Shown: positions 1-64,000 of the stretch, one piece after another | Numbering within the stretch: the stretch's first letter is position 1 | Layout of the letters: each line of letters starts with the position of its first letter | From: Dehalobacter restrictus DSM 9455 | Lineage (GTDB): Bacteria; Bacillota; Desulfitobacteriia; Desulfitobacteriales; Syntrophobotulaceae | Assembly: GCF_000512895.1 (NCBI RefSeq) | Contig: NZ_CP007033.1 | Coordinates: 1,599,001 to 1,663,000 of the forward strand | Length of the DNA: 64,000 nt | Direction of reading: 5' to 3' | The notes under the pieces: model-generated | Database searches by the model: none | What the model saw: the letters and a program-made list of their open reading frames with translations, nothing else | What the model was told of the DNA's origin: nothing | Translations under genes and position numbers: made by a program

Positions 1-983
1 GGGATAAATCAATAACCGATACTGGGACATCAGCGGCGACATCAATAGAGACTGAGACTGAAACTAGAACAAAGACTGAAGCTGATTCAGCACTTGCAAC
101 AGAAGAAAATAAATCTCATACCGGGTCTGTCTCCGTTGGTACCGGTAACGAAGATCTTGATGAAATCATTGAAATTGCCGGTTATTCCTATGATGCGCGA
201 CAGGATATTTTTATCTCGAATATGAAGCCCTGGCAAAGGTATATCGGTTACTGCCGGCTTTTTGATGAGGCTGCCGCACCGCTTGGCATGATCATCGACT
301 GTGAACCCATAACCTTTGATTACCTCAACGAAAAGTGGATGGTTGGCCTTTGGAAAGGTCAGTATGATTTGGTCAACGGCGGTGAAATCGGCCTGTATAA
401 GTCAAACGGTCTTGTTTACCAGTCCGTCAACGATAAGGAGCTTCTGGACATGTCGTATACCATCAAGAAGAATGGAAAAAAACTTTTCTCCAGAAAAGCA
501 AAACATTGGTGGCTGACCGGTTTCAAACTCGGAGAATTTGCTGAGCCGAATGAGCTGACGATGGATATCTGCCTCACGTTGAAAGACGTTAATATGAGGA
601 ATGCTTTTCTTGCAGGAATGCGTAAAGCCGGCTACAACGAGCACGAATTAGCCGTAGAGGATAACAGCGTAAGCTTCACGTTCGATATCCCCAAGACGGC
701 CCAGCCCTGGACCCGCACACGATTGACTGATCAGTTGATCCAGCGCAAAAATAAATTCTTATGTGAAAAATATCAGGAAATAACCGGCTCTGAGGGTACC
801 GTCCAGGAACGGCTCAAATTGTTGGAAAAACAAGATCCCGGAATGTACAAGAAAGTGAAAAAAATTGGCAAACGCACCCCTTCCCTGGAAGTCTGGATGG
901 AAGTATTGATGACAGCTCTGATTATTATCCTCTTTTTAAGAGCCAATACAGTCAGATTACAACGTTTAAGCATTGAATCCTAA
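1..983 (+). CDS. DUF4474 domain protein, 5'-truncated by window edge
   Basis: The reading frame is open from the first bases of the window, so the gene starts upstream; the ATG at 222 is internal. The visible N-terminal part is a Thr/Glu/Ser-rich linker (about 45 residues), followed by a domain that aligns along its whole length with the next gene: shared blocks include PWQR.. GYCR, the string MIIDCEP, WKGQYDLV.GGEIG, HWWLTGFKLGEF and NKxLCxKYQEITG. A single hydrophobic segment lies near the C-terminus (ALIIILFL), suggesting membrane anchoring. I recognise the domain as DUF4474, a Clostridia family of unknown function. A hairpin terminator follows at 1017. Function not assigned. Confidence 0.8.
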   Translation, partial: DKSITDTGTSAATSIETETETRTKTEADSALATEENKSHTGSVSVGTGNEDLDEIIEIAGYSYDARQDIFISNMKPWQRYIGYCRLFDEAAAPLGMIIDCEPITFDYLNEKWMVGLWKGQYDLVNGGEIGLYKSNGLVYQSVNDKELLDMSYTIKKNGKKLFSRKAKHWWLTGFKLGEFAEPNELTMDICLTLKDVNMRNAFLAGMRKAGYNEHELAVEDNSVSFTFDIPKTAQPWTRTRLTDQLIQRKNKFLCEKYQEITGSEGTVQERLKLLEKQDPGMYKKVKKIGKRTPSLEVWMEVLMTALIIILFLRANTVRLQRLSIES

Positions 984-1016
984 AAATTTATTCATTTTAA
1001 AAATTTTATTTGTCAC

Positions 1017-1047
1017 GGACAAACCTGTTCCAGAGTTTGTCCTTTTT
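1017..1047 (+). terminator. Rho-independent terminator
   Basis: GGACAAAC (1017-1024) pairs with GTTTGTCC (1035-1042) and is followed by TTTTT. It closes the first DUF4474 gene. Confidence 0.8.
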
Positions 1048-1104
1048 ACATAAAATATTATTGTCAAATATTCTAAAAATTAAATCTGTTAAGGGGCGAA
1101 TCCA

Positions 1105-2076
1105 ATGTTATTTCACAAATCCAACGCTTTCATTCGCTATCCTATTCAAACCGGAATCTCCAATCCTGAAATTATGGAACGTCTTGCGGTTCCCGCTCAA
1201 GGTACCGGTGACCCCGATTTGGATCAGGTGATTGAAAATGCCGGTTATCGGTATGATCCAGGACAGGATATTTTTTACGCGACTTTAAATCCATGGCAAA
1301 GAAATGCCGGGTATTGCCGAATTTATGATGAGGTATCAGCCCCGACGGGTATGATTATTGATTGTGAACCGGTTTATTTTGAATATGACGGCAAGAAATG
1401 GATGATTGGCTTCTGGAAAGGTCAGTACGATCTGGTAACCGGCGGAGAAATCGGGATTTATACCGGAGCATTTCATTTTACGCTTCCGGGAATTTTTAGC
1501 GGAATGTTTTATAAATCTGCTGACAACGATGAATTGCTGCCGATGTCCTTTGTGTTAAGGAAGAATGGAAGCGTGCTCTTTACCCGATCAGAAAAACACT
1601 GGTGGCTTACAGGTTTTAAATTAGGCGAATTTTCTGATCCTTCGGAATTAACGATGGATATTGATCTTGCTTTTCCGAATACAGCAATGCGGGACGCTTT
1701 TCTAAACGGTTTAAGAGATGCCGGATACAATGACCAGGAATTTTATTTTTCCGGAAATAACGTATCTTTCACTTTTGCTAAGCCGCATACCGTCCAGCCA
1801 AGAACGCGAAAACCCAGTACAGACCGGCTCATTCAGGCTAAAAACAAATTGTTATGTGACAAATATCAGGAAATCACGGGTCCTTACAGAACAATGCAAG
1901 ATAAAATGAAAGCGATTGAGAGCCTAGCCCCGCAGTTATATCAAACCGTCTTAAGACTCGGAAAGAGCAAGGAATTTTATGAATTGTGGATGAAGGTTCT
2001 GATCCTGGGCTTAGTTGGTCTTTTTGGTTACAGAAGAAGCAGAGAACTTTTCGAACATCAAAGAATCAGTGAATAG
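1105..2076 (+). CDS. DUF4474 domain protein, paralog of the preceding gene
   Basis: 323 residues. The start ATG is preceded by AAGGGG at good spacing. Residues about 33-290 match the upstream gene block for block (GYCR.YDE, MIIDCEP, WKGQYDLV, GGEIGIY, HWWLTGFKLGEF), with an extra segment of about 10 residues after GGEIGIY. A hydrophobic stretch (VLILGLVGLFGY) near the C-terminus is followed by basic residues, as in the paralog. It lacks the Thr/Glu-rich linker. The two genes are a tandem duplication with separate terminators, so they may be expressed separately. The domain is of unknown function; a membrane-attached role is inferred only from the hydrophobic tail. Confidence 0.85.
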   Translation: MLFHKSNAFIRYPIQTGISNPEIMERLAVPAQGTGDPDLDQVIENAGYRYDPGQDIFYATLNPWQRNAGYCRIYDEVSAPTGMIIDCEPVYFEYDGKKWMIGFWKGQYDLVTGGEIGIYTGAFHFTLPGIFSGMFYKSADNDELLPMSFVLRKNGSVLFTRSEKHWWLTGFKLGEFSDPSELTMDIDLAFPNTAMRDAFLNGLRDAGYNDQEFYFSGNNVSFTFAKPHTVQPRTRKPSTDRLIQAKNKLLCDKYQEITGPYRTMQDKMKAIESLAPQLYQTVLRLGKSKEFYELWMKVLILGLVGLFGYRRSRELFEHQRISE

Positions 2077-2087
2077 CAGCAATTTTC

Positions 2088-2110
2088 GGGACAAAAGGTC
2101 CTTTTTTTTG
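2088..2110 (+). terminator. Rho-independent terminator
   Basis: GGAC (2089-2092) pairs with GTCC (2098-2101), followed by eight T. It lies just after the second DUF4474 gene. Confidence 0.75.
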
Positions 2111-2157
2111 CCTATTTTTTACGATCCCCTCCCAAACCTACCTCTTTGTTCTCTTCG

Positions 2158-3273
2158 TTATTTAGGAATAAACAGTTTGTTTTGATGACAGCATTCAAAG
2201 AATCTTTTTTTATACCACTTGACCGCCTGATAAAAATGGTACCAGTCGGATTCTGCAAAATGATCAGCAAGAATCACATTGTCTACTCTCCTGTTGTTAA
2301 AGGTTTGGGGATTAAAATTTTGAAACGCTTTTCTCAACCATTCACTCTCCTGATAGACAATGCCAGACCATTCATTTTTCTGAAACATCCCGTATTTAAG
2401 CATGAAGGCAATCCAGCTTTCTTCCCTGTTTCTATCCGAATCTTTATTAATCAGCTGGCTCATAAGTTTAGGGGTATCATCGAATTGATAATTTGAATCC
2501 CGGAATTCAGGATGTTTTTTTAAATAAATCTCAAGGTACCCTTTTATTTTGGCCAAAGCTCGCTGATACCTTTCTTTATTGTCAATCTCCACAACGGTGT
2601 ATCTGCCCTCGAAGGTATCGCTGCTGTCATACCGATAGGACCAAACAAGGTAAGGCAGATCAGGAAAGGTCAACGCCTGCCCGTGGCCATAAGCGGGCAC
2701 AATACGGTCAAACATTTCGTCATATTTTTCTCCGCATAACTGTTTAAACAAATACAAAATCAGATCAGGTATTCCTAAGTAGACTTCATTGCGCGCTCCG
2801 CAATGATTAATATCATTCACTTTGCTGAGCATGCCGCTGAAACCCTGATGTGAAAAAGTATCGGCATAAGCATGCAGAACAATCCCAAATTTAATCAGAT
2901 TATTGTCGTCCAGGGCCTCATTTAAAAGCACCAGGGCCACTGGCGACTCCTCTTTACAGCGGAGTTTCTTAGTGAAGTTTTCTCCTTTGCAGCCAGGAAC
3001 AAAATGGAAGGCACAGGTATTGTTGATCATTGCCTCGTAATTAAACGTTTTTATTTTAAAATAGGAATGACAGGTTGCCATATTTAAAAAAACGGCACGG
3101 TTATCAGAGCGGTCAACACTGACTTCCGGTGCCGGATTTTGGATCGTCATCAGATTAATTCTGGCATCATCCACATACTGCGAAGCATAGGCAATTTTTC
3201 TGGAGCTTTCCTTGTTGAACCCACATGACCTGCAAAATGCCAAAAGCGCATAATAATGAATATCTCTTTTCAA
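2158..3273 (-). CDS. DUF6765 family protein, possible metal-dependent hydrolase-like fold
   Basis: The start is TTG at 3273, preceded by a strong AAAGGAGG nine bases upstream; the longer frame back to 3345 has no comparable site. The protein (371 residues) begins KRDIHYYALLAF.. and contains HAYADTFSHQGFSG, the His/Asp-rich signature I associate with DUF6765, whose arrangement recalls zinc-dependent phospholipase C/S1-P1-type helical proteins. Further conserved-looking His occur in the early part (CHSYF, FHFVPG). No signal peptide or membrane segment is evident. It lies 91 bases downstream of the MerR gene on the same strand and could be co-transcribed. Enzymatic activity is not established. 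Confidence 0.7.
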   Translation of the reverse strand: MKRDIHYYALLAFCRSCGFNKESSRKIAYASQYVDDARINLMTIQNPAPEVSVDRSDNRAVFLNMATCHSYFKIKTFNYEAMINNTCAFHFVPGCKGENFTKKLRCKEESPVALVLLNEALDDNNLIKFGIVLHAYADTFSHQGFSGMLSKVNDINHCGARNEVYLGIPDLILYLFKQLCGEKYDEMFDRIVPAYGHGQALTFPDLPYLVWSYRYDSSDTFEGRYTVVEIDNKERYQRALAKIKGYLEIYLKKHPEFRDSNYQFDDTPKLMSQLINKDSDRNREESWIAFMLKYGMFQKNEWSGIVYQESEWLRKAFQNFNPQTFNNRRVDNVILADHFAESDWYHFYQAVKWYKKRFFECCHQNKLFIPK

Positions 3274-3364
3274 TAGAAGGCTCCTCCTTTGCCATGTCCA
3301 TCTTGATCTTATACAAACCTTCAAGATAATATATGGAAATGGCAAAACGGAAGTGAACCTTTTT

Positions 3365-4129
3365 CTATTCGTTCATCCCGGTATAAATAAGAATCGCATC
3401 CCGTAAAAAGGCTGCTGTCCCAGGATGCTTCTTATCATAGTAGGCTGTAAACCTCGGGTCATCAGCATACATCTGTCCCAGACCGGCATGTGCTTCTTTG
3501 CTGTATTCCTTCCAAAAATAGCTCAGCCAGTTACGGTGCAGCTCTGCGGTTTCCTGAGCAAGTCCGGAGGCAGGATCACCTGTTTGGAAAGCTGCTTCAA
3601 GCTTTTCCGTAATCATGGCAGAAAGCCTAGTCATTTCTTCATACTCCTCAGGTTTCATGCCCTGAAATTTTTGATTGGACTGATCGACAACATCGTCTCC
3701 ATATTTTTGGCGGATTTCCTCGCCATAAGTTGTTTCATTTTCTTGAATCATTTTTTTCTTGAGTCCTTCAAATTTTTCTTGGTCAGACATGGTCAGTCTC
3801 CCTTCATAAGACGCAATCGTTTTCTCAATATTCACGATAAGGCTTTCAAGCTGCGCTTTTTTTTCCAGCAGCTGTGAACGGTGCTCTCGGAAAGCTTTTA
3901 GTTCATTAAAAGACGGTGAATTGATCACTTCCTTAATTGTTTCCAGCCCCATACCCAGTTCACGATAAAGCAAGATCTGCTGCAGCCTGTTTACTTCCGC
4001 CTGTCCGTATAGGCGATAGCCTGAAGAATTAATCCTGGCCGGCTTTAGAAGCCCCATCTGATCATAATACCTTATTGTTCTGGGACTGATGCCTGCCAAC
4101 CGGCTAAGTTTCTGTACAGAATATTCCAC
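3365..4129 (-). CDS. MerR family regulator with TipAS-like effector domain
   Basis: 254 residues from GTG at 4129, which has GAGGTGA six bases upstream; the ATG at 4156 has no good site and would lie inside the promoter region. Residues about 3-72 are a MerR winged helix (VQKLSRLAGISPRTIRYYDQ, GLLKPARI, YRLY), followed by a coiled-coil dimerisation helix (LLEKKAQLESLIVNIEKTI) and a C-terminal domain of about 130 residues with the TipAS layout (LSAMITEKLEAAF.., WLSYFW, MYADDPRFTAYYDKKHPG). TipA-type regulators bind small molecules, often thiopeptides, through this domain and activate their own promoter by untwisting a long spacer. The promoter immediately upstream has that architecture. Confidence 0.9.
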   Translation of the reverse strand: MEYSVQKLSRLAGISPRTIRYYDQMGLLKPARINSSGYRLYGQAEVNRLQQILLYRELGMGLETIKEVINSPSFNELKAFREHRSQLLEKKAQLESLIVNIEKTIASYEGRLTMSDQEKFEGLKKKMIQENETTYGEEIRQKYGDDVVDQSNQKFQGMKPEEYEEMTRLSAMITEKLEAAFQTGDPASGLAQETAELHRNWLSYFWKEYSKEAHAGLGQMYADDPRFTAYYDKKHPGTAAFLRDAILIYTGMNE

Positions 4130-4147
4130 ACCACTCACCTCAAAACT

Positions 4148-4178
4148 AGGATACACCTTGACGTCGCGTCAATGTCAA
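4148..4178 (-). promoter_or_regulatory. MerR-type promoter with 19-bp spacer and operator palindrome
   Basis: On the minus strand TTGACA (4178-4173) and TATCCT (4153-4148) are separated by 19 bp. A perfect palindrome TTGACG-CGA-CGTCAA (4158-4172) lies within the spacer. An elongated spacer holding a dyad is characteristic of MerR-family autoregulated promoters, so this is the predicted operator of the adjacent MerR gene. Confidence 0.8.
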
Positions 4179-4282
4179 GAAAAATATTTCCGATACTTTG
4201 GGACAAAATAAGATATAATATTACAATTATAGGCTATTTATGGTAATATTATGAAAGTGGAGAATGATAAGGAGGGATTTAT

Positions 4283-4768
4283 ATGACATCGCAAGACAAT
4301 ATGAAAGAATCTTTTGCTGGCGAATCTCAGGCTAACCGAAAATATACCGCTTTCGCTCAGAAAGCTGAAGAAGAAGGATATAACGGCGCTGCCAAGCTAT
4401 TTCGGGCAGCAGCTGAAGCTGAAGCCCTGCATGCGTTAAGCCAGATGAAAGTGCTGGGTATGCTGAAATCAACAGAAGAAAATCTCAAAGCTGGGATCGA
4501 TGGTGAAACTTTTGAGTTTACGAAAATGTATCCGCGTTTTCTGGAGAAAGCAAAAGATGAAGGCGATTCTGAAGCACAAAGAGTTTTTCACTTAGCTAAC
4601 GAGGCTGAGAAATCGCATGCCGCCTTATACAAAGACGCACTTAAAGATTTAACGGCAGACAATGACTATTATTACTGCCAGGTATGCGGCTATATCCATA
4701 AAAACGAAGCACCGGAAAAATGCCCCGTTTGTGGTGCACCCTCTTCAAAATTCAAGAATGTGCAATAA
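4283..4768 (+). CDS. rbr: Rubrerythrin
   Basis: 161 residues, start preceded by AAGGAGGG. An N-terminal ferritin-like four-helix domain supplies carboxylate/His ligands for the di-iron site (ESQANRKY, EAEALHAL, ANEAEKSHAALY), followed by a C-terminal rubredoxin-like domain with CQVCGY and CPVCGAP. Rubrerythrin reduces hydrogen peroxide in the cytoplasm of anaerobes using electrons passed through the rubredoxin centre. It is monocistronic, divergent from the MerR gene, and closed by a terminator at 4794. I looked for a PerR box upstream and found only an A/T-rich imperfect dyad with the wrong spacing. Confidence 0.95.
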   Translation: MTSQDNMKESFAGESQANRKYTAFAQKAEEEGYNGAAKLFRAAAEAEALHALSQMKVLGMLKSTEENLKAGIDGETFEFTKMYPRFLEKAKDEGDSEAQRVFHLANEAEKSHAALYKDALKDLTADNDYYYCQVCGYIHKNEAPEKCPVCGAPSSKFKNVQ

Positions 4769-4793
4769 AAAGCCCAATCAAGAGCACTGCTAC

Positions 4794-4828
4794 AACGCTG
4801 CGACAATTTTGCCGGCAGCGTTTTTATT
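4794..4828 (+). terminator. Rho-independent terminator of rubrerythrin gene
   Basis: AACGCTGC (4794-4801) pairs with GCAGCGTT (4815-4822), followed by a T-rich stretch. Confidence 0.8.
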
Positions 4829-4854
4829 GTTTAATAGTAAACTCTGGGTTTACA

Positions 4855-4951
4855 TCATGTAGCCTAACTGCTCTTCGGCTATTGCGCCATCCATGGCGCA
4901 AATAGCCGCGCTCCGCATCGTGCTCCGCTTGGCCGCAGATAGACTACATGA
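4855..4951 (-). repeat. Structured repeat copy A
   Basis: Inner hairpin: CGGCTATTGCGCCAT (4876-4890) pairs with ATGGCGCAAATAGCCG (4893-4908) with one bulge. Outer arms 4855-4871 and 4935-4951 are complementary at 15 of 17 positions. Between them lie two GCTCCGC repeats (4910, 4922). The 41-base core from about 4874 is identical to copy B near 21753, but the outer arms are unrelated in sequence. Read on the minus strand the order (AGCGGAGC, GCGGAGCGCGGC, GGA-apex hairpin, GCCGAA) matches copy D, so the minus strand is taken as the sense orientation. Confidence 0.75.
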
Positions 4952-5073
4952 CGTTATATTTCGGGTCCATTAAGCCATTATATAAAGGTCTCTCGTCGCT
5001 TATTTGCTGTTCTGAATGCTTTAAAATGGAATTAATGTTTATTATATCAATGCCAGACACTTCATACTGCTGA

Positions 5074-5282
5074 ATTCTTCAAATATTGTAGCCTTACACA
5101 GATATGGAGTCGAGCGTTAAGTGTCAGTGGCGTTAAGCGAGCAAAAACCGCAGCGTCAAGACATGCCAACGGTGAACATTCTAAAAAGCCCAGAGGTTTT
5201 GGCATGTTAGCGAGGATTTGTGCGAGTAGCCACGAAAACGTGCGAGCGGAATATCTGTGTAAGGCTGCAATTACTCAAGAAT
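5074..5282 (+). repeat. Structured repeat copy C, long imperfect inverted repeat
   Basis: Arms 5074-5105 and 5251-5282 are complementary over about 32 bases with a perfect 17-base block (GCCTTACACAGATAT and flanks). Nested inside are GTGGC/GCCAC (about 5127 and 5228) and CATGCCAA/TTGGCATG (about 5162 and 5198). The inner text AGCGTTAAG..GGCGTTAAGCGAGC resembles copy D (AGCGAAGC..GGCGTAGCGCGGC). Most of the non-coding stretch 4829-5336 is taken up by copies A and C; I see no gene in the rest. Confidence 0.65.
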
Positions 5283-5336
5283 ATAAAAAGAAGCAACTCA
5301 AAATATTAATTCTATATTTGCGGCTTGTGTTTAGCC

Positions 5337-7277
5337 CTATCCTTGCTTATTGACTGGTTTTCTTCGATAGAAGCACAGGAAGATCAAGCCAATCAGAGAA
5401 GAAATCGTAACTGTCAGATACACCTGCTTAAATCCGCTGTTTAAGGTTTTTTGGAATTCTGATTCAATGACCGTGCTTCTCTGATCAATCTCCGCGAGAT
5501 AATTTTGTTTGGCTGTGTCAAAAGCTCCCGGGACGGCATCTTTTAAGACCGTCATTTTTTCTATCGTATCCCGGAAGGATACGCTTGACTGGGGCATCGA
5601 TTCCACAACCGTAAGCTCATCAATTCCGTTTTGAATCCCGGTTTGAATATTCGAAATCATATCCGGAGCCATGCCAGCAAAGAAGCTCCCTGCAATCAAT
5701 TTGCTGTTCTCCGTGATGGTCGTAACGTCAGAAGATTTTATTTTGTCCATCAGCTCGTCAGGAATTTGATAGTCACTGCTGCTGTTCATATTGATTTCAA
5801 TCTTTTCCAGATAGGAAAAGTTGGGCATATCGACGGTTGCCAGAACATTTTTCATCATTGGATTGCTTTTCATCTCATTGATTTCTGTTGTAAGTTCCTG
5901 TGCATACGGCAGTTTCGGCATGGAGACTTCTTTGGGCAGCAGGTTCATCACATTATTCTGAACCGCCACTCCGGCATGCGCCAGAAAACCAACCATGACT
6001 GCCGGCGCAATCGCCGTTCCGATCGATCGAACAAGAGACAAGGCGGCGAGTGCCGAATTGGACTCTTCATCTTTGGCATTTTCCAGCATCATATAATTTA
6101 ATGGTGTGCCCATCGTAAAGCCCATACCAAGACCCATGAGAACCAGACTGATGTTTACCATCAGCATACTGGGCTGGTCAGCTGCGACAAAGATCAGAAA
6201 CAGCGAACCAAGCAAAGATATCAGAAAACCTAGACCTAGAATCATTTTAGGTCCGTATTTATCGATCAGCTTTCCGGATAAAGGAGCGCCAACCCCTGCA
6301 AACAAACCGAGAATGATAACAAAATAGCCGCCGCTCCCGGAAGCAATTTTCAGTGAGTTTTCGGCAAACTGCGGTACAAAAATCATCCCCATTAACACAA
6401 TTCCGGTAATAAAGGCAATGATAAAGGTGATCATGATCCTCGAGTTTGTAAAATACGATAAATTCATCACCGGATCCTCTGCTTTTTTCTCAGCCAGGAT
6501 AAAGAAAGGAATAAGAATCCCAAACAGAGTCAGGAAAGGATAAACACTCGTACTGATTAAAGTTGACTTGAAATCAAAGAAGTCAATATTTTTAAGTCCA
6601 TACATTAAAGCGAGAATCATCACGGTCAGAATTAGGATTCCACCGATATCAATCTTTTTGACATTGTCATTTCTGTTGTTTGGCAGACAGAGAAAGCCGG
6701 CGATCAGGATAAACAGCGTGATCGGCAGATTCACATAAAAAATAAACTGCCAGTTGCTCTTGCCGAAAATATCCAGAATTGCACTGCCTGCCGAAGCACC
6801 GAAAATATTGGCAATCCCGTATACTCCCCCAACCAGTCCCAGGGCCATCCCCCGTTTTTCCGGAGGAAAAGTCGTGCCAAATTCAGCAGTCGCAACCGGA
6901 AGGATTCCGCCTCCACCAAGCGCCTGGACAATTCTGGCTGCGAGCAGGACCGTAAAGCTGTTAAACTCCTGGGCTAAACCACAGAATAAAGAACCCAGAC
7001 CAAAGAGAAAGATACTGGCAAGATAAATGTACTTGCGTCCGAACATATCAGCAAGTTTACCCATGATCGGAATACTGGCCGCATAAGCCAGTGTATAAAT
7101 CGTAATCATCCAGATCCCGGTTTTTTCATCGACCAGCAAATTATTTTGAATAACTGTTCTGGCTGGTGTGACAATTCCCGTGTCAATCGCACCCATAAAA
7201 ATACCGAGCAGATATAGAATCATAACGAGAACAAAGCTCTTTTTCGTATTTGATTTGTTCAACTTGCTTAACTCCAA
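5337..7277 (-). CDS. MFS drug efflux transporter (DHA2-like) with large C-terminal extracytoplasmic loop
   Basis: 646 residues, polytopic. The N-terminal half carries MFS landmarks: ..GAIDTGIVTPARTVIQ in TM1 and GKLADMFGRK (motif A) around residue 75. The family exports drugs or other small amphiphiles using the proton gradient. Unusually, a largely hydrophilic segment of about 190 residues (roughly 425-615) precedes the final hydrophobic helix (VYLTVTISSLIGLIFLCFY), so it probably forms a large outside loop; standard DHA2 proteins are nearer 500 residues. It lies 20 bases downstream of the MarR gene, is very probably co-transcribed with it and repressed by it. Substrate unknown. Confidence 0.85.
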   Translation of the reverse strand: MELSKLNKSNTKKSFVLVMILYLLGIFMGAIDTGIVTPARTVIQNNLLVDEKTGIWMITIYTLAYAASIPIMGKLADMFGRKYIYLASIFLFGLGSLFCGLAQEFNSFTVLLAARIVQALGGGGILPVATAEFGTTFPPEKRGMALGLVGGVYGIANIFGASAGSAILDIFGKSNWQFIFYVNLPITLFILIAGFLCLPNNRNDNVKKIDIGGILILTVMILALMYGLKNIDFFDFKSTLISTSVYPFLTLFGILIPFFILAEKKAEDPVMNLSYFTNSRIMITFIIAFITGIVLMGMIFVPQFAENSLKIASGSGGYFVIILGLFAGVGAPLSGKLIDKYGPKMILGLGFLISLLGSLFLIFVAADQPSMLMVNISLVLMGLGMGFTMGTPLNYMMLENAKDEESNSALAALSLVRSIGTAIAPAVMVGFLAHAGVAVQNNVMNLLPKEVSMPKLPYAQELTTEINEMKSNPMMKNVLATVDMPNFSYLEKIEINMNSSSDYQIPDELMDKIKSSDVTTITENSKLIAGSFFAGMAPDMISNIQTGIQNGIDELTVVESMPQSSVSFRDTIEKMTVLKDAVPGAFDTAKQNYLAEIDQRSTVIESEFQKTLNSGFKQVYLTVTISSLIGLIFLCFYRRKPVNKQG

Positions 7278-7297
7278 TCTTTAGATTTTTGATTGGT

Positions 7298-7729
7298 CTA
7301 AATCTTTTCGTATTTGCTGATGGCTTTCATGCTGTTGGCAGCAATGACCGACGTAATCCTTTCGAGGTGGGCAATGTCTTCCTGGATAAGTCCTTCATAG
7401 ATGGCTGTATGCCAGTCAGTCAGGATTTCCTGCATGTTGTCCATTATTTCCACTCCCTTTGGTGTCAAGGAGATCATTTTCTCGCGGTGGTCCTCAGGGT
7501 TGATCATTCGATTCACATACCCTTTTTCTTCAAGTTTGCTTAAACTTTTGGCAACCGCTCCCTTGTCAATGACAAAAAAAGCCGCAATCATATCCTGATT
7601 TACTGGATCGTTTTTAGACAAAAACATGAGAATCTCTTGTTCGGAATGACCCAAATTATATTTTGTTAACCTTCTCATGGAATAAATGCGGCTAAACCGA
7701 AAAATAACCGATAGGTCTTTCATCAACAT
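7298..7729 (-). CDS. MarR family transcriptional regulator
   Basis: 143 residues from ATG at 7729, which has GGAAGGAG eight bases upstream; the longer frame to 7780 would run through the operator. It shows the MarR winged helix: NLGHSEQEILMFLSKNDPVNQDMIAAFF, DKGAVAKSLSKLEEKGYVNR (recognition helix) and the wing DHREKMISLTPKG. MarR proteins are dimeric repressors of efflux pumps released by small ligands. First gene of a two-gene unit with the MFS pump. Confidence 0.9.
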   Translation of the reverse strand: MLMKDLSVIFRFSRIYSMRRLTKYNLGHSEQEILMFLSKNDPVNQDMIAAFFVIDKGAVAKSLSKLEEKGYVNRMINPEDHREKMISLTPKGVEIMDNMQEILTDWHTAIYEGLIQEDIAHLERITSVIAANSMKAISKYEKI

Positions 7730-7749
7730 TACAATCACTCCTTCCAAAA

Positions 7750-7783
7750 TAGTTGACCTAGACAACTGTTGTCCTGGCAACTA
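7750..7783 (-). promoter_or_regulatory. Probable MarR operator
   Basis: A perfect 13-base dyad GACAAC-T-GTTGTC (7761-7773) is flanked symmetrically by AGTTG (7751) and CAACT (7778-7782), giving a nested palindrome just upstream of the marR start. Size and position fit an autoregulatory MarR site. Confidence 0.65.
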
Positions 7784-7879
7784 TCCTATTTGATTTTTGG
7801 ATGTTTGTCAACAGAAATATCTATACACAAATCTTTGTTACAAAAGACGTTGACAAAAAACTGGAGAATAACCCAAAAT

Positions 7880-8565
7880 ACAGTCATGACCACCCGTAAA
7901 ACGGGTGGCATGCTCTAGCCCTATAAGGGCTTATTGCAAGCCTGCACCTAAAAGTGCTGGCTTGCACTTCGTTCAAGCCATTCAGCATTTATTACCTGGC
8001 TAACCCCTGAAGGGGTCTTCTAACTCTTTGACACTTACCTTATCATTTATCTGATCATGCAGTTCCTGTTCTCTTACATATTTTGCTATGGTCGCTTCAT
8101 TTAGTCCCACAGTACTGACATAGTACCCGGTTGCCCAGAAATGGCGATTGCCAAACTTATATTTCAAATTGGCATGCCGATCAAATATCATCATTGCGCT
8201 TTTTCCCTTCAAATACCCCATGAAACTTGATACGCTCATCTTCGGTGGAATTGATACAAGCAGGTGGATATGATCGGGCATTGCATGCCCTTCGATTATC
8301 TCTACACCTTTATATTTACAAAGCTCCTTTATTATCTGCGTTATATCTGACTTGATCTGCTTATATATTACCTGCCTCCTATACTTTGGTGTAAATACTA
8401 TGTGGTATTTACACATCCATTTTGTGTGTGCTAAACTTTTATCCATAGAAATTCCCCTTCCTTTTTGCTTTTTGATGGCTTGAACATTCATCATTATAGC
8501 GGAAGGTGAATTTCTTTTTTATAATTCTTTGTCTCCACCCGTGTAACGGGTGGTTTTGTGTTCAA
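7880..8565 (-). mobile_element. IS200/IS605-family insertion sequence (tnpA only)
   Basis: A single Y1 transposase gene is bracketed by two subterminal hairpins with identical stems: CCACCCGT-AAA-ACGGGTGG at 7890-7908 and CCACCCGT-GTA-ACGGGTGG at 8535-8553. IS200-type elements have no terminal inverted repeats; imperfect palindromes near each end are recognised by the transposase as single strands. There is no tnpB, so this is an IS200-like layout. Exact ends cannot be fixed without an empty site; the limits given are estimates. Confidence 0.8.
8000..8446 (-). CDS. tnpA: IS200-type Y1 transposase TnpA
   Basis: 148 residues from ATG at 8446 (AAGGAAGGGG upstream; family proteins start MDKSLAHTKW..). 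It contains the HUH motif HIHLLVS (after GHAMPD) and the C-terminal helix with the catalytic Tyr (ATIAKYVREQE), plus KYHIVFTPKYRRQ typical of the family. It catalyses single-strand peel-and-paste transposition. Length and motifs look intact, so the element may be active. Confidence 0.92.
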   Translation of the reverse strand: MDKSLAHTKWMCKYHIVFTPKYRRQVIYKQIKSDITQIIKELCKYKGVEIIEGHAMPDHIHLLVSIPPKMSVSSFMGYLKGKSAMMIFDRHANLKYKFGNRHFWATGYYVSTVGLNEATIAKYVREQELHDQINDKVSVKELEDPFRG

Positions 8566-8583
8566 AACGTATACGTTTTGAAC
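8560..8583. repeat. Perfect 24-bp palindrome next to the insertion sequence
   Basis: GTTCAAAACGTA followed directly by its exact reverse complement, with no loop. It lies seven bases outside the IS200 hairpin at 8535-8553. It may belong to the IS end or be the target region. Confidence 0.8.
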
Positions 8584-8593
8584 TTGCTGAAGC

Positions 8594-8627
8594 ATTAAAA
8601 ATACCGTTGAAATTGAATTTCAACGGT
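8594..8627 (-). terminator. Rho-independent terminator of the SDR gene
   Basis: ACCGTTGAAATT (8603-8614) and AATTTCAACGGT (8616-8627) form a 12-bp stem. On the minus strand it is followed by TATTTTTAA. It lies downstream of the short-chain dehydrogenase gene. Confidence 0.75.
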
Positions 8628-8661
8628 TATGCATCAGTAAATATGCCTGATCAAGGAATTC

Positions 8662-9414
8662 CTAGACAAATTTTTCTTTTTGAATTTTATAGAGAAAACT
8701 TAATAGTATTTTATGCGGCATAATTTTCGTAAATATAAAGGCGGCTTTCATGACTACTCCAGGAATAATCAGATGCTTATGCTTAAGCATCTGATCAACC
8801 GTATACCTGGCTACATGAGGACTGTTCAATGCCTTTACGCCAAACTTAATACTGGCAACTTTTGCGAACTCGGTGTGTACCGGCCCCGGGCAAAGAGCAC
8901 CTACGTAAACCTTGCTGTTTGTTTTTCGAAGTTCCTCATGTACGGCTTCTGTCAGTCTGAGTACATAGGCTTTCGACGCATAGTAAGCAGCCATTAATGG
9001 TCCGGGTAAAAAAGCAGCCGAAGAAGCTACATTTAAAATATATCCCCGGTCGCGCTGCTTGAAGTCTTGCAGAAACAACTTCGTTAGAATGTGAACTGCT
9101 TTGATATTGGTATTAATCAGTTCTAATTCTTTTCCAAGATCAGTCTGATCAAAATCACCGTACACAGCAAACCCGGCATTATTGATCAGTATATCAATCT
9201 CCTGATCCTTGACCAGGTTGTAAAGACGGAAACAGGATTCTTCCTGTGCAAGGTCAAGACTGACCGTCTGGACATCACAGGAAAGCTCGTTCTTTAAATC
9301 TTCCAGCCTGTCAAGGCGCCGAGCAACCAGGATTAATTCATATCCTTTCGTGCTGAGCACTCTGGCAATATCCCGGCCAATACCTGAACTGGCCCCTGTA
9401 ATTAAGGCTTTCAT
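8662..9414 (-). CDS. Short-chain dehydrogenase/reductase
   Basis: 250 residues. Rossmann motif TGASSGIG at residues 7-14, NNAGFAV in the middle, the catalytic Ser region NVASSAAF and the Tyr-Lys pair in YYASKAY, followed by the CPGPVHTEF loop: a complete classical SDR active site. RR in LVARRLDRL after the second strand suggests NADP(H) preference. The C-terminal part (VVMKAAFIFTKIMPHKILLSFLYKI) is hydrophobic and basic, as in YqjQ/DltE-like SDRs that associate with membranes. Substrate unknown. It lies 33 bases after hslO and may share its transcript. Confidence 0.9.
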   Translation of the reverse strand: MKALITGASSGIGRDIARVLSTKGYELILVARRLDRLEDLKNELSCDVQTVSLDLAQEESCFRLYNLVKDQEIDILINNAGFAVYGDFDQTDLGKELELINTNIKAVHILTKLFLQDFKQRDRGYILNVASSAAFLPGPLMAAYYASKAYVLRLTEAVHEELRKTNSKVYVGALCPGPVHTEFAKVASIKFGVKALNSPHVARYTVDQMLKHKHLIIPGVVMKAAFIFTKIMPHKILLSFLYKIQKEKFV

Positions 9415-9447
9415 ATTCTTGATGTTTTCCTTTCCAAGCGCTATGGT

Positions 9448-10326
9448 TCAGTTTGCGGCATTCCTCAGCTTCTCAAGTTCCTCTTTCGAAAACAGATACA
9501 TCTCATTGCAAAAATGGCACTGGACTTCCGCCTGACCGTCGGTTTGAATGATCTCTTTAATTTCCTCTTTGCCTAAGCTGATCATTGCGTTGCCGATCCG
9601 CTCCTTGGAACACTGGCATTGAAATTTCACCGGCATTTTCTCGAGTACCTGAACATTGTTTTTGCCTAAAATTTCTTCCAGCATCTCCTCTGGCGTAAAT
9701 CCATGCTGAATCATCGTTGAGACCGGCATCATCGTTTTAAGATGTTCTTCAATTTCAGAAATGGTCTCTTCACCAGTTCCGGGCAATAGCTGGATAATAA
9801 AACCGCCGGAAGCTTGAATTGTATTATCCGGTGCAACCAAGACACCGAGTCCGACCGAAGAAGGGATCTGTTCGGATTTGACGAGATAATACGTAAAATC
9901 TTCGCCAATCTCTCCTGAATACAACGGAACCTGTCCTGTGAAATAGTCCCGCATGCCCAGATCTTTAATGACTGACAGCGTTCCTTCAGAACCCACGGCT
10001 CCGCTGACATCTAATTTACCTTTTTTATTTAAATCCAAATGAGTTTGAGGATGGATGACATACCCCCTAACTTCCCCGCGCGCATTGGCATCGGCCAGGA
10101 TAACCCCCAGCGGACCGTTGCCTTCAACTTTTACAGTCAGTTGTTCATCGCCTTTGAGCGTTGCCCCGAGCATTAGACAAGCGGTCAGTGTCCGGCCAAG
10201 TGCCGCTGACGCCGTCGGCCAGGTTTGATGCCTGCGCTGGGCTTCACTGACAGTTTCCGTTGTCAAAGCCGCATAAGCACGCACCTTGCCGTCATAGCTC
10301 AAAGCCTTAACCAAATAATCGTTCAT
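9448..10326 (-). CDS. hslO: Redox-regulated chaperone Hsp33
   Basis: 292 residues from ATG at 10326 with AAGGAG upstream. It shows the N-terminal Hsp33 core ([61 protein letters not shown]) and the C-terminal zinc switch with CQCSKER and CHFC, i.e. CxC plus CxxC. On oxidation the cysteines form disulfides, zinc is lost and the protein becomes a holdase chaperone in the cytoplasm. Length and motifs are normal. Confidence 0.97.
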
Positions 10327-10407
10327 TTTAATCTCCTTAGCAATCTTAATCGACAATAAAAAACATTAGACCACAATTAGCAGAAAAGTTCAATGGTTTA
10401 GAAAAGG

Positions 10408-11976
10408 TTAACGAAAAAGATTTAGAAAACGCTCCCATACGGATAACTTTCCAGAGTCCGTAACTGAGGCTTTATCGTCTGCATCAGCTTTTAAGTCCGG
10501 GGTCCGAATAATAAACTGAACACTTTTCGGGGAAATCTTCGAGGACACAAAAGATACCGGCTTTGTCTCTTCCCCGCTGCCAAATGAGAGTGTCTCCAGC
10601 AATCCGGAAGCCTCATCTATACCGTTTTTAAATTGTCTTTGCCCGTCAATCAGTTTTTGAACCTGAACAGGCAGAACAGATGCACTGGATGCCAGCTGGT
10701 TTAAGCCGCTGGTCAGCGCTGTTAAACTGTTGGCCAGTGAGACTGAACCTGATTTTAATTCCGTCCCCTGCTGTGCAAATTGATCCAAACCTGTTGAAAA
10801 TTCTGTGATTCCCTGGGCAGACTGGGCTACGCCTGTTGTATAGCTGGACAGACCGCTGCCATATTGGGATAACTGAACCTTCAGGGTTCCAATCTGCTGA
10901 AGATAAGCCTGTCTTTGTTCAGCTGGTAGAGAATCTAGCAGCGGCGTTAATTGATTCATCATTGCTGTTACGCCGGAGGAAAGGCTGGTATACTGGGCTG
11001 AAAGTTCATGTCCCTGCTGGGAAAGCTGAGATGTGCCGCCGCTGATCTGTTTAAACTGCTCCGCAAGGTTTGATGCTCCGGCTGAATACTGTTCTATCCC
11101 CTGACGCATCGTGCCGGCTCCCTGCTGAAGTTGGGCAGAGCCCGAAGCAATATGCTGCAATCCTTTATTTAATTCGATTAAGCCGGCCTTCAGCTTCTCT
11201 GTACCGGAAACAATTTCCCCGGCACCGCTCGACATTCTCGTTATACCTCCGGCATCAATGTCAAGATTCAGGAAACTGGAACTGTCAAAACAGGTGCAGG
11301 TCATCGTCATGGACGCCATCTGAAATTTTTCAGTATCATACACCACTCTATACTGCGCATTTTTCTGGGGCAACACCATGTAGGCCAGTGTTAGGGTCTT
11401 GCCGGAAATCATGGTGGAGGCTCCTGATGAAGAAACGACCGTATTTTCATCCAGATCCAGCGGCAGCTGGACCTGACAAAGATAGTTTTCCCTGTAATAC
11501 GCTTTGGCTTCAACATTCGGCTGAATTTTCAGCGTAATTTCAATTCTTCCTTCTTTGCCAACAATGTCTTCGGGCTTAACCTCCTGGCCGTTCAGCCGAT
11601 AAGTAACAGCAAACGCAAACGGCAGTTCTCCATCAGCCAGTTTGCCCTGATAATAGAAACCCGCATCCCGCGCCGGCAGCTGCCAGGAAATCTTGCCGTC
11701 CGTAAGCACTGGGGTTTCACTGCCGGAAAGATTGGTAATCGAATCGTAGACACCGTAGTCCAGGTAAATGCCGGACTCAGGCGTATCAATCCTGTTTACG
11801 ACCGTGATACCGGATATACTCCCATCCGTTTTGAGGTCCGCATAAACGGTCTCATCTTTAACAACGGTAATATTCTGGCTGCTTTCTGTGCTCTCCGTAT
11901 CTGAAGCAGATGCAGATAAGGAGAATATTGAAATCAGCAGCGTTACTGTCAGGAAGCATGCAACTAGTTTTTTCAT
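10408..11976 (-). CDS. Secreted coiled-coil partner protein of MMPL exporter (YhgE/Pip-like)
   Basis: 522 residues with a signal peptide (MKKLVACFLTVTLLISIFSLSASAS). After a beta-rich N-terminal half (to about residue 245) comes a long Gly/Ser/Gln-rich helical region (about 255-450) with repeated units such as LKAGLIELNKGLQHIASGSAQLQQG, of the type seen in YhgE/Pip-like proteins next to MMPL transporters. Its start overlaps the stop of the MMPL gene by one base (ATGA), so the pair is translationally coupled. Probable role: extracytoplasmic subunit or adaptor of the exporter. A C-terminal basic amphipathic stretch (LSVWERFLNLFR) may touch the membrane. Confidence 0.8.
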   Translation of the reverse strand: MKKLVACFLTVTLLISIFSLSASASDTESTESSQNITVVKDETVYADLKTDGSISGITVVNRIDTPESGIYLDYGVYDSITNLSGSETPVLTDGKISWQLPARDAGFYYQGKLADGELPFAFAVTYRLNGQEVKPEDIVGKEGRIEITLKIQPNVEAKAYYRENYLCQVQLPLDLDENTVVSSSGASTMISGKTLTLAYMVLPQKNAQYRVVYDTEKFQMASMTMTCTCFDSSSFLNLDIDAGGITRMSSGAGEIVSGTEKLKAGLIELNKGLQHIASGSAQLQQGAGTMRQGIEQYSAGASNLAEQFKQISGGTSQLSQQGHELSAQYTSLSSGVTAMMNQLTPLLDSLPAEQRQAYLQQIGTLKVQLSQYGSGLSSYTTGVAQSAQGITEFSTGLDQFAQQGTELKSGSVSLANSLTALTSGLNQLASSASVLPVQVQKLIDGQRQFKNGIDEASGLLETLSFGSGEETKPVSFVSSKISPKSVQFIIRTPDLKADADDKASVTDSGKLSVWERFLNLFR

Positions 11977-14066
11977 CAGATTGTCTCCTCCCTCCCACTT
12001 TCTTTCGCAGACAAAGTGGTTTTCATCATTACTTTATCAAACGTCATCAGCAGCACCGGCAGTAAAACAAGGACCATCAGTCCTGACAGTGCCGCACCCC
12101 TGCCCAGCAAAATACCAATATCACTGATAGCTTTAATTTGGGAAAGCAGTCCTTCCGCAAAACCCGCCACGGCAAGAATCAATGCTGAGATCATCACGGT
12201 ATTTCCGGCAGTATTTAACGCAGACAGTACTGCGTCTCTAGGTTTTTGCGTCTTCCTGAATTCGAGATAGCGGTTAGACATCAGAATCCCATAATCAATC
12301 GTTGCGCCAAGCTGGATGGAACTCACAACCAAATAACCGATAAACACCAGACTTGATCCCTGAAAATAGGGTATCCCCATATTGATCCAGATAGAAGACT
12401 CAATGACTGCGATCAGCAGCACCGGAACAGATATGGAACGGAACGTCAGCAGAATAATCAGACCCACAGACAGAATTGAAAACAGGTTAACTGTACGCGT
12501 GTCATGTTCAACAGTATTTTTGATATCGGCAATACTGGTGGCATTCCCCGCGGCATACCATTCATCAGGGTAATACTTTTGCACCGACTGTTCGAGTTCT
12601 GCAACGGCTTCAAAAGTCTCAGGCGTTTCACCGGCAATGTTCATAAGAACGATCATACGGGTATAATGTTCTGACAGGAACATATCCCTGACGCTTTGCG
12701 GCAGTAAAGAACGTGGGATTGCAGGATCTACCAGCGTGACCAGAGTCTGAACATCGCGGATATATTTCTGTTCCTCCAGTTCCTGGGAAAGCTGTATTTC
12801 AGCAGCAATATCGTCATTTGGAACTAAAATCACAACAGGATTATAGACACCGAAGCGGCTTTCAATGTTATTTCTTTCCTCGACAATAGTTCCCTCACTG
12901 GAACTTCCTGAAGTATTCCCATATAAAAAGTCAGTATTCTTTTGTGCCAGGAAAGACGGAATAACAATCATCACAACCAGGGCAAACAACAGATATCTAA
13001 CTTTGATTGTGCCCCGGCCTATCTTCATAAAAGGCGGAACGAGGGGCCTGTGCCGGGTTTTGTCAATCGTTTTGTGGAAGATCGCAATCAGAATCGGCAG
13101 CAAAATGATCACACTGATATAGCTCAGACAGATTCCCTTAACCAATACCAGTCCAAGATCCTTGCCGATCCCGTACTGCATAAAAAGCAGGGCTAAAAAC
13201 CCAGCTATAATCGTCAGCGCGCTCGCCGAAATAGATGAAAGTGTATTTTTTACTGCTTTGGCAATTGCAGAAAGAACCTCGGCCCCGGCATCCTTTTCCT
13301 CAAGATAGCGGTGGCAAAGAAACAACGAAAAATCCATCGAAATGGCGAATTGCAGCACCGCAGCAATTGAATTGGTGATGAAAGATATGTTATGGAAAAA
13401 GGCATTTGTTCCGGCATTGATAATCACAGAAACCCCTATGACGCTTAAATACAGCAGCGGTTCTATCCAGGAGTAACATGCCAACATCAGGATGAGGACG
13501 CAGAGCGGAATAACGATGATCATAATCTTGGACATTTCCGAGCCAAGCACTTCCCGCATATGGCTCGAATCTTCAGCTTCTCCCGTGATACTGACATTTT
13601 CGCCTAACGAAGCCCGGATCGCTTTCAGGGCATCCCCTGTTTCCATGGAATAATCCCCCTGAGCAAATTCAATCTGAAACAAGGCAGAACCATCTTTGTA
13701 GTAACTATCCAGAACGTTTTGGGAAATAAAGGTCTCCGGAACCGTAACATCTGTGACATCGTCCAGCCAGATCACGTTTTTTACACCCGGAACCTCTTTG
13801 ATTTTTTCCTTGGCTTCAAGGGCTTCCCGTATAGAGATGCCTTCCACCATGACCTGCGCAGTTCCTGGATAACCAAACTCCTGGTCCACAAGCGTAATCG
13901 CCTGCTTGGTCATGGATTGTTCCGGCAGATATTCCGCTAAATCATAGTTAACTGTAATACTGGGTACAAGCGCAATACTGGCAATAATGACTGCCAAATA
14001 GATTAGTAAAACGACCCGTTTATGGACAATAAGGCCTTTCACAAACTTTTCTATAAACAGCTGCAT
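11976..14066 (-). CDS. MMPL/RND family exporter
   Basis: 696 residues organised as two repeats, each one transmembrane helix, an extracytoplasmic loop of about 150 residues and five more helices (first at residue 17, second after LLFALVVMIVIPSFL). The motif GTNAFFHNISFITNSIAAVLQFAISMDFSLFL (split here only for reading) and its second-half counterpart SSIQLGATIDYGILMSNRYLEFR carry the Asp residues used for proton coupling in MMPL proteins. Such exporters move lipids or hydrophobic drugs across or out of the membrane. Encoded between a TetR regulator and its secreted partner; cargo unknown. Confidence 0.88.
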   Translation of the reverse strand: MQLFIEKFVKGLIVHKRVVLLIYLAVIIASIALVPSITVNYDLAEYLPEQSMTKQAITLVDQEFGYPGTAQVMVEGISIREALEAKEKIKEVPGVKNVIWLDDVTDVTVPETFISQNVLDSYYKDGSALFQIEFAQGDYSMETGDALKAIRASLGENVSITGEAEDSSHMREVLGSEMSKIMIIVIPLCVLILMLACYSWIEPLLYLSVIGVSVIINAGTNAFFHNISFITNSIAAVLQFAISMDFSLFLCHRYLEEKDAGAEVLSAIAKAVKNTLSSISASALTIIAGFLALLFMQYGIGKDLGLVLVKGICLSYISVIILLPILIAIFHKTIDKTRHRPLVPPFMKIGRGTIKVRYLLFALVVMIVIPSFLAQKNTDFLYGNTSGSSSEGTIVEERNNIESRFGVYNPVVILVPNDDIAAEIQLSQELEEQKYIRDVQTLVTLVDPAIPRSLLPQSVRDMFLSEHYTRMIVLMNIAGETPETFEAVAELEQSVQKYYPDEWYAAGNATSIADIKNTVEHDTRTVNLFSILSVGLIILLTFRSISVPVLLIAVIESSIWINMGIPYFQGSSLVFIGYLVVSSIQLGATIDYGILMSNRYLEFRKTQKPRDAVLSALNTAGNTVMISALILAVAGFAEGLLSQIKAISDIGILLGRGAALSGLMVLVLLPVLLMTFDKVMMKTTLSAKESGREETI

Positions 14067-14091
14067 ATCTTATCATCCTTTACCGTTTCTT

Positions 14092-14670
14092 TTAAAGTCT
14101 CTTTTGGATATCCCCAATAATCAATAAAAGAAATTTGTTCAATAGATTGGCAAGACGCACTTCATCTCCGCCATACTTATTAAAAATATTGATGATTCCT
14201 TCAATAAGCGCCAAGGCCAAGGAGTCGGCAAGCAGCATATCACTTCCGGGCTTGGAACTGCTTAGGAACAAATCGTTTTCCAGACGCTGCTTGACAAGCT
14301 CAATCAGTTCCGCCTTTGTATTTTCGTATTTGGAGCCCGCGACGCTTTTCATCAGGATCAAAAACTGCGTTCTGTTGTCCAGAAAGACCTTGGTGATCGC
14401 TTCCGTAACATAGGTGATGCTTTGCATCGACAGGCTGCTTTTATCGCATATGTCAATGAATACCAGCTTCCGTAGCTGCTCTATAGTTGACTGAAGGATA
14501 TTATCGAGCAGGTCATCCTTACCGGAAAAATAAGAGTAAATATTCCCTACAGTAATCCCGGCTTGCTGCGCAATACTCCGCATTGAGGAATGACGGTAGC
14601 CTGAGACTAGAAATTCCTCTTCCGCAGCCTCGATAATTCTTTTTTTAATCTCTTCTTTTGGTACTTGCAT
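14092..14670 (-). CDS. TetR/AcrR family regulator
   Basis: 192 residues from ATG at 14670 (GGGTG seven bases upstream); the ATG at 14688 is possible but has a weaker site. N-terminal TetR helix-turn-helix: KKRIIEAAEEEFLVSGYRHSS, RSIAQQAGITVGNIYSYFSGKDDLL. The C-terminal ligand domain is family-unspecific. It lies 25 bases upstream of the MMPL gene on the same strand and is the likely local repressor of the export unit. Confidence 0.9.
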   Translation of the reverse strand: MQVPKEEIKKRIIEAAEEEFLVSGYRHSSMRSIAQQAGITVGNIYSYFSGKDDLLDNILQSTIEQLRKLVFIDICDKSSLSMQSITYVTEAITKVFLDNRTQFLILMKSVAGSKYENTKAELIELVKQRLENDLFLSSSKPGSDMLLADSLALALIEGIINIFNKYGGDEVRLANLLNKFLLLIIGDIQKRL

Positions 14671-14831
14671 AAATAAACACCCATTCATTATTCTTATTTT
14701 CAGTATATCGCGGCCGAAATCCAGTTGTCAATATTAAACATGAGTTCATTTATACCGCGATACTCTTATTCTATGTGTCCGTATTCCGCATATGCATCTG
14801 GTGGTAAAGGATCTTTACTTTCCGATACACT

Positions 14832-14880
14832 AAAAAAGCAGGTGCAAAAAAATACTTCTTTTTTTACACCTGCTTCATCT
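14832..14880 (-). terminator. Strong terminator hairpin
   Basis: AAGCAGGTG (14836-14844) plus an A tract pairs with a T tract plus CACCTGCTT (14867-14875). On the minus strand it ends in TTTTTT, serving the DUF4405 gene. Confidence 0.8.
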
Positions 14881-14914
14881 ATGATTGATTATTCTTTCAT
14901 AATTGGCAGTGCTA

Positions 14915-15889
14915 TTAATCGCTTATATTCCCATAGAGTTCCTGATAATTCTGTTCTGCCACCCTTATCTCACGTTGGGCCTTATCGCATTGTGGATACA
15001 AAAGAGAGCAGTTTTTATGGCAACCGTTACAATGCAACTGGGACAGATACGCATCAAGACTGATTTTTTCTTCCGGACCGGTGGTATCACCAACAGTTGC
15101 ATCCGTAGCGGAATCATTTGCCGAAACAATAGCATCAGCGTCTTCTGAATCATCATTGCCAATCGTCATGTCATCGATGATACGTTCTTCTGTATTATTA
15201 TTGTCAGAACCTGAACCCTCCGAATAGGTTATGTTTTCATTATAATAATTCTCTGCTGCGGGTTCAGTTCTATTTTTGGATGTACTTTGCGATGTCGTGA
15301 TCTGCGTCTCAGCAATTTTGCTCAACTGACTCTCATCGCTTGTCGAAACTGTTGAAAGAACCCGGGTATACAACATGATGACCAGCAGGCACGCTGCACC
15401 AAGGCGAACCAGTGTTTTTCTGACATTGCGCTCTTTCAGGTTTATGATGATCCTGCCTACTGATTTTACGAAATAGCTGGCATGAATTGCAAGATGGGTG
15501 ATCAGAAAGCCCAGACAGACGTACGACGTCCATTTATGGACCAGATAGATCCATTCGCCATGAATCGTATCTGAAGGAAACAAAACCTTCGATATCAGTA
15601 CTCCCGTAGTCACTATGATCGAAATACTGATGAAGATTGCGAGGTTCAAAGCATATTTCATCTTTACGGAAACTGCGGTCCTATTTTTAAGCTTGTTTTG
15701 CAGCAGATTAAGCGTGGTGTTTTTCACCCAGGACCAGTTCAACAGAATATGGATACCGAAAAGAGCAAAAACAAATAGCCCTGCAATCTCATGAAAAGCT
15801 AACCCGGTTCCAAAAGCATCCAGCAGGAACACAAAAAATATGCTCATGGCAATATCTAATATAATCTTTGTCACTAATTTACTGCTCAT
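14915..15889 (-). CDS. DUF4405 membrane cytochrome-like protein with CxxCH tail
   Basis: 324 residues. Residues about 1-190 contain four to five transmembrane helices with spaced histidines typical of the DUF4405 cytochrome-b-like family (FHEIAG, FGIHILLNW, LVHKWTSY, LITHLAIH), suggesting bis-His heme ligation. A Ser/Thr/Asp/Asn-rich, probably extracytoplasmic linker (about 195-285) follows, then a C-terminal segment with CNGCHKNCSLLYPQC, in which CNGCH is a c-type heme motif with extra cysteines. Inference: a membrane redox protein passing electrons between quinones and an outside acceptor. The cysteine cluster could instead bind a metal. Confidence 0.7.
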   Translation of the reverse strand: MSSKLVTKIILDIAMSIFFVFLLDAFGTGLAFHEIAGLFVFALFGIHILLNWSWVKNTTLNLLQNKLKNRTAVSVKMKYALNLAIFISISIIVTTGVLISKVLFPSDTIHGEWIYLVHKWTSYVCLGFLITHLAIHASYFVKSVGRIIINLKERNVRKTLVRLGAACLLVIMLYTRVLSTVSTSDESQLSKIAETQITTSQSTSKNRTEPAAENYYNENITYSEGSGSDNNNTEERIIDDMTIGNDDSEDADAIVSANDSATDATVGDTTGPEEKISLDAYLSQLHCNGCHKNCSLLYPQCDKAQREIRVAEQNYQELYGNISD

Positions 15890-16024
15890 AAAACCACCTA
15901 ACCATTATGTATTCGCATCAATTTCTGATACTGTAAATTTTATTCAATATGTATTCTATGCGCATTCTGTGTTGGTTCTATGGCAGAAAGATGACAATTT
16001 TATGAACAATCAGCATAAACTAGA

Positions 16025-16064
16025 GGGTATCGCCCAATTACTTTTTCGTTGTTGGGCGATACCC
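16025..16064 (-). repeat. GGGTATCG hairpin without T tract
   Basis: GGGTATCGCCCAA (16025-16037) pairs exactly with TTGGGCGATACCC (16052-16064). It lies downstream of the secreted-protein gene at 16117 (minus strand). There is no T tract on either strand, so it is not a standard terminator; it resembles the hairpin at 48208. Confidence 0.6.
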
Positions 16065-16116
16065 CCTTAGCAAATAATAATTACATCTCTAATGTATATA
16101 CTCATTGAATTGCAGA

Positions 16117-16653
16117 TTACTCAAGACCATTTATGGCTTTAATAACCACAGATTTTTTTACGCAGAAATCCTGAATGACAGTTTTTTGCCTGTTAGGTCC
16201 CTGCAGGTATTCCTTCTGTACCGTGCAATAGAATCCTGCCAACCCCATTGCTTCCTGAGGAATCTCAAACGCACCTGGTATCGGGTGATCTGGGGAATAA
16301 ACGACTTCAATATCCTGATGCCAGGTCCATCCCAATTGGTCTCCTGAAAGGTATTTCCATAATCGGGCTTTCTGCCAGGCTCCCGCACCTAACGGCGGGT
16401 TAAAATGAATCATTGGATCAAAAAGCTTATTCCATTTTCTTTCGACAAAAACAATGTCTGTTTCCTTCGGATTAAATGGCTCTGGAGGTAATCCCTGAAG
16501 AAGTGCTTCCCAGTTTTCCAGTGTTCCGATAAACATTCTTGCCTGAGCGTTATAACCGTATTCATCAAATTCAGCATAAGCAATCCCTGGAATGGATAGG
16601 ATCATGATCAGAAGCAGCAGTACTGGGTAAAGAAGTCTGTGTTTTACTTTCAC
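16117..16653 (-). CDS. Secreted protein of unknown function
   Basis: 178 residues with a clear signal peptide (MKVKHRLLYPVLLLLIMILSIPGIAYA, cleavage about residue 27). The mature part begins EFDEYGYNAQARMFIGTLENWE and is rich in Trp, Pro and Gly (FNPPLGAGAW, WTWHQDIEVVYSPDHPIPG). It has two well-separated Cys (FYCTVQ, DFCVKK), which could form a disulfide. I do not recognise the family. It stands alone between non-coding stretches. Confidence 0.7.
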   Translation of the reverse strand: MKVKHRLLYPVLLLLIMILSIPGIAYAEFDEYGYNAQARMFIGTLENWEALLQGLPPEPFNPKETDIVFVERKWNKLFDPMIHFNPPLGAGAWQKARLWKYLSGDQLGWTWHQDIEVVYSPDHPIPGAFEIPQEAMGLAGFYCTVQKEYLQGPNRQKTVIQDFCVKKSVVIKAINGLE

Positions 16654-16832
16654 GCCGTTTCTCTCCTCTCACGGAAAATTTATTTATACAATTCTCCGTT
16701 CATTTTCCAATTCCTTCCATCAATACCGCCAACAGAGATATTTTGATTTTTATTTATTTTACAGAACAATTACAGTACTTACAGAATGGCTATTTAATTA
16801 AAACTGCCATAATACTGGCACACAAATAAACA

Positions 16833-16858
16833 GCCTCTTCGCATTATTACGAAGAGGC
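16833..16858. repeat. Hairpin in the 16654-16956 gap
   Basis: GCCTCTTCG (16833-16841) pairs with CGAAGAGGC (16850-16858). Only a weak T-rich run follows on the minus strand; it may be the terminator of the 16957 gene. Nothing else was recognised in this 303-base gap. Confidence 0.5.
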
Positions 16859-16956
16859 CTTAAGTGTATAACCCGCAAAATTCCTCATGGACACAAACAG
16901 ATAATTTTACTCGAGTCACCTACTTTAACCCAAATACATGGAATCACAAACGGAAC

Positions 16957-17244
16957 TTACGCTACTTTCTCTACGCCTTTCTTGAGAATCACCTGGATAA
17001 CGGAGTCTAGAAATGGAGCCTGGTGAAAACCTAAGGTCAAGGTATCAAACTGATCTACTGAAACAACATACTTGTGAACCTGAACGTTAACTGGAAATCG
17101 ATGGACCTCAAACACGAATCTTAACGGAAAACTGAGAAATTTTGCGGGAAACTGATCTGAATAAATAAAGCCAACCCTGAAGGTGGCTTTGAATCCGTCC
17201 GGCAACATCCCATACATCCCTCTGACCTGTGCCTCGAATTCCAA
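16957..17244 (-). CDS. Small protein of unknown function
   Basis: 95 residues if translation begins at the TTG at 17244; AGGTCAGG lies very close to it, and later ATG codons in the first 15 residues are possible starts. The sequence alternates hydrophobic and polar residues (FKATFRVGFIYSDQFPAKFLSFPLRFVFEVHRFPVNVQVHKYVV), suggesting a small beta-rich domain. No signal peptide or Cys motif. A well-formed promoter with 17-bp spacing lies upstream at 17312-17340, which argues that it is expressed. Family not recognised. Confidence 0.55.
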   Translation of the reverse strand: MEFEAQVRGMYGMLPDGFKATFRVGFIYSDQFPAKFLSFPLRFVFEVHRFPVNVQVHKYVVSVDQFDTLTLGFHQAPFLDSVIQVILKKGVEKVA

Positions 17245-17311
17245 CCTGACCTGTCAGCAAAAGGTAACACTGTATGTTTTTAACCATTATTTATTAAATT
17301 TTCTGACTTCA

Positions 17312-17340
17312 GTATAATGCGAAGACCTGCTTTTTGTCAA
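17312..17340 (-). promoter_or_regulatory. Sigma-A-type promoter
   Basis: On the minus strand TTGACA (17340-17335), 17 bp, TTATAC (17317-17312). It points to the small gene at 17244. Confidence 0.7.
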
Positions 17341-17363
17341 GATGAAAGCAAGGCTGTAAAATA

Positions 17364-17891
17364 TTACCGCTCAATGCCGAGGCGCGCTTTGATCCCTTTA
17401 TCATAAGGATGTTTAACTTTCTTGACCTCAGAGACATAGTCCGCAAGATCAAGCAGTTCCTCCGCAGGCCCCCGTCCGGTCATCACAACCTCAAGCCCTT
17501 CAGGTTTCGTACGCAAAAATTCAAGCAGAAGCAAACGGTCAATGAGGTCATAATTATAGGAGGCTACTGCTTCATCAAGAATCAGCAAATCGACCTGACC
17601 TTCACAGCACGCTGAAATCGCCTGCTGCAGGATCTTATTATAAATGATCCTGCGTTGCTCTTTCTGCTCATTTGTTTCCTGCTTATAGAAACCGAATGAC
17701 TCTTCACCGCGCAAAAACATTATCCCCGGAATTTTCTCCAGGGTGTGCAGTTCTCCTGTGTCCTGGCTTTTTAAGAACTGAACAATTAATACCCTGCGCC
17801 CTCTGCCTGCACACCTGACTGCCAGACCGAGAGAAGCGGTCGTCTTTCCTTTGCCGTCCCCGCAGTAAATATGGATAAGACCCTTTTTCAT
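17364..17891 (-). CDS. cobO: Corrinoid adenosyltransferase (CobA/CobO/BtuR type)
   Basis: 175 residues from ATG at 17891, three bases after a possible TTG. P-loop GDGKGKTT at residues 11-18, then RGRRVLIVQFLKS, a LLILDEAVAS strand and the C-terminal ..VKHPYDKGIKARLGIER signature. It transfers the 5'-deoxyadenosyl group of ATP to cob(I)alamin or cob(I)yrinate diamide. Last gene of the cobalamin operon, directly after the cobQ stop. Confidence 0.95.
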   Translation of the reverse strand: MKKGLIHIYCGDGKGKTTASLGLAVRCAGRGRRVLIVQFLKSQDTGELHTLEKIPGIMFLRGEESFGFYKQETNEQKEQRRIIYNKILQQAISACCEGQVDLLILDEAVASYNYDLIDRLLLLEFLRTKPEGLEVVMTGRGPAEELLDLADYVSEVKKVKHPYDKGIKARLGIER

Positions 17892-17894
17892 CAA

Positions 17895-19406
17895 TTATAC
17901 ACCTGCCTCCAAAATATTCATGATTGCAGCCATGTCGACGTTTTTTCGGATTTCATCAGCTAATCGGTCATACTGCTGCTCTTTATATTGTTTATAGCTT
18001 AACTGTTTAAGACTGGTTGAATCCAACCCTTTTTTATTCAACAGACATTCGGCAATCGCTACAGCGACCCCTTCTTCATCAAATATTCCATGAACATAGC
18101 TGCCCATAACATTCCGCTTTCGGGCGCCTTCCGTCTTTTGCACCTGAAGGCCTGACTCTATGTCGATATGCGTCAGAGGCTCGGTATCCCCTGTTTCTGT
18201 CACGCCCATATGAATTTCATAACCGCGAAAACGGATCGAGGATAATCCGGAAAGAACACCATCAAGCTGACTGAACCGGCCTTCCACCTGCGTCCTGGTC
18301 TTCTGTTTGGAGAATATTGTTTTCATATCCAGCAGACCCATTCCCGTGAGACTTCCGCCCTCTTCTACGCTAAAAGGATCTTCCAACGTTTCTCCAAGCA
18401 TTTGGTAGCCTCCGCATACGCCAAATACGATTGTTTCCCCGTCAGCAGCCTGCTTTTTAATCTTTGCTTCCAGACCGCTCTGACGCAGCCACAACAAGTC
18501 AGCCATCGTATTTTTCGTCCCTGGCAGGATGATCATATCCGGATTCTTCAGCTCAGCCATGGATTTTACATAGCGCAGGGAAACTCCGGGAATCAGTTCA
18601 AAAACGTTAAAATCAGTAAAATTGGACATCCTTGGCAGCCGGATCACTGCAATATCTACTGCTTGCACTATTTTGTCCACAGCAATTCTTTCGGATAAAC
18701 TGTCTTCATCTTCAATGTCGATATTCAGATATGGAACGACACCGATGACCGGAATATTGACTTTTTCTTCGATCATCCGCAGCCCGGGCTTCAGAATTTC
18801 TACATCTCCGCGAAATTTATTGATCACAATTCCTTTGATCATTTCCCTTTCATCTTCACTTAAGAGCATCACCGTGCCGTAAATAGATGCAAAAACGCCG
18901 CCCCTGTCAATGTCAGCAACAAGCAGGACAGGAGCTTTAGCCATTTTGGCCATCCCCATATTGACGATATCATCCTCCTGCAAGTTAATCTCTGCGGGAC
19001 TGCCTGCTCCTTCGATGACAATAACGTCATTTTTCTGGTCAAGCGTCTGGTAGGACTCCATAATGTTTGGAATGAGCCTGGTCTTATATTTAAAATAGTC
19101 TGCTGCATTCATATTACCCAACACTTCACCGTTGACAATGACCTGCGATCCCTGATCGTTCGTCGGTTTCAGAAGGATTGGATTCATCAGGACACTGGGT
19201 TCCTGCCCGGCAGCTTCTGCCTGGACAACCTGTGCTCTGCCCATCTCCAGCCCTTCTTTGGTAATATAGGAGTTCAACGCCATGTTCTGGGATTTGAAGG
19301 GCGCTACCTTATAACCTGCCTGTTTAAAAACACGGCACAGACCTGCCGTGAACAAGCTTTTCCCGGCATTAGACATTGTTCCCTGAACCATGATTGATTT
19401 GGCCAT
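17895..19406 (-). CDS. cobQ: Cobyric acid synthase
   Basis: 503 residues. An N-terminal dethiobiotin-synthetase-like ATPase ([37 protein letters not shown]) is followed by a class I glutamine amidotransferase domain with the nucleophilic Cys in [12 protein letters not shown] and His in [12 protein letters not shown]. It amidates the b, d, e and g carboxylates of adenosylcobyrinate a,c-diamide using glutamine and ATP. It lies 37 bases after the apgM-like gene, within the operon. Confidence 0.97.
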
Positions 19407-19443
19407 CGTGTCACACCCGCTTTCCTGTTTGTTCTGTTATTAT

Positions 19444-20565
19444 TTACTCTGAAATCAGATACTTCAAGGCCTTATTCGCTTCTAAATCCCCCGGCGGAAA
19501 GGTTTCCCCGGCTTTTCGGAGGATATACGGAACGTCCAAGGCCGAATGCTTACCGCTGACAGGGCTGGTAGCATGATCGGCACAGACAAGGATCCTGGTT
19601 TCATTTGCCAGGTTCTGACGCAGAAAGGCAAAAAACTCCCGGTCAATTCTTTCAATAAATTCAATTTTTTCCCGATAATCATGCCGGTGAGCGGCTTCAT
19701 CTGCTCCATTGATATGCACAAGCACAAAATCATGACCGGACAACAGGCGGCAGGCTGTTTGAGCCTTAAGGGCCAGATCTGTATCCGTATCTCCAGTTGC
19801 TTCTTCTAGTTCAGGAACATCCATCTTCAAGGCCAATGCAATCCCTTTGGCAATTTCTGCACCGCAGACTGCCGCAGCCTTTTTGCTATACAATTCTGCA
19901 AACGCAGGTAAACAGCTTTTCCCGGATATTCCCCACGGATAAAACATCAATTGCTGTTCTTGGCTGCTTAGGTGTTTTAACCTGTTTTTTCCCTCAGAAA
20001 CAAATTTTTGTAGTATTGGGGCTGACGCGTAGATGTCCGCTAATAAAGCATCTGAATCACCGCCCAAAAATTCATGCGGCGGATAAGTCTTACAATCCAG
20101 CGTTTGAAAGTAATGCTTTTTGACAATGATCAGGTTCCTATATCCGGATAAATGCAGCACCTTGATATTTGGATCGATATCGGCCGCTATCTTCGCTGCT
20201 TCCTCCATATCCGGACCGGTCAAGTTCCCGCCGTTAAAAGAGCTTAGTATTCCGTGACTGTCAAGTGCGGCAAGATTACAGCGCAGAACGACTTCATCCT
20301 GTTCCAGGCAGTAGCCGTTGGCAAGCAGTTCGAGTGATGCCCTGCTTTGTGGAAAATAAGCAGGATCAATACCTAAAAGATTGAGGATACACGGCATGCT
20401 TTCCGGCAGGTAACCCTGCGGGCAGGAACTAAACCAGCCGGTATAACCTCCGGCGGCAATTTGGTCAAGTTCAGGATGACGGGCAGCCTCAAACGTGGTT
20501 TGCCAGCCTAATTCTTCAATTTTTTCATCCGCAAGTCCGTCAACAATGACCATGACTGCTTTCAT
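19444..20565 (-). CDS. ApgM-like alkaline-phosphatase-superfamily enzyme in the cobalamin operon
   Basis: 373 residues from ATG at 20565; a TTG three bases upstream is an alternative. The start overlaps the end of cobD. Metal-binding features of the cofactor-independent phosphoglycerate mutase superfamily are present: VIVDGLAD at the N-terminus, the nucleophile region LPESMPCILNLLGIDP, HINGADEAAHRHD and CADHATSPVSGKHS near the C-terminus. Relatives have been called archaeal-type phosphoglycerate mutase or proposed homoserine kinase. Position between cobD and cobQ suggests a cobalamin role, for example making or trimming a phosphorylated side-chain precursor such as threonine phosphate, or dephosphorylating a nucleotide-loop intermediate. 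That role is inferred, not shown. Confidence 0.75.
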   Translation of the reverse strand: MKAVMVIVDGLADEKIEELGWQTTFEAARHPELDQIAAGGYTGWFSSCPQGYLPESMPCILNLLGIDPAYFPQSRASLELLANGYCLEQDEVVLRCNLAALDSHGILSSFNGGNLTGPDMEEAAKIAADIDPNIKVLHLSGYRNLIIVKKHYFQTLDCKTYPPHEFLGGDSDALLADIYASAPILQKFVSEGKNRLKHLSSQEQQLMFYPWGISGKSCLPAFAELYSKKAAAVCGAEIAKGIALALKMDVPELEEATGDTDTDLALKAQTACRLLSGHDFVLVHINGADEAAHRHDYREKIEFIERIDREFFAFLRQNLANETRILVCADHATSPVSGKHSALDVPYILRKAGETFPPGDLEANKALKYLISE

Positions 20566-21625
20566 CAAATATCACATCCCTGAGTGCGGCGCTGAGTTTT
20601 AAATTATCTTCGCGGCTTTTTACAGCAACCCTGAAGTATTCATCATTCAAATTGACATAGTTGGAGCATGGACGTACCATAATCCCTCTCTTGATCAGCT
20701 TTTCAGTTAGGTCTGTACGCTGAGTCCGGAAAAATATGTAGTTTGCTCTGGAGCCGATGATCTGGAGACCAAGGCCCAATAACGAATCAATCAGAAATCT
20801 TCTTTCTGTTTGAATCAGCTGCTTCGTTTGCTGCAGATAGGCTGTTTCTTTCAAAGCAGCGATGCCAGCCATTTGGGCCGGCGTTGAAACACTCCAGTCC
20901 TGACCGGCGGACCTCATTTGTTCGAGCAATTTTTTGTTGGATGTCAAAGCGTAGCCAAGTCTAAAACCCGGCATCGCAAATATCTTGGTAAAAGCTTTCA
21001 GAATAACAAGATTTTCATACTGTTCAATACAGTTTTGCACAGAAAATTGTTCTTTATCTTCGACGAAGTCCATAAAGCATTCATCAATCATCACAATTGC
21101 ACCGATCTCCTGGCTCTTGGCAAGCACCTTTTGCAAAAATGCACGTGAACACAATTGACCGGTAGGATTATTGGGGTTACAGATGATCATGAGGTCCAGG
21201 CCTGGGCTTATTTGATCCAGCAGGTCCTCACGAGCTGAAAAATCGTGCTCTGGCCGTAAAAAATAATATTCTACCGAACAATCCACCGTATGCAGCGCTT
21301 TTTCATAGTCTGCAAACGTCGGAGCAAAGATCAGCGCCTTTTTCGGTTTCAGAGCCAGCGCAAGTCTGAAAATAATCTCTGCAGCCCCATTGGCGGCAAG
21401 AATATATTCAGGATCCGTATACTCATAGTTAGCCAGAGCCGCAACAAGATCCCGGCAAAACGGGTCAGGATAGTTCGTACATTCATCAAGTGACCGGATC
21501 ACGGCTTCCTTTACAGACTCCGGCAGCCCCAGTGGATTGACGTTGGAAGAAAAATCAAGGATTTCCTGCCTGCCTGTCAGTTTTTTTACCGAATAAATGT
21601 CTCCGCCGTGGATATATTGGTACAT
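20540..21625 (-). CDS. cobD: Threonine-phosphate decarboxylase
   Basis: 361 residues, fold type I PLP enzyme related to histidinol-phosphate aminotransferase. NPNNPTG at about 150-156, DECFMDF at about 181-187 and the PLP-binding Lys in AFTKIFAMPGFRLGY (K214). The N-terminus HGGDIYSV..DFSSNVNPLG is characteristic of CobD rather than HisC. It makes (R)-1-amino-2-propanol phosphate, which CbiB attaches to cobyrate. First gene after the 677-base gap that separates it from cbiB. Confidence 0.93.
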   Translation of the reverse strand: MYQYIHGGDIYSVKKLTGRQEILDFSSNVNPLGLPESVKEAVIRSLDECTNYPDPFCRDLVAALANYEYTDPEYILAANGAAEIIFRLALALKPKKALIFAPTFADYEKALHTVDCSVEYYFLRPEHDFSAREDLLDQISPGLDLMIICNPNNPTGQLCSRAFLQKVLAKSQEIGAIVMIDECFMDFVEDKEQFSVQNCIEQYENLVILKAFTKIFAMPGFRLGYALTSNKKLLEQMRSAGQDWSVSTPAQMAGIAALKETAYLQQTKQLIQTERRFLIDSLLGLGLQIIGSRANYIFFRTQRTDLTEKLIKRGIMVRPCSNYVNLNDEYFRVAVKSREDNLKLSAALRDVIFDESSHGHC

Positions 21626-21730
21626 CTGCTCTCACCTGTCTCTGTCGTATTTGTAGCCTAAGTATGTTTAAAGGTTTGAAATTATTTTATGGAACGCTTC
21701 TGTAGTTTTAATAGGTTCTTTTCTGTGGCT

Positions 21731-21834
21731 CGCGTCTCTTCGTAACCGCCTTTTCGGCTATTGCGCCATCCATGGCGCAAATAGCCGCGCTCCACATCCA
21801 TGTTCCGCTTGTCAGGTCGGTTACGAAGATACGC
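21731..21834 (-). repeat. Structured repeat copy B
   Basis: The inner hairpin core (from about 21753 to 21793) is identical to copy A over about 41 bases: CGGCTATTGCGCCAT / ATGGCGCAAATAGCCG. Outer arms GCGTCTCTTCGTAACCG (21732-) and CGGTTACGAAGATACGC (to 21834) pair almost perfectly, yet are unrelated to the arms of copy A. It lies in the cbiB-cobD gap. Confidence 0.75.
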
Positions 21835-22115
21835 TAATCTGTAGAAAGTTTAGGAAAGCACCGAACCGAATACATTAAGTCCCTTTATACTGTCTCAGCC
21901 AGTATTCCTCGCTTTGTTGGCAAGCACAAGTCTAAAATCCTAATTGCCGCCATGTGAAGCACGATGTAGAGCGTTGCGTTCAGAAGCAACAATGCTTAGA
22001 AGGTACTACTACAAGGAGCAAGTCATAAAAAAGCTAGTTACAGAAGGCAAAGTAAACCTGCATATTAAACTTGATAGTGCTTTTTGAGCCGCTAAAGTCT
22101 TCCACCCTTAAGATC
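21835..22115. other. Non-coding stretch between repeats B and D
   Basis: No ORF, tRNA or terminator was recognised here. On the minus strand a short open segment near 21900-21970 reads AAIRILDLCLPTKRGILAE, too short to call a gene remnant. Confidence 0.4.
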
Positions 22116-22223
22116 AGTCTGGGAGTCACAGTTCCGCGACGAGCGAAGCCTGGACGGCGTAGCGCGGCCTTTTGCGTCAAGGAAGACGCAACGGCCGAAA
22201 GCGGTATTGTGACTCACTGACCT
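22116..22223 (+). repeat. Structured repeat copy D
   Basis: Outer arms GAGTCACAGTTCCGC (about 22123-22137) and GCGGTATTGTGACTC (22201-22215) are complementary with two mismatches. The inner hairpin is CGGCC..TTGCGTC / GACGCAA..GGCCG with AAGGAA at the apex (about 22166-22196). The text AGCGAAGC..GGCGTAGCGCGGCC, then GCCGAAAG, aligns with the minus strand of copies A and B. Confidence 0.7.
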
Positions 22224-22302
22224 GCCCCAAAGAACATTTCACCTCTTACAGATTGGCGTAACAGCAGTCGTATTCATATGCCCCTGCTAAACAGAAATAC
22301 TA

Positions 22303-23268
22303 TCAGCCAAATTGCACGATAAGCGCTCTGACAGCGGACCCAAGAATCAGTCCGACAAGCGACGTCGCAACCATCAGTTTGTTGGCGCGGCGGATGTCTT
22401 CAGCCTCGATCTCCCGGATCGGGTCACCGATCGTTGGCTTGACCACCTGCTTGCCGAAGTAATAGTTGCTTCCGGCGAGCTGAACATTTAGGGCTCCGGC
22501 ACAGACGGCTTCAGTGTGGGCGGAATTCGGACTGGTATGATTGTGACGGTCACGCCGGTAGATTCTAAAAGCGTTTTTAAAATCATAACGGGTCAGAAAA
22601 ACCGTCAGGAGCATCAAATAGGCAGAAATTCTAGCTGGCAGATAATTTACGACATCATCCAGTTTGGCAGCAAAACGGCCAAAATAAAGATATTTGTCAT
22701 TTTTATAGCCAATCATCGAGTCCAGGGTATTGACCGCTTTATACAAAAAGCCCAAAGGGGCTCCGCCAACCAGAATGAAAATCATCGGGGCGATGACGCC
22801 GTCGGAAAGATTTTCAGCCACGGTTTCCACAGCGCCTTTCGCTACCTGGGAGCTGTTCAGGTTCTCCGTGTCCCGTCCGACAATCCACGATAATTGATAA
22901 CGCGCTTTCATAATATCGTTCTTCTGCAGAGCATCATATACCTTCATGCTCTCAGCTTTCAGCGACTTCGTAGCCAGAATCTGATAACACATTAAGGCCT
23001 CGGCAATAAACCCTAGCAGTGGACTGATGCTTTTAAGCAAATACAGCAGGCCTAACGGCACGAGAAATGTTATCGTGACAATGAAAGCAGTCAGCAGTAC
23101 CCCGCACCAATACTGGCTTCGATCCGTCTTGCAACTGATCCGGTGCAGGTATTTGTCTCCTGCGGCAATCAGCGAACCGATCCAGCGAACCGGATGAGGC
23201 AGCCAGGAAGGATCACCAAAAATTAAATCCAAAATATAACCTGTAATTAAAGCATAAAGTGTAATCAT
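22303..23268 (-). CDS. cbiB: Adenosylcobinamide-phosphate synthase
   Basis: 321 residues, membrane protein. N-terminal GDPSWLPHPVRWIG, then hydrophobic helices (LLTAFIVTITFLVPLGLLYLL) and the conserved RYQLSWIVGRDTENLNSSQVAKGAVETVAENLSDGVIAP region (shown in parts: SWIVGRDT, AVETVAENLSDG), then YKAVNTLDSMIGYKN and SPNSAHTEAVCAGAL. It joins aminopropanol phosphate, from CobD, to the f side chain of adenosylcobyrate. It lies 81 bases after cobC in the operon. Confidence 0.95.
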   Translation of the reverse strand: MITLYALITGYILDLIFGDPSWLPHPVRWIGSLIAAGDKYLHRISCKTDRSQYWCGVLLTAFIVTITFLVPLGLLYLLKSISPLLGFIAEALMCYQILATKSLKAESMKVYDALQKNDIMKARYQLSWIVGRDTENLNSSQVAKGAVETVAENLSDGVIAPMIFILVGGAPLGFLYKAVNTLDSMIGYKNDKYLYFGRFAAKLDDVVNYLPARISAYLMLLTVFLTRYDFKNAFRIYRRDRHNHTSPNSAHTEAVCAGALNVQLAGSNYYFGKQVVKPTIGDPIREIEAEDIRRANKLMVATSLVGLILGSAVRALIVQFG

Positions 23269-23349
23269 TCAATACCAACTTCTTTATCATTTCGTCATTC
23301 ACCAAAAAACAAGTGGGTGATCAAATTCGGACCTTTATATTCTTATCCT

Positions 23350-23952
23350 CTAAATCTTAGATATCGCCGCTAGCTTTCTCTTTTCGGCCCATAAACCCGG
23401 ATCGATGGTCATCTGATAGCCTTCGCCGTTTTTTATTTGCCAATGGTAAAAATCAAATATTTCCGGAGAAAATGCCTCAAGCAGCATCATGATCGTACCG
23501 CCGTGAATAATCAGTGCGGCCTGTTCAATTCCGGCTTCATCTACTTTCTGAATAACCCGGCTAAAACCGTCCAGGCAGCGTGACCTGAACACTTCCGGCT
23601 GTTCTCCGCCCGGGATTTGCTGTTTTCCGCCACTGTCAATCCAGCTTTGGTACTCGGCAAGGTCCTTCAGTTGTTCATACGATTTGTTCTCAAATATACC
23701 GAAGCTGCATTCCGCAAGTTCAGGAATTATACTGTAAGGGACATCCGGATAAATCAGCTCCTTGGTCTGAAGGCAGCGGAGCATCGGACTGACAAAGACA
23801 TGTTCAACCGCCGTATAGCGGCCGGCAGCAATATGCTCGCGGAGTTCGAAGATCCCCTGTTCAGATAAAGGCTCATCCGTAATTCCGATATACCTGCTTC
23901 TCAAATTGCCCTCAGTCTTGGCATGCCGGATCAGGTAAAGGAACTTATTCAT
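23350..23952 (-). CDS. cobC: Histidine phosphatase, probable alpha-ribazole phosphatase
   Basis: 200 residues from ATG at 23952 (AAAGGTG upstream); the stop-start overlap with the preceding CobU-like gene suggests coupling. Histidine phosphatase motif LIRHAKTEGN (RHA at 9-11), second catalytic His in LIIHGGTIMMLLE, and SEQGIFELREHI typical of the family. By position among cobU, cobS and cbiB it should remove the 5' phosphate from alpha-ribazole phosphate or adenosylcobalamin phosphate. Confidence 0.85.
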   Translation of the reverse strand: MNKFLYLIRHAKTEGNLRSRYIGITDEPLSEQGIFELREHIAAGRYTAVEHVFVSPMLRCLQTKELIYPDVPYSIIPELAECSFGIFENKSYEQLKDLAEYQSWIDSGGKQQIPGGEQPEVFRSRCLDGFSRVIQKVDEAGIEQAALIIHGGTIMMLLEAFSPEIFDFYHWQIKNGEGYQMTIDPGLWAEKRKLAAISKI

Positions 23953-24340
23953 GCTCTTCACCTTTAATTAGAACAGGAATGGAGCAGAAGACGCGATAGA
24001 CCTTAGCCGCTTTCTGGGCGGCTGCACAAAGGATCCTCCCGGTCGTTTCCTGCATTTCCCGGTCATCTTTCAAAACCGGCACCACGGCTGAGCTTAATTC
24101 ATCACAAATCAGAATCATGTCGGGGTGCTGCTCGATTCCGTCAGCGATAAATTTCCGGGCATCAAGGCCGGCTTCCTGCAAACGTCTGATCAGCAGATGC
24201 AGATGGTCAAGCACCGGACGCTGAAAAGCCCCTTCGAAGCTGCAAGTCCCTCCGTCCGTAATGTTTCCCGAAGCGATATCCCATCTGCTCCTGACAAATT
24301 CCAATTTCCCCTGACTGCCGCCTCCGATCACCAAAATCAT
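23945..24340 (-). CDS. Small CobU-like P-loop protein (second copy in operon)
   Basis: 131 residues. The N-terminus LVIGGGSQGKLEFVRSRW keeps a CobU-like glycine-rich loop but reads GGGSQGKLEF in place of the GGxxSGKSxxAE motif of true CobU. The C-terminal half is CobU-like (MILICDELSSAVVPVLKDDREMQETTGRI, QKAAKVYRVFCSIPVLIKG), where family members have EVGxGIVP and a late Arg. It lacks the His loop used for the guanylyl intermediate. It overlaps cobS by 4 bases and cobC by 8. It may be a kinase-only, regulatory or decayed paralog; a full CobU is encoded two genes upstream. Confidence 0.7.
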   Translation of the reverse strand: MILVIGGGSQGKLEFVRSRWDIASGNITDGGTCSFEGAFQRPVLDHLHLLIRRLQEAGLDARKFIADGIEQHPDMILICDELSSAVVPVLKDDREMQETTGRILCAAAQKAAKVYRVFCSIPVLIKGEEHE

Positions 24341-25110
24341 AGCATAACGCCTCCTGCTATTGCTGAAATTAGGAGTATTCCTGTTTCACTTACCACAATA
24401 TAAAAGCCTGCCAGATCACCGGTTATACCCCCAAAATACTTTTGGGCCATCAGGTAAAATAAGTAAAAGGACAGCACAATAAATAGAACTGCAATGCTTC
24501 CGACAATCACACTCACGTACAGCATTGCCGCAACACATGATAAAGCAATCAAGCAAATGATGGTTCTTACCGTTTTCTTCGAGGCATAACCTGCAAAGAT
24601 TGAAGCAAGTCCTGTATTTCTGACACACGGAAAGGAAATAACCGCTAAAGCAGCCATTGAACGTGACAGAATAAACGAAACAAGAACGAGAAAGAAAAAG
24701 TCCGGTGTCAGATACGTCTCGTACCACGCCGCAAACTGCAGCAGCAGGACAGCTGACGTATAGATGACTGCAAAGGCTCCAACATTGGGATCCTTAAGGA
24801 TTCGAAGCTTTTCCTCTTGATCCTTATAGGAATTTAAAGCATCCGTCGTGTCGCAATAACCGTCGAGGTGAATTCCGCCAGTAATCATGACGTTAATAAA
24901 CACAGCTGCAGCAGCAAAGAAGACTGAACTGAGCTCGAAATATTGGAACACTAGAAACAAAAGATCAAGAATAAAGGCAATGACAGCCCCGACCACAGGA
25001 AAGAAGATAAAAGAATAACGCATATTCTTCTCGTTCCAGTCGATTTGAGGCATCGGAATCTTAGAATACATCGAAAAGGCTGCAACAAACGATTCAAACA
25101 AGATTTTCAT
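24337..25110 (-). CDS. cobS: Cobalamin 5'-phosphate synthase
   Basis: 257 residues, polytopic membrane protein. The family's Mg-binding motif is seen as GGIHLDGYCDTTDA (about 78-91); the N-terminal AFSMYSKIPMPQIDW is also characteristic. It condenses adenosylcobinamide-GDP with alpha-ribazole (phosphate) in the membrane. Overlaps cobU by 17 bases and the CobU-like gene by 4, so the block is translationally coupled. Confidence 0.95.
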   Translation of the reverse strand: MKILFESFVAAFSMYSKIPMPQIDWNEKNMRYSFIFFPVVGAVIAFILDLLFLVFQYFELSSVFFAAAAVFINVMITGGIHLDGYCDTTDALNSYKDQEEKLRILKDPNVGAFAVIYTSAVLLLQFAAWYETYLTPDFFFLVLVSFILSRSMAALAVISFPCVRNTGLASIFAGYASKKTVRTIICLIALSCVAAMLYVSVIVGSIAVLFIVLSFYLFYLMAQKYFGGITGDLAGFYIVVSETGILLISAIAGGVML

Positions 25111-25648
25111 AACCGGAAAGCTCCTTCATTCCTTTATGGATAAGCGGGATTGCGCAGACTGATTCAATCACTACATCTGCAGCAGCGGCAATTGCTGAAT
25201 TTATTTCAGCCAGTACACGGATATAGCCGGCTGTAAAATCATCATAGGTTTTGAAATCCTCAAATATCGTACTGGTTACGATAACGGTGTTCGGTACGGT
25301 CACCGATAGCAACCGGATATCATTGATGATGCAGTCAATGGTATCCTGCGGGCTGCGCTCCTGCAGATACATTTCGTTGGCAATCAGGTTGCCCATGCAC
25401 TCGAGTAAAGCGGTATGGCAGCCGCTGAGAACAGGGATCTTATCGAAAAGTCCGTAAGAAAACTCAAAGGTATCGAACCCTTTGCCGTCCCGCATTCGAC
25501 GGTGCTTGACCACCCGGCTGCAGCACTCTTCATCTGAGGCAGCCATTGTTGCAATATAGGCCATTTTTCCTTTATTCAAACTGACAGCTAAGTTTTCTGC
25601 TATTTCAGACTTTCCGCTGGCAACGCCTCCGCTGACCAAAGCCAACAT
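25094..25648 (-). CDS. cobU: Adenosylcobinamide kinase / phosphate guanylyltransferase
   Basis: 184 residues. P-loop SGGVASGKSEIAE at about 6-18, the guanylylated His region VVKHRRMRDGKGFDTFE, and the Walker-B-like LLECMGNLIANEM. It phosphorylates adenosylcobinamide and activates it with GTP to adenosylcobinamide-GDP. The canonical Asn/Thr pattern is slightly altered, but catalytic motifs are intact. Confidence 0.9.
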   Translation of the reverse strand: MLALVSGGVASGKSEIAENLAVSLNKGKMAYIATMAASDEECCSRVVKHRRMRDGKGFDTFEFSYGLFDKIPVLSGCHTALLECMGNLIANEMYLQERSPQDTIDCIINDIRLLSVTVPNTVIVTSTIFEDFKTYDDFTAGYIRVLAEINSAIAAAADVVIESVCAIPLIHKGMKELSGYENLV

Positions 25649-25754
25649 TTACTCACCGCCTCTTTCCTTTCACAAAAATATCCCTTTATCTATTATTATC
25701 TATCATCTATCGATCATCAAGCGATTCAAACTTTTCCAGCTTATACACGCCTGA

Positions 25755-27125
25755 CTAACCCATCCTAGCGGTTCGAAAGCTACCGCATTTCCGGATAAAC
25801 GAACGGGCAAACTCCGGATTCCCCCAGAGATGAAGGTGGGGATAGCCGGCAACGAGGTTCTCATCGGCATGGATGCAGTCCCACGTTTTGCTGCCGGATG
25901 AATTTACTGCCGTAAAATTGCTGCCGTTGGCCGTCGAATCAGAGTAATGAAATTCATGCGCATTGATCTTGCCGCCTTTGTCGCACAGCAAGTTGTCCTT
26001 TTGCGCCGTCAGTGTAATATAACCGAAACGGTTCAGTTTATCCGTCAGTACAGCATCCCCTTCTAAATATCCTGCCATTGGATAAGGTTTGCCGTCCTTG
26101 TCAGCAATACGTTCCAATAAATACATGAACCCGCCGCACTCAGCTATACAGGGAGTATTATTGGAGAGAACATGCCTGATGCTTGCCAGCATCGATGTAT
26201 TCCTGGCCAGCTGTCCGGTATATAATTCCGGATAACCGCCGCCGAGAATCAGTCCGTCACATTCCGGTACAGCTTGATCATCAAGCGGACTAAAATACTG
26301 CAGTTCCGCTCCCAATGTTTCCAAAAGGTCGAGGCTGTCCTGGTAATAAAAACAAAAGGCTTTATCTCTGGCTACGGCGATTTTGACAGCAGAGATTTTC
26401 TCGATCGCGGCCTCATGATAGTCTATTTCCGCGGCCCTGCCTGCAATACGCAGCAGCTGTTTCAGATCGATGGATTCTCTGGCCTGTATGGCCAGTAATT
26501 TCATTTTTTGCTGCAGGTCTTCCACTTCCGATGCTGTAATTAATCCAAGATGCCTGCTTTCCAGCGCGCATTCTTTGAGCTTCGGAAAGTAACCGACCAC
26601 CTGGATATCCGTCTCTTTTTCGATCATTTCCTTATACTGCGGGTATAGGGAAGGTGTAAGATTATTCAGAATAACGCCCTTGATCCCGTTGTCCGGTCTA
26701 AAATGGCAGAATCCTTGGATCAAGGCTGCAATTGAGATTGCTGAACCGGCACAATTGGCAATAAGGATAACAGGCGTTTGCGTTACTGCAGCCAAATGGT
26801 AAGAACTTGCCACGGTACTGCCAATGCCTAGCCCGTCATAATAACCCATTACTCCTTCTAAAACAGCGATTTGCGACTGTTCGGAATTCTTGACCAGCAA
26901 ATACCGGCATACCTCTTCCGATAGCATAAACAAATCCAGATTCCGTGATTTTGTCCCAATGACTTCGGTATGAAACATCGGATCAATATAGTCCGGCCCA
27001 CATTTAAACGCAGCAGGATTAACTCCTTGCTCCAGAAGGGCTTGTAATACCGCACAAGTAATTGTGGTCTTGCCGCTGCTGCTGCCTGCAGCCGCAAACA
27101 TAATACGTGGAATAACTGCTTTCAT
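25755..27125 (-). CDS. cbiA: Cobyrinate a,c-diamide synthase
   Basis: 456 residues from ATG at 27125, with GGAG eight bases upstream; the longer frame to 27233 would run through a terminator and a repeat. P-loop AAAGSSSGKTT at 11-21, CGPDYIDPMFHTEVIG and NLDLFML, ending in a class I glutamine amidotransferase domain with Cys in PCIAECGGFMYLLE and a late ..GYPHLHLWGNPEFA. It amidates the a and c carboxylates of cobyrinate using glutamine and ATP. First gene of the riboswitch-controlled operon. Confidence 0.96.
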   Translation of the reverse strand: MKAVIPRIMFAAAGSSSGKTTITCAVLQALLEQGVNPAAFKCGPDYIDPMFHTEVIGTKSRNLDLFMLSEEVCRYLLVKNSEQSQIAVLEGVMGYYDGLGIGSTVASSYHLAAVTQTPVILIANCAGSAISIAALIQGFCHFRPDNGIKGVILNNLTPSLYPQYKEMIEKETDIQVVGYFPKLKECALESRHLGLITASEVEDLQQKMKLLAIQARESIDLKQLLRIAGRAAEIDYHEAAIEKISAVKIAVARDKAFCFYYQDSLDLLETLGAELQYFSPLDDQAVPECDGLILGGGYPELYTGQLARNTSMLASIRHVLSNNTPCIAECGGFMYLLERIADKDGKPYPMAGYLEGDAVLTDKLNRFGYITLTAQKDNLLCDKGGKINAHEFHYSDSTANGSNFTAVNSSGSKTWDCIHADENLVAGYPHLHLWGNPEFARSFIRKCGSFRTARMG

Positions 27126-27175
27126 GACTTGTTCTCCATTTCTATTGAAGCTATCAAAGCTGAGATGGCCCGTAG

Positions 27176-27231
27176 ACATCGCCGCTCCTTGCCATCCTTG
27201 GCATCGCGGCATTCGTCCATCCATGAACATC
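27176..27231 (-). repeat. Structured repeat copy E, two GGA-apex hairpins in the cbiA leader
   Basis: On the minus strand two short hairpins present GGAT at the apex: TCATGGATGGA and GCCAAGGATGGC, the second enclosed by GCCGC/GCGGC. The 56 bases align with copy F at 48015-48070 at most positions. It lies between the riboswitch terminator and the cbiA start, so it is transcribed only when the terminator is read through. Confidence 0.65.
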
Positions 27232-27268
27232 AAAAAACCTCTCTAACCGGCGGTTGGAAGAGGTTTTA
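27232..27268 (-). terminator. Attenuator terminator of the cobalamin riboswitch
   Basis: On the minus strand AAAACCTCT and AGAGGTTTT form a stem closed by a CCGCCGG-containing loop region and followed by a T run. It lies between the riboswitch and cbiA. Confidence 0.85.
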
Positions 27269-27339
27269 CTTACACAATCTGCAAACAGTCTAAAACACTT
27301 CTGCACGATTCGTATGCTACACCTTTCATCCTCCGTGAA

Positions 27340-27503
27340 AACAGTGCAAAATGGCTCAGGCAGGTCTTCCGACTCGGTTTCAAAGCAAATTCAGCCTTCC
27401 CATTGTAAACAGTGGCAACTTTGAATCTGCTCCACCTTACGGCGGCGGGACCGTACAGGCATTTCACCTGTTTCCCTATTATTGCAAAATTATGCAACCT
27501 AAG
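27340..27503 (-). ncRNA. Cobalamin riboswitch
   Basis: On the minus strand, in order: GGGAAACAGGTGAAATGCCTG, GGTCCCGCC, a GTAAGGTGGAGC stretch, GCCACTG, GGGAAGG and the B12 box GAGTCGGAAGACCTGCC (27356-27375). This is the conserved order of the adenosylcobalamin riboswitch. With the terminator at 27232-27268 it should end transcription early when cobalamin is plentiful. Confidence 0.95.
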
Positions 27504-27510
27504 CGATTAC

Positions 27511-27539
27511 ATTATACCAGAAGACATACAGTGTGTCCA
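27511..27539 (-). promoter_or_regulatory. Promoter of the cobalamin operon
   Basis: On the minus strand TGGACA (27539-27534), 17 bp, TATAAT (27516-27511). It places the transcript start just before the riboswitch. Confidence 0.75.
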
Positions 27540-27658
27540 CCCATAATCTGCGGATAACCCTCTCCCTACCTGATATTTTCTCAGATGCTGCCTTGCTCTT
27601 CTGCCCCCCTTTTGATACGCTATGAAAAAGGAACAGCAATTCACGGAGGTACCTCTTC

Positions 27659-28645
27659 ATGTCTTATTCTCTTCCAACCGATATCATTTCAGCCAGAAAC
27701 CTGACCAAACGATTCGGAGATTTCACTGCCGTTAATGCAATCTCTTTTACTGTCCGGCAGGGAGAGTGTTTTGGACTTCTTGGTCCAAACGGCGCCGGCA
27801 AAACGTCCCTGGCCAGAATGGTCTTTGGCTTGTCACCCAGAACTGAGGGCCGCCTGACTGTTTTTAATCAGGATATTTCGGATCATTCCCGGGAAATTAA
27901 AGCACGTCTCGGTGTTGTTGCCCAGGAAGACAACCTTGACCCGGAACTGACGGTTCTGGAAAACCTGCTGGTCTACGCCTCCTATTACCGTCTGCCGCGT
28001 AGTATAGCCAGGGAACGGGCTTTTGAAATCCTGGACTTTATGGATCTTCGAAGTAAAGCCAATGCGGTCGTCGACGAGCTGTCCGGCGGCATGAAACGAC
28101 GTCTGACAATTGGACGAGCGCTGATCAACCGTCCGGAGCTATTGATTCTCGATGAGCCAACCACCGGGCTTGATCCGTACGCCCGCCATATGGTCTGGCA
28201 GCGTCTGCGGCAGTTAAAAGAAAGCGGTACGACCGTGCTGCTGACAACGCACTATCTTGAAGAAGCCAGTCATCTCTGCGACCGACTGATCATCATCAAT
28301 CAGGGCAAAATCCTCGAGCAAGGTGTACCGGAAGATCTTATTGATAAGCATGTCGGGCAATATGCGCTGGAACTCGGGGTAAGTCCGGATATGCAAAATA
28401 AGCTCCTGCACTGGAGCTCTGAGTGGCTGAAATCTTTTCAACAAATTGGTGATGATCTGGTCCTCTATTCTGATAACGGACCAGCCATGGCTGACGACCT
28501 GAATCAAAGAATTGCCGGTGAACACCTTCCTGTCAGCTATCAGCGCCTGAGACCGACGAATCTTGAAGATGTTTTTCTGAAACTGACCGGCGAAACGCTT
28601 CATGGTGTCCGTGGCGGGTTTGAGAAATCATATGAAGAGCGCTGA
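27659..28645 (+). CDS. ABC transporter ATP-binding protein (NodI/DrrA-like)
   Basis: 328 residues. Walker A GPNGAGKTS around residue 47, signature LSGGMKRRL, Walker B LLILDEPTTGLDP and H-loop LTTHYLEEA. The C-terminal extension of about 90 residues and the DPYARHMVW string match the DrrA/NodI drug or polyketide exporter group. It precedes its permease gene and should power export. GGAGG upstream of the start supports the ATG used. Confidence 0.93.
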   Translation: MSYSLPTDIISARNLTKRFGDFTAVNAISFTVRQGECFGLLGPNGAGKTSLARMVFGLSPRTEGRLTVFNQDISDHSREIKARLGVVAQEDNLDPELTVLENLLVYASYYRLPRSIARERAFEILDFMDLRSKANAVVDELSGGMKRRLTIGRALINRPELLILDEPTTGLDPYARHMVWQRLRQLKESGTTVLLTTHYLEEASHLCDRLIIINQGKILEQGVPEDLIDKHVGQYALELGVSPDMQNKLLHWSSEWLKSFQQIGDDLVLYSDNGPAMADDLNQRIAGEHLPVSYQRLRPTNLEDVFLKLTGETLHGVRGGFEKSYEER

Positions 28646-28664
28646 TGATATGGAGGATAAGAGG

Positions 28665-29444
28665 ATGAAAATAGTTAAACCTGATCTTAATCCAATACTG
28701 ACTTTCAAGGTATTTCTGCGGAATCTGAAAGTTTTCGGCAAAACCTGGAAAGCCAATTTGATGTTTAATTTTCTGGAGCCGCTGCTTTATCTCTGGGCCA
28801 TGGGCTTTGGTCTGGGCGTTTATATTACGCAGATCAACGGGCTTTCCTACCTTGATTTTCTGGCTCCGGGGCTGATCGCATCTTCAGCGATGTTTGCTGT
28901 GACTTATGAAATGACCTACAACAGCTATACCCGGATGTCCCAGGAGAAAATATTTCACAGCATGGTTGTTACGCCGGTAAGCATGGACGACATCGTCCTC
29001 GGCGAAATCCTGTATGGCACATTCAAAGGCGTTCTTTACGGTGCGGTTTTCTTTATTGTCGTCGCTTTGTTCGGCATTGTCCACTCCCTGTATGCCCTGC
29101 TCATCTTTGTCCCACTGATCCTCATGTCCGTCATTTTCTCCAATCTCTCTTTAATTTGGACGAGTCTCGCTCCCAATTATGACTCTTTCGGCTATTTCTT
29201 CACGCTGCTGATTTCTCCAATGTTCCTGTTTGCCGGGATCTTTTTCCCGATTGAAAGTCTGCCCGCCGCCATTCGTTTTCTTCCGTGGCTGACGCCGCTG
29301 TACCATGCCGTTGAAACGGTGCGTCCACTGGTCCTGGGACAGGTTACTCCGGCAATCACCGGCCATATCATCTGGCTCTTAGCCGTTACGCTGCTGACGC
29401 TGCCTTTCCCGCTGGTCATGGTTAAAAAGAAGCTTATTCAATAA
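28665..29444 (+). CDS. ABC-2 type transporter permease (NodJ/DrrB-like)
   Basis: 259 residues from ATG at 28665, with GGAGG eight bases upstream; the open frame back to 28602 overlaps the ATPase gene and is less likely. Six transmembrane helices; GFGLGVYI, YLDFLAPGLIASSAMF and FPIESLPAAIRFLPWLTPLYHAVE are ABC-2 permease landmarks. It pairs with the upstream ATPase (19-base gap). Exported substrate unknown. Confidence 0.92.
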   Translation: MKIVKPDLNPILTFKVFLRNLKVFGKTWKANLMFNFLEPLLYLWAMGFGLGVYITQINGLSYLDFLAPGLIASSAMFAVTYEMTYNSYTRMSQEKIFHSMVVTPVSMDDIVLGEILYGTFKGVLYGAVFFIVVALFGIVHSLYALLIFVPLILMSVIFSNLSLIWTSLAPNYDSFGYFFTLLISPMFLFAGIFFPIESLPAAIRFLPWLTPLYHAVETVRPLVLGQVTPAITGHIIWLLAVTLLTLPFPLVMVKKKLIQ

Positions 29445-29705
29445 ACGAACTCTTTTTGGATTTTGGGGATCTAGACGGCTGCAACTTTCCATAAATACAG
29501 GCATATTTCTGACTTGCTCTCCTTAGGCAGATTTGATAATCTAATAAAGATATTGACCGCTATCACCTTGTCACCTCTAAAATGCATGGTAACCGCTGAG
29601 GAAAATCTTTGTATGCCAAGGTGAAGAAATGAGCAATACTGGCGGTTTTGCGATTGACTAATCGTATTTATTTACTAATTTATGTAAAAAGGAAGATAAG
29701 AAAAC

Positions 29706-31262
<1,557 letters not shown>

Positions 31263-31469
31263 ATATTGGCGAATTAAGAAAAAAAGCAGATTATTAAAGA
31301 TTTTTCATATCATCAGGTAAGATGGTAAAGAAATCGGCAGCTTGTTCAAATTCGCCACCGATGGCGAGTTTGGGACAATCTATTTAGAGGATAACTAAAA
31401 AGCTTAATCTTAACCAAATATAACTATTCGGATTACTGGGCTAGATGTAAAACCAGTATTCTAATAATG

Positions 31470-31516
31470 TTAAAAAGCAAAAGGCTGATATTTCTTAATA
31501 TAGAAAGCCAGCCTTG
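31470..31516 (-). terminator. Rho-independent terminator of the toxin-antitoxin pair
   Basis: AAGGCTG (31481-31487) and CAGCCTT (31509-31515) pair. On the minus strand TTGCTTTTTAA follows. Confidence 0.7.
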
Positions 31517-31548
31517 CATCTTATATACTATGTTTTAAGTTGATGTGA

Positions 31549-31989
31549 TTAATGATTAAATTCACCAGAGAAAGCCCTCAAGAAATCAATTGGCATCATT
31601 ATGGTAAAAAGCTCCTGAATTTCTGGCGTGTGGAAATCCAAATCACCGGTAACTACGATATCCGGCTGGGCTACTATAGCAGAAACTAAAATAGGTAAAT
31701 CTTTTGGATCTCGTATATATGGAACTGTTACCGTGGAAAGATCTGAGGGAGTATAAGCTATCTCGAATTCAAGTGTTGTAAGAAATTTATCCCATTTACG
31801 GATTATCTTTGGGAATTTGCGTTCAATGACTTCTGAAATTTCCGTAATCGAGTAACTACAAATAATCAAGTGGTGTTGTTCAATAAGTAGAGTTAAAAGT
31901 TTACTGGCAATTGATGATTCTGATAAGACAGCAGATATCAGGATATTTGAATCAACAAATACGCGTAAGGCATTATTTTTTCCGCTCAT
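31549..31989 (-). CDS. PIN domain protein, probable toxin
   Basis: 146 residues. PIN acidic residues in VFVDSNILISA (about 11-21), the ..ITEISEVIERKF helix, RDPKDLPILVSA and VTGDLDFHTPE: four Asp/Glu positions that hold Mg in this nuclease fold. PIN toxins cleave RNA. It overlaps the AbrB-type gene by 17 bases, antitoxin first, the usual order of toxin-antitoxin modules. Lies inside the repeat-bounded island. Confidence 0.85.
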   Translation of the reverse strand: MSGKNNALRVFVDSNILISAVLSESSIASKLLTLLIEQHHLIICSYSITEISEVIERKFPKIIRKWDKFLTTLEFEIAYTPSDLSTVTVPYIRDPKDLPILVSAIVAQPDIVVTGDLDFHTPEIQELFTIMMPIDFLRAFSGEFNH

Positions 31990-32236
31990 TCCACATTTCC
32001 TCCCGGACTACTTCCAGTTCATTAAGAAGGTCTTGTTCGGTAATGCCTTTCTCTTGTGCTTCTGTACTAAGGGCATCTTGTAATTCACGTAAGGCAATTA
32101 GACTGGCCTTGGTAATTACAACTTTACCGTTGTCTTCCAGGAAAGCGATTCTATCACCTTCGTTTAATTTTAATAGGTCCCGAATAGGCTTCGGAATCGT
32201 GACTTGTCCTTTTGAGCTAATTCTTGATATTTCCAT
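31973..32236 (-). CDS. AbrB/MazE-type antitoxin
   Basis: 87 residues. The N-terminal swapped-hairpin DNA-binding domain is clear: ISSKGQVTIPKPIRDLLKLNEGDRIAF, a SpoVT/AbrB signature. The C-terminal part is acidic and helical (LSTEAQEKGITEQDLLNELEVVREEMW) as expected of a toxin-binding tail. Start ATG preceded by AAAGGCGG. Expected to repress the pair and neutralise the PIN protein. Confidence 0.9.
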   Translation of the reverse strand: MEISRISSKGQVTIPKPIRDLLKLNEGDRIAFLEDNGKVVITKASLIALRELQDALSTEAQEKGITEQDLLNELEVVREEMWNERKK

Positions 32237-32348
32237 AACAGAACCGCCTTTCTATTTTTCTTTACATCTTTACTTTCTTTACTTATATTATACTACTGTA
32301 ATAGGAACATGTGCAATTTACAAATTTCTCCTCATTCTCTTAAAATTT

Positions 32349-32439
32349 TTGTCGTTACCGTCTGATATTGATGATTTGAAAATAAAGCAGCAAATAAACT
32401 ACCTATTTTCAAATCATCGGGCCCAGACGGTAACGACAA
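32349..32439. repeat. Hairpin H1 of four
   Basis: Outer stem TTGTCGTTACCGTCTG (32349-32364) with its complement (32424-32439), 16 bp perfect; inner stem ATGATTTGAAAATA (32371-32384) with complement (32404-32417), 14 bp perfect; 19-base loop. Confidence 0.85.
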
Positions 32440-32490
32440 TCGCTTACAAGTTTAGTGAGAGAGCCTTACATTAGGAAAAATCCTTGGGCC

Positions 32491-32583
32491 TATTGGCTTA
32501 CCGCTCGGCATGGGGTGATTTGAAAAAGATAATTGCCTGTAATTCAAGCCTTTTCAAATCATGGCTATGGCGGTAAGCCAATA
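32491..32583. repeat. Hairpin H2 of four
   Basis: Outer stem TATTGGCTTACCGC (32491-32504) with complement (32570-32583), perfect; inner stem TGATTTGAAAAG-like with CTTTTCAAATCA. The outer stem differs from H1 and resembles H4. Confidence 0.85.
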
Positions 32584-32655
32584 ACTCTGAGGTATTTTTT
32601 TATCTTGCTGTCTTAAATATTTAAAATGTTTGCTTAAAAATCCAGCTTCAAATGT

Positions 32656-32751
32656 GCTTGTCTTTACTGTCTGAATGTTGGGCGATTTGAAAATAAGGAA
32701 GGCCAACTACTACAGCTTTTCAAATCGCCGGGACAGACAGTAAAGACAAGC
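32656..32751. repeat. Hairpin H3 of four
   Basis: Outer stem GCTTGTCTTTACTGTCTG (32656-) with complement ending 32751, 18 bp perfect; inner stem GGCGATTTGAAAA with TTTTCAAATCGCC (32717-32729). Outer stem related to H1, with paired changes in both arms. Confidence 0.85.
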
Positions 32752-32800
32752 TCTTAGGGGTTAACTACGAAAGTTTACATCAGAAAAATCCTTAGGCTTT

Positions 32801-32889
32801 TTGGCTAACCGCCCAGCATGGATGATTTGAAAAAATTATTGCTAATAATTCAAACCTTTTTCAAATCATTGGCCATGGCGGTAAGCCAA
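32801..32889. repeat. Hairpin H4 of four
   Basis: Outer stem TTGGCTAACCGCC (32801-) with GGCGGTAAGCCAA ending 32889 (one mismatch); inner stem ATGATTTGAAAAA with TTTTTCAAATCAT. Related to H2. The decayed Rhs gene starts directly after it. Confidence 0.85.
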
Positions 32890-33540
32890 TACTCTAACCT
32901 TGCTATTGAAGGGTCATACATTCTGGCATTCAGGTAGTACAGGCCGGATTCTTTATCATAATAGTAGCCGGCATAGGTAAACGGGTTATCGACTGTCCCT
33001 GTCTGCGAAGTAATATTGCCAAATGCATCATACTAATATGTTGCCTGAATTGTCCCTGTATTGTCAAGAAGGGATGTCACATCACCGTGACCGTTATACA
33101 TATAGTTCAGTGTCTGTCCGCCGACTGTCCGGGCTAACAGGTTCGTTCCATAAACGTTTCTGGCGAATTGGTTTCCTTTGCCGTCCAGTTCAAGGACAAC
33201 CTTATCACCCTCATAGATGAACCGGAGGATGAGAATTGGAAGTCGTTGGTGGCACGCAGACCATCGCCATAGTACGTGTACTCAACCATGGCATTGCCGG
33301 TGTTGCTCTTGATCATTTGGTTGAAAACATCAAAGTACTGGGCAAAGCTGACGAGATCTTCGGCATATTGCGTTGCGCCGTCTATCTCTTGTCCGGGTAT
33401 GAACATCCCGAAATGCGGCGTTGGCGGGTTAACCGGGTCGATTTTTCTTATCTGTTCTGTTAGTTTGCTGGTATTATTGCCGTTATTGTCATAACCATAT
33501 TTTGTGATTGTTTTGAGATCGCCTTCTAGCTTTTATAGGG
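32890..33540 (-). pseudogene. Decayed Rhs/YD-repeat gene fragment
   Basis: Read on the minus strand, fragments in different frames give YD-repeat text: EGDLKTITKYGYDNNGN, VEYTYYGDGLRATND, YEGDKVVLELDGKGNQFAR, LNYMYNGHGDVTSLLDN, YDAFGNITSQTG and YYYDKESGLYYLNARMYDPS. The last is the conserved end of an Rhs core, just before the variable toxic tip. A frameshift near 33225 and an in-frame TAG near 33037 break it; the 5' part and the tip are missing. No function expected. Confidence 0.85.
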
Positions 33541-33583
33541 TTAATGCCTTCATAGAGTTTGGCATGTCTATCATTCTTCTACT

Positions 33584-33613
33584 GTGAGAACTGGACGACC
33601 AAAGTCGTCTAAG
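33584..33613 (+). repeat. Direct repeat, right copy
   Basis: 28 of 30 bases identical to 31233-31262, including codons for CENWTTKVV and the stop, but with no ABC-F gene attached. Marks the right end of the accessory island. Confidence 0.85.
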
Positions 33614-33701
33614 GCCGTGAACTTTGACAGATTTTGCTTCATTTGCTCTATTTTTAAGGGTAGATTGTTTAAAAACTTGAACAATAAAGTATCCTATACA
33701 T

Positions 33702-34586
33702 TTATACTTTATTGTTTTCTTTTTTTTCTAGTTGAAGGCCGCAATTTTTGCAGTAGTTGTCCCCTTCGTCCTGAATAACTAGGCGGCAGTTCGGACAAGT
33801 TCGTGTAGATGCTTTTATGTTTCTGTTTTTTGCTAGCTCTGCTGAGACAATGCCAGTAGGTACGGCAATTATGCCATAACCAAGAAGCATCAGCATGGAG
33901 GCAACAATCCTTCCCAAAGGTGTGACCGGTGTAATGTCGCCAAATCCGACGGTCGTAAGGGTCACAATCGCCCAGTAGATTGAGGCCGGAATACTGTCAA
34001 ATCCGCTGGTTTCCCCTTCGATTAAATACATCATTGTCCCAACGATTACAACCACAACGAGGACCGCCTGCAGAAAGACAATAATTTTATAGCGGCTGGC
34101 CTTCAGCGCATTGATCAGCGAATATGATTCACCGACGTACCGGCCGAGCTTTAAGATCCGAAAGATCCTCAGTAGACGAAAGACCCTAAAAATCAAAGCA
34201 AACTGACTACCGGCGATAAAGATACTCAGATACGTTGGCAAGATTGCCAGTAAATCGGTTACGCCAAAGAAACTTTTCAGATATCTTAGTTTATTTCTTA
34301 CGACCCAGATTCTGATGATATATTCAATTGTAAAGAGAAGCGTGATCACCCATTCCGCACCAGAGAGAATTGTGCGGTAATCCTGATTCAAATTGGGCAG
34401 CGACTCCAAACAGACAACGAGAATACTCAGCAGGATCAGCCAGAGCAGCGCAATATCAAAAGACCTCCCCGCATGGGTATCGTTCTCGAATACGATCGTA
34501 AATAATCTGTCTTTGAGCGAAAGATTTTTATTATTTTCCCCAGTCTTCACTTTTTCTGTCTTGTCTCTATGCGATTCTTTTACCAT
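33702..34586 (-). CDS. Voltage-gated ion channel (Kv-like) with C-terminal zinc ribbon
   Basis: 294 residues. Six transmembrane segments; S4 sensor-like stretch FALIFRVFRLLRIFRILKLGRYVGE with regular arginines; pore helix and selectivity filter TLTTVGFGDITP (about residue 215), then S6. TVGFGD indicates potassium selectivity. The C-terminus carries CPNC...CKNC, a zinc ribbon, in place of the usual cytoplasmic assembly or ligand domain. It stands alone. Confidence 0.92.
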   Translation of the reverse strand: MVKESHRDKTEKVKTGENNKNLSLKDRLFTIVFENDTHAGRSFDIALLWLILLSILVVCLESLPNLNQDYRTILSGAEWVITLLFTIEYIIRIWVVRNKLRYLKSFFGVTDLLAILPTYLSIFIAGSQFALIFRVFRLLRIFRILKLGRYVGESYSLINALKASRYKIIVFLQAVLVVVVIVGTMMYLIEGETSGFDSIPASIYWAIVTLTTVGFGDITPVTPLGRIVASMLMLLGYGIIAVPTGIVSAELAKNRNIKASTRTCPNCRLVIQDEGDNYCKNCGLQLEKKENNKV

Positions 34587-34848
34587 TTTTTATTCTCCAG
34601 TTATGATAAATTTAACCTATAATTTAAAAGAATAATTTTTTTGTATTATAGCATATTATTTTCCAAAATACGTCTTCCGTAGCTCTGTATGAATCTCTCT
34701 ATTGTCCAAAATTAATCGAGGAAAGAATTTGGTTTACTTCTGCCAATCCTGCGCTATCCGAATAAGCAAGCTACTTTATATAACTCAAGGAAATTTTTAC
34801 TGCTTACCAAAGTTCCGATTTTGCTGGATTGTGCGATAAATCCCCACT
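34587..34848. other. Intergenic gap with no recognised gene
   Basis: A/T-rich. A TATAAT-like box on the minus strand near 34642-34650 could serve the channel gene, but no good -35 element was seen. Confidence 0.4.
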
Positions 34849-34882
34849 ATAAAAGAGTAAGGTTTATCTAAGCCTTACTCTT
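34849..34882 (-). terminator. Rho-independent terminator
   Basis: GAGTAAGG (34855-34862) pairs with CCTTACTC (34873-34880). On the minus strand TTTTAT follows. Ends the LutAB-like operon. Confidence 0.75.
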
Positions 34883-34951
34883 AAACTATTCCATATTCTA
34901 ATTTTTACAATACTCTCGTAATCGGATTTACTTTTTAAAACAATCTGTCCA

Positions 34952-36157
34952 TTATTCTTCCGATGATACAACCCTGCTTCGCAGTTCCCCGACCATGCTC
35001 GGTACGTCGATCTGCATCGGGCAACGCTCCACACAACGTCCGCAGCGCAAACAGGTGTACAGCATCGGAGCAGCATCATCGGCTCCGCCTTCAACGAAGG
35101 CCGTCCAGACGGATCCTATGCCGCTTAAGTATGTCTTGCCATAATGCCCTGCTGTGACCTGGAATACCGGGCACTCATACATGCAGCCACCGCAGCGCAG
35201 GCAGTGCGAAGCTTGGCTGAAATGTTCCTCCGCCATCATTTTGCTTCGGCCGTTATTAACAAAAATAACATAAAATTCTTTCGGTCCATGAGCGCCGTAA
35301 GTCGTAACCTTCTCGATATCCCCGGTCTTGCTCGGGCCGCTGATAATATTGACATAGCTCGGTGCTCCGTACTGGGCGTATCTCCACGTTACCTCAGCTG
35401 TCATCATAGCCTCGAGGAAAGACGGTACAAGTTTTTCGATGCCCACAATGACAATATGTACCGGCGGCGCACCCGTACAAAGCCGGACATTTCCTTCATT
35501 TTCAATAATGACAACCTGACCGGTATCGGCAGCAACCACATTGGCGCCGCTGATTCCAATATCAGCAGTGAAATATTTCTCTCTTAAAAATTCCCGTACG
35601 ACCCCAACTTCCTGAGCAATATCGGGAGGCACTTCTTTTTTGAAGAAATCGGAAAAGATCTCGGCAACCTGTTCTCTGGGTACGTGGATTGCCGGAGACA
35701 GAATGTGCATCGGGCGGTCATCCTTCAGCTGAAGAATGAATTCCCCAAGATCGGTTTCCCAAACCTCGTTCCCGGCTTTCTCCAGCCCGTGTCTGAGTTT
35801 AAGCTCTTCGCCCAGCATACTCTTGCCTTTCACGATCACCTTGCCTGTACCGACAATCTCATCGAGAATACGGAAAACTTCGTCCTTGTCTTTGGCAAAG
35901 AAAGCCTTGCCATGATTTCTTTCAATTGCTTCCATGGCTTGCTCCCTGAGCTCTCTGTTATGCTGCATCGAATATGCTTTAATTTCCCGGACTTCCTCGG
36001 CAAGCTTTTCCGTATGCGGATAGCGATCCATGGTTGAAGATACCGTCTCCCTGTAGGATTTTACAGCTCTGGTTATCGCCCGGTTAATATTAGGATCTTT
36101 ACTTGCTTTATTCAAATTCTTGGTGTAGGCGCCAATTTCTTTATTCAAGTCAGTCAT
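34952..36157 (-). CDS. LutB-like LUD-domain iron-sulfur protein
   Basis: 401 residues. An N-terminal LUD domain (..GTGKVIVKGKSMLGEELKLRHGLE.., ADIGISGANVVAADTGQVVIIENEGN) is followed by two [4Fe-4S] sites: CLRCGGCMYECP and CLRCGRCVERCP. This is the LutB/LldF layout of lactate-utilisation complexes, shortened at the C-terminus relative to LutB (about 475). Here it pairs with a Cys-rich LutA/HdrB-like protein (one-base stop/start overlap). Substrate not certain; lactate or another 2-hydroxyacid is the family-based guess. No lutC was found next to it. Confidence 0.85.
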   Translation of the reverse strand: MTDLNKEIGAYTKNLNKASKDPNINRAITRAVKSYRETVSSTMDRYPHTEKLAEEVREIKAYSMQHNRELREQAMEAIERNHGKAFFAKDKDEVFRILDEIVGTGKVIVKGKSMLGEELKLRHGLEKAGNEVWETDLGEFILQLKDDRPMHILSPAIHVPREQVAEIFSDFFKKEVPPDIAQEVGVVREFLREKYFTADIGISGANVVAADTGQVVIIENEGNVRLCTGAPPVHIVIVGIEKLVPSFLEAMMTAEVTWRYAQYGAPSYVNIISGPSKTGDIEKVTTYGAHGPKEFYVIFVNNGRSKMMAEEHFSQASHCLRCGGCMYECPVFQVTAGHYGKTYLSGIGSVWTAFVEGGADDAAPMLYTCLRCGRCVERCPMQIDVPSMVGELRSRVVSSEE

Positions 36158-37143
36158 TAATCCTTAAACCCCCTAAATAAGAATTCAACCATATCATCCA
36201 TGATCATCGGATGATTCTTATCGACACCGCTTTCCAGTGAAGATAAGCAGTACGGGCAGGATATCAAAGCCCGCTTTGCTCCAGTATCCGCCAATTCAAC
36301 GACTCTGCGTTTAGAAATTGTTTTGGATATCTCGGGAAACAGCATTTTACTCGGACCTCCGCAGCAGGTTGTCCACTCTCTGCAGCGCAGCGGCTCAATA
36401 TATTTTACACCGACTGCATCCAGAACATCTCTGATCTCCTGGGATATGCCAAGTTCCCTGGCCATCCGGCAGGAATCATGGATAACCACCGGATCCTTTT
36501 CATCAACAGCAGGAAGCAAATGCCTTTTTTCCCAGACCAATTCGATAAAAGTCTTCACCTGAATATCCGGAAAGTCAACCAGTTTGGGATAAATAAGCTT
36601 GAACATTTCCGCTGCATGCGGCGAAGTACAGACGACGACTTTTGCTTCGGTCTCTCTAATTCGTTCAGACAAGATCGCAGCATAGGACTTTAATTCTTGC
36701 CAAAAACCAAGTTCATCCAGCAAGGCACCGGTATACATATCTGCCCGAGGGTCATAACAAAGATCATAACCAAGCTTTTGCAAAATGATTGCAGCTTTAT
36801 AATTTACAGAATAAAATCTTTCTTTGTCTTTGGCCAAGACAGAAGCATAGATCTTCTCCGCATTAATACCGGTCTTATTCACAATCTTTCTTGCTCCCAT
36901 CAGCCAGGAGAAGAGGTTGCTGGACGAATCGACATAGATCAGTGTCTTGACAAGTGAATCAATATACGGCAAAAGCTGATATTCACTGCCTGTGTAAAAC
37001 AGGATCTCACCTTTTTGGGGCAGCTTTAAATCTTTTACCCAGGAAGCTATCTCCTTTGGCTTCAGAGCCAGCGGGTTCTGATATTCAACAATATTATCTC
37101 TGATTAACGCCAAAACAGGCGGCAGTTTTTTCTTCTTAGGCAA
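36157..37143 (-). CDS. LutA/HdrB-like Cys-rich (CCG) oxidoreductase subunit
   Basis: 328 residues. C-terminal CCG features: HDSCRMAREL and CREWTTCCGGPS, then LISCPYCLSSLE. In the N-terminal half only scattered Cys are seen (LGYDLCYD, VVCTSPHA), so one of the two CCG repeats is degenerate, as in some stand-alone LutA/GlpC-like subunits. Such domains bind a noncubane [4Fe-4S] cluster and pass electrons to quinone or disulfide. First gene of the two-gene unit. Confidence 0.8.
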   Translation of the reverse strand: MPKKKKLPPVLALIRDNIVEYQNPLALKPKEIASWVKDLKLPQKGEILFYTGSEYQLLPYIDSLVKTLIYVDSSSNLFSWLMGARKIVNKTGINAEKIYASVLAKDKERFYSVNYKAAIILQKLGYDLCYDPRADMYTGALLDELGFWQELKSYAAILSERIRETEAKVVVCTSPHAAEMFKLIYPKLVDFPDIQVKTFIELVWEKRHLLPAVDEKDPVVIHDSCRMARELGISQEIRDVLDAVGVKYIEPLRCREWTTCCGGPSKMLFPEISKTISKRRVVELADTGAKRALISCPYCLSSLESGVDKNHPMIMDDMVEFLFRGFKD

Positions 37144-37376
37144 AATCTCACAGCCCTTCTAATGAAATGGGTACATCAATTATTTAATACAAAAAAAAGA
37201 TAATAGTAAATGCCCAGTAAAAATGTATTATGTATTCATAATTCGGGTAATACAATGATCTCTAACTTTAAAACATGTGAAGAAATAATACCCTGCATAT
37301 TCTGGCCTTCACTCCCTTCTTATGATATGATAAGATAAAATTAATTTCCAGGCAAAACCAGAAAGAGGAGAATTCT

Positions 37377-38219
37377 ATGGAAGAAAACATCACTCCGGCC
37401 AAACCCAGAAGAGGATTCTGGATAAAAATTATTCCGATTGTAATAATTATTGCGCTCATTGCTGCCATGATCGGCTTCAAAGGCTACATAATCGTTGAAC
37501 CTGGCCACCGGGGCGTTATCGTCCAGCTTGGTAAAGTTATGCCGTACGTTTTAGACGAAGGGTTCCACATCATTGTACCATTTATCCAAGATGTTATTCC
37601 AGTTGAAGTCCGGCTTCAGAAAGACCAATCTGACCAAACTACCTCTTCCAAGGACCTTCAGGTCGTAAATACAACGATCGCTGTAAATTACCGGCTTAAT
37701 CCGGGAAATGTCAACAAGCTCTTCCAGGATGTCGGCCTGGAATACAAAGAAAAAGTTATCGACCCGGCCGTTAGTGAATCGCTCAAGGCTGTAACCGCTC
37801 AGTATACCGCTGAAGAACTGATCTCTAAACGTTCGGAAGTCAGCGCCAAAGTCAAAGAGACGCTTGGTAAGAAGCTTGCAGTCTATTATATGGAACTGGA
37901 TGACATCAATATCACCGAATTTGACTTCAGCGACCAATTCAATCAGGCTATTGAGGAAAAGCAGATTGCTGAACAGCAAGCCTTAAAAGCAAATCTTGAT
38001 CTTCAGAGAATCCAAGTCGAAGCCCAACAGCAGATTGAACAGGCTAAGGCTGAAGCAGAAGCCCTGAAGCTGCAGAAGGATGTCATTACCCCTGAACTGG
38101 TAGAACTGCGTAAAATTGAAGCTCAGCTTGAAGCGATCAAGAAATGGGACGGCAAACTTCCGACCGTGACAGGCAGCGGCGCTGTTCCGTTTATCGATAT
38201 CAGCAATCTGAACAAATAA
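37377..38219 (+). CDS. SPFH/prohibitin family membrane protein
   Basis: 280 residues. One N-terminal membrane helix (IIPIVIIIALIAAMIGF, about 19-35), then a prohibitin/SPFH domain (GHRGVIVQLGKVMPYVLDEGFHIIVPFIQDV, TIAVNYRLNP, QYTAEELISKRSEVS) and a C-terminal coiled coil (EKQIAEQQALKANLDLQRIQVEAQQQIEQAKAEAEALK in parts). Prohibitins oligomerise into membrane scaffolds and modulate proteases such as FtsH. Start preceded by AGAGGAG. Single gene with its own terminator. Confidence 0.92.
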   Translation: MEENITPAKPRRGFWIKIIPIVIIIALIAAMIGFKGYIIVEPGHRGVIVQLGKVMPYVLDEGFHIIVPFIQDVIPVEVRLQKDQSDQTTSSKDLQVVNTTIAVNYRLNPGNVNKLFQDVGLEYKEKVIDPAVSESLKAVTAQYTAEELISKRSEVSAKVKETLGKKLAVYYMELDDINITEFDFSDQFNQAIEEKQIAEQQALKANLDLQRIQVEAQQQIEQAKAEAEALKLQKDVITPELVELRKIEAQLEAIKKWDGKLPTVTGSGAVPFIDISNLNK

Positions 38220-38287
38220 TTGTGATCGAATATTTAACTCTGTATATTTTAGATATTTAGGGATCTTAATGTCATTGTGTAAGGATG

Positions 38288-38328
38288 AAACAGCCCGCAT
38301 TCTTTCAAAGGAATACGAGCTGTTTTTC
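38288..38328 (+). terminator. Rho-independent terminator of the SPFH gene
   Basis: AAACAGC..CATTC pairs with GAAT..GAGCTGTTT, followed by T residues. Confidence 0.75.
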
Positions 38329-38367
38329 TATTGAAAATCCGTTTGATTCCATAAAATAATTTTTCTT

Positions 38368-39171
38368 TTATCTGTCTCCATCCAGAAGGTTCCCAAGTCC
38401 TCCAAGGATACTCCCCTCGCCTTTCTGGGCCCCACCAAGCCTCGGCGCAGAAGCAATGATTCTGTCCGCGAGACGGCTGAACGGCAGAGACTGCAGCCAA
38501 ACTTTGCCGGGACCGGAAACAGTTGCAAAGAATAGTCCTTCCCCGCCAAAGAAAGCAGTTTTGATGCCTCCGACAAATTGAATATCATAGCAAACGCTGC
38601 CGGTCATTCCGACGAGACAGCCGGTATCGACCCTGAGGGTTTCTCCCGGCCGAAGTTCCTTCTCGACAATTGTTCCGCCGGCATGCAGGAAAGCCAGGCC
38701 ATCTCCCTCGAGTTTCTGCATGATAAATCCTTCACCGCCAAAGAATCCGGTTCCGAGTCTTTTGTTGAATTCGATGCCGATCGCTACCCCTTTTGCGGCA
38801 CATAAAAAGGCATCCTTTTGACAGATTACTTTACCGTTATACGCAGTTAGATCAACCGGGATGATTTTCCCGGGATAAGGGGCCGCAAAAGAAGCATGCG
38901 CTTTGCCTGCCCCACTGTTGGTAAATAGGGTCATAAAAAGGCTTTCTCCTGTTAGCAGCCTTTTCCCTGCTCCAAATAGCTTCCCGGTAAGTCCCCTATT
39001 TTCTCCCTGTCCGGATCCGTCCCCAAAGATGGTTTCCATCTGAATGCCCGGTTCCATAAACATTAAGGCTCCTGCTTCCGCAATCACACTTTCAGCCGGG
39101 TCCAATTCAATCTCAACAAACTGCATGTCATCCCCGTAGATCTTATATTCGATTTCGTGAGCTTTTCCCAT
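38368..39171 (-). CDS. AIM24/TIGR00266 family protein
   Basis: 267 residues. Beta-rich AIM24-type domain: [102 protein letters not shown] Gly-rich C-terminus ends [23 protein letters not shown]. Homologs are widespread in bacteria and in yeast mitochondria (Aim24) but have no defined biochemical role. Monocistronic. Confidence 0.88.
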
Positions 39172-39286
39172 GTTATCTCCTCTCTTCCCTGCTTATCTAT
39201 TACCAATTGTTTTCCATATAAATTATTTTCCATATAAATTGCTAAAATCCTGCTTACTTTTTCTTTTAACAGAAAATCTTGACGAT

Positions 39287-42200
39287 TTACAGGGAAATTT
39301 CAATGACATGGTTTTTCCCGTCGTTGCTTAACGCAATTGGAAAATGATCCTGGACTTTATCATCGACTTTAATTTTGGTAAACGTCATACTTTCACCAGT
39401 TTCGGCACCTGCCGGCTGCCGGCAGGTTACCGTAATTTGATACGTTGAATTTTTATGCCGGTAGGTCAGGGAGTATGACTCCCAGTTAGACGGGACACAC
39501 GGGGTTAACGACAGTTTATCCCCTGCAATCTGCAACCCGAGAATACCCTCCAGTGCCGCCTGATACATCCATCCGGCAGCGCCGGTGTACCAAGTCCATC
39601 CGCCTCTTCCGACATTCGGCTGAACCGCATAGACATCGGCAGCAATTACATAGGGCTCTGCCTTATATTGACTGACTTCAATACCGGTACGGGCATGGTT
39701 GACCGGATTCAGCATTTGAAACAGCTCCATCGCCTTATCCCTGCTACCAAGTTTACTGAACGCCAAAATTGCCCAGGCAGCCGCATGTGTATATTGTCCG
39801 CCATTCTCTCTGACTCCGGGAATATAGGCTTTAATATACCCGGGGTTTTTATCTGTTTTATCAAACGGCGGTGTCAACAGTTTTAACAAGGCTGCCTCCT
39901 TATCCCACAGATATCTTTCTACCGCCAGCATGGCATCTGCTGCTCTGCTCTTTAAGGCACTGCCGGACAGTATAGACCAGGACTGGGCAATCGCATCAAT
40001 TTGACACTCGGAGTTTGTGATTGAACCTACCGGAGACCCGTCATCATAATAAGCGCGCCTGTACCAGGAGCCGTCCCAGCCATGTTTCTCCATATTAACC
40101 TGCAGCTCATCGAGGATTCCGGTATATTTTTCAACTCTTTCGTTATCATCCTTTCTGGCACAAATCGGGATGAACCTTTTAAGAACTGCCAGGATAAACC
40201 AGCCAAGCCAGACACTTTCTCCATTTCCTTCCCTGCCAATCGCGCTAAATCCGTCATTCCAGTCCCCGGTCCCAATCAGAGGCAAACCGTGCCCGCCAAA
40301 TCGCAGGCTGCGGTCTATCGCCCGTACACAGTGTTCATATACTGAACCACTCTGCTCTGAGGTCTCTGGAACGGCATAACGTTCGTCTTCGTTTTCCCCA
40401 AGTGCTTCAAGTTTTAGAAAGCTTGTTTTCTCTTCTAAAATACTGAAATCTTCGGTATGTTCCAGATAGTCTGCTGTTACGTAAGGCAGCCACAATAGGT
40501 CATCTGAGAATTTTGTCCTGATTCCTTTGCCGGTCTCCGAATGCCACCAGTGCTGTACATCTCCCTCCGGAAACTGTCTGGAGCTGTGCAGGATAATCTG
40601 CTTGCGTGTTATTTCCGGTTTGATGACGGCCAGGGGCATGACATCCTGAAGCTGATCCCTATAGCCGTAAGCCCCCCCTGTTTGATAGAATCCTGATCTG
40701 GCCCAAATCCTGCAGACAATGGTCTGATAGAGCAGCCAACGGTTTACCAGTAGATCAAAGGACGGCTCCGGAGTTGAGATCTGAATACGTGACAAAACAT
40801 CATCCCAATAGTGGCTCACATCCTGAAATGCCTCTTCGATTCTGTCCGGACTGCGAAAAGCTTGAACCAAGGAAAGTGCCTTTTCTCTATTTTGTTCATC
40901 CCCAAGCAGAAAATAGACCGTTTTTTCTTCTCCGGGATCCAAGGTTACTTGAAGCTGCAGGACTGCACAAGGATCAATATTCGTACCCATCTTGCCTGAA
41001 AGACAAGACAATATCCCTTTCGGTTTTGTCAGGCTGCCGCCTACACCAAGAAATTCAATACGGTCTGATGTTGACGATAGATAATCCGCACCGAAACCGG
41101 TAATAAAGGCTGCTCTTCCGGCAAACTCTTCCTGGTAGACATTCTGGCAGAAGATGGTTTTATCGTGCAGCTCGGTGAGCAAATAAGGCATGTTTTGTTC
41201 CCTGTTTACCCCCAGCACCCATTCCAAATAATAATAGAGTGAGAGACGTTTCGGCAGCGTATTTTTATTGGTCAGCCTCAACGCTGTAATTTTCAGATTC
41301 TGTCCTAGCGGGATAAAGACCCTCGTCTCCTGGTTAATTCTGAAGCTGGAATGTTCAAAGACCGTGTACCCCTGACCATGCCTGATAAGATAAGGCTGAC
41401 TGTCCCTGACTGGCTGCGGCAGAGGTGACCAGTAGTCTTGGGAATCTTCATCCTTGATAAAGACAGCCTCCCCGCTGACATCGAGCAGCGGATCGTTTGA
41501 CCACGGGGATAGTTTATACTCCCTGCTGTTTTGGGACCAGGTATAGCTCGCCCCTGCTTCAGAAATGATTGTCCCAAATTTTTCATTCGCGATAACATTG
41601 ACCCAGGGCAACGGGGTTGGCTGATTTTCCTCATTGATGATTACATATTCTTTTCCGTTGTCCGTAAATCCGCCATAGCCGTTAAAGAACTTAAGGCCTT
41701 CTGTCTTTTTACTCTCCAAGACAGTGCGGTGCGTTTTACTTACATTCTGTACAGGCAGGCTGTCTTTTTCTAACCGCCCGTTGGTAATACGGTTGCCTGC
41801 GATTTGTTCTATTGTGATTCTTTCGCCAGAAGTTTGTTCACCGGCAGCCGGCTCGTCTATGATCTTTTCACCAGCTCGCAGACACTTCATGATCTGGTGG
41901 TTTAAAGATCCGTTTTCGCCGGAAAATATGACGCTGGCGACGGTATGAAGCAAAACGTCATCCTCCGCGGAAAGCTGATCTTTTTTCAGAAGAAATACGC
42001 CTCCGGGTTTATTGACAAGTTTCCGAACATGGCTGATGCTGATTTTTTCCATAATAACTTCCTGGATCGCCTGGAAGTATCCCGTTTCGTCCTCATTGAA
42101 AATAACCAAGTCGATGTAGAGGCCTTTGATTTTCCAATATTCATGAATGGTCAGGATTTGATCCACCAGCTTGAGCTGGCTGCTGTCCTGAATCTTCAGC

Positions 42201-45200
42201 ATGACAACCGGCAGGTCTCCTGATATGCCATGAGACCAGAGAGAGGTTTGTCCAAGCTGATTAGATGCTGCGGGGCTTTTCTGGATTGGGCAGCCATAGA
42301 TGACCTGCCCGGCCAGACTGGAAATCATATTGGCTTCTCCAAAAGACAGTTGAAGGTTCGTTAATTCCATCAGATTTTGCGACCATGCCAATTCCTTGGC
42401 TTGCGTGATCACATAGCCACTGCGGTATTTCTGGGCAAGCTGAAGGACAGATTCCAGCTTATTGCCGTATCCGGTCAGGAAATAGACAGATACCGTTCTT
42501 CCCGGATCAATTCTCACCCTGGCCCGCAGACTTAAGATTGGATCAAGAACCGCTCCTACCGAATTGGACAAAGGCTGGTTAATATCCATGACCCTAGGAT
42601 CGGCCAACGTTCGTCCGCGTCCAATAAATTTGACTCTGTCTGTCTCATACTCGGTTTCCCCAAACATATTTCCTTCACTGAACAAGGTATGCATCATATA
42701 ATGTTCAGCGTTGTGCAAATGCCGCGGCCGCCGAAAAGCGACAAGGGTATTATTTTCATACTTTGTCTGGATGAACAGCTTGCTGAAGGCGGGATGAGCC
42801 ATATCCGCCGAGATTTCATCCAAAGCAACTTCCACATAACTTGTCAGCTGGAGATCCCTGGAATAACTGCTTTGATTGGTCAGCGTGATTTTCCTGATCT
42901 CTACAGTATCCTCAGGGGCGACGAATACATCTGTCTGCGTGATGATATTTCCGTCTTTGCGGATATACTTGACCGTATTCGGGAAACAGGTTACCTTGTA
43001 TTCCTCAGGCTGCGTCTGTACCGGTTTGGCTGTAGCCGACCAAAGATTTCCCGAATTAAGATTTTGGACATAGAAAAATGTTCCGTACCTGTCCATGGCG
43101 GGATCTTTGCGCCAGCGGGTCAGAAAAAGATGATTATACTGACTGTAGCCTGTACCGGAAAGCGTAAGCATGACGGCATATTCCCGGTTCGAAATGAAAC
43201 TGCAGCGCGGAACCCGGGTATTCGGACTCAGGTAGACCACAGGTTTCTCTCCGAGTTTGCAGGAAATAGCGCGGACTTCCTTTTCCCCGGTTTCTTCGAT
43301 GATCGGATTAAACGTATATTCTTTCAACGGAACCTGCTCCTGCAGCAGCATTTCAATCGATTTAATGACCGGTTCCCGGTGGAAGCGCTCCTGCATCCTG
43401 TTTGCTTCAAGGACATTCCCTAAGGCGATCAGGCTCATCCCCTGATGGTGAGACATATAGCTCTTGACGATGCTGGATTCCTCATTATACGGAACTCTGC
43501 TTTTGGTATAGTCAATCGCTTCAAACAGTCCGAATACACCGTTATAACCTTTATTTTTCATCAAATGGAGGTTTTCCATACTTGCTTTAAAATCAATCGG
43601 CAGCGCCATAAAAGTCGAATACGGGGATATGACCATATCCTTGGACAATCCTCTTTTCAGGCCTAAGCCCGGAACGCCAAAAGCTTTATATTGGTAATTA
43701 TTCTGGATATCAAAACAGAAAAATCCCGATTCGGATATCCCCCATGGCATTTTGGCCTTTTCCGCATGCGCCTGTTGAATCTTTACCACAGAGCGATAGG
43801 ATTCATCAAGGAGCGTTCCACGATAGTTCTTAAACAGAATAGAAGGCATTAAAAACTCAAACATGGTTCCACTCCAGGATACCAGACAGCGCCTGCCGTT
43901 TATTCTGGTCAGCGGCCGGGCCATCTTAAACCAGTGGCTTTGAGGCACATCCCCTTTGGCGATCGCCAACAGACTGGTCTGCCGGGCTTCCGAGGCCAGC
44001 AAGTCATAATAAGATTTATCCCGTTTTCGCTCTGTTAAATTGTAGCCGATCGTAAACAGCTTGATCTGGTCGTCAAACAAGGGCTTGAAGTTCATTCTGT
44101 ACACTAAATGATGAAGATCTTTCTGTAGCTTCCCAGCACGGAGCAAAGTCAAAACAGCTCGTTTAAGTCCGCGATAGAGATAAGGCTGTAATTCCTTACC
44201 GGTGGTTTCTGGATTGTTCAGCAAGCCCAGATATTCCCGAATAAGAGATTTGACCGGGTACTGTCCGAGCTTTCGCAAAGAATCAGGCAGGTTAGGCAGG
44301 GTCAGGAACGGGAAAAAATATTCCAGCGCATTTTTTTGGTCTTGAAGCATCCGAGCCAGAGCCTCCGGCCAAAAATCTTTTGTGATCAGCCTGAGGTCTG
44401 TTTCGGGTTTCTCAGCCGTATTTCCGTTTTGATCTGCGGAATTCCTGAAACGATTGCGCGTCAGTTTTGCCCATTTGTCTACGAATGCATAACAAGTTTG
44501 AAGGTCTGTTATTCCTGCGCAAGCTCCGACTTTTTCAGCTCGCTCGCTTGCCATGATAGCTTTCAATTCTGTGCCAAAAGATTCCCTGACGTCAGGATCA
44601 ACCGTGCCGGCATTCTCCTGACTCAGCAGATAAGTATCCATGAACCCCTGCAGCATGTTTTGCCCGATCAGTGGTTTCCCTGAAATTTCGGCCAGGCCGT
44701 TTTTTAGCGCGATCATATAGCCTGCCATGTTGCCGCTGTCAACCGTTGAAATATAGATCGGGTGAAGCGGTTCCAGCGTCTGCGTATCGTACCAGTTATA
44801 GATATGCCCATTCCATTTTGGCATTCCTTGGATCGTCCGGAGCGTATTCCTGACCCGGCTCAGCATTCTTTCCGTGCTTACATAGCCGAGATCTCCGGCT
44901 GTAAGGTTAGCCAGCAGCGCCAGCCCGATGTTGGTAGGTGATGTCCTGCAGGCCTCTCCTTTATGCGGTTCCATCTGGATATTATCCGGAGGCAGATAAT
45001 TGTTTTCCGCATTGACAAAAAGATCAAAATAAGCCCAGACCTGCCGAGAGAACATACGAAGCACCCGGCGGTCTTCGGAAGAAATCCCTGTGATAGAATC
45101 GGTATAGGGCAGACTCATTCGGTAGGCAAGCCATGGCGACGCCAGCCAGCTGATCAACAAGATTGTTAGGATTATCCCGGTAAGCAAGCTCACATAAAAA

Positions 45201-47932
45201 TAACCGAATAGAAAGAAAAGGCTCATCACGATGCCGCGCACCATTCTATGATAAAAATTCCAGGGGTCTAACTGAAGATACGTTTCAGAATCTGCAGCCG
45301 TCTCCCATTCGAGTAAATTGCGTTTGGTGATGATTTGTCTCCCAAGACTCCTAAATACGGCATCCAGTTGATTATACGCTTGATACGGCAGCACCGCGAT
45401 GCTGAACAGGATCTGGCTGATTCCTAGTTTTAGCTCAAACTTAAAGATCCTGAAGGTTATACTGCGGTCGATGAGGCGTCCGCCAATGTTCAGAAGCAGC
45501 GGTAAACTCAAACTCAGCAGGACTAAAATCGCCAGCTGGCTGAAGAACTGATGCAACACGGTAACGGCTAAAAAAAGAATAATTATCTGAAAAGGCGTTT
45601 CCAGGCTCCGTCTGAGATTGTCAAAAATCTTCCAGCGGGATACAGCGGAAAAGTCCTGCTGAAACATATAACGCGCAATTTGCCAGTCTCCCCTTATCCA
45701 ACGATGCGCCCTTTTGGTATGCGACAGAAATTTGGTCGGATATCCGTCAAAAAACTCAATATCCGTCGCTAAGGCTGTACGCGCATAGAGACCTTCAATT
45801 AAGTCGTGACTCAGGATCCTATTATCCGGAAAGGCATTTTGGGTTACGGCGTGAAATACTTTCAGATCATAAATGCCTTTGCCTGTGAATATTCCTTCGC
45901 CAAAGAGATCCTGATAGATATCTGAAATCGCGCAGGTATAAGGATCAATGCCTGCTGTTCCGGTGAACACCCTGGCAAAAGGCGAAGCAAACGCGCTTGC
46001 CGCCGTGAGACCGATCCGTGGCTGAATAATACCATAGCCATAGGCGATACTTTTGCCGTTGTCAGCCAGTCTTGCTTCATTCATCGGATGCGCAATTGTA
46101 CCAATCAGCTTGCGTGCAGAATCTCTGGGCAATATTGTATCGGCATCCAGTGTGATAACATAGCGGATTCCTTGCATGGCTTCCGGCTTTCCTGTCCGGA
46201 TAAAGTAACTCGTCTCTCCTTCGTTCAGAAGCAGCCGGTTGAATTCAATCAGCTTTCCCCTTTTTCTTTCCCATCCCATCCAGACCTTATCTTTTTCGTT
46301 CCATTTTCTTTCTCTGTGAAAATAGAAAAAACGCTCCTCCCCATATTTGTCATTCAGTCTTGCCGCCGCTTTGACACCCGCCTGAATGATTTCATCATCC
46401 CCGGTCTGTTTGGCCGCAGGGGCATCTGCAAAATCACCGAGAACGGCAAAACACAGGTTCTGATCCCGGTTGCTTAAATAGTGTGTCTCCAGTTGTTTCA
46501 TTTGCTGCCGGACTTTGGACGGATGATTGAAAATTGCCGGGATCACAACAATTGTTTTGTATTGTTCCGGTATCCCGTTATCCAGGTACAATTTCGGCAG
46601 AAAGTTCGGAGACAGCATCCTGCAGAACAGACGATTAATGAGACAGACAGCCATGCCATTGATCAGGATCAGCGCTCCAATCAGGCCCAGAAGCATACTG
46701 CCTGATAATACATTGCCAGAATTGTTTTTTGTCAGATCGAGAAAAATAAGAAAAGGTATCACTGTCGCCAGAAATATTAACCCAAGGTAGGACAAGGCAG
46801 GTTTTAATTTTAGATAACAGTATATGCCATGAAAGGACTTTTTTACCCTGCCCCAACTGTCGGCCAGCTCCTTTTCCAGGCGCACCTTGCCGGAACCAAA
46901 CAAGTAATAACCAACGTGGCTAAAAGGCGCAGACTGGTTCTGGGCAGCTAATTTTTCCAATGTTCTGGCCACAATAATTTCTGTAACTTTATATTTTCCT
47001 GCCAGACCTTCTATTTCATGCCTGTATTTGTCCCGGGAATCAAAATCCATCTTGTCAAATATTTTGGCCGGATCCTTTTGAAGGGTTTGCTGTACCAGAC
47101 TGACATTTTCGAAAAAAGCAGACCAGTTCTCAGCGTTAATCTGTTTGATATCCGTGACAAGTTTGCCCATGGCCGCTCCCTGGGCTGTCAGAAAATGATG
47201 TTCTGAATTTACGGCCTTCTCCACCGTTGTATTTTGTCTGCTGGCCGCATTATCAAGCCAGTTGTATAGTATTTTAGCTTCTAGGCCATGTTCCTTAAGC
47301 TTTCTGGCGATTCTTTCCATGAAAATTGCCGTGAGCACATCTTCCGGATCCTGCCCCGATGCAGGAGGCATCTCAGACGCAGGCATTTCAGCGTCCGTGT
47401 ATCCCTCAAATACAGTCTTTAACCAATCATCAGCTTTTCTTCTTTCGGCCTGGATATAAAGAATACGCTCAACCTGATAGTAGACTTTTTCCAGCAGCAG
47501 TACTTTTAGCATCATTGGAACAGCCCATATCTCAGCAGATGAAAGTGGCGCCTCTTCCTGATACCCGGCAATAAACGCCTTTAACTGATCAAAATTCAAT
47601 TCATGTTCGCACTGTTTTAGAAATTCAGCTATAATCAGATAAATTCTGGGGTAACCGGCGTTATCCCCTCCTTTTAAATACTGTAGCTTGCTTTCATATT
47701 CTTTGGAGATATCCTTGGTCAGTCCTGTGATCAATTCGCTGATAATGTAGTAGTTGTCCAGGTACCATTCTGCTGCGGGAATGACGTCTTCCGTTTCATA
47801 GTAATATTCATTGATTGGAGAATAAGCTTCACGGATATAGGCACTTTGTCTTTTAATAACCGGCAGCAGGCTCCGACCTTTAGGGGTAAGCCCCAGCCAG
47901 TTATGGAATTGAGCAAGTTCCGAGATCTTCAT
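39287..47932 (-). CDS. Cyclic beta-1,2-glucan synthase-like protein (NdvB/Cgs type, GT84-GH94)
   Basis: 2,881 residues. In order: an alpha-helical N-terminus (1-380); membrane helices (about 380-445); a GT84 glycosyltransferase domain with YVITLDADTILP and HRWIRGDWQ, and LSHDLIEG between; further membrane helices to about 990; a glucoamylase-like domain (WGISESGFF, YVPG-like GVPGLGLKRG, about 1400-1530); then GH94-type binding domains and catalytic (alpha/alpha)6 domain with GGAYGYRDQLQD, HWWHSETGKGIRTKFSDD and the acid GTGDWNDG. NdvB polymerises UDP-glucose into beta-1,2-glucan, exports and cyclises it. Full family length with no break. It stands as a single gene with a leader holding repeat F. 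Confidence 0.92.
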   Translation of the reverse strand: MKISELAQFHNWLGLTPKGRSLLPVIKRQSAYIREAYSPINEYYYETEDVIPAAEWYLDNYYIISELITGLTKDISKEYESKLQYLKGGDNAGYPRIYLIIAEFLKQCEHELNFDQLKAFIAGYQEEAPLSSAEIWAVPMMLKVLLLEKVYYQVERILYIQAERRKADDWLKTVFEGYTDAEMPASEMPPASGQDPEDVLTAIFMERIARKLKEHGLEAKILYNWLDNAASRQNTTVEKAVNSEHHFLTAQGAAMGKLVTDIKQINAENWSAFFENVSLVQQTLQKDPAKIFDKMDFDSRDKYRHEIEGLAGKYKVTEIIVARTLEKLAAQNQSAPFSHVGYYLFGSGKVRLEKELADSWGRVKKSFHGIYCYLKLKPALSYLGLIFLATVIPFLIFLDLTKNNSGNVLSGSMLLGLIGALILINGMAVCLINRLFCRMLSPNFLPKLYLDNGIPEQYKTIVVIPAIFNHPSKVRQQMKQLETHYLSNRDQNLCFAVLGDFADAPAAKQTGDDEIIQAGVKAAARLNDKYGEERFFYFHRERKWNEKDKVWMGWERKRGKLIEFNRLLLNEGETSYFIRTGKPEAMQGIRYVITLDADTILPRDSARKLIGTIAHPMNEARLADNGKSIAYGYGIIQPRIGLTAASAFASPFARVFTGTAGIDPYTCAISDIYQDLFGEGIFTGKGIYDLKVFHAVTQNAFPDNRILSHDLIEGLYARTALATDIEFFDGYPTKFLSHTKRAHRWIRGDWQIARYMFQQDFSAVSRWKIFDNLRRSLETPFQIIILFLAVTVLHQFFSQLAILVLLSLSLPLLLNIGGRLIDRSITFRIFKFELKLGISQILFSIAVLPYQAYNQLDAVFRSLGRQIITKRNLLEWETAADSETYLQLDPWNFYHRMVRGIVMSLFFLFGYFYVSLLTGIILTILLISWLASPWLAYRMSLPYTDSITGISSEDRRVLRMFSRQVWAYFDLFVNAENNYLPPDNIQMEPHKGEACRTSPTNIGLALLANLTAGDLGYVSTERMLSRVRNTLRTIQGMPKWNGHIYNWYDTQTLEPLHPIYISTVDSGNMAGYMIALKNGLAEISGKPLIGQNMLQGFMDTYLLSQENAGTVDPDVRESFGTELKAIMASERAEKVGACAGITDLQTCYAFVDKWAKLTRNRFRNSADQNGNTAEKPETDLRLITKDFWPEALARMLQDQKNALEYFFPFLTLPNLPDSLRKLGQYPVKSLIREYLGLLNNPETTGKELQPYLYRGLKRAVLTLLRAGKLQKDLHHLVYRMNFKPLFDDQIKLFTIGYNLTERKRDKSYYDLLASEARQTSLLAIAKGDVPQSHWFKMARPLTRINGRRCLVSWSGTMFEFLMPSILFKNYRGTLLDESYRSVVKIQQAHAEKAKMPWGISESGFFCFDIQNNYQYKAFGVPGLGLKRGLSKDMVISPYSTFMALPIDFKASMENLHLMKNKGYNGVFGLFEAIDYTKSRVPYNEESSIVKSYMSHHQGMSLIALGNVLEANRMQERFHREPVIKSIEMLLQEQVPLKEYTFNPIIEETGEKEVRAISCKLGEKPVVYLSPNTRVPRCSFISNREYAVMLTLSGTGYSQYNHLFLTRWRKDPAMDRYGTFFYVQNLNSGNLWSATAKPVQTQPEEYKVTCFPNTVKYIRKDGNIITQTDVFVAPEDTVEIRKITLTNQSSYSRDLQLTSYVEVALDEISADMAHPAFSKLFIQTKYENNTLVAFRRPRHLHNAEHYMMHTLFSEGNMFGETEYETDRVKFIGRGRTLADPRVMDINQPLSNSVGAVLDPILSLRARVRIDPGRTVSVYFLTGYGNKLESVLQLAQKYRSGYVITQAKELAWSQNLMELTNLQLSFGEANMISSLAGQVIYGCPIQKSPAASNQLGQTSLWSHGISGDLPVVMLKIQDSSQLKLVDQILTIHEYWKIKGLYIDLVIFNEDETGYFQAIQEVIMEKISISHVRKLVNKPGGVFLLKKDQLSAEDDVLLHTVASVIFSGENGSLNHQIMKCLRAGEKIIDEPAAGEQTSGERITIEQIAGNRITNGRLEKDSLPVQNVSKTHRTVLESKKTEGLKFFNGYGGFTDNGKEYVIINEENQPTPLPWVNVIANEKFGTIISEAGASYTWSQNSREYKLSPWSNDPLLDVSGEAVFIKDEDSQDYWSPLPQPVRDSQPYLIRHGQGYTVFEHSSFRINQETRVFIPLGQNLKITALRLTNKNTLPKRLSLYYYLEWVLGVNREQNMPYLLTELHDKTIFCQNVYQEEFAGRAAFITGFGADYLSSTSDRIEFLGVGGSLTKPKGILSCLSGKMGTNIDPCAVLQLQVTLDPGEEKTVYFLLGDEQNREKALSLVQAFRSPDRIEEAFQDVSHYWDDVLSRIQISTPEPSFDLLVNRWLLYQTIVCRIWARSGFYQTGGAYGYRDQLQDVMPLAVIKPEITRKQIILHSSRQFPEGDVQHWWHSETGKGIRTKFSDDLLWLPYVTADYLEHTEDFSILEEKTSFLKLEALGENEDERYAVPETSEQSGSVYEHCVRAIDRSLRFGGHGLPLIGTGDWNDGFSAIGREGNGESVWLGWFILAVLKRFIPICARKDDNERVEKYTGILDELQVNMEKHGWDGSWYRRAYYDDGSPVGSITNSECQIDAIAQSWSILSGSALKSRAADAMLAVERYLWDKEAALLKLLTPPFDKTDKNPGYIKAYIPGVRENGGQYTHAAAWAILAFSKLGSRDKAMELFQMLNPVNHARTGIEVSQYKAEPYVIAADVYAVQPNVGRGGWTWYTGAAGWMYQAALEGILGLQIAGDKLSLTPCVPSNWESYSLTYRHKNSTYQITVTCRQPAGAETGESMTFTKIKVDDKVQDHFPIALSNDGKNHVIEISL

Positions 47933-48014
47933 ATTTCAACCCCAACATATTTTTTTCTTTACTCATTATGTCCATTTCTGCGGGCATAATTCGTAATTTG
48001 CAGCCTGCTGGGGC

Positions 48015-48070
48015 AAATCGCCGCTCTTCGCCATCCGTGGTACCACGACATTAGGCCATCCATGGCCGTC
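48015..48070 (-). repeat. Structured repeat copy F upstream of the glucan synthase gene
   Basis: On the minus strand: GGCCATGGATGGCC hairpin, then a GTGGTACCAC palindrome running into CCACGGATGGCG, then AAGAGCGGCGAT. It aligns with copy E upstream of cbiA. It lies 83 bases before the glucan synthase start. Apart from F and the hairpin at 48208 nothing was recognised in the gap 47933-48308. Confidence 0.65.
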
Positions 48071-48207
48071 AACCATTGGAATGTCTTAACGCTTAGGCTT
48101 TCTGTTTATTGAACGCTGCTGTCACTAAAAGTTCGCTTGTGTATTTTGTGCAAGTCCGCAATATTTTGAGAAATAAGTAGAAATAATTACATCTTATAAC
48201 AGAGACA

Positions 48208-48241
48208 GGGGTGTATCGAAACTAAAGTTTCGATACACCCC
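48208..48241 (-). repeat. Perfect 16-bp hairpin downstream of ftsK
   Basis: GGGGTGTATCGAAACT (48208-48223) and its exact complement (48226-48241) with a two-base loop. No T tract follows on either strand. Located 3' of the FtsK/SpoIIIE gene and similar in its first bases to the 16025 hairpin. Confidence 0.65.
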
Positions 48242-48308
48242 CTTGCTGAATTAAGCTTTGGCCTTTTTAAATTTACAGCGTTTGTTGTATTAGGCGAAAA
48301 TAGTTATC

Positions 48309-50618
48309 TTAAGAAAAATAACCTTGAAAATCTTCGAGGGACATCAGTATCTCCCGTGGTTTATTGCCCTCACTGCGGCCAACGACGCCGGCGTCCTCCA
48401 GCATATCCATAAGGCGGGCTGCCCGGGAATACCCAACTCTCAGCCGCCTTTGCAGATAAGATACCGAAGCAATCCCGGATGTAATCACCAGCTCGCCGGC
48501 TTCAGCAAAACGCTCGTCAAGATCTTCATCTGGCTTTTCAGAGGTTGTGGTTTCTTCAAGCAGATTTTCATCGAGCTCATAAGCCGATCTGCCCTGTTTT
48601 TTCCAATGTTCAATGACATTTTTTGTTTCTTGCTCGTCGATAAAGCAGCCGTGAACTCTTTGGGGTTTATTTAGGCCAATCGGGGAATACAGCATGTCCC
48701 CTTTGCCCAATAATTTCTCGGCACCGCCCCCATCAAGGATCGTTCTGGAATCAATTTGCGAGGAAACGGCAAAAGAAATCCGGCTTGGGATATTCGCTTT
48801 AATAAGTCCTGTAATAACATTCACCGACGGACGCTGCGTGGCGATGACCAGATGAATCCCTGCCGCTCTCGCCATTTGAGCAAGTCGGCAAATAGCCTCT
48901 TCGATTTCATTGGCAGCTACCATCATAAGATCGGCCAGCTCGTCAATCACGACGACAATGTAAGGTAACGGTTTATCCATATTCCTATTGAAGTGATCAA
49001 TGTCACGAACGCCACTGGAGGCAAACAGTTCATAGCGGTCTTCCATTTCCCTGACAATGAATTTAAGGTATTTGGATGCTTTCTTCGGATCGGTAACGAC
49101 CGGTGAAAGCAGATGGGGGATGCCGTTATACTGGTTAAGTTCAACCATTTTGGGGTCGATCAAAAGCAGTTTGACCTGATCCGGTGTATAGGAAAACAGC
49201 AGCGAATTCAAAAGACAATTGATAAAAATACTTTTCCCGGAGCCGGTAGCGCCGGCAACAAGCAAATGCGGCATTTTTGCGAGCTCACCAATAACAGGCT
49301 GGTCCGCAATATCTTTGCCAAGCGCTATTTTCAGCTTACCGCCAGAACCCATAAATGATTCAGATCCAATCACTTCTCTAAAGTAGACGGTCCTGGACTT
49401 TTGACGCGGCACTTCAATCCCTACAGCCGCTTTGCCCGGGATCGGTGCTTCAATTCGGATATCTCTCGAAGCCATGGCCAAAGCAATATCATCTGCCAGA
49501 TTGACAATTTTACTGATTTTCGTTCCCGGAGCAGGTGAGAGCTCATAACGTGTGATAACCGGGCCGACGGTAATATTGGTAACTTTTGCGGTCACTCCGA
49601 ATGTGCTTAAGACATCCTCCAGAAGCTCCGGGTTTGTGCGTTCTGCCGCCGCGGTACTGTTTTCCCTGCGCCGCAATAATTCGATCCTCGGCAGTATCCA
49701 GGCTTTCGTTTTGATGTCGTCGTAGTCGTATTCCGCAGGGATATCTGCAGATACATTTACTGATGGTTTTGATTCATACGCCTTATAAAAATTTCCGTAA
49801 ATTTTTTCTTCAGTCACAGGAGCCGCTGCCGTCACTTGCGTTACGGGAGCTACTTGCTGCCTTTCCTGAAAATAGTTGTTTCTCTGAAACAGAGTATCCT
49901 GTTTTTTCTCTTTATCTGCGCTTTCCAACGGAAATGTATTGTTTTTCCTGACATCTTTCTTACTCTCTTTGAAATAGTCTTTAAATCCATTCATACTGAC
50001 CGTATTTTCTGAAATATAGAAACTTTTATTTCCTTCGCCAAAATACGAAGAGAAATTTGCTCCCAAATGTCCCAGGTGATCCTTAGTTGCGACCGGTTCG
50101 TCATTCACAAACAATCGCTCGGCAAAATAGGATGAAAAGCCATTTTCGCGCGCCAAGCTCACCGGTATGCCTGTCTCAGGTTCAGAAGCTGCCTTATTCC
50201 CCAACCGATTGGCCTGAACTTCTCTGGACCTGGCGGTACTGATCCTTTTCGACAGTTCATCTGATCTAGCTTGTTCAGTTGATCTGGCCTTGTCAACTGG
50301 CCGGTCCTTCATTATATTCTTTTTCCGCTTATATTCATCATATCTGTTATCATATTCATCATCTTCATCTTCATCATCGTCGTCATCATCGTCAAATTCC
50401 TGTTCACGCTTTGTTCCGGACATAAGCCAACAAACAACCGCAAAAATCAAACAAATTACCGGCAGACCAAGCGCGTAATTTCCGAGAAGTTCTTTAAAGA
50501 AACTAAAAACGTTGGTCGAAAACTCCTGGATCTCGAAATATCCCAGGATCCCAATCAGAAACATAAAAAAATACAGCAGCGAAAGTGCTTTTATAAGTAT
50601 TCTTCCAACCAGCCTCAA
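48309..50618 (-). CDS. FtsK/SpoIIIE DNA translocase
   Basis: 769 residues. Two N-terminal membrane helices (LLYFFMFLIGILGYF; LGLPVICLIFAVVCWLM) where the family usually has four; an acidic Asp/Glu run (about 75-95) and a basic, disordered linker to about 300. The motor has Walker A GATGSGKS, LLIDPKMVELNQYNGIPHL, Walker B VVIDELADLMM and IATQRPSVNVITGLIK. A C-terminal winged-helix gamma domain (ITSGIASVSYLQRRLRVGYSRAARLMDMLEDAGVV in parts) reads orienting sequences. It moves chromosomal DNA through the septum at division or sporulation. Confidence 0.95.
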   Translation of the reverse strand: MRLVGRILIKALSLLYFFMFLIGILGYFEIQEFSTNVFSFFKELLGNYALGLPVICLIFAVVCWLMSGTKREQEFDDDDDDDEDEDDEYDNRYDEYKRKKNIMKDRPVDKARSTEQARSDELSKRISTARSREVQANRLGNKAASEPETGIPVSLARENGFSSYFAERLFVNDEPVATKDHLGHLGANFSSYFGEGNKSFYISENTVSMNGFKDYFKESKKDVRKNNTFPLESADKEKKQDTLFQRNNYFQERQQVAPVTQVTAAAPVTEEKIYGNFYKAYESKPSVNVSADIPAEYDYDDIKTKAWILPRIELLRRRENSTAAAERTNPELLEDVLSTFGVTAKVTNITVGPVITRYELSPAPGTKISKIVNLADDIALAMASRDIRIEAPIPGKAAVGIEVPRQKSRTVYFREVIGSESFMGSGGKLKIALGKDIADQPVIGELAKMPHLLVAGATGSGKSIFINCLLNSLLFSYTPDQVKLLLIDPKMVELNQYNGIPHLLSPVVTDPKKASKYLKFIVREMEDRYELFASSGVRDIDHFNRNMDKPLPYIVVVIDELADLMMVAANEIEEAICRLAQMARAAGIHLVIATQRPSVNVITGLIKANIPSRISFAVSSQIDSRTILDGGGAEKLLGKGDMLYSPIGLNKPQRVHGCFIDEQETKNVIEHWKKQGRSAYELDENLLEETTTSEKPDEDLDERFAEAGELVITSGIASVSYLQRRLRVGYSRAARLMDMLEDAGVVGRSEGNKPREILMSLEDFQGYFS

Positions 50619-50655
50619 GGTTTACCACTCCTAACATTTATCGATATCATTGATC

Positions 50656-51489
50656 TCAGTCGATCTGCAGATATTCCATAAGATTAAGCACGCATTTTTC
50701 CGGAACCGAGACCTCTCCAATTTCGACCTGACTGAAAAAGCCATGATAGTCGCTGCCACCTGTTGCGAGAGTCCTGTATTTTCGTGACAGTTCTTCAAAA
50801 TAGGTAATCTTCTCTTCGCGTTGAGCCCAGTAACCGTAATAGACTTCAATTCCAATCGGCTTGTAACTCAAAAGATCCTCAGTCAGGGACTGGTCGATTA
50901 GTCCCGGATGAGCCAGGACAGGAAGCCCGCCTGTTTCGAGAATCAGATCAACCGCATCAGGAAAGGGGTTGCCTTCATAGGGTATATAGGCCGTTCCGCC
51001 GGGTCTGAGACAGGACGCAAGATTATCCCAATTAATAGTGAGATTTTGATCACGTTCAGTTTTATTCCAGATCGCGTAAATAATATGAGACTTGCTGACG
51101 ACGCCTTCGAAACTTGCTGTATTTTCAATCTCCTGCCATTCGAGCACCAGTCCCAAATCTTTTAACTTTCCGAGCATTAATTTTGTAACAGCAGTTCTCT
51201 CTTTACGGATTTGCTGAAGCTTTTCCTGAAGATAGTCATTATTAATGTCTCGGTAATAGCCCAGCAGGTGAATCTCCTGGTTCTTGTAATAGGTATTCAA
51301 CTCAAGTCCGGGTATAATCCGAATTCCGTAATCCGGCGCAATGTTTTGCGCCTTGGTGACACCGGATGTTGTCTCATGATCGGTAATGGCGACAATATCC
51401 ATCCCTTTTAAAGAAGAAATTTGCAAAATCTCTTCAACCTTGAGACTTCCGTCAGACTGATTGGTGTGAATATGAAGGTCAGTTTTCAA
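50656..51489 (-). CDS. PHP domain phosphoesterase
   Basis: 277 residues from TTG at 51489 (GAGAGGA nine bases upstream; no site for the earlier TTG at 51510). PHP metal motifs: DLHIHTNQSDG, ITDHETT, GLELNTYYKNQEIHLLGYY, LPVLAHPG and GGSDYHG, a complete trinuclear metal set. Relatives include RNase AM/YciV, which hydrolyse 3',5'-nucleoside bisphosphates and short RNA. Located 37 bases upstream of the FtsK gene on the same strand. Confidence 0.9.
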   Translation of the reverse strand: MKTDLHIHTNQSDGSLKVEEILQISSLKGMDIVAITDHETTSGVTKAQNIAPDYGIRIIPGLELNTYYKNQEIHLLGYYRDINNDYLQEKLQQIRKERTAVTKLMLGKLKDLGLVLEWQEIENTASFEGVVSKSHIIYAIWNKTERDQNLTINWDNLASCLRPGGTAYIPYEGNPFPDAVDLILETGGLPVLAHPGLIDQSLTEDLLSYKPIGIEVYYGYWAQREEKITYFEELSRKYRTLATGGSDYHGFFSQVEIGEVSVPEKCVLNLMEYLQID

Positions 51490-51651
51490 TCGTAACGATC
51501 CTCTCGCCAAGATTTGCTATAATGTTTTCTTTTATACTATTTTATTCGTTTTTTACGGCAAAAATCCTTCAAAATAATTTGAATGATTGTTATATGTATG
51601 ATCTGCCATCAATTTAAATGCAGACTGAAATGTTAACTGAAATGTTATCGT

Positions 51652-51679
51652 TGACACAATCAAGTAATTCCGATATAAT
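51652..51679 (+). promoter_or_regulatory. Promoter of tRNA-Trp
   Basis: TTGACA (51652-51657), 16 bp, TATAAT (51674-51679). Both hexamers match the consensus exactly. Confidence 0.9.
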
Positions 51680-51709
51680 AGCTTTCGTCGTCAACTGTAG
51701 GAAACACCT

Positions 51710-51783
51710 AGGGGATTAGTTTAATGGTAGAACAGCGGTCTCCAAAACCGTCAGTGAGGGTTCAACTCCTTCATCCCCTGCCA
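51710..51783 (+). tRNA. tRNA-Trp (anticodon CCA)
   Basis: 74 bases including an encoded CCA. Acceptor AGGGGAT pairs with ATCCCCT, discriminator G; anticodon loop CTCCAAA with anticodon CCA; T arm with GGTTCAACT. A1-U72 and G73 are bacterial tRNA-Trp identity elements. Isolated gene with its own promoter and terminator. Confidence 0.97.
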
Positions 51784-51793
51784 AGTAAATTTG

Positions 51794-51820
51794 AGGCTCA
51801 GAGGCCTTTTTTTATTTTTG
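51794..51820 (+). terminator. Rho-independent terminator of tRNA-Trp
   Basis: AGGC (51794-51797) and GCCT (51804-51807), then a long T-rich run. Confidence 0.7.
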
Positions 51821-51867
51821 TATTTATGCTTTGGGGCAGACTTTTGGATAGATTTTTTTAACCGAAG

Positions 51868-51916
51868 AAAAAAATAAGGGAATCGGAATTATCCGACTCC
51901 CTTATTTTTATTTCTG
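51868..51916 (-). terminator. Bidirectional terminator
   Basis: AAATAAGGGA..TCGGA and TCCGA..TCCCTTATTT form a long stem flanked by A and T tracts. It can end the minus-strand gene at 51949 and read-through from the tRNA. Confidence 0.8.
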
Positions 51917-51948
51917 TTTTTTTAGGTTATGATCTTTTTGATTTCAGA

Positions 51949-52176
51949 TCATTTTGAAAGATATGTATCACTTGATTTATTGTTTTTCTTTAAGCCTTTA
52001 CTATTAAGTCTAAGATGAAATAGCACTAAAACAACTAATAAGAAACCTGGAATAACATGGACGCTTTCAAAGATTTCCTTGGGAATCATTTCATTTGTTA
52101 ACGCAGTAATCACCAAGATCAGAAGATCAATACAAAGCAATACATTAACAATTTTATTTCCTTTATCCGTATCCAA
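51949..52176 (-). CDS. Small two-helix membrane protein (half-DUF4405-like)
   Basis: 75 residues from TTG at 52176 with AAAGGAG eight bases upstream. Two hydrophobic helices: IVNVLLCIDLLILVITALT and VHVIPGFLLVVLVLFHLRL. The second helix carries two His spaced as in the DUF4405 protein at 14915 (HEIAG.. GIHILLNW), so it may bind heme as a dimer. The C-terminus is basic. Identity tentative. Confidence 0.6.
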   Translation of the reverse strand: MDTDKGNKIVNVLLCIDLLILVITALTNEMIPKEIFESVHVIPGFLLVVLVLFHLRLNSKGLKKNNKSSDTYLSK

Positions 52177-52260
52177 TTCTATCACTCCTTTCATTAAATG
52201 TAGGTAATATGTTAACAATTGATTATGTCATTTATGTGAAATAATGGTGACAGTTATGTG

Positions 52261-52292
52261 AAATTTGAATGGACAAAGTACATTCAAATTTT
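52261..52292. promoter_or_regulatory. Inverted repeat upstream of doxX
   Basis: AAATTTGAATG (52261-52271) pairs with CATTCAAATTT (52281-52291). It lies in the divergent gap before the DoxX gene, with TATGTGAAAT repeats next to it; possible operator. Confidence 0.45.
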
Positions 52293-52415
52293 ATATCGTC
52301 CTGTTTCTTTTAATTTGCAATTTTTCTGTGTTTTTGATTACTTGGGAACATCTACAAGATTGAAACGGTATAAAAAGATTTTGTAATCCCATACTAAAAT
52401 TAAAGGAGGGTTAAT

Positions 52416-52928
52416 ATGAGCTGGAGAGAATCGCGATTTATGCAAGTTGTGTGGACCGTCATTCGCGTATATATTGGCTGGGAGTGGCTGAGTGCCGGTA
52501 TCAGCAAAACTTTTGGAGCAAGTGCTGCAGCCTGGGTAGGCCCGAACGCGGGAGCGGCCGTTACAGGTTTTTTACAAGGAGCTCTGACCAAAACCGGTGG
52601 CCAACATCCTGATGTATCCTGGTGGTATGCATCATTTATTCAAAATATTGCTCTTCCGAATGCCAAAGTGTTTGGTTATGTGATTGCCTGGGGAGAACTT
52701 CTGGTTGGCTTGGGATTGATCCTCGGTTGCTTCACGACCATCGCTTTACTTGCGGCAGTCTTTCTGAACATGAGTTATCTACTGGCTGGTGCTGTCAGCA
52801 CCAATCCAATGTTATTATTCTGGGAAGCTTTACTGCTTTGGGCCGGGGCAGCTGCCTACTACTGGGGAGTGGACAGGATACTTATACCCCAGTGGAAAAA
52901 ACGACGACTCAAGCAGGGTATTGCGTAA
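52416..52928 (+). CDS. DoxX family membrane protein
   Basis: 170 residues, four hydrophobic helices. DoxX features: VIRVYIGWEWLSAGISK at the N-terminus, FGYVIAWGELLVGLGLILG and AAVFLNMSYLLAGAVSTNP. Start preceded by AAAGGAGG. DoxX/DoxD relatives act in thiosulfate:quinone oxidation or in membrane redox-stress complexes; the role here is unknown. Monocistronic with terminator. Confidence 0.88.
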   Translation: MSWRESRFMQVVWTVIRVYIGWEWLSAGISKTFGASAAAWVGPNAGAAVTGFLQGALTKTGGQHPDVSWWYASFIQNIALPNAKVFGYVIAWGELLVGLGLILGCFTTIALLAAVFLNMSYLLAGAVSTNPMLLFWEALLLWAGAAAYYWGVDRILIPQWKKRRLKQGIA

Positions 52929-52955
52929 CAAAGTTTAATATCATGCTGCTTCATA

Positions 52956-53000
52956 ATGTTAAAGACACGGGGAAAGCCCATGTCTTTAACATTTTTTTCG
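52956..53000 (+). terminator. Rho-independent terminator of doxX
   Basis: ATGTTAAAGACA pairs with TGTCTTTAACAT, followed by a T run. Confidence 0.85.
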
Positions 53001-53027
53001 TTATATTTTTTCGTAATATGTTTCCCT

Positions 53028-53501
53028 CTATAACAAAAACAAAGATTTTTCAAATTCTTTAACAAAATACTTCTTCCCTTTGGGGATCACTGTATGTCCC
53101 TCAGACTCCAGCAAAAACTTCTGATGATCCAGACCACCGGGAAACTTATCATTCAATTCTCCGCCTTTCTTAAGCGTCCGCCAGTACGGGGTAATATCCG
53201 GATTACCGGCATCCTCTCTTTCTTGCGAAGCATTGGCGGCGGTATTAATAAAAATCCCTGCCGTCAGCTGACAGGTGAAATCGGCTTGATGTTTTTTGGC
53301 CAGATAAGCTCTGATCTCATCGGAAGTAATCAGTTTGCCCGGAGGTATCCTTTTCATGACTTCATCATACTCCAGCGGAGCGGCAATCAACATATTTCCA
53401 GCACCAAACCGCTTGGCCATCTTCTCGTCATAGCCAATAAATTCTATTCTGGGCATATCTTTTGCCTGATGCAGCTTTTCATCAAACGTTTTTCTAGCCA
53501 T
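53028..53501 (-). CDS. MGMT-like (alkyltransferase-fold) protein
   Basis: 157 residues from ATG at 53501 (GAGG six bases upstream). The middle part IPPGKLITSDEIRAYLAKKHQADFTCQLTAGIFI resembles the winged-helix DNA-binding domain of O6-methylguanine-DNA methyltransferase, and TPYWRTLKKGGELNDKF.. its later segment. The PCHR active-site motif is absent, so it is unlikely to repair alkylated DNA as MGMT does; Cys in DFTCQL is not in that context. It is one of the longer MGMT family proteins of unknown role found in Clostridia. Confidence 0.7.
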   Translation of the reverse strand: MARKTFDEKLHQAKDMPRIEFIGYDEKMAKRFGAGNMLIAAPLEYDEVMKRIPPGKLITSDEIRAYLAKKHQADFTCQLTAGIFINTAANASQEREDAGNPDITPYWRTLKKGGELNDKFPGGLDHQKFLLESEGHTVIPKGKKYFVKEFEKSLFLL

Positions 53502-53674
53502 TTTTTTCCTCATAAAAACCATTGACTCCTCAAGAGATCAATGGTATATTTAAGTTTAATTAGATTTTATTTATATTTTAATATAACTTCTCTACATTAC
53601 TATATCACACATCTTTCTGATTGTCAATATCCTCTTGCATCATCCTCTAATCAAATCAATGCAACAGTGAAAGG

Positions 53675-54178
53675 ATGTCGGAAATGGAACCATTTATGCT
53701 GCTCCCTCCTGCCATGATCAACAAGATGTCCGTGCATGAGATCCTGGAATGCAACGACCAGACGGCCCGCTTTGGTTTACAGCTTTCAGCATCAGAAGCC
53801 TTAGAGCTTGTAGAAACACGCGCTCATTCTCTTCGCAGCTTCGGACGGGTTGAATTTGCAGGCGGCATGATTAATAAGCTCATTCTCCGCTTTTGTGATT
53901 CCCCTTTTCTCTCCTGTCATAATTATGCCGCTGCCCTAAATGACCTGATCGAGGCATTTTATTATTTTAAGAATGAGACGCTTGATGAAATAAGCGACGA
54001 CGAGTTGATCGGACTGATGAAGGTTTATTTTGACGGGAACTGTCAGGGCTCGCTTGAGTTGCTGCAAAACCGCGAACTGGAAACGCTTGCCCGTAATATC
54101 CGCTATGGCCTGACGGATTATTGGAATGTACACCCCAACGAAGATGATCCGGACAATGAGGAGGTGGACGTATGGTGA
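53675..54178 (+). CDS. DUF6323 family protein
   Basis: 167 residues. Recognised by RAHSLRSFGRVEFAGGMINKLILRFCDSPFL and YFKNETLDEISDDELIGLMKVYFDGNCQGSLELL (quoted in parts). It is acidic with no membrane segment, ending NEDDPDNEEVDVW. It overlaps the next gene by 7 bases; DUF6323 and DUF6179 genes usually occur as neighbours in Firmicutes, so the products probably work together. Function unknown. Confidence 0.75.
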   Translation: MSEMEPFMLLPPAMINKMSVHEILECNDQTARFGLQLSASEALELVETRAHSLRSFGRVEFAGGMINKLILRFCDSPFLSCHNYAAALNDLIEAFYYFKNETLDEISDDELIGLMKVYFDGNCQGSLELLQNRELETLARNIRYGLTDYWNVHPNEDDPDNEEVDVW

Positions 54179-55732
54179 ATTTACTCAGAAAACACGCGGT
54201 ATTGAATATGTCTCTTCCTGAAAGCGCTGTTCTTCAGTCACTTTTGGAACAGGCTTTTCAGCATGGACTGCTGACTGACGTTGAACTTCAGCATATGCAA
54301 ACACAAATCGTTAAACTCCTGACAAAACAACTGAAACGGTTTACACATGGCGACAGCTGCTCCGTAAAGTCGGAAACAGCGCAAAGTATTGAATATGTCT
54401 CTTCCTGAAAGCGCTGTTCTTCAGTCACTTTTGGAACAGGCTTTTCAGCATGGACTGCTGACTGACGTTGAACTTCAGCATATGCAAACACAAATCGTTA
54501 AACTCCTGACAAAACAACTGAAACGGTTTACACATGGCGACAGCTGCTCCGTAAAGTCGGAAACAGCGCAAAGTATCATGCTGTCCATCCTGTATACGAT
54601 CGGTATCTATCTGAAGAGCCTTTCTAATCCCAGTCTCTGTCTGGATTGTCTCAAACAAGACCAAATCAATGATCTGTTTCAGGAAGGCAGAAACATTATT
54701 AATCTTCGCATCAGTGAAGCCAAAACACTTCTGTCTGTAATTAATCATGACGGTTTGACCTTTGCTAACCAGGCCTATAGCGATACGCTCGAAAATGGCA
54801 TTCCGGCATTTTTTACAGCTTATGATCCGGAATTCGCCGCGCACGAAACACCCGGTTCAATCGATTACCCGCTTAGCAATGATCAGATGGATTTAACAGG
54901 GATTGTCTATATTCATCATTACTTGCAGCAATTATACCATGAGGATACGTTCTGCCTGAATTTCCCCGATGAAGACATCCAATGTTTGCTGCGTGGGTAT
55001 CACGATCATTCCGAGGACTTGCTGCTGAATATTTTTGAGCTGGTATTAGCCCAATCACTTGGCTCAGTACTGGCCGGCAAGTCTGCGCGTCAATTGAATA
55101 TCAGTCAACAGGATCGGGAATACCTTCAGCAGAAATTATCAAAGCTCCCCGACCAGGAATTTGATGTTATGCTGCAGAATGCTTTGACCCAAGTCAGCGA
55201 TGAGCTCGCGTTTAATGACAGGAGTCAGGTTCAGCTGCTTCAAGAAAGTATGGCTTCTTTTGCTGTCAGGCTCAAAAATGCTTTGCATAATGGGCGGTTG
55301 GAAGCAGTCTTTATTACTTTAAAAGCGCAACCGGAGCGCCCTGCGATCATTTTTGAAGACGGACCGGGCTTAGCAGATGACATATTCCGAGACATTGCCG
55401 AAGAAATCCGACAATGCCGCTATATTGAAGATAAGCTTGCAATCATCCGGAGGGAAATTCACAGCGCTGCCGACCTGGCAGATATTCTCGAAGCATCCTG
55501 CCTTTTGGAAGATGAATATGACAGTATTTATCATTCCTTAACCACGCTGGAACTTGCGCTGCTGATCAAATCACTCCCGGCGCCCGATCCATCATTTTTT
55601 ATCCATTCCGGGTACGCGGCCTCTGAAGAAATGAAAGAGTGGCAAATCCGGCTGATTTCCTTTGTTGACCAGCTTGTGCCGTCTGAACGAGCTAACCTGC
55701 TTCATCTTGTCAAAGGTCTGACGATTATATAA
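54172..55732 (+). pseudogene. DUF6179 family gene, frameshifted by a tandem duplication
   Basis: The frame opens at the GTG/ATG overlap with the DUF6323 gene (MVNLLRKHAVLNMSLPES..) but stops at 54408, because a 187-bp segment is repeated and 187 is not a multiple of three. A second frame from 54389 to 55732 (447 residues) carries the rest: TIGIYLKSLSNPSLCLDCLKQDQINDLFQEG and onward to HLVKGLTII. Removing one copy restores a single frame of about 457 residues joining SETAQS to IMLSILYTIG. The second frame could be translated by re-initiation at TTG 54389 or ATG 54395, so some full-length-like product may still be made; no ribosome site is seen there. Confidence 0.75.
54199..54576 (+). repeat. 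Perfect 187-bp tandem duplication
   Basis: Copy 1 is 54199-54385 and copy 2 is 54386-54572, with four more matching bases after it. The two copies read identically over all bases I compared, including TCTCTTCCTGAAAGCGCTG and the end ACAGCGCAAAGTAT. Confidence 0.92.
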
Positions 55733-55870
55733 AAAATGTACCTCTGAGATACCGTCCACTTCCTAAAAAATATTTTAAGCCTTTTATTCATAAAACTAGG
55801 CCCATACTTATCTATGGAAAGGAACCTTTATAGAAAATAGCAAAAAAAATATATAGAATGACTCAGCAAA

Positions 55871-55912
55871 AAAACAGAGTCGTTGCTCTGCTTTTTCGTT
55901 TTATTCTTCATC
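55871..55912 (+). terminator. Probable terminator of the DUF6179 gene
   Basis: CAGAG pairs with CTCTG across TCGTTG, with an A tract before and CTTTTT after. It lies 140 bases past the stop. Confidence 0.6.
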
Positions 55913-56225
55913 ATTCTTTTTCTGCTATGTATTTTAGTCTGAAAAGAGCACGCAATGATCTACCTTGCACCACCATAGATGGTTGATTACCTAGCCATGA
56001 TCTTTCGACCATAACCAAGCAGGTCGCCACCTATGATCATGGTTTGTTCGACCATGCAAGATATCTTAACAGCTGACAGCAACCTCACGGCTGCAGCCAA
56101 CCATTAATTCTATAACTTTGTAACGAACTTACAAACTCATAGAATATACGACACCCGGCATAATCTTAGCTCGACCCTTAACGATAGGTTGGAACCCTAA
56201 AACAATAAAAATTAATCGACTGCCT

Positions 56226-56345
56226 CAAAGCTTTTCCCAACCGTTAAAAATCTTCCCTCCGACTATTTGAAAGCCTTTGACCTTCAGATAATCTTTGGCC
56301 GACCCGGTTACACCCCCGAAAGAGCATAACAGAGTCTTGGCTCAA
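56226..56345 (-). pseudogene. C-terminal remnant of an unidentified, possibly flavodoxin-like gene
   Basis: A minus-strand open stretch reads AKTLLCSFGGVTGSAKDYLK then VKGFQIVGGKIFNGWEKL and a stop: well-formed protein text with no start and a stop just before it. The pattern suits the last part of a flavodoxin-type domain, but this is a guess. The rest of 55733-56437 holds no recognised gene; several short CCAT-containing inverted repeats occur near 55970-56055. Confidence 0.4.
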
Positions 56346-56437
56346 CCATTACGTACCCTTTTACAATCTTAGAATTTGCATTTTTGCTGTTTTTTATCCC
56401 AGGCAATAAATTCCTCACTTTTTCGTTGAGGCATGGA

Positions 56438-56752
56438 TCAGTCACCGCCAAAATCGAATAGATCACTTAAAAAAGATCCCCTGCGTTGCTTCGAATTTTT
56501 GCCGTAATGGTCCCGATCATACGCATGCTCATGTTCACGATCATGATGTTTGTTTTCATGCTCATAATTTCCGTATTCATTCACATATCCAGGTCTGCGT
56601 TCCTGAGTACTGCTCTCGGATTGAGATTTTTCGATAATTTTGTCCAATTCGCCGCGATCGAGCCAGATCCCGCGGCACTGTGGGCAGTAATCAATTTCTA
56701 CTCCTTTGCGTTCCGTCATCTGCAATTTCACATGACACACCGGACAATCCAT
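56438..56752 (-). CDS. Zinc-ribbon protein (zf-TFIIB type) with His-rich tail
   Basis: 104 residues from ATG at 56752 with GGAGG eight bases upstream. N-terminal zinc ribbon CPVC..CPQCRGIWLDRGELDKII, the TFIIB-type zinc-finger signature of small bacterial proteins. The C-terminal part is rich in His, Glu, Asp and Tyr (EHENKHHDREHEHAYDRDHY) and could bind metal ions. It ends LSDLFDFGGD. Function unknown. Confidence 0.85.
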   Translation of the reverse strand: MDCPVCHVKLQMTERKGVEIDYCPQCRGIWLDRGELDKIIEKSQSESSTQERRPGYVNEYGNYEHENKHHDREHEHAYDRDHYGKNSKQRRGSFLSDLFDFGGD

Positions 56753-56798
56753 GAACAACACCTCCACAAGAATTTATTTATAGGATAAGCTTATATGC

Positions 56799-57341
56799 TT
56801 AATATTTGTTTAGAAATTCTGTTCCGTATTGATTGACAAATATATTTTGATACTGCAAATCTTGCTCCGTCCTGCGTAATTTTTGTTCAGCAGGATATCC
56901 AAGCCCAATCATACATTCCACTTTTAAGCCTTGAGGTATATTCAGCACTTCCTGGATATATTCTTCCGTGGTCTTTCCCTCGGACTGATTTCTGTTTCTG
57001 ACCTGAACCCAGCAGGAGCCTAGTCCCATCGATTTTGCGGCCAATTGAATAATGATCGCAGCTATGGATGCATCTTCGGTCCAGACATCGGTTAGACTGC
57101 TGTCCGCCAGAACCACAATGCACAAAGGGGCTCCGCTTAAGAAAGCTGAGCCGTGCTCTCTGGCCAAGGAAAGTTTCTGAAGCAGGTCATGATCTTCCAC
57201 AATGATGAAACGCTGCGGCTGAATCCCTCTACCAGAAGGGGCCAACAAAGCAGCCTTGACCAGATTTTGGATTTTATCTTTTTCTATTGCGGCCGGACTA
57301 TATTTACGGATACTTCTTCTATCATATAACAAATCAAGCAT
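56799..57341 (-). CDS. Nitroreductase family protein
   Basis: 180 residues from ATG at 57341 with AGAGGG upstream. FMN-binding features: RRSIRKYSPAAIEKDKI at the start, AALLAPSGRGIQPQRFIIVED, ASIAAIIIQLAAKSMGLGSCWVQ, and CMIGLGYPAEQK near the end. Small single-domain type that dimerises around FMN and uses NAD(P)H to reduce nitro compounds, quinones or enones. Natural substrate unknown. It lies 47 bases upstream of the zinc-ribbon gene. Confidence 0.92.
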   Translation of the reverse strand: MLDLLYDRRSIRKYSPAAIEKDKIQNLVKAALLAPSGRGIQPQRFIIVEDHDLLQKLSLAREHGSAFLSGAPLCIVVLADSSLTDVWTEDASIAAIIIQLAAKSMGLGSCWVQVRNRNQSEGKTTEEYIQEVLNIPQGLKVECMIGLGYPAEQKLRRTEQDLQYQNIFVNQYGTEFLNKY

Positions 57342-57437
57342 TTTTATCCCTCTTTCCTGTATATTCATTGGCTTCTAATACACAAACTACGATCTATCAA
57401 CTCTAGCTAAAAACTTTACCCGTCTCAAACGCTCACC

Positions 57438-59393
57438 TTATTTTTTTGAATATTGCTTTCCAAATAACAAGTCATATTCCAGCAGCCAGTAATCTTTTTC
57501 TGCTTCCTGAAATGATGAAGGAAGCTCGTCGTACGTCTGCCCATATTGGTCAACGAAGACCGATTTGCCATAAACGGGCAGTACATCTGCCATCCGACCG
57601 GTATACTCAAAAATAGTATTCCCTGGATAATTCAGCTGTTTCAACAAATAGGCCCCTAGAAACGACGGACTGATAAGTCCCAAATCTGTGGCACTTCGTA
57701 TCGTTTTGGCTGCGTCCGCAGAACTTGTATCTGTATCTGTATCTGTATCTGTATCTGCATTTGCATTTGTTTCAACAGTGTCCTGCTGATCGTTTGACCA
57801 GATGATCAGCGGGACCGATTTCATTTTTAAGGTGTCCCCCGTTGACCATTCGTTTTCATTCCCGGTAATATAGCCGGTTTCTTTATAGACCTGATAATCC
57901 TTGCCCAAAAAAGGCAGGTGGTCCCCAAAATAAACGACGATTGTTGGCCTGTCCGATTTCCGCAAATAGTCAGTCAGATAAGCCAGCGACGCATCTGCAT
58001 CCCGTACGCCTTCCGCATAGGTGTCTAAAATCCCTTTTCCTTCGGATGTAAGACTGCCGGATGTACTGACCGTATGATCACTGTAACGGTCCGCCGGATA
58101 AGGACCGTGATTTTGCATCGTTACAGCAAAAATGAATTCCGGCTGATCGGCTGTTTGAAGCTCTTGAATAATTCTTTTACTGACTTCGATATCTGCAATA
58201 TATTCACCGTCAATTTTGGCCCCGTTGAAATCTTCCAGACTATAAAAGTGCTGAAAACCCAGCAGCGGGTAAATCTTGTCCCTGTCATAGAACCAGCCGT
58301 GGTAGGGATGAATGGCCGTCGTCTCGTAGCCGTAACGCTGAAGCAAGTTCGGCAAAGCAGGCAGGGATTTTGTGACATACTGCTGGTAAGCAATCGCTCC
58401 CTGTGGCAGGAAATTGGTCGATAATCCTGTCAAAAACTCAAATTCCACATTAGCCGTACTTCCTCCAAACACCGGGGATAATATCTCGCCAGAAGTGCCC
58501 TCGTTGCTTAATTCTCGAAAATTCGGCAGCGGATCTTCAGAAAAAGCAACCTTCGGAAGCCTGGTAGGATCCCAGAAAGATTCATCCAGAATGACAACAA
58601 TATCCGGCTTCATTCCGCTGTCCTGAACACCAGCAGCCGCCGCTGACGAACCGGCTTTGTCCTCGGCTGTGATCTTGCTGATGGTTTCTTCACTATAGCC
58701 AGCTGGCTTCAAAACCATGATATATTCCGTGTTCATCATGAAACCCAGAAGAAAACCGTTCTGTAAGCTGTTTTGGGTTTGGACCCAGTAGATATGTTCG
58801 ATTTCGGCCATTTTAAACAACGTCTGTAGCGGCGTATGCCGGTAAAAAACCAGCAATGGTATCAGAATAGCGACGCCCGCAAGAACACCCATCCTGGTCC
58901 TTAAGCGTAGGCGATATTTCGGAACAAAGAATACCCCGGCCAGAATAAGGACGATAATCATCACGCCAAGAAAAAAAAGGACCGGCAGCACTTCTCCAGA
59001 AATCTTAGGCAACAGATTATAAACCTGATCGAATCTCCCAAAATCCCAGGGAAATAAAGGATCCCCTAAAAACTGTTTCTTTACCATATTTGTTAACGAA
59101 AGTAAAATCAGCAGGACGGATGAAGAAATGACCGTAAGCCGCAGATTCCCTGTAAGAAAAAGAAAAAAACACAGAAGTACAATTGCCAAAAAATCGTTCA
59201 TTAAAAATACCAGGAGATTGGAATAGATCCATACAAGAGCTGATTTAAAATCTCCCCGTTGGATCATTTCAGCAATAATGACCTGGACGAATGCTGTAGC
59301 TGCAATCCAGATCAGGAAGCCCTTAGCTGACAGCTTCCTGGTTCTTAAAGGGCTTCTAACAAATCCTTGGAAGGCCTTCACCATATAAGACAT
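57438..59393 (-). CDS. LTA synthase family sulfatase-like membrane protein
   Basis: 651 residues. About five N-terminal membrane helices (to about residue 200) followed by an extracytoplasmic sulfatase-fold domain: VVILDESFWDP, FGGSTANVEFEFLTGLS (Thr nucleophile region), HPYHGWFYDRDKIYPLLGF, VTMQNHGPY and VVYFGDHLPFLG. Such enzymes transfer glycerol phosphate from phosphatidylglycerol to teichoic acid or modify other envelope glycans. A spacer encoded by a hexamer repeat (DTDTDTDTDT) sits near residue 550. The start overlaps the hypE stop by 38 bases, so it is probably at the end of the hyp operon. Confidence 0.88.
   Translation of the reverse strand: MSYMVKAFQGFVRSPLRTRKLSAKGFLIWIAATAFVQVIIAEMIQRGDFKSALVWIYSNLLVFLMNDFLAIVLLCFFLFLTGNLRLTVISSSVLLILLSLTNMVKKQFLGDPLFPWDFGRFDQVYNLLPKISGEVLPVLFFLGVMIIVLILAGVFFVPKYRLRLRTRMGVLAGVAILIPLLVFYRHTPLQTLFKMAEIEHIYWVQTQNSLQNGFLLGFMMNTEYIMVLKPAGYSEETISKITAEDKAGSSAAAAGVQDSGMKPDIVVILDESFWDPTRLPKVAFSEDPLPNFRELSNEGTSGEILSPVFGGSTANVEFEFLTGLSTNFLPQGAIAYQQYVTKSLPALPNLLQRYGYETTAIHPYHGWFYDRDKIYPLLGFQHFYSLEDFNGAKIDGEYIADIEVSKRIIQELQTADQPEFIFAVTMQNHGPYPADRYSDHTVSTSGSLTSEGKGILDTYAEGVRDADASLAYLTDYLRKSDRPTIVVYFGDHLPFLGKDYQVYKETGYITGNENEWSTGDTLKMKSVPLIIWSNDQQDTVETNANADTDTDTDTDTSSADAAKTIRSATDLGLISPSFLGAYLLKQLNYPGNTIFEYTGRMADVLPVYGKSVFVDQYGQTYDELPSSFQEAEKDYWLLEYDLLFGKQYSKK
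57726..57767 (-). repeat. In-frame hexanucleotide microsatellite
   Basis: Five exact TGTATC units (57726-57755) followed by two TGCATT variants, in the LTA-synthase-like gene. Encodes the Asp-Thr repeat on the minus strand. Confidence 0.9.
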
Positions 59394-60345
59394 CGATAAC
59401 CCTTTTCCCTCCGAGTCTTGTTTTCACTGTTACGAGAGGTTTTCCGGTCTCTGTGACGCTGCCAATCAGCCTCGCCTTGGTGCCAAGAGGATTTTGCTTT
59501 AGAATATTCAGAGCCCGTTCCGCATGTTCCTGAGCAGTGATACAGAGAAACTTTCCTTCATTGGCCATATAGAGCGGATCCAGGCCTAAGATATCACAGA
59601 AGGATTTGACTTCCGGATCCACAGGAATGCTTTTCTCCTCGATTTCTACGGCATGGTTTGAAGCTTCGGCAATCTCATTCAGAACCGTGCCTAAGCCCCC
59701 CCGGGTAATATCCCTCATCGCGCGGACCTCAATGCCTGCCTGAAGCAAATCTTCAACCATTGGTCCAAGATTTGCACAGTCACTTTGGATTGAATTGACA
59801 ATCTCCATGCGCTGAGACATGATGCAGGCGTGATGGTTGCCCAAATCACCGCTAACGATGAGCGCATCTCCCTCACGGATCACATCTGTGCCAATGTGCC
59901 TGCCGCTTTTTCTGAAACCAAGACCGGCTGTGTTGATATACAAACCGCCATTTCCCTGAACGACTTTGGTATCTCCGGCAACAATTTTGATGCCTGCTTC
60001 CTTAGCCGTTCTGCTCAGTGAAGCGACGACGCGGTCAAGCAAATCCAGATCGAGGCCTTCTTCGAGAATAAATCCCGCTGTCAGATACTGAGGCTCGGCT
60101 CCTGCCATCCAGAGATCGTTTACCGTTCCACAGACAGCAAGCTTGCCGATATCCCCGCCCGGGAATTCCAGAGGCGTGACCACAAAAGAATCGGTGGTCA
60201 TCGCCAGAGGGTATTCGGAAACAGGCAGGATTGCCGAATCTTCCATTTTATCAAGGTAATCGTTGGCTAAATATTTATGAAAAAGATCTTTGATAAGCTC
60301 CCTGGTAGCATTGCCGCCGCTCCCATGCGCCATTACAATCTTCAT
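59356..60345 (-). CDS. hypE: Hydrogenase maturation protein HypE
   Basis: 329 residues. N-terminal MAHGSGGNATRELI, PurM-like folds with GDIGKLAVCGTVNDLWMAGA and VAGDTKVVQGNGG, and the essential C-terminal PRIC whose Cys receives carbamoyl from HypF and becomes thiocyanate. It donates cyanide ligands to the hydrogenase iron with HypC and HypD. Complete. Confidence 0.97.
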   Translation of the reverse strand: MKIVMAHGSGGNATRELIKDLFHKYLANDYLDKMEDSAILPVSEYPLAMTTDSFVVTPLEFPGGDIGKLAVCGTVNDLWMAGAEPQYLTAGFILEEGLDLDLLDRVVASLSRTAKEAGIKIVAGDTKVVQGNGGLYINTAGLGFRKSGRHIGTDVIREGDALIVSGDLGNHHACIMSQRMEIVNSIQSDCANLGPMVEDLLQAGIEVRAMRDITRGGLGTVLNEIAEASNHAVEIEEKSIPVDPEVKSFCDILGLDPLYMANEGKFLCITAQEHAERALNILKQNPLGTKARLIGSVTETGKPLVTVKTRLGGKRVIDVLYGEGLPRIC

Positions 60346-60513
60346 TTACTCACCTACTCATTTTTCATTACAGGCTGCTTAGCCTGCCTGAGTCCATCTG
60401 TAAACTATCTTACTGTATCTATCTTATCTATCTTATCTATCTTCTTAGTATATTTTCCCGACTTATTTTCTCATAGGCAACATTTAAACGTTGATTACAA
60501 ATTTATGAATGGA

Positions 60514-61560
60514 TTACTTTCTGGTAAACCGAAACCAAATGCCGCAGGTGCCCTCAGACGATACCATACAGGGTCCCTGCGCTTTAGCCGGTGTACAGAC
60601 CTTCCCAAACATCGGACACTCATCAGGGTTGATCTTACCAAGGATAACCTCGCCGCAGCGGCAGTTCGTCGTTTTTTGAGCAGTATCACCGGCAAGGTCG
60701 GCCGAACCGGCATCGTATTTCCGGTATTTTTGATTCAGATATAAACCGGAATCCTCAATAACGCCGATCCCACGCCAAAAAGCCTGTCCAGACTCAAAAT
60801 AATTGTTGATATAGGCTAAAGCAACCGCGTTCCCCTCGGGCTTAACCACGGAAGGATAAAGATTATGCACTTCGTGTTTATGATTTTCGACTTGTTTAAC
60901 CAAATCGTAAATGGCGATCAGGATATGTTCCCCTTCAAAGCCGGCTACGGCAAAAGGCTTCATATACTGCTCCGTCAAACCTGCATAGGCCTGCGAACCA
61001 AGAATCGTGCTGACATGCCCCGGCGCAATAAACGCTGATATTTCATTATCCGTGGCGCAGATAAAATCAAGAGCCGGCATAACCCTGCGCAGTGCAGTCA
61101 AAAACTTAATATTCGTCAGACCGGAACGCTCCGTTTGCTCAATAACCAGTGCATAAGACGGAATCGTGGTTTCAAAGCCGACGCAGGCAATCACATACGT
61201 AAGTTCCGGGTTAGCTGCGGCCTTTTTAAGCGCTTCCTGCGGTGAGTACATGATCTCGACCCTTGCCCCGTCCGCCTTGGCCTCACTTAAAGATTTCTCC
61301 GAGCCCGGCACTTTCATCATATCGCCAAAGGTAAGCAGCACGTAGTTCGGGGTCATGGCCCATTCAATGGCTTTATCAATATAGGAAGCCGGAGTTACGC
61401 ACACCGGACAGCCCGGGCCGGATATAAGCCTGATCTTTGGCGAAAGCAGACTGCGTATACCGTTCTTAAAGATTGAGGAAGTATGAGTTCCGCATACTTC
61501 CATGATTTTAAGCTCTTGATGATCTCCCGCAAGCTCTTTCAGTATATGATCAAGATTCAT
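60514..61560 (-). CDS. hypD: Hydrogenase maturation protein HypD
   Basis: 348 residues. Motifs MEVCGTHT, SGPGCPVCVTP, GFETTIPSYA, ISAFIAPGHVSTILG and a late GPCMVSSEGTCGIW. The Cys pattern provides a [4Fe-4S] cluster and a redox dithiol; with HypC it assembles Fe(CN)2CO. It overlaps hypC by 11 bases. The 168-base gap to hypE contains short TATCTATCT repeats only. Confidence 0.97.
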   Translation of the reverse strand: MNLDHILKELAGDHQELKIMEVCGTHTSSIFKNGIRSLLSPKIRLISGPGCPVCVTPASYIDKAIEWAMTPNYVLLTFGDMMKVPGSEKSLSEAKADGARVEIMYSPQEALKKAAANPELTYVIACVGFETTIPSYALVIEQTERSGLTNIKFLTALRRVMPALDFICATDNEISAFIAPGHVSTILGSQAYAGLTEQYMKPFAVAGFEGEHILIAIYDLVKQVENHKHEVHNLYPSVVKPEGNAVALAYINNYFESGQAFWRGIGVIEDSGLYLNQKYRKYDAGSADLAGDTAQKTTNCRCGEVILGKINPDECPMFGKVCTPAKAQGPCMVSSEGTCGIWFRFTRK

Positions 61561-61774
61561 ATTTCAGTGACTCCAATTCTGCAAATAGCTCCAAAATTTC
61601 ATCGGCAGTGTCCTTCTGAATAACTTCAATGGCGCATCCTGCATGAACCAGTACGTAATCACCTGCTTGGGCATCCACCAGGGCCATATTAACATCAATA
61701 ATATTCCCCTGGAAATCAACCTTACCGGTAAAATCATTTACTTCCACTACTTTCCCGGGAACAGCCACACACAT
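61550..61774 (-). CDS. hypC: Hydrogenase maturation chaperone HypC
   Basis: 74 residues from ATG at 61774, giving the canonical MCVAVPGKVVEV start in which Cys2 binds iron; the longer frame adds residues before it. Small OB-fold protein (VLVHAGCAIEVI). Carries the iron centre with HypD and delivers it to the large subunit. Confidence 0.96.
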   Translation of the reverse strand: MCVAVPGKVVEVNDFTGKVDFQGNIIDVNMALVDAQAGDYVLVHAGCAIEVIQKDTADEILELFAELESLKYES

Positions 61775-61914
61775 TTCGTTCACCACCCTGTTCAAATGCC
61801 GCTAGTATCTATTAGTACCTTGTCAGCTCAAAATTGTGATATACAGGATTTAGGGTTGACATCATACTAAAATTATTTTATTACGGTTGACCTAAAAAAG
61901 CAAAGAATGACCTT

Positions 61915-62565
61915 TTAGCTTTTTCTTTGCAGCAGCCATCCCGCAACATCTTCAAAACCTTGTCCGGTTTTGGCGTTGACTTCGAACACCGGTGCAGTTT
62001 TATTCAGTGCTCTAACACCTTTAAGGAAAAATTCATCGTTAAAATCAACATACGTTTTTAAATCACATTTCGTAAGCAGAATCACATCAGCTTTTTCAAA
62101 AGCCAGAGGATATTTGTACGGCTTATCGCTGCCCTCGGCTGCTGAACAAATCAGCATTTTGATATGCTCACCAATTTGGAATTCTGCCGGGCAGACTAAA
62201 TTACCAATATTTTCAATGAACAACAGGCCGGGCTTGTCGAAAGACAATCCGTCCAAGGAACTCTGGATCGTAGGCGCATCCAGATGACATGCTCCATTCG
62301 TGTTGATCTGGATCGCTTCAATACCTAACTCTTTGAGCTTGACCGTGTCAATATCCGATTCGATATCTCCTTCGATCACATATACTTTATTTTCAGAAAG
62401 CTGCTGAATTAGATTAATAATGCTCGATGTCTTTCCCGCTCCGGGCGCCCCCATGATATTAACAACAAAGACTCCCATTTTGCCCAGTTTTTCCTGCGTC
62501 GCAAAGGCTATCCTGTCATTTTCATCAAAAATGTTCTGGACAACCTGAATTTCTTTTTCAGCCAC
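61915..62565 (-). CDS. hypB: Hydrogenase nickel GTPase HypB
   Basis: 216 residues. GTPase P-loop GAPGAGKTS (39-47), metal site region TNGACHLDA, LLFIENIGNLVCPAEF, and guanine-recognition LLTKCDLK. No N-terminal His-rich tail, so it does not store nickel. It inserts nickel together with HypA. The 140-base gap to hypC contains no hypF. Confidence 0.97.
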   Translation of the reverse strand: MAEKEIQVVQNIFDENDRIAFATQEKLGKMGVFVVNIMGAPGAGKTSSIINLIQQLSENKVYVIEGDIESDIDTVKLKELGIEAIQINTNGACHLDAPTIQSSLDGLSFDKPGLLFIENIGNLVCPAEFQIGEHIKMLICSAAEGSDKPYKYPLAFEKADVILLTKCDLKTYVDFNDEFFLKGVRALNKTAPVFEVNAKTGQGFEDVAGWLLQRKS

Positions 62566-62580
62566 TTAAGGCCCCCCTTT

Positions 62581-62928
62581 TTATTCTGTTTCTATTTCTA
62601 TATCTTTAACATAGAATTCTTTTCCAATGTTTGTTGGCATGCCATCATTGCCGCAGTCAGGGCAGGCAAAAGAAAACGGCTGACGCGCATAATGAATATT
62701 GCAGTCCGGGCAGTACCACTTGGCTTTAATATTCTCCATTTCGAGAACAGCCCCCTCGCAGAGCGTGTCTTTCGAAATAATGTCAAAATACATCTGAATG
62801 GATTCGCCAATAAAGCCGGACTGTTCTCCGACAACCAAGGTAATGCGCGTAATACTACGCGCATTATTCTCTTTGGCTTTTTCAGAAGCAATTTTTATGA
62901 TTTGTTCAGTAATCGGAAATTCATGCAT
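62581..62928 (-). CDS. hypA: Hydrogenase nickel metallochaperone HypA
   Basis: 115 residues. The N-terminal MHEFPITEQI carries the nickel-binding His2. Zinc domain CPDC...CPDC. Binds nickel and passes it to the large subunit with HypB. It overlaps the upstream ferredoxin gene by 8 bases and lies 15 bases before hypB. Confidence 0.96.
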   Translation of the reverse strand: MHEFPITEQIIKIASEKAKENNARSITRITLVVGEQSGFIGESIQMYFDIISKDTLCEGAVLEMENIKAKWYCPDCNIHYARQPFSFACPDCGNDGMPTNIGKEFYVKDIEIETE

Positions 62929-63343
62929 CTTCTTCTACTGTTTCCACCTGTGTAGGATTATCCTGAGCTGCTGTCCCGGAAGCAACTTCCTGGACGACAG
63001 GCCCATATGCAGTAAACAACTTACTCGATTTATCTCTCATTGGTGCAGTATAACTTCTTTGGGTATTCAGGCAGTTTTTCGGGCATACCTGAACACAGAA
63101 ATTGCAAACAATACAGCGGGTACGATCGATTTCCCACTTTTTATCGGATTTACCGACCGCAATAGCTGTGGCCGGACATCTTTTAGAACAAATGCCGCAG
63201 AACGAGCAATTTTCTATCTTAGCCATCTCAATGCTGCCGCGCGTATTGGGATAAAACTCATTTTTGATGACCGGATACATCGCTGTAGCAGGTTTGCTGA
63301 ATAAACTTTTCATAATCGTTTTGTTAATTACATTAAAAGCCAT
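62921..63343 (-). CDS. 2[4Fe-4S] ferredoxin subunit of group 4 [NiFe] hydrogenase (EchF/HycF-like)
   Basis: 140 residues. Two clusters: CSFCGICSKRCP and CIVCNFCVQVCP, in the EchF/HycF/NuoI layout with an N-terminal extension (KSLFSKPATAMYP) and an acidic C-terminal tail (NPTQVETVEEDA). In group 4 membrane-bound hydrogenases this subunit relays electrons between ferredoxin and the small subunit. Located 10 bases after the large subunit gene. Confidence 0.9.
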   Translation of the reverse strand: MAFNVINKTIMKSLFSKPATAMYPVIKNEFYPNTRGSIEMAKIENCSFCGICSKRCPATAIAVGKSDKKWEIDRTRCIVCNFCVQVCPKNCLNTQRSYTAPMRDKSSKLFTAYGPVVQEVASGTAAQDNPTQVETVEEDA

Positions 63344-63353
63344 GCGTCTCTCC

Positions 63354-64000
63354 CTACCTTTCCGTACAGCTGATACAAGGATCGATGGTCAATGCCAGCA
63401 CCGGAACATCTGCAAGGTCTGCGCCTGGCAGTATTTTCAACAGCGTCGGGATATTCGCAAACGTTGGTGTTCTGACTCTGAACCTCTCCAAGTATTTTGT
63501 ACCGTTGCCTTTAGCGTAGTAGAAAGTCTGACCGCGGGGCTGCTCCATACGTGAAATATATTCTCCGCTCGGATTGCCTTTTATCTTCATATCCACCTCG
63601 CCGTCAGGTATTTTCTCAATACACTGGCGAATGAGATCCAGAGACTGGTATACTTCACGCACCCGAACCACGGTGCGGGCGTAGCAGTCGCCGTCTTTTT
63701 CGACGATTGGCTCAAAATTCAGATCACCGTAAGCGGCATAGCCTAAGGTACGCATATCCTGAACAACACCACTGCCTCTCAGGGTTGGACCAGCGGCACC
63801 CAGATCGATCGCTTCCTGATAAGTCACGACGCCTATGCCTCTGGTTCTCTTCTGAACGGAATAGTCCCGTACAAATACATCCGTCACCGTTTTGGCTTCC
63901 TCCGCGATGTCTTTGACAATAACCTTTATTCTATTCAATGTGTCGTTGTCAATATCCTTCCAGACCCCGCCAATTTTACATACACTAAATATAACCCTGC
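63354..64000 (-). CDS. Group 4 [NiFe] hydrogenase large subunit, 3' part (EchE-like)
   Basis: The frame runs off the right edge of the window (the apparent TTG start at 63938 is internal: upstream codons read CKIGGVWKDIDNDTLNRI). Downstream are RMEQPRGQTFYYAKGNG, RTPTFANIPTLLKILPG and the C-terminal nickel-binding motif DPCISCTER. The stop follows directly after that Arg, with no cleavable extension. Together with the ferredoxin gene and hyp genes this indicates an energy-converting, ferredoxin-linked hydrogenase; other subunits would lie beyond the window. Confidence 0.92.
   Translation of the reverse strand, partial: RVIFSVCKIGGVWKDIDNDTLNRIKVIVKDIAEEAKTVTDVFVRDYSVQKRTRGIGVVTYQEAIDLGAAGPTLRGSGVVQDMRTLGYAAYGDLNFEPIVEKDGDCYARTVVRVREVYQSLDLIRQCIEKIPDGEVDMKIKGNPSGEYISRMEQPRGQTFYYAKGNGTKYLERFRVRTPTFANIPTLLKILPGADLADVPVLALTIDPCISCTER

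What the first reader, a model, noticed from the sequence alone, without database searches (positions are those of the whole stretch)
4855..4951. Repeat copies A and B: identical cores inside unrelated but self-complementary outer arms
A 41-base core (CGGCTATTGCGCCAT hairpin) is identical at 4874 and 21753. In each place it is enclosed by a further 17-20 bp stem, and the two outer stems share no sequence with each other. Conserved core plus compensating arms points to selection for a long folded RNA or cruciform, or to a mobile core that lands in existing hairpins.
Basis: seen in the sequence. Interest (0 to 1): 0.62.

Follow-up and report, generated by a model that had tools for sequence, protein, structure and literature searches.

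The report
Mobile RNA hairpins with CsrA-type loops
Copies A and B are two of about 70 scattered copies of a small jumping sequence in this Dehalobacter genome; its transcript would fold into a cloverleaf whose hairpin loops match the binding site of the regulator CsrA, and those loop letters have stayed unchanged since insertion while the letters beside them changed freely.

Summary
A (4850-4956) and B (21733-21833) share a 41-nt core inside unrelated, self-complementary outer stems. They are two of about 70 copies in this genome, whose size matches Dehalobacter restrictus PER-K23. Four congeners hold 73-80 copies each; distribution elsewhere is patchy. The informative strand is MINUS at A and B. 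On it, copies fold into an outer stem plus two hairpins whose loops read C[ANGGAN]G, the CsrA/RsmE recognition motif. The closest known family is Rfam TwoAYGGAY (RF01731). Homology is reciprocal, but B scores 32.9 against a cut-off of 43.

The outer arms covary. Stem mismatches on that strand are G.U rather than A.C (31:8 distinct contexts, p=3e-4). At orthologous sites the loop A+GGA shows 0/164 changes, against 13/81 at neighbouring loop positions and 378/6572 in flanks. Young copies are 189-268-bp units with terminal inverted repeats, flanked by CTAG and absent at orthologous sites. The arms travel with the unit, so "core lands in existing hairpins" fails. Recombination between palindromic P2 hairpins swaps arms.

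Best reading: a MITE-like, divergent TwoAYGGAY RNA retained because its transcript binds CsrA or a similar protein. Mobility and single-strand selection are shown. CsrA binding and transcription are inferred.

The parts
4850..4956 (-). Copy A: cloverleaf RNA element (outer stem + left hairpin + P2 hairpin), RNA sense on the minus strand
   Evidence: covariance model R1 match 90.8 bits; fold z -6.3; occupied orthologous sites in G001, G002, G004
4876..4908 (-). P2 hairpin of A; loop C[AUGGAU]G at 4888-4895
   Evidence: direct reading; CANGGANG loop in 24/24 seed copies
4909..4927 (-). left hairpin of A; GGA loop degenerated to ACGAU
   Evidence: alignment A3
21733..21833 (-). Copy B: same element with unrelated outer stem
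   Evidence: R1 88.8 bits; Rfam RF01731 TwoAYGGAY 32.9 bits over the whole model, below gathering 43; fold z -7.8
21767..21774 (-). B P2 loop C[AUGGAU]G (CsrA-type hexaloop)
   Evidence: direct reading
21794..21803 (-). B left hairpin ACAUGGAUGU: second CsrA-type hexaloop
   Evidence: direct reading; aligned to the first AYGGAY hairpin of RF01731
21732..21834 (.). Outer stem arms of B (21732-21748 with 21818-21834)
   Evidence: inverted repeat of 17 nt, 94%
22116..22222 (+). Third copy (C) in inverted orientation to B, P2 loop C[AAGGAA]G; B and C form a divergent pair, RNA 5' ends facing
   Evidence: R1 94.4 bits; pair statistics

Best explanation
A and B are old copies of a family of MITE-like mobile units. 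Each unit carries a divergent, TwoAYGGAY-like structured RNA: a long outer stem and a junction with two (in larger copies up to four) hairpins whose hexaloops are ANGGAN closed by C-G. Units spread by a CTAG-targeting transposase acting in trans. After insertion the terminal repeats decay, but the folded RNA and its GGA loops are kept because the transcript binds a GGA-loop protein, most likely CsrA, and so acts as dispersed CsrA binding or titration sites. SHOWN here: copy number; mobility of young units; folding and covariation; single-strand (GGA-strand) asymmetry; post-insertion conservation of A+GGA; reciprocal homology to TwoAYGGAY. INFERRED: transcription, CsrA binding, titration, identity of the transposase.
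For: Copies per genome: 70, 80, 73, 75 and 79 in five Dehalobacter-genus genomes. P2 loop CANGGANG in 24/24 seed copies and in 186 of 200 copies; nearly all of the 14 exceptions are broken elements or still hold GGA. At orthologous sites A+GGA has 0/164 changes, loop N positions 13/81, flanks 378/6572 (p=1e-4 vs flanks, 3e-7 vs N). Outer-stem mismatches on the GGA strand: G.U 100 to A.C 12; distinct contexts 31:8, p=3e-4; per cluster and position 29:8, p=8e-4. Two-sided changes in 65 cells vs 17.9 in shuffles. Six 199-bp units in G003 are 95-98% identical with unrelated flanks and end at CTAG; 18 complete CTAG-bounded units; empty sites. RF01731 covers B full length on the GGA strand, B orthologs 36.7-37.2 bits, an L058 copy 41.5 bits. 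The reverse search with R1 finds a bona fide TwoAYGGAY locus at E 8.5e-7 on the same strand. CsrA is present in G000. ANGGAN hexaloops are the RsmN/RsmE recognition element (PMC3791407), and TwoAYGGAY was proposed to bind CsrA (PMC4333381).
Against: No transcript data were seen, and no consistent promoter precedes the copies: a weak -10-like hexamer in one sub-family only. In G000, 20 of 41 copies are antisense to both neighbouring genes and 14 sense, so host mRNA read-through cannot be the general source. CsrA occurs equally in genomes without the element, and two incomplete genomes with many copies (G018, 84% complete; G041, 91%) showed no CsrA. A itself has lost its second GGA loop. G.T is also more stable than A.C in single-stranded DNA, so the strand asymmetry does not by itself separate RNA from ssDNA.
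Confidence: 0.55

Rival explanations
1. Purely selfish MITE family. The folded GGA-strand single strand (ssDNA or RNA) is needed for mobility, for example recognised by a transposase; the host gains nothing.
For: Recent near-identical units with terminal repeats and CTAG flanks; patchy distribution; copies avoid divergent intergenic regions (0 of 41), as expected of insertions that must not damage promoters.
Against: Orthologous, long-settled copies keep A+GGA unchanged (0/164) although most G000 copies, including A and B, have no recognisable terminal repeats.
Confidence: 0.25
2. Cis-acting 3'/5' UTR structures (RNA stabilisers, bidirectional terminators, or CsrA sites on particular mRNAs) that happen to be repetitive.
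For: None of 41 analysed G000 copies lies between divergent genes, so every one has at least one gene 3' end beside it; A follows the terminator of a rubrerythrin-like gene; B lies 108 nt upstream of a co-directional gene.
Against: No orientation preference relative to neighbouring genes (14 sense, 20 antisense, 7 convergent), and no run of T follows the stems of A and B.
Confidence: 0.12
3. DNA-level element (cruciform, REP/RAYT-like, or a site for a DNA-binding protein).
For: Copies occur in inverted pairs with 5' ends facing (52 of 59 neighbour pairs), reminiscent of REP pairs; Y1 transposases exist in the genome.
Against: G.U/A.C asymmetry and one-stranded GGA loops are not expected of a double-stranded symmetric element. 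The only two Y1 genes are near-identical copies of a 728-bp IS200-like element, not a RAYT, and the unit boundaries are CTAG with terminal repeats.
Confidence: 0.08

Closest known systems
TwoAYGGAY RNA, Rfam RF01731 (Weinberg et al. 2010, PMC2864571)
   Same: Outer stem, multi-branch junction, two hairpins with A-Y-GGA-Y loops on one strand; reciprocal covariance-model matches
   Different: Scores below the gathering cut-off; 70-80 copies per genome rather than a few; much shorter outer stem than the relatives in the same order; carried inside mobile units with terminal repeats; larger copies carry additional hairpin modules
CsrA/RsmE-binding hairpins of CsrB/RsmZ-type sRNAs
   Same: ANGGAN hexaloop closed by C-G, several per RNA (PMC3791407)
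   Different: Not a single-copy sRNA gene; mobile and dispersed; binding not shown
Bacterial MITEs mobilised by IS630-family (Tc1/mariner-like) transposases
   Same: About 200 bp, no gene, terminal inverted repeats, CTAG flanks, multicopy; a DDE_3 element in G000 has the same CTAG|TAC...GTA|CTAG ends
   Different: Sub-terminal repeat sequence differs from that IS, so the mobilising transposase is not identified; carries a conserved structured RNA
REP / REPIN elements with RAYT
   Same: Short, palindromic, dispersed, often in inverted pairs
   Different: No RAYT found, CTAG-bounded unit, GGA hexaloops, longer three-way structure

Membership tests
TwoAYGGAY (RF01731) | score at or above the curated gathering threshold (43 bits) | tested here: not met
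   A no hit at gathering; B 32.9; best confirmed family copy tested 41.5 (L058)
TwoAYGGAY (RF01731) | two hairpins with AYGGAY terminal loops in one junction on the same strand | tested here: met
   B: ACAUGGAUGU and GCCAUGGAUGGC on the minus strand; A keeps one, the other is ACGAU
TwoAYGGAY (RF01731) | homology to accepted members | tested here: met
   R1 finds the 59.9-bit RF01731 locus of G014 at E 8.5e-7 and three loci of other genera of the order at E 0.0013-0.08, same strand each time
CsrA/RsmE-binding RNA | CANGGANG hexaloop hairpins | tested here: met
   186 of 200 copies in P2 (the pattern also accepts a 5-nt loop); loop A+GGA 0/164 changes at orthologous sites
CsrA/RsmE-binding RNA | binding by CsrA, and expression | not testable with these tools
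   needs EMSA/CLIP and RNA-seq; csrA present in G000, next to a fliW-like ORF in the close relative G005
MITE (IS630-type) | terminal inverted repeats and target duplication at both ends | tested here: met
   18 complete units CTAG|TA..TA|CTAG, insertion into CTAG seen against the empty site, young units. Not recognisable at A and B themselves
MITE (IS630-type) | mobilised by a transposase sharing its terminal repeats | tested here: inconclusive
   IS630-like L235 shares CTAG and TAC ends only; no autonomous copy recognised among the 30 best terminal-repeat loci of G003
REP/RAYT | dedicated Y1 (RAYT) transposase gene flanked by the repeats | tested here: not met
   only two near-identical IS200-like Y1 genes

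The most novel reading that the evidence does not exclude
A transposon family has spread 70-80 CsrA-binding RNA modules through each Dehalobacter genome, forming a distributed, mobile titration network for a global regulator; the Rfam motif TwoAYGGAY as a whole would be such a mobile CsrA-binding element.
Probability: 0.3. Interest if true: 0.85.

Novelty: new variant of a known kind. Interest (0 to 1): 0.66.

Why it matters
TwoAYGGAY has been an orphan candidate RNA since 2010, with only a computational suggestion that it binds CsrA. Here a close relative exists in 70-80 copies per genome, many at orthologous sites, so the loops can be tested by evolution: they behave as a protein-binding site (A and GGA fixed, N free) after insertion. 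It would link a mobile element to a global post-transcriptional regulator and gives a directly testable system in organohalide-respiring bacteria.

Tried and rejected
Rfam at gathering threshold: no hit at A or B. Covariation by RNAalifold alone was not relied on; counts with shuffles were used. The first ortholog test was small, and its larger repeat filtered members on the GGA motif, an ascertainment bias; one search repeats it without the filter and the result holds. CsrA co-occurrence is uninformative because CsrA is nearly universal in the order. RAYT/REP hypothesis: only IS200-like Y1 genes. Promoter search upstream of copies: no consistent promoter. Search for an autonomous element with the same ends: none found in G003. 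Literature: no paper found on repeats of this kind in Dehalobacter or on TwoAYGGAY mobility. L029's apparent empty site was not used: its boundaries do not match the unit ends and it may be a deletion.

Full report
WHAT WAS CHECKED. The 41-nt core is identical at 4874 and 21753 and each copy is closed by a long outer stem; both fold far better than shuffles (z -6.3 and -7.8). The window is positions 1599001-1663000 of a 2,943,336-bp single-contig genome. That is exactly the published size of Dehalobacter restrictus PER-K23 (PMC3910700); the identification rests on this size match and on named relatives. The genome carries 45 BLAST matches and 70 covariance-model matches. A third copy in the window is at 22116-22222 on the plus strand.

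DISTRIBUTION. Counts at E<=1e-3 are 80, 73, 75 and 79 in four further genomes of the genus; 47 and 6 in a second genus; 51 and 9 in a third; 9 and 1 in two others; 0 in the other 30 genomes tested. At class level one further genus has 37 copies in one genome and none in another. This is a patchy pattern.

ANATOMY. On the minus strand at A and B the element reads: outer stem P1; a left hairpin with a GCGGAGC-AUGGAU-GCGGAGC type stem; hairpin P2 with loop C[ANGGAN]G; then the 3' arm of P1. Larger copies hold two more hairpins of the same design inside P2 (L025, L030, L031, L032). A smaller remnant of that module sits in the B ortholog of G002. In these copies the loops carry GGA on the same strand.

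WHY THE ARMS DIFFER. There are several arm types (GTCTG..., GTCTCCG..., the A type, the B type). Within the alignment 10 of 11 outer-stem pairs show two-sided changes, and 65 cells have compensated pairs against 17.9 in shuffles. Arms also get swapped by recombination between P2 palindromes. L028 in G000 has the left arm of one copy and the right arm of another, where G001 and G004 keep about 321 nt more, with both copies.

WHICH MOLECULE. If the stem were kept as double-stranded DNA, G.T and A.C mismatches would be equally common, because each is the other read on the opposite strand. On the GGA strand they are 100 to 12 in 125 unique arm pairs. Counting distinct contexts only they are 31 to 8 (p=3e-4), and counting once per cluster and position 29 to 8 (p=8e-4). 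The folded single GGA strand is therefore what is, or was, selected. RNA is the natural candidate. ssDNA and a strand-biased mutation spectrum are not fully excluded.

THE LOOPS. P2 reads CANGGANG in 24 of 24 seed copies and matches that pattern in 186 of 200 copies across genomes; most of the 14 exceptions are truncated copies or still contain GGA. In 30 orthologous groups the loop A+GGA shows 0 changes in 164 comparisons. The N positions of the loop show 13 in 81, flanks 378 in 6572, P2 stem 43 in 1062 and the rest of the element 111 in 3074 (p=1e-4 against flanks, 3e-7 against N). This is the pattern of a protein site that reads A and GGA and ignores N. In the structure of the CsrA-family protein RsmN the consensus is ANGGAN in a hairpin loop, with both adenines and GG contacted (PMC3791407). 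PMC4333381 proposed CsrA binding for TwoAYGGAY on the same grounds.

KNOWN RELATIVE. Rfam RF01731 (TwoAYGGAY; PMC2864571) matches B over its whole length on the GGA strand at 32.9 bits (gathering 43). The B orthologs reach 36.7 and 37.2, a copy in G005 34.9 and one in G015 41.5. TwoAYGGAY loci above threshold occur in the same order, and my model finds the best of them at E 8.5e-7 on the same strand. The family is thus homologous to TwoAYGGAY but below its formal threshold, so I call it a variant and not a member.

MOBILITY. In G003 six 199-bp units are 95-98% identical while their flanks are unrelated, with boundaries at CTAG on both sides in most. The terminal repeat CTAGTACAACGTTCTCTAAATA (up to 3 mismatches) occurs 50 times there, against 0 for the reversed-pattern control. 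Eighteen complete units of 189-268 bp with CTAG|TA...TA|CTAG-type ends were found. In G002 a unit lies in a CTAG that is single at the orthologous site of G000. L008 is absent from G001 and G002, while G004 keeps its ends without the hairpin. An IS630-type DDE_3 element of G000 has the same CTAG|TAC...GTA|CTAG ends but different sub-terminal sequence, so the mobilising transposase is unidentified. A and B no longer have recognisable terminal repeats. That is consistent with the RNA part outliving the transposable part.

CONTEXT. Of 41 G000 copies analysed none lies between divergent genes; 14 are sense and 20 antisense to co-directional neighbours, 7 between convergent genes (genes taken as long ORFs). 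Neighbouring copies are nearly always in the order minus-plus, RNA 5' ends facing (52 of 59; orthologs included, so not all independent). B and C form such a pair. No consistent promoter was found, so how the RNA would be made is open.

JUDGEMENT. Shown: a multicopy mobile family with a covarying one-stranded fold and loops conserved after insertion. Inferred: expression, CsrA binding, titration.

Noticed in passing
window 5074-5282: A second dispersed repeat of about 200 bp with 32-nt terminal inverted repeats (84%) sits next to A; copies at about 74% are common in G001, G002 and G004, and it is missing from this site in G001.
   Followed up: partly
window 8000-8494: IS200-like Y1 transposase (728-bp element) with a near-identical copy at genome position 2025996.
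   Followed up: partly
window 54199-54572: Perfect tandem duplication of 187 bp overlapping the start of the ORF at 54389-55732.
   Followed up: no
window 32349-32850: 36-nt hairpin arms and repeated GATTTGAAAATA blocks (families D4 and D7).
   Followed up: no
window 27342-27517: Cobalamin riboswitch on the minus strand, 114 bits.
   Followed up: no
window 21830-21843 and 22247-22260: 14-nt inverted repeat (93%) that encloses copy C and the B-C spacer; possible remnant of unit ends.
   Followed up: no
L040 (genome 222300-224300): Hairpins of the same CCATCCATGG loop design, without the P1 stem, in what looks like a ribosomal RNA spacer.
   Followed up: no
P2 loops of orthologous copies: The free N positions of the loop change about three times faster than flanking DNA (13/81 vs 378/6572), perhaps because the loop is exposed as single strand.
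   Followed up: no
G018 and G041: Genomes with 51 and 37 copies but no CsrA found (84% and 91% complete).
   Followed up: no

Follow-up and report, generated by a model that had tools for sequence, protein, structure and literature searches.

Rhs genes belong to polymorphic toxin loci, in which a constant rhs body carries a variable toxin tip followed by an immunity gene, with orphan modules and recombination between modules (PMC3482391, PMC3967940). Recombination in the common 5' gene body is the usual explanation for the swapping of toxin tips, and the 3' limit of the exchanged piece is less clear. Among palindromic elements of bacterial genomes, REP/BIME sequences and REPINs are dispersed between genes and sometimes occur in pairs (PMC3116915). 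We found no report in the literature of a hairpin element 3' of Rhs toxin-immunity cassettes. The present analysis concerns an array of four long hairpins in a 64,000-nucleotide stretch of the Dehalobacter restrictus DSM 9455 genome, analysed as a whole and hereafter called the window. Our leading interpretation, to which we give a probability of roughly 45%, is that the array is a duplicated two-hairpin DNA element (H1 plus H2) forming the far end of a constant flank on the 3' side of exchangeable Rhs toxin-immunity cassettes.

Re-examination of window positions 32347–32893 recovered every structural element described in the first-pass annotation, namely four hairpins, an inner stem common to all of them (GATTTGAAAA/TTTTCAAATC) and outer stems alternating between H1/H3 and H2/H4 (Table 1). 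For the 561-nt array region the folding energy is −205.6 kcal/mol, whereas shuffles average −127.7 kcal/mol (z = −13.4; 0 of 100 shuffles), the other strand reaches z = −12.3 against its shuffles, and the single hairpins fold at −34 to −49 kcal/mol each. The earlier proposal that an H1-H2 unit was duplicated with its pairing kept is also supported. H1 and H2 have the inner stem GATTTGAAAA in common, as well as TTACCG in the outer stem, and so themselves look like paralogues; the duplication in the window is secondary, since these paralogues are already paired in other genomes. H1 to H4 are the only intact copies in the complete genome (2,943,336 bp), which also holds a decayed H1-like remnant, part of which (31256–31335) is 91% identical to the copy in a congeneric genome, G001.

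Table 1 Coordinates of the hairpin array and associated features (window positions unless a contig is named)
Feature	Position	Strand	Remarks
Direct repeat, left copy	31233–31262	+	3' end of ABC-F gene
Decayed H1-like remnant	31245–31335	+	Outer left arm missing; left edge of insert; weak covariance model match, E 0.056
PIN-domain toxin gene of vapBC-type pair	31549–31989	-	Beside array; PF13470, E 1.7e-12
MazE/AbrB-type antitoxin gene	31973–32236	-	PF04014, E 7.7e-11
First H1-H2 unit	32339–32588	+	Repeated as second unit, 77% identity over 258 bp
Hairpin H1	32347–32441	+	Type 1
Hairpin H2	32489–32585	+	Type 2
Second H1-H2 unit (H3-H4)	32646–32895	+	77% identity to first unit
Hairpin H3	32654–32753	+	Type 1, duplicate of H1
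Hairpin H4	32795–32893	+	Type 2, duplicate of H2
Rhs gene remnant	32896–33533	-	91% identity to the intact G002 rhs gene; no toxin tip or immunity gene
Direct repeat, right copy	33583–33612	+	28/30 identical
TTGTCC...GGACAA palindrome	L210 7586–7627		
TTGTCC...GGACAA palindrome	L173 2865–2906		
TTGTCC...GGACAA palindrome	L177 9380–9423		
TTGTCC...GGACAA palindrome	L174 8564–8605		
TTGTCC...GGACAA palindrome	31340–31381		Degenerate

Homologues were sought in 61 genomes by DNA search and, with covariance models, in overlapping sets of 74, 83, 399 and 25 genomes. The element is present in two further genomes of the same genus (G002 and G004), degenerate in G001, and also occurs in G037, which belongs to the same order but a different family, and in G234, a member of a distant family within the phylum. 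Several candidates were rejected, including a weak match in G018 (E 3e-5) that proved on reading to be an unrelated palindrome, four chance matches in viral contigs, none with hairpins, and the products of an exact palindrome scan of genome contigs, which looked like AT-rich chance matches. No match to the array was obtained by blastn against phage and plasmid collections.

The position of the hairpins behind Rhs toxin-immunity cassettes is well supported. Hairpins lie beside Rhs/YD-repeat polymorphic-toxin loci in G000, G002, G004, G037 and the distant G234, and for six chosen loci the rough combined chance of their distances to the nearest Rhs core is ~1e-14, an order of magnitude only that assumes random placement. 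The earlier suggestion that the hairpins might be recombination substrates was useful as regards the Rhs region, but gained no support for the local tnpA, which is of the IS200 type, lies 24 kb away and has flanks dissimilar to the hairpins. At the G002 locus orthologous to the window, an intact rhs gene of 2,688 aa with YD repeats and an Rhs core is followed on its 3' side by a DUF6881 gene in the immunity position, a terminator, H1 and half of H2. In G004, H1-H2 stand behind two sets of genes, one an rhs gene accompanied by a gene in the immunity position and the other a separate toxin-immunity-like pair. The G037 hairpin pair has an immunity-like gene on one side and, on the other, the next rhs fragment, itself accompanied by an immunity-like gene. 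The three G234 hairpins are distributed over two contigs; each of these also carries Rhs cores, and on one there are several toxin-immunity-like genes. These immunity assignments are mainly positional, with Pfam matches only for the DUF6881 and SUKH domains. Energy and helix scans for further long hairpins at Rhs loci did not discriminate, since they scored GC-rich coding DNA equally well.

In the window, Rhs homology begins 5 bp from H4, inside the core domain (TIGR03696 match at 32898–33032, cut at model position 44 of 76), and the toxin tip and immunity gene present at the orthologous G002 locus are absent. The Rhs remnant, the array and the vapBC-type pair are together carried by a 2.3-kb insert that adjoins an ABC-F gene at its 3' end and lies between two copies of a 30-bp repeat of that gene end; the corresponding site is empty in G004 and G001. 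A vapBC pair 84% identical over 831 bp occurs in G010, with part of H1 retained upstream of it; all that is left in G002 (L176) is the region upstream of vapBC and half an H1. Two separate observations concern these surroundings. The ABC-F 3' end repeat contains GACGACC-AA-GGTCGTC and resembles an integrase attachment site, the insert itself being without an integrase, and in G010 the vapBC pair and H1 fragment are immediately preceded by a reverse transcriptase gene (RVT_1, E 4.6e-16; L179 6903–8396).

Read in the direction of rhs transcription, the loci of the relatives have the rhs core first, next a variable toxin tip and a variable gene in the immunity position, and after these an intrinsic terminator and the two hairpins, H1 and then H2, each preceded by a spacer. 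Five loci share a homologous module of terminator, spacer and H1, usually also H2, which starts near the stop codon of mostly unrelated immunity-position genes; homology of the flanking module was not seen in G234. The two G004 modules (G004a and G004b) are homologous over a stretch that starts 21 bp after the stop codon and finishes 2 bp beyond H2, whereas homology between G004a and G037 stops at H2. The blocks shared by G037 and the window begin near the edge of H2 (H4) and extend as far as that of H1 (H3), and the sequence common to G001 and G004b starts where H1 ends. Hairpin edges or centres are recurrent sites of homology limits and of rearrangement junctions; the homology blocks end no more than a few bp from the outer edges, and half or hybrid hairpins are found at other junctions (L178, L176, L179, L171 and L284, the first four with halves). 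One of the G234 hairpins appears by eye to be a hybrid of both types.

From this arrangement we infer that the constant rhs core on the 5' side and the terminator-H1-H2 module on the 3' side could act as homology arms for the exchange of toxin-immunity cassettes. The long palindromes, extruded or single-stranded, would be points of breakage and strand exchange, so that junctions would fall at hairpin edges and tips, and pairing would be maintained by selection for this exchange role, by template-switch repair, or by both. The hairpins are likely to be boundary or breakage points of cassette turnover, and the element seems to mark where Rhs cassettes are cut, swapped or lost. The stopping of homology at hairpin edges could also mean that the hairpins are merely more conserved than their flanks. 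Counting against the cassette-flank interpretation, no recombinase was linked to the hairpin loci and no exchange event was observed; also against it are other Rhs loci in G000, G037 and G234 that are without hairpins, and two decayed H2 copies (L175 and L177) without Rhs nearby.

Such decayed solo copies away from Rhs, together with the dispersed, low-copy distribution and the occurrence in distant families with unrelated flanks, would be expected of a non-autonomous, MITE- or REPIN-like miniature element that depended on an unseen transposase for its mobility and accumulated behind rhs terminators, where insertions do no harm. We consider this a live alternative, but unlikely on balance: at five loci the hairpins sit inside the longer inherited terminator-spacer module and not at independent sites, and no partner transposase was found, nor a target duplication at the off-locus copies L175 and L176, which are too rearranged for a clear empty-site comparison.

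Conservation of pairing bears on the remaining alternatives. In a comparison of seven copies of the H1 type, drawn from several genomes, paired cells amount to 96.5%, and both-sided changes occur in 11 of 29 stem pairs, a level reached by 0 of 500 shuffles, with slid controls giving 0–1. The H2 type has the same covariation pattern in weaker form, with some G-U pairs in its outer stems, and in H1 one-sided changes are nearly absent and G-U intermediates few. The matched arm differences reported in the first-pass annotation are therefore real and extend to homologues, and its claim, against which a lack of covariation in homologous arrays would have spoken, was not refuted. Covariation alone is no proof of selection for structure, because template switching can itself yield compensated arm changes (PMC8794818). 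The scarcity of one-sided H1 changes is unusual for RNA and is compatible with either strong selection on DNA pairing or template switching. It is as predicted if the palindromes are old repeats of the rhs flank without function, their arms being kept alike through template switching during replication and their frequent breakage reflecting the instability of long palindromes, and the frequency of decay, loop loss and half copies points the same way. Against this explanation, which we likewise regard as a live but unlikely alternative, the inner stem, loop motifs and outer TTACCG are kept between distant families and the flanks are not. That the array acts as RNA, whether as a transcript with structure, as a block of terminators or as an insulator separating cassette operons, is less likely still: both strands fold very stably, some H2 outer pairs are G-U and the location is between operons, but an ordinary terminator already lies upstream of H1, no U-tract follows the hairpins, Rfam gave no match for them at gathering score, and G-U intermediates are few in H1.

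Other palindromic elements were observed in the same regions. A second long element of ~196 nt (window 5074–5269), with terminal inverted repeats TTGTAGCCTTACACAGATAT/ATATCTGTGTAAGGCTGCAA, has 73–74% identity to long hairpins beside the H2 copies of G004 and G002. Near-perfect palindromes of 38–44 bp (TTGTCC...GGACAA; Table 1), with covarying inner arms, occur near several hairpin copies and at other sites in the genus. A perfect 54-bp palindrome lies beside the solo H2 of G002 (L175 9231–9284), and a half-cut copy at window 8560–8598 adjoins the IS200-type element there. G002 also has two DUF3102 genes, 93% identical (L178 8402–9316 and L176 5754–6704), on contigs that both carry hairpin fragments; one of them is joined directly to half an H2 hairpin.

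Compared with known systems, the hairpins resemble integron attC sites in being long, imperfect palindromes located beside gene cassettes, each built of an outer and an inner stem separated by an internal loop and ending in a variable tip, but their stems are much longer. The paired R boxes of attC (RYYYAAC/GTTRRRY) are absent from the stem base, a single stray GTTGGGC occurring in H3 and no RYYYAAC, and no integron integrase was seen beside the hairpin loci read. Together with the Rfam result, this agrees with the first-pass view that the array fits no terminator, CRISPR or integron pattern. A dedicated, attC-like folded-strand recombination site ending each Rhs cassette, distributed over families of the phylum and served by an unknown recombinase, is a doubtful reading. 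REP/BIME elements and REPINs are similar as dispersed intergenic palindromes, sometimes in pairs, whereas the hairpins here are ~95 nt long with two-tier stems, few copies per genome and a tie to Rhs. MITEs and IS200/IS605-derived elements are likewise short, non-coding and rich in inverted repeats; the hairpins differ in being embedded in a longer inherited module, and the nearby IS200 ends are dissimilar. The covariance models built here provide a sequence handle for finding further such loci, and conserved structured DNA at the 3' side, in distant families, offers a concrete place to seek crossovers. The closest likeness in setting is to the Rhs toxin loci themselves, as the array sits in such a locus with an Rhs core adjoining; published recombination is in the common 5' coding region (PMC3482391, PMC3967940), whereas the hairpins described here lie on the 3' side.
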